DNA of 24,137 nucleotides from a virus: the IMG/VR virus record IMGVR_UViG_3300017987_002383, positions 1 through 24,137 of that record; one strand, 5' to 3'. The notes under the pieces were generated by a model. It had not been told where the DNA came from and did no database searches. It worked only from the letters and a program-made list of their open reading frames with translations. Shown one piece after another: positions 1 through 24,137 of this stretch. Every line of letters starts with the position of its first letter. The stretch's first letter is position 1. The translations under genes and the position numbers were made by a program.

Positions 1-1752
1 AAAGCAGAATTTGAATCTCTCCCAGCATCTTTTAGATCTTTACTAGAATCTTTCTATTCTTCTATGGTTAAGATTAACGAAAACGGCCTTAGCTTCTATG
101 TTGGAAACAGCAGCTTTAAGCTTGTTGAAGAAAATGATTCAGTTGCAATCTATTCGAAAGAAACTAAGATTAACTTCAAGGATATCAATCAACTTGCTAA
201 GCAGATAGCTTTAGAGATCTCTGGTAGCTTAGGTGTTAATGAATCTAAAGCAGTTTCGGATCTTATCAACCTATATGAAAATTTTGAAAATATCGTTGAA
301 TTGGATTTCGCTAAGAGATTGGAATCAAAGGTATTTGAAGGTGTATCTGTAAACCTTATTAAATGGAACTCAAACCTTTACCTTAACAGGATCAATGAGG
401 GAATGAACGAGAATTCTCTATTTAAGGTTAATGGATCACAAGCTACCAACATGGTTAAGGATTTGATGAAGTACGACATCTCTGAAGGATTAACAGAATT
501 CTTGGATGGCGAGAACAGAATCAAGTCTATTATGCTTAACGATAGAAAGCAAATCATTGATAATATTTCTATTGTCGAGAATGAAATCAATAAGATTTCA
601 CATGCAATGTCTACAAACCCACTTTATGAGAATTCAAAAGAAATGCACAGAGCTAAGCATATGCTTGAGCAAGAGCTTTCTTCGTTGAGGAAAAAATGGG
701 CGGCTGTTAACGAGGAGATCGAAAAGATCGAATCAACTGTAACGGAAGTAAACAACTTAAACGAGGACGAGAAATTTACTGTAGGTGACTATGTAAAGGT
801 AAAAGAATCTGGTAATACTGGTAAGGTAATTTCAGTCGATAGTACTTCTGGCTCTTATACAGTTCTTATGGATAACGGAAGAACCGGAGATTTCAGAATG
901 GACGAGATCGTTGATATCGAAGAGGCACTAAAATCTGCTGGTGAAGAAAACCAAGAAGCAGACGAGACTCAGGAAGAAATTAAGGAGCAAGAAATGGCAG
1001 TAGCTCCTGAAAAACAAACTGAATCCGCAAAAGATAAAACCCCTGCTGCTACTCTTAAGGCTAATACTTCTGCAGCTCCTTCTGCTAAGGATCAGGACGA
1101 TGCTGGTAAAAAGGACATCGAAAAGGAAGATCATGCTAATTTAGAAGAAGCACCAGAGGGTAGCGAGAAGGAAACCAAGTATGACATTAAGTTAAAAGAT
1201 TCTTTGGTTGACAAAGTGGGATACAACGTGAATGAAAATTCTGAAGACGTTGAGTCTACCGAGCCCGAAATGGCTGAAGCTCCTACTGATGGTAATACAG
1301 AACTCTCTGAAAGAGACGTTGAAAATACCGACCAAAACTTAGCGGAAGCCCCGGGCGGAAGAGATCATGCAGATTATGATGTAAAAGCTGCTCACGCAGA
1401 GGAAAAGAATCCGGATATGGTTAAAACTGATCCTGAAATGGCTTCAGCTCCTGGGGATGGTACAGATAAAGAAATGCATCACGAGGTTGGCAAAGAAATG
1501 GGATATAATCTTGATGAAGCAAATGATGTTGAAAAGACAGACCAACAGTTTGCAGTAGCACCAGGTGGTGAGCACAAAGCAGAATATGATGTTGAAGTTG
1601 CTAAAGCTGAAAAGGCAGTAGCAGACGTTATGAAGACAAACCAAGAATTAGCTGAAGCTCCTGCAGCAGGAACTGAAGCTGAAACTGATGTTGAGGTAAA
1701 CCCAGAAATGGGATATAACATTGACGAAAGCGAAGAGTCAAAAAAAAACTAA
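1..1752 (+). CDS. Large acidic repeat protein, 5' end outside window (zero-frame product)
   Basis: The frame is open from base 1, so the gene begins upstream; the ATG at 64 has no special leader and is probably internal. The protein is not recognised as a known family. From the ATG at 64, residues 1-230 are helical and charged. Residues about 236-283 (FTVGDYVKVKESG, then GKVISVD and a DNGRTGDF stretch) look like a small KOW/SH3-type beta barrel. From about residue 285 the chain is very acidic and low in complexity, with six imperfect units around an xAP core: MAVAP, MAEAP, LAEAP, MASAP, FAVAP, LAEAP. These are separated by D/E/K-rich linkers and two copies of EMGYN(L/I)DE. It ends in SKKN at an A-run followed by TAA. 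The gene precedes sigma and head genes, so a virion or head-internal role is plausible but inferred. The -1 frame continues the same repeat (see 1749-1928). Confidence 0.85.
   Translation, partial: KAEFESLPASFRSLLESFYSSMVKINENGLSFYVGNSSFKLVEENDSVAIYSKETKINFKDINQLAKQIALEISGSLGVNESKAVSDLINLYENFENIVELDFAKRLESKVFEGVSVNLIKWNSNLYLNRINEGMNENSLFKVNGSQATNMVKDLMKYDISEGLTEFLDGENRIKSIMLNDRKQIIDNISIVENEINKISHAMSTNPLYENSKEMHRAKHMLEQELSSLRKKWAAVNEEIEKIESTVTEVNNLNEDEKFTVGDYVKVKESGNTGKVISVDSTSGSYTVLMDNGRTGDFRMDEIVDIEEALKSAGEENQEADETQEEIKEQEMAVAPEKQTESAKDKTPAATLKANTSAAPSAKDQDDAGKKDIEKEDHANLEEAPEGSEKETKYDIKLKDSLVDKVGYNVNENSEDVESTEPEMAEAPTDGNTELSERDVENTDQNLAEAPGGRDHADYDVKAAHAEEKNPDMVKTDPEMASAPGDGTDKEMHHEVGKEMGYNLDEANDVEKTDQQFAVAPGGEHKAEYDVEVAKAEKAVADVMKTNQELAEAPAAGTEAETDVEVNPEMGYNIDESEESKKN
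1740..1749 (+). promoter_or_regulatory. Probable -1 programmed ribosomal frameshift site (A AAA AAC)
   Basis: Nine A residues (1740-1748) followed by C give the in-frame heptamer A AAA AAC at 1743-1749, with an overlapping A AAA AAA at 1740-1746, directly before the TAA stop at 1750-1752. A AAA AAC is an established slippery heptamer. Slipping back one base leads into a frame open for 59 codons that carries the same xAP repeat. Possible downstream structures are a 6-bp hairpin (1748-1753 with 1761-1766), which overlaps the site, and a 6-bp hairpin with one bulged base (1772-1777 with 1782-1788). Neither is a strong pseudoknot by eye. A homopolymer sequencing error is the main alternative. Confidence 0.6.
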
Positions 1753-1928
1753 GAAAAATACTTAGTAAAGTTTGGGCTTTTGCTCCAACGGGAAAGGATC
1801 AATCTGAAACACCAGAACCTTTCGTCGATGAAATAAAAGATAAAATGAGCGTCGCCCCAGATGGAAAAGAACCAGCTGGAGACACGCTCATTTCTTCTGA
1901 AGATGGATCTGAAGAGGATAAGGCCTAG
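1749..1928 (+). CDS. Frameshift extension of the acidic repeat protein (-1 frame)
   Basis: This is a 59-codon open stretch in the -1 frame, running from the slippery heptamer to TAG at 1926. It has no credible start of its own: the frame opens after a TGA at 1722, and the first ATG is at 1848 without a suitable leader. Its sequence includes VWAFAPTGKDQ and KMSVAPDGKEPAGD. These match the zero-frame repeat units such as EMASAPGDGTDKE. It therefore reads as the continuation of the upstream protein, adding two xAP units and an acidic end (SSEDGSEEDKA). Either a fraction of ribosomes shift to make a longer form, or the A-run is miscounted and this is simply the true C-terminus. Both readings make it coding. 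Confidence 0.65.
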   Translation, partial: LRKILSKVWAFAPTGKDQSETPEPFVDEIKDKMSVAPDGKEPAGDTLISSEDGSEEDKA

Positions 1929-1937
1929 GCCGAAACT

Positions 1938-1949
1938 AACCTCGAGGTT
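1938..1949. repeat. 12-bp perfect palindrome upstream of the sigma gene
   Basis: AACCTCGAGGTT reads the same on both strands. It lies in the 54-base gap between the acidic repeat gene and the gp55-like gene. It could be a protein-binding site or form a very short hairpin. There is no T-run after it, so it is not a terminator. Its function is unknown. Confidence 0.4.
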
Positions 1950-1982
1950 TAATCTAAAAATAATATAAGTATTAATAAGGTT

Positions 1983-2342
1983 ATGGCAAAGGCTTATGTA
2001 AAAAATAAAGACCTGTTGGCTGCTATTCTAGAGTCAAAGGAAAAAGGTGAGCTAACACCAGAGACCATCGAGATGTTTGGTTTAATGGTTCAAGGCATTT
2101 CAAAAAAGATGGCTTACCGTGACCCAGACGATAAAGCTGATTGTATGGCTTTTGCTATGGAAGACCTTTGTAAATATTGGAACAGGTTCAATCCAGAAAA
2201 GTCGAATAATCCATTTGCATATTATACACAAATTGCAAAAAATGGGTTTGCAAAGGGGTGGAAGAAAATACATCCACCAAAGGCACCAAAAACGATTCCA
2301 TTCTCTTACATAACAGGCGATGACAATACATATAATGTATAA
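1983..2342 (+). CDS. 55: Late-transcription sigma factor, T4 gp55-like (short form)
   Basis: A 119-residue protein resembling the core of T4 gp55, the sigma factor that directs host RNA polymerase to late promoters. Similar features are the N-terminal VKNKDLLAAI, a GISKKM segment, DKADCMAFAMEDLCKYW, and the diagnostic NNPFAYYTQIAKNGF, which corresponds to T4 KNPHAYITQACFNAF. T4 gp55 has about 185 residues; this protein stops just after the region equivalent to T4 YSYF...DDD. It therefore lacks the T4 C-terminal part that contacts the sliding clamp. The ATG follows an A/T-rich leader. The gene is followed 2 bases later by the gp4 homolog. The element it may read is the GGATATATAG motif found elsewhere in the window. 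Family assignment is from recalled sequence similarity. Confidence 0.75.
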   Translation: MAKAYVKNKDLLAAILESKEKGELTPETIEMFGLMVQGISKKMAYRDPDDKADCMAFAMEDLCKYWNRFNPEKSNNPFAYYTQIAKNGFAKGWKKIHPPKAPKTIPFSYITGDDNTYNV

Positions 2343-2344
2343 TC

Positions 2345-2830
2345 ATGCCCGATATAAAGAAAATAAAACCCAATGGGGACTATAAGTCTGGCTTATACGT
2401 TCCACAAAACCCGGACAAGTACATTGGTGACGTCCATAACATAATCTGCAGATCTTCTTGGGAATTCAGGTTTTGTCGTTATTGCGATACTAACGACAAA
2501 ATACTTAAATGGAGTTCTGAACCAATCTCTATTCCTTATTACAATCCTTTGGATAAAAAAGAACACCAATATAACGTGGACTTTTATATGCAAGTTCTTA
2601 AAGATGATGACCAAACCCAGGATTGGATAATAGAGGTCAAACCAGAAAAACATTTTAAGAAGCCTATTCTGGAGGGCAATTCAACACTTAAGAAGCTTAA
2701 GTCTTATAACCATAAAATGCAGATCTGGATTACTAATCAAGCCAAATTTAAAGCAGCCCAGAGATGGGCAGATGCTAGGGGATATAAATTTGGTGTGGTT
2801 GATGAGAACTTTTTATTTAGGAGCAAGTGA
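2345..2830 (+). CDS. 4: Head completion protein, T4 gp4 (gp50/65) family nuclease fold
   Basis: A 161-residue protein matching the T4 gp4 head-completion family, which finishes the filled head before tail joining. Family-like segments are GLYVPQNPDKYIGD, then RSSWEFRFCRYCD, then YNVDFYMQV and WIIEVKPEKH. These supply a PD-(D/E)xK/TnsA-like set of candidate metal ligands: E40, D79, and E97-x-K99. The start ATG at 2345 lies 2 bases after the sigma gene stop, and the stop overlaps the GTG of the next gene (GTGA). In T4 this protein acts at the portal vertex, which fits the portal genes just downstream. Length is close to that of the T4 protein. Whether it cuts DNA is not known from sequence. Confidence 0.85.
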   Translation: MPDIKKIKPNGDYKSGLYVPQNPDKYIGDVHNIICRSSWEFRFCRYCDTNDKILKWSSEPISIPYYNPLDKKEHQYNVDFYMQVLKDDDQTQDWIIEVKPEKHFKKPILEGNSTLKKLKSYNHKMQIWITNQAKFKAAQRWADARGYKFGVVDENFLFRSK

Positions 2831-3432
2831 AGCCTTTCGAAGAACAAATTAAGGAACTAAGAAGGGGATCTCAGTCGATTTCTAATATCTCTAAGGAATC
2901 TAATGATTTATTTAAGAGAAAATACGGTCCAGATGGATCTGGTGGAAGATTAGAATTCAATGGTGATTTCATACCGGGTAAATTCTATACCTGTGAATAT
3001 AAAACGAAAACGAAGGTCTCTGAGAAAACCCCTTTTATCGATAGGGAGCCAGTTTTTATTTTTCTCAAAAAGGAAAAATTTCAAAGTGGATCTATAGCGG
3101 TTTCTGTCGATCTTGGTGTAATCCCTCCCGATTATAGGGGAAATATCATGATGAAATTGTGGGATCAGTATTACAACATATTTAAGGATAATGAGTCTTT
3201 ACCTTATACTTCTCAAATTCCCATACAAGGAATTAGCAGATCTTTTGACCTTTTGTTGAATGGTACTGGATGGAAAACTTCCCTCACCGGATTCAAATTG
3301 GATTTTATGGATAACATTAAGGTTATAGATTATTCTGACCTTGTGAGAATTCCATATCTTTCGGATTTTATGATAGAGGGACAATCAATAAATTGGATAT
3401 ATAATGATTATAGATCGAAATTAAACCTTTAA
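2827..3432 (+). CDS. Conserved phage protein of unknown function next to head-completion gene
   Basis: 201 residues beginning at a GTG that overlaps the gp4 stop (GTGA), a classic translational coupling arrangement. The N-terminus (1-45) is polar and probably flexible (FKRKYGPDGSGG). A compact domain follows from about residue 48, with a PGKFYTCEYKTKTK strand and a PFIDREPVFIFLKK segment, then LGVIPPDYRG. From memory this pattern (PG..Y...Y..K.K...P..D..P....L...PP..R) recurs in a small uncharacterised family in T4-like marine phages, but I cannot name it. In T4, genes 2 and 53 flank gene 4. This protein does not look like gp53, and relation to the DNA end protector gp2 cannot be shown here. 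A role in virion assembly is inferred from position only. Confidence 0.75.
   Translation: MKPFEEQIKELRRGSQSISNISKESNDLFKRKYGPDGSGGRLEFNGDFIPGKFYTCEYKTKTKVSEKTPFIDREPVFIFLKKEKFQSGSIAVSVDLGVIPPDYRGNIMMKLWDQYYNIFKDNESLPYTSQIPIQGISRSFDLLLNGTGWKTSLTGFKLDFMDNIKVIDYSDLVRIPYLSDFMIEGQSINWIYNDYRSKLNL
3395..3403 (+). promoter_or_regulatory. Candidate late promoter for the portal genes (GGATATATA)
   Basis: GGATATATA followed by ATG lies inside the 3' end of the preceding gene. TATATA ends 62 bases before the ATG of the first portal gene, the same spacing as the copy inside the protease-scaffold gene. It lacks the G after TATATA seen in the best copies. Confidence 0.35.
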
Positions 3433-3465
3433 GGTTAAGTACAAAACATAGATCTTATTTTATAA

Positions 3466-5106
3466 ATGGCCGGATTTAACGAAACACCAGAGGGCAACCC
3501 AATATTCCAAAGGATTAGAGAATCTGTAAAATCTCTAAGTAATTTTGGTATGAGATATGGTGACATGGTCATTAAAAACTCACAAGCAATTGGATCGATA
3601 GAGGCTGAATTTATGAAAAAGCAATCTATCGATGACGAGAGTTTGCTTTATTCATTAGGTAGACAAGATACTACTACAAGGCAGTTTATTAGCTACTATG
3701 ATAAAGATTATGCGGGGAAGAGAGACTATCTTAGAAAGTTTGCTCTTAATCCTGAGATAGAGTATATCCTTGATACCGTTTGTGACGAGGCTATTACTTT
3801 TGATTCCTATAATTTCTTTGCGTATCCTGCATTCTTGAACCTTACCGGAGTTAAAGATAAGGTAAAGGAAAGACTTGATGAGAACTACAAGAAGCTTTAC
3901 GATATGTTTGGCTTTGGGGATGACATTAGTGCCTGGCAGTATTTTAGGCAGCTGATGGTTGATGGATTTCTTTCTTTTGAAATTGTTTATGATGATAAAG
4001 GAAAGAATATAATCGGGTTCAAAGAGCTCGATGCAACTACACTAATGCCATCCGTAGAAAAACAACCTGATGGCACTTATTTGAACGTGTGGTATCAATA
4101 CCCCAAGGATATTAATAAGAGGAGGATGCTATACGATTCCCAGGTGATCTACATATCATTTGCTAAGGGAAACACAGTTTCTAGAGTAAGTTACGTCGAG
4201 AGACTGATAAGACCTTATAACGTTCTTAGAATTATTGAATACACTAGGGTTATTTGGTCTGTTATGAATGCTTCCTTCCGGATGAAAATGACAGTACCGA
4301 TCGGATCTAGATCTCCTCAAAAATCTATGCAAACCTTGGGAGAGTTAATGAGTATCTATAAAGAAGATATTAGGTTCAATGACGAAAGTGGGGAACTAAC
4401 TATCGACGGGAGACCAAAAATCCAGTTCTATAAGAATTATCTTATGCCATCTGGTGTAAATGGAACACCGACGATAGAACCCCTAAACAATGCAGGACCT
4501 AACCTTAACGATCCACAGCCGCTAGCATATTTTTATGATAAGCTTGTTCAAGAATCTAAGGTTCCTTTTTCAAGATTTCAAGGACCCGATGGAGGATCTA
4601 TTGGAAACTATTCAAATGGAGCAGAAGGACTTGATAAGGAAGAAATAAGATTTGGTAAGTTTATTAGTAGGCTTAGATCCATATTCCAGGACTTGCTGGT
4701 TAAGCCCCTTTGGATTCAGATGTGTAAGGATTTCCCCGAATTAGAGAAGGATTACTTATTTAAAAGCCAACTTGGTCTAGAATACGTTTCTGATAATCCC
4801 TTTAGGATTAACCAGGAGATAGAGACTATGCTTAAAAAGAAAGAGCAGATTGATGGTATGTATACTCTGACCGATGATAGCGGTGAGCCATTCTTTTCTT
4901 TGGCTTATCTAATAGAATCTCATCTTGGAATGACTGAAGATGATATCAAGGCGAACAAGGAAGCCATTGAGAAGAGAAAAGAGGAAGAAAAAAAGAAATC
5001 CGAGGAAGAGGCTAAATCTACAGGAGAGGAAGGAGAAGGTGCTCCTCCAGAAGAAACCCCGGAGGAATCACCGGCAGAGGGTCCGGAAGAAACCCCACAA
5101 GAATAA
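3466..5106 (+). CDS. 20: Portal vertex protein, T4 gp20 family (first copy)
   Basis: 546 residues of the gp20 portal family. In T4, gp20 forms a dodecameric ring at the head vertex, starts head assembly and is the channel for DNA packaging. Visible hallmarks are the N-terminal FGMRYGDMVIKNSQ, DKDYAGKRDYLRKFALNPE, WQYFRQLMVDGFLSFEIVYD, GFKELDATTLMP, the clip/stem region YISFAKGNTVSRVSYVERLI, and QFYKNYLMP. The C-terminus (about 495-546) is a lysine/glutamate-rich segment ending in a PEETPEESP-type acidic tail, likely exposed. Length is close to T4 gp20. The stop is followed 9 bases later by a second gp20-like gene of the same length and closely related sequence, so this is a tandem duplication. 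A candidate late promoter lies 62 bases before the start. Confidence 0.92.
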   Translation: MAGFNETPEGNPIFQRIRESVKSLSNFGMRYGDMVIKNSQAIGSIEAEFMKKQSIDDESLLYSLGRQDTTTRQFISYYDKDYAGKRDYLRKFALNPEIEYILDTVCDEAITFDSYNFFAYPAFLNLTGVKDKVKERLDENYKKLYDMFGFGDDISAWQYFRQLMVDGFLSFEIVYDDKGKNIIGFKELDATTLMPSVEKQPDGTYLNVWYQYPKDINKRRMLYDSQVIYISFAKGNTVSRVSYVERLIRPYNVLRIIEYTRVIWSVMNASFRMKMTVPIGSRSPQKSMQTLGELMSIYKEDIRFNDESGELTIDGRPKIQFYKNYLMPSGVNGTPTIEPLNNAGPNLNDPQPLAYFYDKLVQESKVPFSRFQGPDGGSIGNYSNGAEGLDKEEIRFGKFISRLRSIFQDLLVKPLWIQMCKDFPELEKDYLFKSQLGLEYVSDNPFRINQEIETMLKKKEQIDGMYTLTDDSGEPFFSLAYLIESHLGMTEDDIKANKEAIEKRKEEEKKKSEEEAKSTGEEGEGAPPEETPEESPAEGPEETPQE

Positions 5107-5115
5107 TAATATAGG

Positions 5116-6720
5116 ATGGCAGGTTTTTTAGATTATGTAGCAGAAAGATCCTTCTTGGGCAACCTTTATAAGAATTTGTCTAAGGTTGGAAGGTTTGGTA
5201 TGGAGTATGAGGATATGGTAATTCGTAATTCTCAAGCTGTTGGTGCTACCGAATCTAATTTTTTCAACGAGCAAGGAACAGGATTTACCGAGAATAATGC
5301 CTTTTATTGGACCCTTGGATATCAAGATACTAAGGTCAGGAAATATATTGCTTATTTTGATAAGGATTACCTTGGTAAAAGAGACTTCCTTAGAAAATTT
5401 TCTCTAAATGGCGAGATCGATTTTATTTTAGATACACTTACTGACGATGCTATTAATTATGATGACAAAAATTTCTTTAGTTATCCTTCTTTAGCAAATA
5501 TTGACCTAAAGCCAAATGTTCTTGATAAGGTAAATGAGACTTATCAGAATCTTTACATGTTGTTTGGTTTCCAGCAAAGTATCTTAGCCTGGCAATATTT
5601 TAAGCAATTCTTGATAGATGGTTTTTTGGCTTTTGAAATTGTCTATTCCACAGACGGTAAGAAAATAGTGGGTTTCAAAGAATTGGACCCAACCTCACTT
5701 CAGCCTGCTACCGAACAGCAACCAAATGGTGAATTCCAGCAGATATGGATACAATATCCAGAGGATAACAAGATGACCAGGAAGCTCAAGAGTGAGCAGA
5801 TCATTTATCTTTCGTATGCGAAAGGAAACACAATTTCTAGGGTAAGTTATGTAGAGAGGCTTATAAGGTCCTATAACATTCTAAGAATCATGGAAAACAC
5901 CAGGGTTATTTGGAATGTGATGAATGCCTCTTATAGACTTAAGTTTGTAATCCCGGTTGGTTCACAATCCCAACAAAAAGCAATGCAGACACTGGGTCAA
6001 TTGATGTCTATTTATAAGGAAGAGATTGAACTCAACGATTTCTCTGGTGAGCTAACAGTAAACGGTAGACCTAAGGTACAATTCTACAAGAATTATCTTT
6101 TTCCCGAGAAAGATGGACAATCTCCACAGATCGAAACGTTGGATCCAAATGGACCAGACTTCAATGTCATGGATAATGTCATCTATTTCTATAACAAACT
6201 TAAGCAGGATTCAAAAATACCTTATGCAAGGTTTGCTTTCAGGAACGGTACCCCTGCTAATTACCAGATAAGTATAGACCAGCTAGAAAGGGATGAAATT
6301 AGGTTTGAAAAATTCCTTACTAGGTTGAGATCAATATTTCAAGAAATATTGGTCAAGCCACTTTATATACAGATGTGCTTGGACTTTCCTGAATTAGCTA
6401 AAGATAGATCGTTCAAGAGTAATCTGGGTCTTACCTATGTTAGAGAAAACCTTTTCGAGGAATTCATCCAGTTACAAAACTACACTAAACGTACACAGTT
6501 TATAAACGATCTGGGCGAGATGAAGCAAAAGATTGGTGAAGAAGAGGTGTCTTATTTTGACAAGGAATTCTTGATTAAAAGATACCTTGGCTTGACTATG
6601 GATGAGTATAAAAAGAACGAGAAATACAAGGAAGCTGAAGCTAAGCTTGCTGAAGAAAAAGCTAAGGAAGCTGGATCCGAAGGAGGAGAAGAAGGCGGAG
6701 GCGAGTCATTCACCCTATAA
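5116..6720 (+). CDS. Portal vertex protein, T4 gp20 family (second, paralogous copy)
   Basis: 534 residues, colinear with the first portal over almost the whole length. By eye roughly half the residues are identical. Matching blocks are FGMEYEDMVIRNSQ, DKDYLGKRDFLRKFSLNGE, WQYFKQFLIDGFLAFEIVY, GFKELDPTSLQP, KGNTISRVSYVERLIRSYN and QFYKNYLFP. No frameshift or stop interrupts it, and the conserved portal blocks are intact, so it appears functional. The C-terminal tail differs (KYKEAEAKLAEEK, then a Gly/Glu-rich end). Upstream spacing is 9 bases, suggesting co-transcription and similar translation. The two could form a mixed ring, or one could serve another role at a different assembly stage; which of the two is unknown. 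Canonical T4 has a single portal gene. Confidence 0.9.
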   Translation: MAGFLDYVAERSFLGNLYKNLSKVGRFGMEYEDMVIRNSQAVGATESNFFNEQGTGFTENNAFYWTLGYQDTKVRKYIAYFDKDYLGKRDFLRKFSLNGEIDFILDTLTDDAINYDDKNFFSYPSLANIDLKPNVLDKVNETYQNLYMLFGFQQSILAWQYFKQFLIDGFLAFEIVYSTDGKKIVGFKELDPTSLQPATEQQPNGEFQQIWIQYPEDNKMTRKLKSEQIIYLSYAKGNTISRVSYVERLIRSYNILRIMENTRVIWNVMNASYRLKFVIPVGSQSQQKAMQTLGQLMSIYKEEIELNDFSGELTVNGRPKVQFYKNYLFPEKDGQSPQIETLDPNGPDFNVMDNVIYFYNKLKQDSKIPYARFAFRNGTPANYQISIDQLERDEIRFEKFLTRLRSIFQEILVKPLYIQMCLDFPELAKDRSFKSNLGLTYVRENLFEEFIQLQNYTKRTQFINDLGEMKQKIGEEEVSYFDKEFLIKRYLGLTMDEYKKNEKYKEAEAKLAEEKAKEAGSEGGEEGGGESFTL

Positions 6721-6731
6721 ATTTCATCTAA

Positions 6732-7739
6732 ATGGATCTAAAGGATCTTCTATCTTCAAAGAAAATTCTGGTAGTTGGAGACGTTATATTGGACCATTAT
6801 ATCTATGGTAAGGTATATCGAGTTTCACCTGAAGCCCCAGTACCTGTGGTTTTAAAATCACATTCAACATATTGCTTGGGAGGTTCGGCAAACGTTGCTC
6901 AAAACATTTCTTCTTTTGGCTCTGAATGTTGGCTGCTTGGTATCTATGGAGACGACGGGGGATCCTTAGAAATTGATACATTGCTTAATCAAAGGAACAT
7001 AAATTCTTTAATGGTAAAGGATTGGTCTAGGTCAACTATAGAAAAAACTAGGGTAATTGGTAATAATCACCAGATTGTAAGGATAGATTTGGAAAGAACC
7101 GATCCGCTAATACCAGATATTGAGAAGGAGGTTTTGAAATCGTTTGATTCTATCATATCCCAAATGGATGGTGTTATTATACAAGACTACGGAAAGGGAA
7201 TGCTAAGTACAGAACTTATTGATAAGATAACCAAAAAGTGTCTAGACCTTGGAATACCTACACTTACTGATCCGAAGGATAAGAATTTCTCTAAATATGC
7301 TGGGTCTACCTGGATAAAACCAAATCTTAGCGAGTTTAAGTCAGCATTAAATATTCCACAGCCAGAATCGCTTGATTTAAAAAGAACCATAAAATTAATG
7401 GATAGCCTAAGGGATGATTTTGGTTTTGACGGTGTCTTGCTTACTCTTTCGGAGGATGGGATGCTGCTAAAGACCGCTTCCGATTTTGAGCAAGTTGATG
7501 GGGTTCAAATAGAGGTGACTGATGTTTCTGGAGCTGGAGACACGGTTAGTGCTGTTTTCATGCTTCTCTTAACAAACAACGTTTCTGACCTTGACTGTTT
7601 AAGGATATCAAATCTTGCTGGTTCTTTGGTCTGTCAGGTATCTGGTGCAGTCCCGGTAGATGCTAATCTCCTGTATATGAATTTACTTAAAAATTCTTGG
7701 GTTATTACAAACAAATCAGGAGAGCCCATTCTAGTGTAG
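6732..7739 (+). CDS. HldE/HldA-type D-glycero-D-manno-heptose 7-phosphate kinase (PfkB family)
   Basis: 335 residues of the PfkB/ribokinase family, closest in pattern to the kinase domain of HldE (RfaE). That enzyme phosphorylates heptose-7-phosphate at O-1 on the way to ADP-heptose for LPS core. Family features are KILVVGDVILDHYIYG, VSPEAPVPVV at 31-40, GGSANVAQNI at 50-59, the HldE-like EKTRVIGNNHQIVRIDLE, DYGKGML at 152-158, and the C-terminal anion hole TDVSGAGDT with the catalytic base D270. Only the kinase domain is present; the HldE cytidylyl/adenylyl half is missing. It sits 11 bases after the second portal stop in an otherwise T4-like order, so it is an inserted accessory gene. Substrate could be another sugar phosphate; the HldE-specific N-terminus argues for heptose. 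Confidence 0.85.
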   Translation: MDLKDLLSSKKILVVGDVILDHYIYGKVYRVSPEAPVPVVLKSHSTYCLGGSANVAQNISSFGSECWLLGIYGDDGGSLEIDTLLNQRNINSLMVKDWSRSTIEKTRVIGNNHQIVRIDLERTDPLIPDIEKEVLKSFDSIISQMDGVIIQDYGKGMLSTELIDKITKKCLDLGIPTLTDPKDKNFSKYAGSTWIKPNLSEFKSALNIPQPESLDLKRTIKLMDSLRDDFGFDGVLLTLSEDGMLLKTASDFEQVDGVQIEVTDVSGAGDTVSAVFMLLLTNNVSDLDCLRISNLAGSLVCQVSGAVPVDANLLYMNLLKNSWVITNKSGEPILV

Positions 7740-7768
7740 ATCATTTTTTTAGTACGCCTTGGTTTCTT

Positions 7769-7776
7769 AGATTTGT
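7769..7776 (+). promoter_or_regulatory. Candidate Bacteroidetes-type -7 box (TAGATTTG) before ligase
   Basis: TAGATTTG matches the TAnnTTTG element of Bacteroidetes primary-sigma promoters and ends 16 bases before the ligase ATG, in the 53-base gap. No clear -33 TTTG is seen at the usual distance. An 8-base match of this degeneracy can occur by chance. Confidence 0.35.
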
Positions 7777-7792
7777 ACCATAATATAATTTT

Positions 7793-9139
7793 ATGAAGAA
7801 GGAACTAGAGATATTTATGGAAATAGAGAGCCTTTCTGGTAATGGTTCTCAAAAGATAAAGCAAACCCTTATCTCCGAAAATCTGTCGGATGAGATGAAA
7901 TATCTTTTGGATGTTTGTTTTAATCCTTTTATTACAACAAAGCTCCATAAGCTAAACCTTAATACTCATACCCCTGGGAGGAAATACCAAAGGGACCCAG
8001 AGGAATTTTGGAACACCTTTAAAACTTTAGTTGAGGAACTCAAAGTTGCTCCTGCTGCAAACGATTCGCTTAGACAAAGAGCTGAGGATCTTCTTGAACA
8101 CACCTTTGATCCCGATGGGGATGTTGATCTGGGGATAAGAAAGATGCTCATGAAGGTCCTGACCAAAAGAATGAACATTGGGCTAGGTGCAAAGTTGATC
8201 AATAAAGCGGTTGGGTCTGAAATTATCCCGGATCCATCTCTAATGCTTGCAACAGACAAGCAAGAAGAAATTGAAAAGTGGGATAAAATCTATTGTGAGG
8301 AGAAGTACGACGGTGTTCGTGTCATTGCGATGATGAATCCTGACAGGTCATTCTCTTTTTATACCCGTGCATTCAATGAGCTGGACTCTTCGAAGTTAAG
8401 TAAGATTGCAAAGGATCTTTCCTTAATATCTGATAAGGCTGGTCATGCTAATGTATTTTATGATGGTGAGCTAACAGATTTTGATAGGAAGTCAGTTTCT
8501 GGAAAGGTTACACAGATTTTAAAAGGAACAGCCCCCGATAATATAGATGATAATTTCCTTTTCAACGTGTTTGACTTGGAGGACAATACAACGCTTGAAA
8601 GAGGTAAGGGCTCTGTACTGTATACTGAGAGAAGAAGGACTCTTGCAGAGACGCTGGACTTTCTACCTGAGAATTCCAACATTAGGCTGGGTCAAATGTG
8701 GGAGGTTGATTCAATGGAGGACACTTTGGTCATCTATAAGGATATCGTTTCTAAAGGCGGTGAAGGGGTTATTTGCAAGAATGACCATCTATATGAGTGT
8801 AAAAGAAGCAAAAGTTGGATTAAGCTTAAGGAGGTAAATGATTGCGACCTAGAGGTAGTTGGGTGGTATCCAGGAGAGGGTAAGAGAGAGGGCTTTATAG
8901 GTGGACTTATCTGTACAGACCAATCAAAAACCCTTAATGTGAAAATTGGTGCAGGTTTTACAGACCTTGATCTCGAGACATTGAGTCAAAATCCGGATGA
9001 TCTGATTGGTAAAATTGCTGCTGTACAATACAATGTCCCGATTACAGATAAGCACCAAAACCGGAGCTTATTTCTTCCAAGATTTATCGAAATTAGAACT
9101 GATAAGATGTTTCCTGACGATCTCTCTAACTTGTTCTAA
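7793..9139 (+). CDS. 30: ATP-dependent DNA ligase, T4 gp30-like
   Basis: 448 residues with the full ATP-dependent ligase signature. An N-terminal helical DNA-binding-like domain covers 1-150. The nucleotidyltransferase domain follows, with motif I EEKYDGVRVI and the AMP-accepting lysine K171, a FYDGEL segment (motif III region), FNVFDLED, GGEGVICKN (motif IV) and KRSKSWIKLK (motif V). A C-terminal OB-fold follows (EVVGWYPGEGKREGF onward). The enzyme seals nicks during replication, recombination and repair using ATP. Length is close to T4 gp30 (487 residues). It starts with ATG after an A/T-rich leader and a TAGATTTG box, and is followed by a terminator-like hairpin, so it may be expressed as a nearly self-contained unit. 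Confidence 0.95.
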   Translation: MKKELEIFMEIESLSGNGSQKIKQTLISENLSDEMKYLLDVCFNPFITTKLHKLNLNTHTPGRKYQRDPEEFWNTFKTLVEELKVAPAANDSLRQRAEDLLEHTFDPDGDVDLGIRKMLMKVLTKRMNIGLGAKLINKAVGSEIIPDPSLMLATDKQEEIEKWDKIYCEEKYDGVRVIAMMNPDRSFSFYTRAFNELDSSKLSKIAKDLSLISDKAGHANVFYDGELTDFDRKSVSGKVTQILKGTAPDNIDDNFLFNVFDLEDNTTLERGKGSVLYTERRRTLAETLDFLPENSNIRLGQMWEVDSMEDTLVIYKDIVSKGGEGVICKNDHLYECKRSKSWIKLKEVNDCDLEVVGWYPGEGKREGFIGGLICTDQSKTLNVKIGAGFTDLDLETLSQNPDDLIGKIAAVQYNVPITDKHQNRSLFLPRFIEIRTDKMFPDDLSNLF

Positions 9140-9153
9140 ATGGGAAACTTAAG

Positions 9154-9188
9154 GCTCTTTTTTCTATACAAGAATAAAGAGCTTTTTT
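9154..9188 (+). terminator. Intrinsic terminator abutting the clamp-loader start codon
   Basis: GCTCTTT (9154-9160) pairs with AAAGAGC (9176-9182), with extra AA/TT pairing around a bulged G. The loop is 15 bases and the stem is followed by six T (9183-9188). The next base is the A of the clamp-loader ATG. The loop contains CTATACAAG. It would end ligase transcripts, or attenuate entry into the replication genes. Confidence 0.6.
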
Positions 9189-10136
9189 ATGATAGATCAA
9201 CTCCTAACAGAGAAGTTAAGACCCAAGCAAATCAAACATATGATCCTACCAGACAGGATCAGAAAACTGTTCGACGAGAAAGGACTGAACCATAATGTTT
9301 TATTAGCAGGATCCCCTGGATGTGGAAAGACTACGTTAGCAAAGATTCTTTCTAATGATCTCCCACACATCTTTATAAATGTTTCCGACGAGAGCTCAGT
9401 TGATACCATTAGGACTAAAATAAACGAGTTCTGTTCCACCATGAGTATCATGGATGGAAAATCGTCTAAGAAAATTGTCGTACTTGATGAGTTTGATGGT
9501 GCTTCTGATCAGTTCTATAAAGCATTAAGAGGAACTATTGAGAAGTTTGCATCAAATACTAGGTTTATCGCTACCTGTAACTGGTTAAATAAGGTTCCGG
9601 AAGCAATCCAAAGTCGCTTTGAGGTAATTAACTTCGATCCCATAAATCAAGCTGAGGAAGAGTTTCTACGAAAAGAATGGAGAGGAAGAATCAAGCTCAT
9701 ACTTGGTAAGCTAAACATCTCGATCGATGAAGCTTCTCTCGACGAGTTTGATAAGGAGTATTTCCCAGATCTTAGATCTTCTCTTAATAGAATCCAATCT
9801 TGGGTAATTGAGGGCGTTCAGACTATAGATATCTCTAGAGTAAGAGATTCTGGATGGTCTTACGACGATCTGTACAATATGATTTTCTCTTCCAAGGATC
9901 CGGTTGGTAATTACCAGGTAATCGTGGGACAGTATTCAACTAAGGTAGATGATGTTATGGCTGCACTGGGTGAGGAATTTATCCAATGGATCATGAAGAA
10001 TAAGTCTTCGCATGCTAAAATTATTCCTGCTGTTGTGGTTGAGGTTGCACACCACCAGGCACAGAGACAACTAGTTATTGACCCTGTAGTGAGCTTGCTG
10101 TCTTTGATTTTCAAAATTCAAAAGCTAGTAGATTAA
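9189..10136 (+). CDS. 44: Sliding-clamp loader large subunit, T4 gp44-like AAA+ ATPase
   Basis: 315 residues of the clamp-loader AAA+ family, which uses ATP to open and place the sliding clamp on primed DNA. Visible motifs are Walker A GSPGCGKT at 41-48, Walker B VVLDEFD at 97-103, sensor 1 ATCN at 128-131, and the arginine-finger-type QSRFEV at 141-146. The rest is a helical lid and collar. Length matches T4 gp44 (319 residues). The ATG follows immediately after the T-run of a terminator hairpin, so the leader is either very short or made by read-through. The stop overlaps the next start (TAATG). The T4 partner gp62 may be the gene at 12420. The clamp gp45 is not in this window. Confidence 0.92.
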   Translation: MIDQLLTEKLRPKQIKHMILPDRIRKLFDEKGLNHNVLLAGSPGCGKTTLAKILSNDLPHIFINVSDESSVDTIRTKINEFCSTMSIMDGKSSKKIVVLDEFDGASDQFYKALRGTIEKFASNTRFIATCNWLNKVPEAIQSRFEVINFDPINQAEEEFLRKEWRGRIKLILGKLNISIDEASLDEFDKEYFPDLRSSLNRIQSWVIEGVQTIDISRVRDSGWSYDDLYNMIFSSKDPVGNYQVIVGQYSTKVDDVMAALGEEFIQWIMKNKSSHAKIIPAVVVEVAHHQAQRQLVIDPVVSLLSLIFKIQKLVD

Positions 10137-10426
10137 TGGATTTATTACCAGAAGAAATAAGAAAAAACACTTACCTTTATAAATTCTATAAAAGGGGAGA
10201 GAGGGCAATGATGTATGAACAAACTGAACCGGATACTGGAAGAACGGTAGGTTATGAAATATTCAAGAGGAAAATAGATAAGCCAAAGGTTGTTTTTGGA
10301 ATTCAACTGAACGAAAGGGAGATATTTCCAGGTAATGAGGATTTTGGAAAGTGGGCATGGTCCATAACTGACGAGGGAAGAGCTTTGGAAAAATTTGAAC
10401 TAATCGAGAACCCGGTGGATGAATAA
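10136..10426 (+). CDS. Small conserved phage protein, unknown function
   Basis: 96 residues, starting within the stop of the clamp loader (TAATG) and ending 8 bases inside the next gene, so translationally coupled on both sides. The sequence is soluble and mixed alpha/beta, with YEIFKRKIDKPKVVFGIQL and a FPGNEDFGKWAWSI stretch. A similar ...FPSNEDFGKWAW... pattern is familiar to me from small uncharacterised proteins of large phages, but no function is known. The placement between replication genes suggests early or middle expression. There is no enzymatic motif, signal peptide or membrane segment. Confidence 0.75.
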   Translation: MDLLPEEIRKNTYLYKFYKRGERAMMYEQTEPDTGRTVGYEIFKRKIDKPKVVFGIQLNEREIFPGNEDFGKWAWSITDEGRALEKFELIENPVDE

Positions 10427-10763
10427 ACAGGGTTTAATTTTCTTTTTAATAATAGCACTAGCTCAATCGGGTGCTTGGTTTCAGCAGTTTTCTCAGGTTA
10501 GATGGGAATGGTTTAAAAATAATACCTGGTTTAATATAGGAATATTGGGAATAGTTTTATCTATTCTATTTGTTTACGGTGCTAGAATTGGTTATACAGC
10601 ATGGGAAAGCGTTTGGAAAGTCCGCTTGATCCAATTTTCGATTGGTGCTTTTGTTGTTTCCTTTTGGAGCTGGATTATACTTGGTGAAGGGGTTAATCTA
10701 AAAACTTTTGTTTGTCTTCTTTTAGCATTGATGATTATACTTATACAGGTTTTCTGGAAATAG
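10419..10763 (+). CDS. Small multi-pass membrane protein (DMT/EamA-like pattern)
   Basis: 114 residues with four predicted membrane helices at about 4-21, 38-56, 70-88 and 94-113. The last two carry the pattern SFWSWIILGEGVNLKTFVCLLLALMI. This resembles the closing helix pair of small drug/metabolite transporter folds, with its (G)E-x-(L) turn between helices. I recall similarly sized proteins with an N-terminal ALAQ.GAWFQ segment from T4-like marine phages, all uncharacterised. It overlaps the previous gene by 8 bases and is followed 6 bases later by the GMP-kinase-like gene. It would sit in the host inner membrane. Whether it transports anything, or alters envelope or superinfection, cannot be told from sequence. 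Confidence 0.8.
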   Translation: MNKQGLIFFLIIALAQSGAWFQQFSQVRWEWFKNNTWFNIGILGIVLSILFVYGARIGYTAWESVWKVRLIQFSIGAFVVSFWSWIILGEGVNLKTFVCLLLALMIILIQVFWK

Positions 10764-10769
10764 AATCGT

Positions 10770-11291
10770 ATGAAAAGACTTATCATAGTAGGTAAAGGTG
10801 GATCTGGAAAAGATTATTTGAGGAAAAAACTCGAGGAGCGAGGATTTAAATACTGTGTCTCCCATACAAGTAGACCTCCAAGGGAGGGTGAAGTAAATGG
10901 CAAGGACTATCACTTCATATCTCTAGATACCGCAATCCACGAGTTCATTGAAAAGGGAAGATTTTACGAGCATGTTGTTTTCAATGGATGGGTTTATGGA
11001 ACTTCTCTGGATGAATTTAATTCTAGTAATCTTTTTATCATGACTCCTTCTGGCTTGGCATCAATGAGGCCTCAGGATAGAGAGGAGTCTTTCGTAGTCT
11101 ATTTGGATATACCAGAGGATGTCAGAAGGGATCGGCTATCTAAAAGAAATGATGCTGATAAATTGGAAAGAAGATTGCAAGCTGATTATGAGGATTTTAA
11201 GTGGTTTTTTGATTATGACGCAAGGATTACAGATCCCTTATTTAACGAGACTGGTGAGTGGGGGAATTTAAAATTTTATCAAAATGATTAA
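10770..11291 (+). CDS. Guanylate-kinase-like nucleoside monophosphate kinase
   Basis: 173 residues with a P-loop GKGGSGKD at 8-15 and the guanylate-kinase substrate signature SHTSRPPREGEVNGKDYHF near residues 31-49. This is followed by GRFYEHVVFNGWVYGTS and a lid-like arginine-rich stretch, RRDRLSKRND. It probably phosphorylates GMP or dGMP, or like T4 gp1 a wider set of dNMPs, to feed DNA synthesis. It is slightly shorter than cellular Gmk (about 205), and the P-loop has D where Gmk usually has S or T after the lysine. The stop overlaps the RNase H start (ATGATTAA). Its place among replication genes fits a nucleotide-supply role. Confidence 0.82.
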   Translation: MKRLIIVGKGGSGKDYLRKKLEERGFKYCVSHTSRPPREGEVNGKDYHFISLDTAIHEFIEKGRFYEHVVFNGWVYGTSLDEFNSSNLFIMTPSGLASMRPQDREESFVVYLDIPEDVRRDRLSKRNDADKLERRLQADYEDFKWFFDYDARITDPLFNETGEWGNLKFYQND

Positions 11292-12420
11292 TGTACTTAT
11301 AGACGGAAACTACATATTCCATAAGACCTTTGGGGTATTTGGTGGATATGGTAATAAAAATCCCGGGGATGTTTTGGGAACTACTAATGAACAATCCATG
11401 TTTATTAGAAAGATCTCTACTGATCTCACCTCATCCTTAAGATCTATTCCAGTTGGGGGCAAGCTCGTTTTCACAGTTGATAGCCGGAGTTGGAGAAAAG
11501 ATGTAGAAATAGAAGGGGGTGGATATAAATCTAACAGGGTAAAGGACGAGGAAGTAGATTGGAGTGTATTTTTTAACCTTTTAACTTCGTATGGAGAACA
11601 TCTTGAAAATATGGGATTCATATTCTCTAAGGTCAATGGTGCTGAAGGAGATGATCTACTTTATTTTTGGGCAGACTATCTCAATACCAAAGGTGAGGAT
11701 TGTATAATTATTTCGGGCGATAAAGATCTACACCAGCTGGCAAGATGGAAGGGTGATAATTGGACCATTGTATGGAATGCTAATTCCAAAAATAATATCC
11801 TATCTGTTCCTGAGGGATGGGAATCCGAGTGGCTTAACAAGGAATCTGAAGCAAGTATTTTTGATATGGGTAGTGTTATGGACCCCGACAGGGATAAGCT
11901 TAAAGAATTTATAAAAAAGGTAGAGGTAAACGAGATAAATCCCAGGGATTTTATTTTTATAAAAATGCTGGTTGGAGATAAGGGAGATGCTGTACCTGGC
12001 ATCTGGGAAGTACAATCCGGATCTAGAACTCAAAGGGTTACTCCAAAGAAGGCGGAGGCCGTTATGGAATCTCTGCAATCCACAAAGTGGTCTAAACTTC
12101 CATTTTCTGAGCTAATAGAGGATACTGAATTTTTAGAATGGACTGCAGGATATTGCATTAGATTACTTAAGGATGTCGACAGTAAAGAAAATAGAGAAAA
12201 GGCAGCTGAAAATCTTAAAAGAAATTACAAGTTGATGTGGCTGGATAAAACTGTGATTCCTTCTGAGGTTATACAGGAAACCGTGGCTGAATTGAAAAGA
12301 GGAATATCTCTGCCGAAAAAAACTATTACTCTTGATAGGGTAAAAATATTAGAAGGGACCAATTGGATATCGTCTCAAAATGCACCGAGCCAGTTTGATC
12401 CATTTAAAAACTTTGGGTGA
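11284..12420 (+). CDS. rnh: T4 RNase H-like 5'-3' exonuclease (FEN family)
   Basis: 378 residues of the FEN/5'-3' exonuclease family, as in T4 RNase H, which removes RNA primers and flaps from lagging-strand fragments. Acidic metal ligands lie in LIDGNYIFHKT (D7), FTVDSRSW (D66), AEGDDLLYF (E121, D123, D124) and IISGDKDLHQL (D146, D148), followed by MLVGDKGDAVPGI (helix-hairpin-helix/K+ region). GYKSNR supplies the basic arch residues. It is longer than T4 RNase H (305), with extra residues around 160-215 and at the C-terminus. It overlaps the upstream kinase by 8 bases and the downstream ATG by one (TGATG). The very C-terminus, PSQFDPFKNFG, could be a clamp-binding tail, which is inference. 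Confidence 0.9.
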   Translation: MINVLIDGNYIFHKTFGVFGGYGNKNPGDVLGTTNEQSMFIRKISTDLTSSLRSIPVGGKLVFTVDSRSWRKDVEIEGGGYKSNRVKDEEVDWSVFFNLLTSYGEHLENMGFIFSKVNGAEGDDLLYFWADYLNTKGEDCIIISGDKDLHQLARWKGDNWTIVWNANSKNNILSVPEGWESEWLNKESEASIFDMGSVMDPDRDKLKEFIKKVEVNEINPRDFIFIKMLVGDKGDAVPGIWEVQSGSRTQRVTPKKAEAVMESLQSTKWSKLPFSELIEDTEFLEWTAGYCIRLLKDVDSKENREKAAENLKRNYKLMWLDKTVIPSEVIQETVAELKRGISLPKKTITLDRVKILEGTNWISSQNAPSQFDPFKNFG

Positions 12421-12845
12421 TGGAATTATTTGACGTAGTAAAGACTGTATTTAAGAAAGATAAGGACTGGGATAAGGTTTCTAGAAATGACAAGGTAAGA
12501 AACTTTTTCATGATCAACCGGATTATGTCTATCCAGTTTCCTATACAAGCGGATCAATTCAATCATACTAAAATTTCCCCCAGGCCGGTTGTTGATTGGT
12601 GGCATGATACCCTTAGCAAGCACTACACTAAAATACCAGGTTGGATATTTACCAAAACCAAGAAGAGCAAAAATAATGTTTCGGCTAAATCGGAGTTCGA
12701 CATAGATAAGAATGTTGAAGTTTTCATAGCTAATAAGTACGAGATCTCTATGAGAGATCTTGAGGATTTAAAAAGATTCTATCCTGAAAAATACTCACTT
12801 TGGATGAAATCCATAGAGGAACAGATCTCAATGACGAAAAAGTAA
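12420..12845 (+). CDS. Possible clamp-loader small subunit (gp62-like)
   Basis: About 141 residues from the ATG at 12420, whose first base is the last base of the RNase H stop; the GTG three bases earlier is less likely. It is an all-alpha, basic protein with FFMINRIMSIQFP and, near the C-terminus, EVFIANKYEISMRDLEDLKRF. The latter resembles T4 gp62 EVLIIKLLAKRYQVNTNDA. T4 gp62 (187 residues) is the subunit that, with gp44, forms the clamp loader. A small helical protein in the same replication cluster fits. Similarity is weak and from memory, so this call is tentative; it could be an unrelated replication accessory protein. The late-type element 12851-12861 begins 6 bases after its stop. Confidence 0.72.
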   Translation: MELFDVVKTVFKKDKDWDKVSRNDKVRNFFMINRIMSIQFPIQADQFNHTKISPRPVVDWWHDTLSKHYTKIPGWIFTKTKKSKNNVSAKSEFDIDKNVEVFIANKYEISMRDLEDLKRFYPEKYSLWMKSIEEQISMTKK

Positions 12846-12850
12846 TTGGT

Positions 12851-12861
12851 GGATATATAGG
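12851..12861 (+). promoter_or_regulatory. Candidate late promoter (GGATATATAGG)
   Basis: The 37-base gap holds GGATATATAGG. TATATA ends 23 bases before the ATG at 12883. The same core and spacing recur before the genes at 16439, 20002 and 23850, so this is probably the element read by the gp55-like sigma. Confidence 0.55.
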
Positions 12862-12882
12862 TTGTTCCCTAATTAAATTTTT

Positions 12883-13422
12883 ATGAGAAAGGATTTCAGA
12901 AAATTGATAGAAAAAGTAATAAGCAGTCTTGATTGGGATACCATTTTTGAAATACACAAAGTTTTTAAATTCGGAGTTGGAGAAGGAAGTGAGGTAATTC
13001 CTGGGTTAAAAAGAAAAATTTTCAACGAGGATCTCACAAAGAATGATGTAAAAAACGAACTCAAAGCCATTCTAAGATTCGTAATAAACAACGATATTTC
13101 TAAATTTGGTTACGGTCCCTGGATGATCACCTGGTTTAATCAAGATTGGGATATTATTTTCAATAGAGAGGGTGAAGAGGATTTCATGGAAGATGAGTTG
13201 GATGATATACAATTCGACTCAAGGCTAGAAGTCATTTATGCACCTCAAAGAATTTGTCTAACTGTTAATGCTGCCCCGGATGTAAAGGAAGAAATGTCTT
13301 CGGAGGAAAGCGTACTTAACAGAATGCTTAAAAAAGCACTTAAATCTGAAAATTACGAGCTTGCTGGTAAAATCCAAGAAATCCTGGATGAAAAGAAATC
13401 CAAGGAGAGTTCGGATAAATAG
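12883..13422 (+). CDS. Unknown protein with C-terminal UVR-like helical hairpin
   Basis: 179 residues of no recognised family. Residues 1-125 are mixed, with the aromatic segment YGPWMITWFNQDWDIIF. Residues about 98-115 are acidic (EDFMEDELDDIQFD). The C-terminus, SVLNRMLKKALKSENYELAG plus KIQEILDEK, has the spacing of a UVR (UvrB/UvrC-interacting) helical hairpin, which usually reads L...L..A....D(F/Y)E.AA.IRD.I. Such hairpins mediate protein contacts and occur in phage proteins outside excision repair. A late-type promoter motif precedes it by 23 bases, in contrast to its replication neighbours, hinting at late expression. The start ATG has an A/T-rich leader and no Shine-Dalgarno. Function is unknown. 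Confidence 0.78.
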   Translation: MRKDFRKLIEKVISSLDWDTIFEIHKVFKFGVGEGSEVIPGLKRKIFNEDLTKNDVKNELKAILRFVINNDISKFGYGPWMITWFNQDWDIIFNREGEEDFMEDELDDIQFDSRLEVIYAPQRICLTVNAAPDVKEEMSSEESVLNRMLKKALKSENYELAGKIQEILDEKKSKESSDK

Positions 13423-13439
13423 AAGAAATAATATTTCCC

Positions 13440-13922
13440 TTGAGATACATTAAAACCATAAATGAGTTTTTTGACGTTGGTGTTTTTGGTGACACCTATG
13501 GATATGGAGGGGCTAATGGTATATTCAAGGTTCAATATAAACCATACAAGGACCTTTCGGTTTCTGTTGGTCCAGATCCTAATGTTAAGAGAAATGTAAA
13601 AGGGTCGCAATTTCAGGTTGGTGACATTGTTATTGGTCAACCCGTTGATTCCGAAAAGAAAGTAGCAGGCATGATTGTAAGAGCAGAAAGAGCTCCTGAC
13701 AACAAGTCTTATAAATACTTTGTTCAAGTACATTCTAAGGGAAAGGACAAAGAAGAGGTCTTAGAGCTTATTCCAGATACCGTGGAATTTGTAGATAATG
13801 GCGATAAAGGACACAAGCAAATTATCTCTCACTTCAAGCTTGATACAATGCCTTCTGGTGTGTACAATTCGCCAACCGTGTATAATAACACTAAATTGGG
13901 CATTGAGGCCATAGGAAGTTAG
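13440..13922 (+). CDS. Unknown protein with capsid-targeting-like N-terminus
   Basis: 160 residues starting at a TTG 18 bases after the previous stop. No ATG lies near the expected start, so TTG is preferred because it captures the leader MRYIKTINE. That leader resembles the T4 capsid-targeting sequence of internal proteins (MKTYQEFIAE), which ends in an (L/I)xE site cut by the prohead protease. The remainder is a small basic, glycine-rich beta protein (GDTYGYGGANGIFKVQY, then QVGDIVIGQPVDSEKK), which suggests a KOW/SH3-like barrel. No family was recognised. If the leader reading is right, the protein is packaged in the head and trimmed after residue 9. Chance similarity of a short N-terminus is the alternative. 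Confidence 0.68.
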   Translation: MRYIKTINEFFDVGVFGDTYGYGGANGIFKVQYKPYKDLSVSVGPDPNVKRNVKGSQFQVGDIVIGQPVDSEKKVAGMIVRAERAPDNKSYKYFVQVHSKGKDKEEVLELIPDTVEFVDNGDKGHKQIISHFKLDTMPSGVYNSPTVYNNTKLGIEAIGS

Positions 13923-13956
13923 AAACTTTCATTCTTTTTCTTGCTAAGATGATTTG

Positions 13957-14835
13957 ATGATTTTAAGCAGGAACTTAAACCGTATTGGTTATGTAAATAG
14001 AGAAATTCCACAGAACGTGGAAGATATTTCAGCGTTCCTTTCCATAATCTTGAGAAACTTAATTCTTGATAAGGAGAGAGGAATTCCTGTTACCTGTTTT
14101 GAAATACCGCAAGGATTTCCCTCTTTTGATTTTTCAAATATAGAGGAGGGATCAGAAGACTCTTCAACGATATGGGAAATTTTCCAACTTTTAAAAAGCA
14201 CTAATCAAAGGGTATTCTTCTTTCTGCCTAACTATTATTTTCTTGGGAGTCAAATAGCGGAGGTTGTTGAAAATTCCAAACATTTGATTGGATTCCTTTC
14301 GATTTTTTTAGATCAGATTGGCGTTAAAGATCGTTCTATTATAATTCGGGTTGGGAGTGCTTATGGAGCAAGAAAGGTTACAATGGATAGATTTTGTTCC
14401 CAGATTGATAGCTTGGGAACCTCAATCACCTCCAAAATGGCTGTTTGTAATGACGAAAAGCCAAGTCTTTTTTCTGTGACTGATCTTTTAAGTGGGGTTT
14501 TTTATCAATCTGGGTTACCTATTGTATTTAGATTTCTCCCTCACCAATTTAACAACGGCGGACTTTCTGTTAGGGAAGCATATTTTTTAGCAGTTTCTAC
14601 TTGGGAAAAAGATCAGGTACCTATTTTTTTCCATTCGGAGTCTGAAAAGATTGATGAAAATGGATATTCACTCTCTCCAAATCCTAGTACCATATTGAAA
14701 CATAGAATACCGACCTTTGGTCTTGAGGTCGATGTTATTTTGGATTCCCAGGATGGACTTTCAACATATGCTAACTACCAAGGAAATTATCTATCACTTA
14801 AACCAATGGTGATTAATAAAGTTGGTAAGAAATAA
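13957..14835 (+). CDS. UvdE-like TIM-barrel protein, apparently lacking the metal ligands
   Basis: 292 residues from the ATG at 13957; a TTG three bases earlier is possible. The order of segments follows UV-damage endonuclease UvdE/UvsE: N-terminal NRIGYVN, a strand IIIRVGSAYG, then ITSKMAVCNDEKPSLFSVTDLLS (family LEND...YSVEDLL), GLPIVFRFLPHQFN (family GIPVVFDxHHH), ATW-like VSTWEKDQVPIFFHS, and a terminal HRIPTFGLEVDVILD. However, several positions that bind metal in UvdE differ here: the Glu of LEND is Cys163, the Asp of VVFD is Arg192, and the His of the IHGG strand is Val132. It may be a non-catalytic relative, a lesion-binding protein, or an enzyme with other chemistry. It precedes a DNA glycosylase and an exonuclease. 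Confidence 0.7.
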   Translation: MILSRNLNRIGYVNREIPQNVEDISAFLSIILRNLILDKERGIPVTCFEIPQGFPSFDFSNIEEGSEDSSTIWEIFQLLKSTNQRVFFFLPNYYFLGSQIAEVVENSKHLIGFLSIFLDQIGVKDRSIIIRVGSAYGARKVTMDRFCSQIDSLGTSITSKMAVCNDEKPSLFSVTDLLSGVFYQSGLPIVFRFLPHQFNNGGLSVREAYFLAVSTWEKDQVPIFFHSESEKIDENGYSLSPNPSTILKHRIPTFGLEVDVILDSQDGLSTYANYQGNYLSLKPMVINKVGKK

Positions 14836-14858
14836 TTTTTTTTAGCGTTTGTTTTCTT

Positions 14859-14866
14859 TAGTTTTG
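14859..14866 (+). promoter_or_regulatory. Candidate Bacteroidetes-type -7 box (TAGTTTTG) before glycosylase
   Basis: TAGTTTTG fits TAnnTTTG and ends 14 bases before the ATG at 14881, the same arrangement as before the ligase gene. The -33 element is not clear in the T-rich gap, so this is a modest candidate. Confidence 0.35.
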
Positions 14867-14880
14867 TGTAAAACAAGAAT

Positions 14881-15660
14881 ATGCCAGAGTTAGCAGAACT
14901 AAAACTTACTTCTGATTTTGTTAATGGGGTTGTGAAGGATAAAGTGTTTACCCACATATCTAAAAACCCAGAACATAAATGGATGGATGTTGATTTTGAA
15001 AGTCCGTTTACTATAGAATCCTTCAGTAGGGGTAAAGAAATTAAATTGGTTCTTGAATCAACAGAAACTGATAAGACTGACAATCTTATGATGACTATGG
15101 GTATGGGAGGGCATTTTCAATGGGCTTCTCGAGGGGAGTCTATAAAACATACCCATCTTTTCTTCCATTGTAATGATGGTGGACATTTAGCTTTTGTTGA
15201 TGTGAGGAGATTTGGTAAATGGAAATGGGGAGATTGGAACAAAGATAGGGGTCCGGATCCAACCACCGAATATTTCCTCTTCTGCAATAACATTTTGCAA
15301 AATCTCCACAAGACGGCTTTTGATAAACCAATCTATGAGGTTCTAATGAACCAGAGATACTTTAATGGTATTGGGAATTATCTGAGAGCCGAGATCTTAA
15401 TCCGGATTCCTGATGAAAATCCCTTTCAATCTGCTAGAGAATTTATCAACAAAAGAAAATGGGAACTTTTTGAGTTGTGTAAGGATATACCAATTCTTGT
15501 TTATGAAATAGGTGGAGGTACACTAAAAGATTGGAAAAACCCCTTTGGAGAGGTATCATCGGTGCGGGATTTTATGAAGTGTTACGGTAATCCAGCAATG
15601 GAAAAATTAGAAGATCGTGGTGGAAGGATGTTCTGGTACGACCCAAAATGGAAAAATTAA
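14881..15660 (+). CDS. Fpg/Nei-family DNA glycosylase, zincless-finger type
   Basis: 259 residues starting MPELAE. In this family P2 is the nucleophile and E3 the catalytic acid, so the ATG at 14881 is certain. Other hallmarks are FSRGKEIKL with the conserved Lys52, MTMGMGGHF (the family's void-filling loop region), VDVRRFGKW at 107-115, and the helix-two-turn-helix NGIGNYLRAEIL at 162-173. The enzyme removes oxidised bases and cuts the strand. The C-terminal region has a single cysteine (CYGNP) rather than the CxxC...CxxC zinc finger. It ends KLEDRGGRMFWYDPKWKN, the pattern of NEIL1-like zincless fingers. It is followed 4 bases later by the exonuclease and sits in a repair cluster. Confidence 0.9.
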   Translation: MPELAELKLTSDFVNGVVKDKVFTHISKNPEHKWMDVDFESPFTIESFSRGKEIKLVLESTETDKTDNLMMTMGMGGHFQWASRGESIKHTHLFFHCNDGGHLAFVDVRRFGKWKWGDWNKDRGPDPTTEYFLFCNNILQNLHKTAFDKPIYEVLMNQRYFNGIGNYLRAEILIRIPDENPFQSAREFINKRKWELFELCKDIPILVYEIGGGTLKDWKNPFGEVSSVRDFMKCYGNPAMEKLEDRGGRMFWYDPKWKN

Positions 15661-15664
15661 AAAT

Positions 15665-16372
15665 ATGGTAGATAAAAGAATTTTAGAAAATTGTCTCTTC
15701 CTTGACGTCGAAACGGCTACAGGATACAAATCGTTTGAAGAACTGGAGACTGAAAACCCAAGATTAGCAGATCTTTGGACAAAAAGAGCAAAGTATTACA
15801 GAACTGTATACGAGGACATGAATGGTCTTTCAGATGCTGAGATCTATAAGGAAAAAGCTACACTCGAACCTGAATTTTCGAGAGTTGTCTGTGTCTCCTT
15901 TGGTGTACTCCAAGAAAGTGGACAAGTGAGAATGACCTCTTTTTATGGAGAAGATGAGCAAGAAATTCTAACCAAGTGCGCTAAGGTCTTTAATAATGCT
16001 CACGTAAAGGGTATGAAGCTTGCTGGCCATAATATTAAGGGATTTGATATTCCATGCTTGGGTAAAAGCATGATCTACAAATTGAGCTCCCCAGAATTAC
16101 CTCCAAATTTGGTTATCTGGGATAAGAAACCTTGGGAAATACCGTACCTAGATACATCCGAGGTTTTTTCCTTTGGTAGCTGGTCTCACCAAAAATATCT
16201 TTCTCTTGACCTATTAGCATGCTCGCTTGGTATCCAGTCTCCTAAGGATGATATGGATGGCTCGAAAGTAAGTGACCACTTTTGGTCAACTGGAGATTGC
16301 GAGAAAATTAAAGAGTATTGTGAGAGAGACGTACAAACGGTAATTGATGTACTTCTGAAGGTAGCAAAATAA
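15665..16372 (+). CDS. DEDDy 3'-5' exonuclease, PolB-exonuclease-like
   Basis: 235 residues from the ATG at 15665; the open frame extends 48 bases further upstream into the glycosylase gene but that extension is unlikely to be used. Exo I is CLFLDVETATG (D14, E16), Exo II AGHNIKGFDIPCL (D128), and Exo III YCERDVQTVIDV (Y218, D222), the DEDDy pattern. The spacing and the LEPEFSRVVCVSFG stretch match the stand-alone predicted 3'-5' exonucleases related to the PolB proofreading domain. It would trim 3' ends in repair or replication. No polymerase domain is present, so any editing acts in trans. It is the last gene before a strong terminator and closes the repair cluster. Confidence 0.85.
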   Translation: MVDKRILENCLFLDVETATGYKSFEELETENPRLADLWTKRAKYYRTVYEDMNGLSDAEIYKEKATLEPEFSRVVCVSFGVLQESGQVRMTSFYGEDEQEILTKCAKVFNNAHVKGMKLAGHNIKGFDIPCLGKSMIYKLSSPELPPNLVIWDKKPWEIPYLDTSEVFSFGSWSHQKYLSLDLLACSLGIQSPKDDMDGSKVSDHFWSTGDCEKIKEYCERDVQTVIDVLLKVAK

Positions 16373-16397
16373 TATACACCTTATTATAAATCCTTCT

Positions 16398-16438
16398 GGG
16401 ATTGTTTGGATATATAGTATTCAAATAATCCCTTTTTT
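16398..16438 (+). terminator. Strong intrinsic terminator with a promoter motif in its loop
   Basis: GGGATTGTTTG (16398-16408) pairs with CAAATAATCCC (16422-16432) over 11 positions with one G-U pair. It is followed by six T (16433-16438), and then directly by the GTG of the next gene. The 13-base loop is GATATATAGTATT, which contains the late-type TATATAG element. The terminator closes the repair operon. Confidence 0.8.
16408..16420 (+). promoter_or_regulatory. Candidate late promoter inside the terminator loop (GGATATATAGTAT)
   Basis: These 13 bases are identical to the copy at 23819-23831. TATATA (16411-16416) ends 22 bases before the GTG at 16439. A start site about 7 bases downstream would fall in the 3' arm of the hairpin, so transcripts from here would not form the terminator. 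Confidence 0.6.
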
Positions 16439-17230
16439 GTGAGCTCAGTTAAAGGCTTTAGCAATTTTATTCTAAACGAAGACAAGGTAGGTTCTTTTTA
16501 TAATGACGAACTTAATCCTAAGTTTTGGGATAAGTATAGGACTAAAGATGGAAAGGAAGAGTGGGTTTTTGACAGGATAGTAAGAAAAAAACTCTTAAAG
16601 ATTGCTGAGGACTTTTACGAAAAATATGAGGACCTTCTTGGGGATCTTCCGATTTCAGATATTCAACTTACTGGATCCTTAGCTAACTATAATTACTCAG
16701 ACAAGTCAGATCTTGATGTCCATGTCTTGGTAGACTTTAACAAAATCAAATCTAAGAAGGAGATAGTTAAAGCTGCTGTTGATGGAATAAGATTTGTGTG
16801 GAACCTTAGGCACGATGTTATAATTAGAGGTCATGACGTAGAAGTTTATCTACAAGATATTCATGAACCTCATACAGCTTCTGGTTTATATTCTCTTATG
16901 AATGATAAATGGATTCGCAAGCCAAAGTTCGATCCACCGGAAGTTGATGAGCACGATGTAAGAAAAAAGTTCGATGGATTTGCTTCTGAGATCAACCAGA
17001 TGGAATCCAAACTTGTAACCTCATCTTCTTTACCTGACAATGCAAAAGAGATGTACAAGCGTCTTTTGAGGGTCAAGGAGAAGATCCAAAAAATGAGAAA
17101 AGACGATCTTTCCAAGAATGGTGAGTTCTCTGTGGGTAACCTAGCCTTTAAAATGCTCAGGAATGAGGGATATATAGGTAAAATAATAGATCTGATCTCC
17201 AAAGCTTACTCAAGGATCTATTCAGAATAA
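16439..17230 (+). CDS. Nucleotidyltransferase-fold protein with capsid-targeting-like leader
   Basis: 263 residues, starting at GTG directly after a T-run; an in-frame TAG upstream rules out a longer form. The Pol-beta-type nucleotidyltransferase motif is clear: LTGSLANYNYSDKSDLDVHV at 78-97, with G79-S80 and the metal pair D91/D93. A third acidic residue lies in GHDVEVYLQD (E135). The rest is helical. The substrate is unknown; candidates include NMP transfer to protein or RNA. The N-terminus SVKGFSNFILNE ends in an LxE site near residue 14, like T4 internal proteins that enter the head and are trimmed by the prohead protease. A late-type promoter lies 22 bases upstream and virion genes follow, so it may be a packaged, injected enzyme. 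That role is inference. Confidence 0.82.
   Translation: MSSVKGFSNFILNEDKVGSFYNDELNPKFWDKYRTKDGKEEWVFDRIVRKKLLKIAEDFYEKYEDLLGDLPISDIQLTGSLANYNYSDKSDLDVHVLVDFNKIKSKKEIVKAAVDGIRFVWNLRHDVIIRGHDVEVYLQDIHEPHTASGLYSLMNDKWIRKPKFDPPEVDEHDVRKKFDGFASEINQMESKLVTSSSLPDNAKEMYKRLLRVKEKIQKMRKDDLSKNGEFSVGNLAFKMLRNEGYIGKIIDLISKAYSRIYSE
17168..17178 (+). promoter_or_regulatory. Candidate late promoter within the nucleotidyltransferase 3' end (GGATATATAGG)
   Basis: GGATATATAGG is identical to the copy at 12851-12861. TATATA ends 69 bases before the ATG of the 896-residue protein. It lies in codons for GYIGK, so the match could be coincidental. Confidence 0.38.
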
Positions 17231-17245
17231 TAAAAAAGAAAGACA

Positions 17246-19936
17246 ATGTTATTAGTATTCAGAAAGGGCTTGGAATATGACGGGAGCATGAACGGCGAAC
17301 CGGCAGACAAAGAAGCCAACCTATTTCCATTAATGTCTTTACCCCTGGATATGGAAGGGACCGAGACTGATCTAAATGATTTCCAATGGTGGGCTTATTC
17401 CGATAAATGGAACGAGTGGTTGGAAAAAAACCCTAGAGATTGGCAAGCAGAGTCTAAGACTTCTGATTTTGATAAGGCTGAGGCTGTCCTTGAAAGTATG
17501 GTTACTGCAAAAGATCCACTTACCGGATACGTTTCTCAACAGATCAAAAATCTTTGGAATAACGGCAAGGTATCTTCATTTGGTGATTATATAAAAATTT
17601 TGGAAGCTGAAGGACAGTCTGGATCTTCTGAATCTTTCAAAAAGTTTGTCAAGCTAGGATTTGCTTTAGAGAAGCTTGCTAAAGATGGAACATTAAAAGA
17701 CAAACTCAAGATGGAAGATCTTGAAGAGGGTGAAGAGTATTCCATTGTTATAGATCCTATGACAGAGGATGGAGATCCTGTCCAGGAAGCAAGACAAGCT
17801 CTAAGAATTAAAAAACTTAACGAATCCGCTGGTTTTATTCTTGCTGATTTTGATTATAGTATTCCACTGGGAGAGGTTAAAGACACAGAAAGTTATTTAG
17901 ATAAGGTTTCTGATTTTGCAAAGGACGTTGCAATTGCGGGTGCAGGATTTGCAGGACTTTATGCTGCTGCTTATATCGGAGGCGGAATTCTATCTACCTG
18001 GGTACTTGGTAAAACCGCAAGGGGAATTTATAAAACTTTTACAAGAGCTAAAAGAATCCACGGGGCAATCCAATCAGCAAGAGGTACAAGTGCCACTGTT
18101 AGAGGTGGATTCCAAGCAGCTAAGAATTTTGCAATGAAAGCTTTCGGAAAAAGGGCAGCTCAAGGAGCGGTAGCTAATGCAGCGAGGGTAACTTTGCCTT
18201 CTGGTGCTTTTGTGGAAGGTGGCCTTGCTTATTCAACACGAGCAACTGGACATGTACTTCTGAAAGGAGCAGCTTCACAATCTGTAAAAGCTGCAGCAGC
18301 TAGAGCAGTTGCACAGGGGGGAGCACGGGCAGCAGCGACAGTAGGAGCAAGAGGAGCAGCAGCTGCTGCAGGAGCAAGTGGATTACTTGCTGCGGAGGCA
18401 TCCAATCCGATTGGGTGGATCATTGCAGTAGCATCTGTAGTTGGATCTGGAGTAAACCAGGTTTGGAATTGGCTCAGCGATAAACAAGCCCCTAGATACA
18501 GCGAAGTTGACAACTTTGCTTATGGTACATTCAGACCTAAGAATATCCCTATTGGAAAAGCGATCACTATCTGTTGGACAAGTGACGGCGGAGGAGGTGG
18601 TTGGGGCTTCGTTGTAGATCTTCTTACATTTAGTAAGGACGATACAAGAACTACTATGGAGCTAGTGAAAATTGGAGAAATGGAAGGAAGATCTATTTTC
18701 ATGGTACTTCAGGTTAATTCAAAAATGTTTGAAAAAGCCATGGCCGATAACGACCTTATGCTCATTTCTTTTGATAATAACGATGTTTTTGAAAGAGGAT
18801 ACCTAGATAACGATGATCTGGAGTTCCAAACAATCCTAATCCCCGATATTGCTGATTTATCTATAGCAACCTCTTTTGTGGGTTACTCAACATGGGAAGA
18901 AATGGAAAAAGCATATAGCGATGCACCTTCTAACCCGGTTTTCGTACCAACAGAAGCTAAGAAGACTTACGAATTCCATTACGTTGATTCAGAGGGTAGG
19001 GATGTAAATGTAACTGGAACATTAGTAAACGAGAGTGAACTTGAAGGTAGCGTTTTACAAAACCTTGTTCCTGGCGAAGGTAATTCGGTTTCCGAATCTT
19101 TTGAGGGAACTAAAGAATTTGAGGATCTTCTGAATGAAAGCAGGGTTTTATCTTTCTCAGACTTTTCTTCAAGATCTCCGATTAGTATTAATGAGGAAGA
19201 CGAGGAAATTCCTGATCCTGAGCAGAATGATGATCCTGAAGATAAAGAGACCTCTAGTTATGAGCAAGAGCTTGAGGATGTCATAGATTCTGGTGTTACC
19301 TTTTCTGAACCAGAGTATTCTAGAATTCCAATTATTGCTTATTCTGTTGACACTATAAGTTTTGTTGATCCTAATGAAGATGGATCTACTGCTAGTTTTA
19401 CCTACTTCTTAGTTGGTGACCAAAGTATTAGCCCCAAACAAAATCAACCAATTTTGGTAGAATCCGCATCTGAGGATTTAATAGACGAACCTAGATACGG
19501 CTTAAAAACCTACGTTCCTCCTACTGAGGAGAGAGAGGTTGATATTGTTGAGGAGCCTGAAGAAGATGATGTTATCGATATTGAAGATGTCGATGGGGAA
19601 GAAACTAGGATCCAAGCTGACCGAGCCGATGTTCAAATAAAAAGCGGATCGAGATCACTTTCTATTAAAGATAGGGATATCGAAGGTGGCATCAGTATCT
19701 TGGATGAATTTGGAACTGAGGAACTTATAAGAAAGCTTAATATCGAGGACTGGGAGGAAATAACTAGCGTCAAAGTTAGAGAAGATAGTGAGGGTAACCC
19801 AATAAAGGTAGTACTTAAGAATAGGTTTGCAGAATCTGGCAATAGGAGAAGGACTCTAAGAAAAGGAGAGGAAGGGTTTGATGTTGCACTCAAGTTTGCT
19901 AATGATGTTGAGGATGGTATATCTTTCTCCGGATAA
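17246..19936 (+). CDS. Large probable internal virion protein with Ala/Gly-rich hydrophobic region
   Basis: 896 residues of no recognised family. Residues 1-225 are acidic and polar. Residues about 226-405 form a long run rich in Ala, Gly and small residues. It has a hydrophobic start (DVAIAGAGFAGLYAAAYIGG), several basic amphipathic helices, AAAARAVAQGGARAAATVG, and a final hydrophobic segment NPIGWIIAVASVVGSGV. That profile fits a protein that inserts into or crosses membranes, as ejected head proteins do. Residues 410-620 look globular. From about 625 on the chain is acidic, ending in a domain with SLSIKDRDIEGGISILDE. LNESAG at 191-196 equals the LNESAG in the major capsid protein, and LNES recurs near 628; both are possible protease sites. 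It lies 15 bases after the nucleotidyltransferase and before the protease. A virion role is inferred. Confidence 0.85.
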   Translation: MLLVFRKGLEYDGSMNGEPADKEANLFPLMSLPLDMEGTETDLNDFQWWAYSDKWNEWLEKNPRDWQAESKTSDFDKAEAVLESMVTAKDPLTGYVSQQIKNLWNNGKVSSFGDYIKILEAEGQSGSSESFKKFVKLGFALEKLAKDGTLKDKLKMEDLEEGEEYSIVIDPMTEDGDPVQEARQALRIKKLNESAGFILADFDYSIPLGEVKDTESYLDKVSDFAKDVAIAGAGFAGLYAAAYIGGGILSTWVLGKTARGIYKTFTRAKRIHGAIQSARGTSATVRGGFQAAKNFAMKAFGKRAAQGAVANAARVTLPSGAFVEGGLAYSTRATGHVLLKGAASQSVKAAAARAVAQGGARAAATVGARGAAAAAGASGLLAAEASNPIGWIIAVASVVGSGVNQVWNWLSDKQAPRYSEVDNFAYGTFRPKNIPIGKAITICWTSDGGGGGWGFVVDLLTFSKDDTRTTMELVKIGEMEGRSIFMVLQVNSKMFEKAMADNDLMLISFDNNDVFERGYLDNDDLEFQTILIPDIADLSIATSFVGYSTWEEMEKAYSDAPSNPVFVPTEAKKTYEFHYVDSEGRDVNVTGTLVNESELEGSVLQNLVPGEGNSVSESFEGTKEFEDLLNESRVLSFSDFSSRSPISINEEDEEIPDPEQNDDPEDKETSSYEQELEDVIDSGVTFSEPEYSRIPIIAYSVDTISFVDPNEDGSTASFTYFLVGDQSISPKQNQPILVESASEDLIDEPRYGLKTYVPPTEEREVDIVEEPEEDDVIDIEDVDGEETRIQADRADVQIKSGSRSLSIKDRDIEGGISILDEFGTEELIRKLNIEDWEEITSVKVREDSEGNPIKVVLKNRFAESGNRRRTLRKGEEGFDVALKFANDVEDGISFSG

Positions 19937-19967
19937 AAAAACGTCAATTTTTCTGAAAAAGAAAATC

Positions 19968-19980
19968 GATATATAAAGTT
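19968..19980 (+). promoter_or_regulatory. Candidate late promoter of the protease-scaffold gene (GATATATAAAGTT)
   Basis: TATATA (19970-19975) ends 26 bases before the ATG at 20002, in the 65-base gap after the 896-residue gene. The same 13 bases recur at 20628-20640 inside the gene. Confidence 0.55.
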
Positions 19981-20001
19981 AAATAATAGTAAAGTCAAGA
20001 A

Positions 20002-22008
20002 ATGAACGAGTCTTTATTGAATGAAAACCTCCTTTTTATTCTTGAAAAGCAAGACAATAGTCTTTCTGTTTCAAAGGATGGTGCTGAAAACGGCTACGTA
20101 CTGAAAGGTATAGCAGCTCAATTTGGCAAGGAGAACAATAACAATAGAATATACGAGGAGGGAGAATATCTACCTCACCTTGAATATCTAAAGGATAAGA
20201 TAGGACAAAAGAGATTGGTTGGTGAATTGGACCACCCAGAAAAATTCGATGTTTCGCTTAAGAACATTTCTCATGTTGTAGAGGATCTAGTTTATGATAA
20301 AGACGGAAGGGTATTAAACATTAAAGTTCGTTTGCTTGACACTCCAGCAGGACAGATCGCTAAAAAGCTTGTTGATGCTGGTATACCACTTTCTATTTCA
20401 TCTAGAGCAGCTGGAAATGTTGGTCCGGATAAGAAAGTCCAGATCAAAAAAATCTTTACATACGACCTAGTAGCTGATCCTGGTTTTCAGGATGCTCAAC
20501 TCGAGAGAGTTTATGAGAGTGCTGGTTTTGATGCTTTTGAATTCGAAGAAAGATCAAAAAAGTCTGTGGTAAACAACTTAGAGTGTGTAAACGAATCTCT
20601 AGGGTTAGAAAATGAATCTGGTGTAAAGATATATAAAGTTGAAAATAGCGAAGAATTCGAAAAAATCCTTAATCAAGACAAAAATAAATCCAACACTATG
20701 GAGGCCAACAAAGAATATGTTACTGCTGACGAGCTTAACAAGTATTCTATCTTTTTGAAAAATAAGATGGATGAGCTGGAAACGCAGATTTCTGAAATGA
20801 AACAACAAGAAGCTCAGGTATCTGAGAGTGAAACTGACAGTGTAGACTGTAAAGCTCTAGAGGAAAGAGTTGCTAAACTTGAAAAGTATTCAGAATATCT
20901 TGCTGAAAACCTAGAGAGTGCTATCAAGTACGGAGAGTACCTAGCAGAAAATCTAGACAGTAGCATCACTTATTCAAAATATTTAGCTGAAAATCTAGAT
21001 AAGACTATTTCTTATTCTAAGTATTTGGCTGAAAATGTTGATAAGGGTATTTCATATTCAGAGTACGTGGCTGAAAATGTTGATAAGGCAATCGATTATT
21101 CCAAATATCTTGCTGAAAAGCTAGACGATGGAATTCAATACACAGAGTATGTTGCCGAGAATCTTGATAAGAACATCGCTTATTCGGAGTATCTAGCAGA
21201 GAATGTTGATAAGAACATTGCTTACTCTGAGTATTTGGCTGAGAATCTTGATAAAGGAATTTCTTATTCTGAATATCTTGCAGAAAACCTCGACAAAGGT
21301 ATTGCTTATTCTGAGTATATCGCAGAAAAGCTCGATCAAGATATCAATTACACAGAGTACATCGCAGAAAACCTAAATAAAGGAATTGCTTACTCTGATT
21401 ATTTAGCTGAAAAGCTAAATGGAAATATAGCTCAAACCGAAGCTATTCACGAAAGTGCTAAAGCGCAAGTTGCTCCTTCTCTAAATGAGAGTGCAAGAGA
21501 AAATGCTGAAAGTGCTTCACAAACTGAATTGGTCGAATCAGGGTTTGCTGGAGATTATGAAAATCTCGGAAGCAAAATTGATTCTCTAATTGAATCGGTC
21601 AAAACACAGAAGACTGAGGAAAACATAAACGAGGCTAATACGAAAGTACAGCCAACTGCTCAAACACAAAAAGCAGATGAGGCGATCAACGAAGCCGAAG
21701 AAACCGTGGTAGAATCATCAGGTCACAAATTTATTGATGAAATGCCAGAAGATTACGCTCCGATTTGGGAGTCACTAAATGAAAGTCAAAAGCAATCAAT
21801 CATTGCTCAATCTGCTTTCTATAACTTAGAGACTCAATATCAGATCAAAAACTTCTGGTCAACTCGTCAGCTTGGTGCTAAGCCAGTAGGTTTACAGAAA
21901 CTTCAAGAGAGCCAAGAAACACCAGAGCCTAAGACGGCTACAGCCCCTCAGGGGTATTCAAATGATTACCTTAATTGGGTCGCTAAGTCGCTCGAAGGTA
22001 AGTTTTAA
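20002..22008 (+). CDS. 21: Prohead protease (gp21-like) fused to a repeat-rich scaffold (gp22-like)
   Basis: 668 residues. Residues about 25-180 form the T4 gp21 / herpes-assemblin type serine protease: GIAAQFGKENNNNRIY, GELDHP with candidate catalytic His78, ISHVVEDL, LLDTPAGQIAKKL, PLSISSRAAG with the candidate Ser at 133/134, and YDLVADPGF. From about 233 it becomes scaffold-like, with coiled-coil 235-295 and thirteen 14-residue repeats (296-477). A polar stretch with LNES motifs follows, then a C-terminal region that includes APIWESLNESQKQSI and ends SNDYLNWVAKSLEGKF. In T4 the protease and scaffold are separate adjacent genes (21 and 22). Here they are one frame, with an internal promoter-like element and ATG (233) that may produce scaffold alone. 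The protease would digest the scaffold and trim the capsid protein during head maturation. Confidence 0.88.
   Translation: MNESLLNENLLFILEKQDNSLSVSKDGAENGYVLKGIAAQFGKENNNNRIYEEGEYLPHLEYLKDKIGQKRLVGELDHPEKFDVSLKNISHVVEDLVYDKDGRVLNIKVRLLDTPAGQIAKKLVDAGIPLSISSRAAGNVGPDKKVQIKKIFTYDLVADPGFQDAQLERVYESAGFDAFEFEERSKKSVVNNLECVNESLGLENESGVKIYKVENSEEFEKILNQDKNKSNTMEANKEYVTADELNKYSIFLKNKMDELETQISEMKQQEAQVSESETDSVDCKALEERVAKLEKYSEYLAENLESAIKYGEYLAENLDSSITYSKYLAENLDKTISYSKYLAENVDKGISYSEYVAENVDKAIDYSKYLAEKLDDGIQYTEYVAENLDKNIAYSEYLAENVDKNIAYSEYLAENLDKGISYSEYLAENLDKGIAYSEYIAEKLDQDINYTEYIAENLNKGIAYSDYLAEKLNGNIAQTEAIHESAKAQVAPSLNESARENAESASQTELVESGFAGDYENLGSKIDSLIESVKTQKTEENINEANTKVQPTAQTQKADEAINEAEETVVESSGHKFIDEMPEDYAPIWESLNESQKQSIIAQSAFYNLETQYQIKNFWSTRQLGAKPVGLQKLQESQETPEPKTATAPQGYSNDYLNWVAKSLEGKF
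20628..20640 (+). promoter_or_regulatory. Candidate internal late promoter for scaffold-only transcript
   Basis: GATATATAAAGTT is identical over 13 bases to the element at 19968-19980. It lies within the protease-scaffold gene, with TATATA ending 62 bases before the in-frame ATG at 20698. The leader before that ATG (AAAAATAAATCCAACACT) is A-rich, like other starts here. Confidence 0.45.
20698..22008 (+). CDS. 22: Possible separate scaffold protein from internal start (gp22-like)
   Basis: In-frame internal product, residues 233-668 of the fusion (436 residues), beginning MEANKEYVTADELNKY. The start coincides with the boundary between the protease domain and the scaffold part. It is preceded by an A-rich leader and, 62 bases upstream, by a copy of the late-promoter element. 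Making extra scaffold relative to protease from an internal start is known for lambda (C/Nu3). T4 needs many gp22 scaffold copies per few proteases, so such an arrangement would solve the stoichiometry. Whether it is used is inference. Confidence 0.45.
   Translation: MEANKEYVTADELNKYSIFLKNKMDELETQISEMKQQEAQVSESETDSVDCKALEERVAKLEKYSEYLAENLESAIKYGEYLAENLDSSITYSKYLAENLDKTISYSKYLAENVDKGISYSEYVAENVDKAIDYSKYLAEKLDDGIQYTEYVAENLDKNIAYSEYLAENVDKNIAYSEYLAENLDKGISYSEYLAENLDKGIAYSEYIAEKLDQDINYTEYIAENLNKGIAYSDYLAEKLNGNIAQTEAIHESAKAQVAPSLNESARENAESASQTELVESGFAGDYENLGSKIDSLIESVKTQKTEENINEANTKVQPTAQTQKADEAINEAEETVVESSGHKFIDEMPEDYAPIWESLNESQKQSIIAQSAFYNLETQYQIKNFWSTRQLGAKPVGLQKLQESQETPEPKTATAPQGYSNDYLNWVAKSLEGKF
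20887..21432 (+). repeat. Thirteen 42-bp (14-residue) repeats in the scaffold
   Basis: Thirteen contiguous units of the form YSEYLAENLDKGIA encode residues 296-477. The DNA copies differ at synonymous positions (Leu and Ala codons vary freely) while the protein is conserved. The repeat is therefore old and held by protein-level selection, not recent slippage. Fourteen residues equal two heptads, fitting a coiled-coil rod. Most units carry LAE or IAE (VAE in two), the gp21-type cleavage pattern. Confidence 0.93.
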
Positions 22009-22031
22009 AAATTCTAAAAAAAATTAGTAAT

Positions 22032-23753
22032 ATGAAACTAATCAACGAAGCAGAAATCTTCGAAACCTGGTCTCCTATCATCGAGCAGAAGGCTGGAATT
22101 CAAGATGCTGAAAAAAAAGGATGGTTGAGCAAGTACTGCCACTACCATTCATTAAACGAGTCTGCTGGAGCTTACCAGTCTCTAGCAACCGTAAACGGTA
22201 TGGGTGCCGTACAACCACCCGCATACCCAGGTGGGTATAACTCAACTGGTGCAGCAGTAGGAACGCAAGCTAATTCAGCTTTCTATAATACTGCTAATCA
22301 AGGTTCAGGAGATAAGTTTCCTTCACTTCTTCCTTTGGCAATTCAGGTTGCTGCGAAGACTGTTGGATTCGACATCGTTCCTGTAATCCCTATGTCAGGT
22401 CCTACTGGCGTACTTTCTTACCTAGATTACGTATACTCAGGTGGTAAAATTTCTCCGGCTTCAGCTGGTTCAACTGCTGCAGATGCTCTTGCAACTGCTC
22501 CATCGATGATCAAGGTAGAGATCACTTCTTACGCTGCGGGATATCCTGCTAACTTTGCAGTAGGTACTACTTACTACATCACTAAAAACGGTTCAGCTAG
22601 TGCTTATATCACTACTGAGTTCGTTGGACTTTCGAGAATTGATGGTTATCCAATCTTCAGAATCACTGGTCTAACCGCAGGTGAGACTGTTTCTGACGTT
22701 CTTGATGGTGCTGCAGCTAACGTAGGTACTTCAATTAACGGTAACCAAGCTGGTACTACAACTGCAAGAGCAGAATTGGTTAAAGCTCTTGAGGATCACA
22801 TCCAAGGATTCTCTGGCGCTGGTTTCAATAACACCGATGACTGGCAAGGACCATTCGTAGATGGTACTAAGACTTACAACCCAATGTTAAGAGGTGTAGG
22901 TGAAAGTAACTACTACCAATCAATGGGTCTTTCAACGTTCACTAAGTTCGTTGAAGCTGATACTTTCCAAGTAGCTGCTTCAGTAACTACTGAGCAAATC
23001 CAAGACTTGAACAAGCAATTTGGTATCGACGTTATCTCAATGATCGAAAATGCATTGGTTAACGAAGTATCTCAAGCTATTAACAAGCACATCCTTTCTA
23101 GAGCATTTGCTCTTGGATGGTCTAACCACGACGAATTCTTAACTACAGAAGGTCAGAACTTGAACCTAAACCTCGTTATCGGTGGTACTGCAGGTTCTTA
23201 CACTATTCCTTCTTACGTAGGTAAGTCTGACTCGGGTATCACTATCGCTTCTGTTGCAGGTCCTGCATCAGGAACTTACGAGAACTTGTCAACTCTACAG
23301 AGAAGGCTATTCTCTAGAATTCTAGCAGCTGCTAACGTAGTAGCTAACAGAGGAAGAAGAGGTCCTGCTAACTTCATCGTTACTAACGCTAACGTTGCAA
23401 GTGCATTGCAAGACATCTCTCAGTTCACTTTTGCTCCTTTCTCTAACACTCTTACTCAAAACAACGGAACACTTTACCCAGTAGGTTCGCTTGCAGGTAT
23501 GACCGTTTATGTTGATCAGAACATGAAGTTCGGTGATAACAGAGTACTAGTTGGAAGAAAAGGTGGTGACGACGAACCAGGACTTAAGTTCATGCCTTAC
23601 ATGATGGCTGAGTCTATCCAAACAATCTCTGAAGGTACTATGTCACCTAAGATTGCGGTTAAATCTCGTTACGCTCTAGTAGAAGCTGGTTTCCACCCAG
23701 AAACTATGTACTTCTGCTTCCACGTGAACGTTCCTACTGGAGGTCTATCCTAA
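22032..23753 (+). CDS. 23: Major capsid protein, T4 gp23-like
   Basis: 573 residues, the last gene of the protease-scaffold-capsid order typical of T4. Recognisable gp23-type segments are WSPIIEQKAGI near the N-terminus, FPSLLPLAIQVAAKTVGFDIVPVIPMSGPTG in its parts, LVKALEDHIQGF, FTKFVEADTFQVAASVTTEQIQDL, and the C-terminal ANFIVTNANVASALQDI. Also present are MTVYVDQNMKFGDNRVLVGRKG and MSPKIAVKSRYALVEAGFHP. T4 gp23 (521 residues) loses 65 N-terminal residues to gp21; here LNE at 41-43, followed by SAGAYQS, is a likely cut. The gene prefers C-ending codons (AAC, TAC, TTC) and GGT more than its neighbours, as expected for the most expressed protein. It has a 23-base A/T-rich leader and is followed by a strong terminator. 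Confidence 0.95.
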   Translation: MKLINEAEIFETWSPIIEQKAGIQDAEKKGWLSKYCHYHSLNESAGAYQSLATVNGMGAVQPPAYPGGYNSTGAAVGTQANSAFYNTANQGSGDKFPSLLPLAIQVAAKTVGFDIVPVIPMSGPTGVLSYLDYVYSGGKISPASAGSTAADALATAPSMIKVEITSYAAGYPANFAVGTTYYITKNGSASAYITTEFVGLSRIDGYPIFRITGLTAGETVSDVLDGAAANVGTSINGNQAGTTTARAELVKALEDHIQGFSGAGFNNTDDWQGPFVDGTKTYNPMLRGVGESNYYQSMGLSTFTKFVEADTFQVAASVTTEQIQDLNKQFGIDVISMIENALVNEVSQAINKHILSRAFALGWSNHDEFLTTEGQNLNLNLVIGGTAGSYTIPSYVGKSDSGITIASVAGPASGTYENLSTLQRRLFSRILAAANVVANRGRRGPANFIVTNANVASALQDISQFTFAPFSNTLTQNNGTLYPVGSLAGMTVYVDQNMKFGDNRVLVGRKGGDDEPGLKFMPYMMAESIQTISEGTMSPKIAVKSRYALVEAGFHPETMYFCFHVNVPTGGLS

Positions 23754-23780
23754 TCAGTAGTTAGTACACACTAATACTAA

Positions 23781-23809
23781 ACCCCAGGTTTTTGCCTGGG
23801 GTTTTTTTT
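23781..23809 (+). terminator. Strong intrinsic terminator after the major capsid gene
   Basis: ACCCCAGG (23781-23788) pairs perfectly with CCTGGGGT (23795-23802) around a TTTTTG loop, followed by a run of T to 23809. It lies 27 bases after the capsid stop and ends the structural transcript. Confidence 0.93.
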
Positions 23810-23818
23810 ATTGTCAGG

Positions 23819-23831
23819 GGATATATAGTAT
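23819..23831 (+). promoter_or_regulatory. Candidate late promoter downstream of capsid terminator (GGATATATAGTAT)
   Basis: This is identical over 13 bases to the copy in the terminator loop at 16408-16420. TATATA ends 22 bases before the ATG at 23850. It follows directly after the terminator, so the next gene needs its own promoter and this is the best candidate in the gap. Confidence 0.65.
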
Positions 23832-23849
23832 AAATGTGGCCATTGTATA

Positions 23850-24137
23850 ATGAGTAGAATTAAATCTCACAGTCAGTTTTTGCTTGAAAGAGACCTTTCT
23901 CAGGAGGTTGACCAGGTTATTCTTGCTGAAATGCTCCTCGAGTATTACAACATCAGTGAAGGCAAGGCTTTGGATACTTTGAAAAACAGTGTTTCAAAAG
24001 CTTTGTTAGGACCCTTTTCTAGATTGTCTGTTATTGACACCATAAGGAAGGGTAATTTAGATATACAAAAGGAAATCATAACTAAGGAATATGACTTAGA
24101 GGATGAGATACTTGACCTGGAAGGCAAGATAGGTGAA
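23850..24137 (+). CDS. Start of an unrecognised late gene (3' end outside window)
   Basis: An ATG at 23850 opens a frame with no stop through the last base, giving 96 residues. It starts MSRIKSHSQFLLERDLSQEV and continues as a helical, charged protein (VILAEMLLEYYNISEG, then EYDLEDEILDLEGKIGE). The N-terminus, with LLE at 11-13 after a basic/aromatic leader, loosely resembles the capsid-targeting leaders of T4 internal proteins. It follows the capsid terminator and a late-type promoter, so it heads a new late transcript. No family was recognised; in T4 the vertex protein gp24 follows gp23, but nothing here looks like gp24. Confidence 0.75.
   Translation, partial: MSRIKSHSQFLLERDLSQEVDQVILAEMLLEYYNISEGKALDTLKNSVSKALLGPFSRLSVIDTIRKGNLDIQKEIITKEYDLEDEILDLEGKIGE

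Follow-up and report, generated by a model that had tools for sequence, protein, structure and literature searches.

The first gene of the window (the window being the whole stretch of DNA analysed here, a complete IMG/VR record of 24,137 bases from a T4-like phage) ends in a run of nine adenines that is, with high probability, a programmed recoding site. Normal decoding would end at the TAA stop codon directly behind the run, resulting in a short form of the protein. At nine or ten A's a fraction of the decoding events would enter the -1 frame and continue into a conserved C-terminal extension of about 50–62 residues, resulting in a long form. In this way one gene would supply two forms in a set ratio. 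The comparative evidence makes it very likely that the frameshift is real and selected; that both forms are made is inferred from the sequences compared. The features of the site and its surroundings are as follows (window coordinates).

1..1752, plus strand: zero-frame gene (short form); its 5' end lies outside the window, and the listed ORF 64-1752 opens at an internal ATG
982..1737, plus strand: acidic tail that ends the short form, holding eight AP units; where it begins was judged by eye
1740..1748, plus strand: A9 run, putative slippage site, read from the sequence; nine or ten A's in 83 of 83 contexts
1740..1746, plus strand: in-frame heptamer A_AAA_AAA, read from the sequence; overlaps the second heptamer
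1743..1749, plus strand: in-frame heptamer A_AAA_AAC, read from the sequence
1750..1752, plus strand: zero-frame stop TAA, directly 3' of the run, likewise in 79 of 83 contexts
1749..1928, plus strand: -1 frame extension, 59 codons and TAG (1926-1928); open frame, under purifying selection
1983..2342, plus strand: late sigma factor gene, next downstream (phrog_234)

The zero frame ends with TCA (1738-1740) AAA AAA AAC (1747-1749) TAA (1750-1752), and the run at 1740-1748 is the sole one of at least nine A's or T's in the window. The first-pass annotation had described a nine-A run ending in A AAA AAC in frame right before the stop, a -1 frame open for 59 codons from that point, the units WAFAPTGKD and KMSVAPDGKE within it and no start codon near its beginning. 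All of this was verified: the -1 frame begins with CTA (1749-1751), reaches its first ATG only at codon 33, and shows both AP units in its translation. The claim that the short and long forms would differ by two repeat units is also supported, as the selected extension holds two of them. The unit is indeed present in the zero frame, but eight times in the window and not six. Bases 1-63 are open in the zero frame, so the gene must start upstream of the window; in near-identical contigs it encodes 911 aa from an ATG, starting with MDLLNQLK, and the zero-frame products of 58 whole relatives span 722–985 aa. An Rfam search of window 1-3000 at E 1 gave no match, and a terminator scan of window 1600-2400 found none.

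Relatives were fetched in two ways, with the N-terminal and middle part of the protein and, independently, with extension peptides alone; two of the former fetches took in 80 of 147 and 80 of 140 relatives. The 365 loci obtained (L001 being the window itself) were reduced to distinct site contexts, many loci being repeat fetches of one contig. Eighteen loci without the motif were excluded: seven truncated ones (L018, L036, L054, L093, L094, L114 and L201), nine from other phage records (L216-L224), L060 and L325. The last was missed by the pattern, and when read by hand has A9 and a -1 extension; it stands outside the 83 contexts counted. L089, L321 and L352 were excluded as well, their sequence being cut off near the site.

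The 83 distinct contexts, all on viral contigs and classified with no demand on run length, have A9 in 77 cases and A10 in 6. The extension lies in the -1 frame and a zero-frame stop (TAA, TGA or TAG) follows the run at once in 79 of them; this count includes the L136 context, where the stop is one further codon downstream. The four exceptions all come from a single group of closely related loci: the extension is in frame in two, on a separate ORF in one, and the zero-frame stop comes later in one. The comparison with related phages proposed by the first-pass annotation thus finds both the run and the frame offset kept, and the site is present in relatives down to about 43–50% protein identity. 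Loci found by extension peptides alone, a route blind to the run, carry nine or ten A's at the junction in 61 of 61 cases (NFYFAP type) and in 80 of 80 (VWxFAP type). The last codon of the run in shifting contexts is AAC, AAT or AAG, or AAA in L136 and L174, and the slippery character is kept through these changes. In the window's own clade, with TCA before the run, 26 of 26 shifting contexts have exactly nine A's.

In one set of 62 contexts the codon directly preceding AAA AAA AAN has A at its third position throughout, whether it encodes S, L, V, Q or E, and the third base varies in each of the eleven codons further upstream. This set had required A9 or more, and the 83 contexts were rechecked with the requirement lifted: the run opens on the third codon base in 77 and in another phase in 6, and is A9 or A10 in every case. 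As a separate observation, of the 22 other runs of nine or more A's in 63 representative loci, 15 sit a few bases upstream of this gene's own start codon (L132, L136, L141, L142, L145, L149, L157, L159, L161-L166 and L168).

The extension is under purifying selection in the -1 frame only. Its pN/pS is 0.19 in that frame versus 1.41 and 1.63 in the other phases, and substitutions at codon positions 1, 2 and 3 of the -1 frame number 152, 106 and 451; these values come from 28 chosen pairs which are not independent, some sharing members and one including the in-frame L132. Conserved residues start a few codons after the run. None of 63 extensions has ATG, GTG or TTG within the first 24 codons, and two have an ATG at codon 25.

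Homopolymers are generally error-prone, and a sequencing or assembly error (the true run joining the frames) or decay of the gene (the tail being dead) could produce a similar picture. The same length class and frame offset, however, recur across many metagenomes, in 79 of the 83 distinct contexts. Since the site is conserved and the tail is selected, error or decay is very unlikely, to the point of being hardly credible. A homopolymer at a frame junction is also the usual anatomy of a contingency locus, where the DNA run would differ in length between phage particles and toggle the long form, and the L132 group does show the in-frame state. Such phase variation is nevertheless highly improbable: the 26 shifting TCA contexts all have nine A's and none the in-frame length, and what separates the in-frame state of L132 from its relatives is not run length alone. 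The extension might, finally, be a separate product, translated by restart after the zero-frame stop with no fusion, as its own ORF with an ATG in the L142/L143/L144 group would allow. Elsewhere the first 24 codons offer no ATG, GTG or TTG and the conserved residues begin within a few codons, which leaves restart a slim probability. Read-through of the stop codon was rejected, since the frame reached differs from the conserved one.

The exceptional group shows natural alternatives to the proposed recoding. Its members are 87–92% identical to L136 in the query domain (among the matches listed) and fall into four layouts. In L136-L138 the run is A10 and the stop comes after one further codon. 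L141 (with L245) has a -1 extension and a zero-frame tail of 12 codons, the stop lying 35 bases behind the run. In the L132 group the extension is fused in frame although A9 is retained, and a -1 slip there would stop after three codons; in L244 the extension is likewise in frame. L142-L144 carry the extension on a separate small ORF (L142:6129-6400) starting with MSSNKILDFFSYINEENADVKKN, a start which we take to recall the T4 capsid-targeting sequence. The extension peptide is kept in all four layouts, and what changes is the apparent means of making it. Where the frames are joined (L132 group, L244) or the ORFs are separate (L142 group), the mechanism is dispensable. The L142 row of the tree consists of 4 aa only and its placement is meaningless, so that kinship to L132, L136 and L141 is taken from the 87–92% identities; L244 is not in the tree. 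The first-pass annotation had named two findings that would speak against a shift. One, ten A's joining the frames, occurs in no context of the window's TCA clade. The other, relatives with both parts in one frame, does occur, in two contexts, the L132 group and L244, both from one different subclade, and the close relatives of these shift.

More distant homologues of the protein are found in 15 Lak phage records (about 22–23% identity) and in LR756500, where they adjoin the same late sigma gene. The homologue in LR756500 is without the acidic tail and without A9. That of Lak-A2 has a long, very acidic tail in an open frame of 1,684 aa (with TAG as a Q codon), and the 8 kb read there contain no A run of length eight or above. 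In LR756504 the homologue has neither an acidic tail nor an A8 run at its end. Screening PTm1, Flavobacterium phage MaF61 and LR756501 with a sequence profile gave no homologue. The window's capsid protein finds its nearest counterparts in LR756500 and the Lak phages (about 45%). A group of large aquatic phages near Lak, with hosts mostly among the Bacteroidota, is described in PMC12619734, as far as its available parts go, and it is our guess that the window belongs to it; the words 'frameshift' and 'slippage' are absent from the main text of that paper.

Programmed access to the -1 frame, as claimed by the first-pass annotation, is borne out by the 79 of 83 contexts and the pN/pS of 0.19. 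The ribosomal nature also claimed for it is not established, as slippage of RNA polymerase fits the data equally well or somewhat better. Our judgement, based on sequence comparison, leans to the polymerase, to which we give about an even chance; a purely ribosomal -1 shift is a serious but less probable candidate, and joint action of both is improbable.

Were the polymerase to slip, some mRNAs would have an extra A and ordinary translation of these would give the long form, as in Thermus thermophilus dnaX. The minimal run is nine in 83 of 83 contexts, and the base by which it exceeds eight falls on a third codon position and stays A even where the encoded amino acid differs; no adjoining structure is required. 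Transcriptional slippage is highly efficient in vivo at nine A's or T's (PMC5009743), and the bacterial enzyme is reported to slip efficiently on runs of this length (PMC5009743, PMC6260861; both seen in part). The mechanism calls for a run of about nine; for the bacterial polymerase the minimum is at least seven T's, or more if A's (PMC6260861). On the other side, the E. coli enzyme, which may differ from that of the host, slips less readily on A than on T runs (PMC6260861, available parts). It also counts against the polymerase that an in-frame heptamer is always kept in the run, as for a ribosomal site.

A purely ribosomal shift would consist in tandem tRNA slippage at A_AAA_AAA or A_AAA_AAN on uniform transcripts, as in E. 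coli dnaX. The first-pass annotation took A_AAA_AAC as the slippery site; the overlapping A_AAA_AAA may be the working one instead. The in-frame heptamer is present in all contexts read codon by codon, the zero-frame stop is immediate in 79 of 83, and AAG is the last codon in several lineages, as in dnaX. One heptamer, however, needs seven bases, and the run is never shorter than nine. Most contexts end in AAC or AAT, codons whose asparagine tRNA would be poorly matched to AAA once shifted. The sequence beside the site shows no strong or conserved structure: from base 4 to base 63 past the run, mean folding z is -1.14 (n=24), -0.36 (n=6) and -0.65 (n=29) in three clades. A Shine-Dalgarno-like element common to all clades was not seen by eye either, so the classical ribosomal signal is incomplete. 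The fixed A before AAA AAA AAN is not needed by a single heptamer; it can be accounted for by polymerase slippage or by two overlapping heptamers. Taken together, the lack of a conserved adjoining structure and the kept third-position A point somewhat to the polymerase over a classical ribosomal signal.

Two candidate stimulators were rejected. A CTAAG..CTTAG stem near the window site is broken in relatives such as L084, as judged by eye. The other is a hairpin inside the extension.

1842..1893, plus strand: hairpin in the extension, in part of the family only; predicted folding and compensatory changes

It lies 93–98 nt behind the run and can form in 19 contexts of two related clades; covariation was assessed on 18 of them, one of two identical sequences being dropped. 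In these 18 sequences 92.7% of cells pair, and 12 cells are changed on both sides versus 4.6 in shuffles (reached by 0 of 500). Two further measures are weak: pairs with a change on both sides number 3 versus 1.9 (115 of 500 shuffles score at least as high), and there are 10 further pair types versus 8.7 (36 of 500). One pair fails in 12 of the 18 sequences. A C-G to U-A change, at third positions of two codons, is found in 7 of the 18. As the 3' arm is missing from nine contexts that do have the 5' arm and a third clade gives no signal (mean z -0.17), the hairpin falls outside the common mechanism; its distance from the run and its absence in much of the family speak against it as a common stimulator.

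The protein itself is probably an acidic prohead-core protein of T4-like large phages, trimmed by the prohead protease. The first-pass annotation had called it a virion protein; a prohead core protein looks more likely, in view of its neighbourhood of head genes, its acidity and its enrichment in protease-like motifs. The gene is located among head genes: a gp4-like head closure gene, two portal genes, a protease-scaffold gene and the major capsid protein gene follow 3' in the window. The net charge of the full short form is -77. Putative cleavage sites were sought as [LIV]xE[SAG], a motif modelled on the specificity of the T4 prohead protease gp21. The full short form has 23 of them versus 5.5 expected, and 58 relatives with a recognised start have 20.3 versus 4.7 on average. 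The extensions of these relatives have none, a weak zero as extensions are short. The motif is also enriched in the protease-scaffold (13 versus 3.6) and in the capsid protein (5 versus 1.3, p 0.014), and weakly so in ORF 17246-19936 (9 versus 4.5, p 0.044); the remaining 12 window ORFs tested show no significant enrichment (lowest p 0.062). Within the AP units, E precedes AP in 91 of 344 units of the tail versus 1 of 125 units of the extension. The minor long form would bear an end module without cleavage motifs, which may tie the core to the shell, the portal or the genome.

PHROGs and NCBIfam hold no family for the protein at E 0.01, and Pfam gave weak matches only, below curated cut-offs. 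A structure model of 645 residues was obtained from 28 relatives (mean pLDDT 74.8, pTM 0.39). VIA-align describes it as mainly coiled coil with a small barrel.

769..921, plus strand: predicted small SH3/Tudor/KOW-like barrel; L062 model residues 585-635 converted to window bases; weak sub-cut-off Pfam match

All seven BFVD matches at E 0.001 or better are uncharacterised phage proteins, one of them from Tenacibaculum phage PTm1. Against the PDB, no fold match reached E 0.001, and profile comparison with its sequences yielded a single weak hit (E 0.004).

Combining these lines, we tentatively propose that slippage of the host RNA polymerase, and not of the ribosome, on a selected A9/A10 run may set the ratio of two prohead-core forms across a wide lineage of T4-like large phages, the same end module being in frame in one relative group and, in others of that group, on its own gene with a capsid-targeting-like start. 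If true, head assembly in phages would offer a case of programmed transcriptional slippage.

The best-known examples of phage recoding are tail chaperones and certain capsid or tail proteins, and no frameshift is known to us in a core protein of T4. C-terminal extensions gained by frameshifting occur in phage structural proteins such as the coat protein of T3 and T7 and proteins of Lactobacillus phage A2 and Listeria phages A118, A500 and PSA (PMC5009743, available parts). As in those cases, one gene would give a minor longer form by a change of frame, and in-frame alternatives exist in relatives. In contrast to them, the protein here is unrelated, the tail is of low complexity and acidic and is not an Ig-like domain, the run is A9/A10, and the product belongs probably to the prohead core and not to the coat. 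Frameshifted phage structural extensions are thus already known; the present case stands out for how widely it occurs, for its A9/A10 site and for the natural alternatives to it. Thermus thermophilus dnaX resembles it in having two products from one gene and a nine A/T run (PMC5009743), but slippage leads there to the shorter product and would lead here to the longer one, where polymerase slippage is only proposed. The G-GT tail chaperone of lambda likewise has a -1 shift near the gene end which adds a C-terminal part in a set ratio (PMC5009743); the present gene, however, does not lie between tail tube and tape measure genes, its neighbours being late sigma, head closure and portal genes.

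In the methyltransferase gene of Campylobacter phage CPt10 the frame is also broken in an A tract, and transcriptional slippage was suggested (PMC2853527). That is a single gene, the break is called a frame-shift mutation, and the available part of the paper reports no conserved tail or family-wide site. The prohead core of T4 comprises gp22, gp67, gp68 and internal proteins (PMC9958956, available part); like them, the present protein is acidic, encoded among head genes and rich in motifs resembling the cleavage specificity of gp21. Searches of PHROGs and NCBIfam at E 0.01 found no sequence relation to T4 core proteins, and a distant one is possible. A literature search of titles and abstract openings, most subscription papers being outside it, returned no account of this site.

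The site is kept across dozens of distinct environmental-phage contexts in a gene that is nameless in the family libraries searched, and the tail is lost to any gene caller that closes the gene at its zero-frame stop. With the nine-A length kept, whether polymerase or ribosome slips can be tested directly. The natural variants, shifted, fused or as a separate gene, allow one to ask what role a set product ratio has in head assembly.

Some other observations concern the neighbouring genes. T4 has one portal gene; the window has two in tandem (3466-5106 and 5116-6720), both phrog_213 and 51% identical over 523 aligned positions. The ORF at 20002-22008 encodes a head maturation protease followed by many near-identical units like YSEYLAENLDKGI, and is probably a scaffold fused to a protease. 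Between the head genes, at 6732-7739, 14881-15660 and 16439-17230, lie sugar-kinase-like and DNA-glycosylase-like genes, recognised from their translations only, and a gene for a protein with weak nucleotidyltransferase matches.
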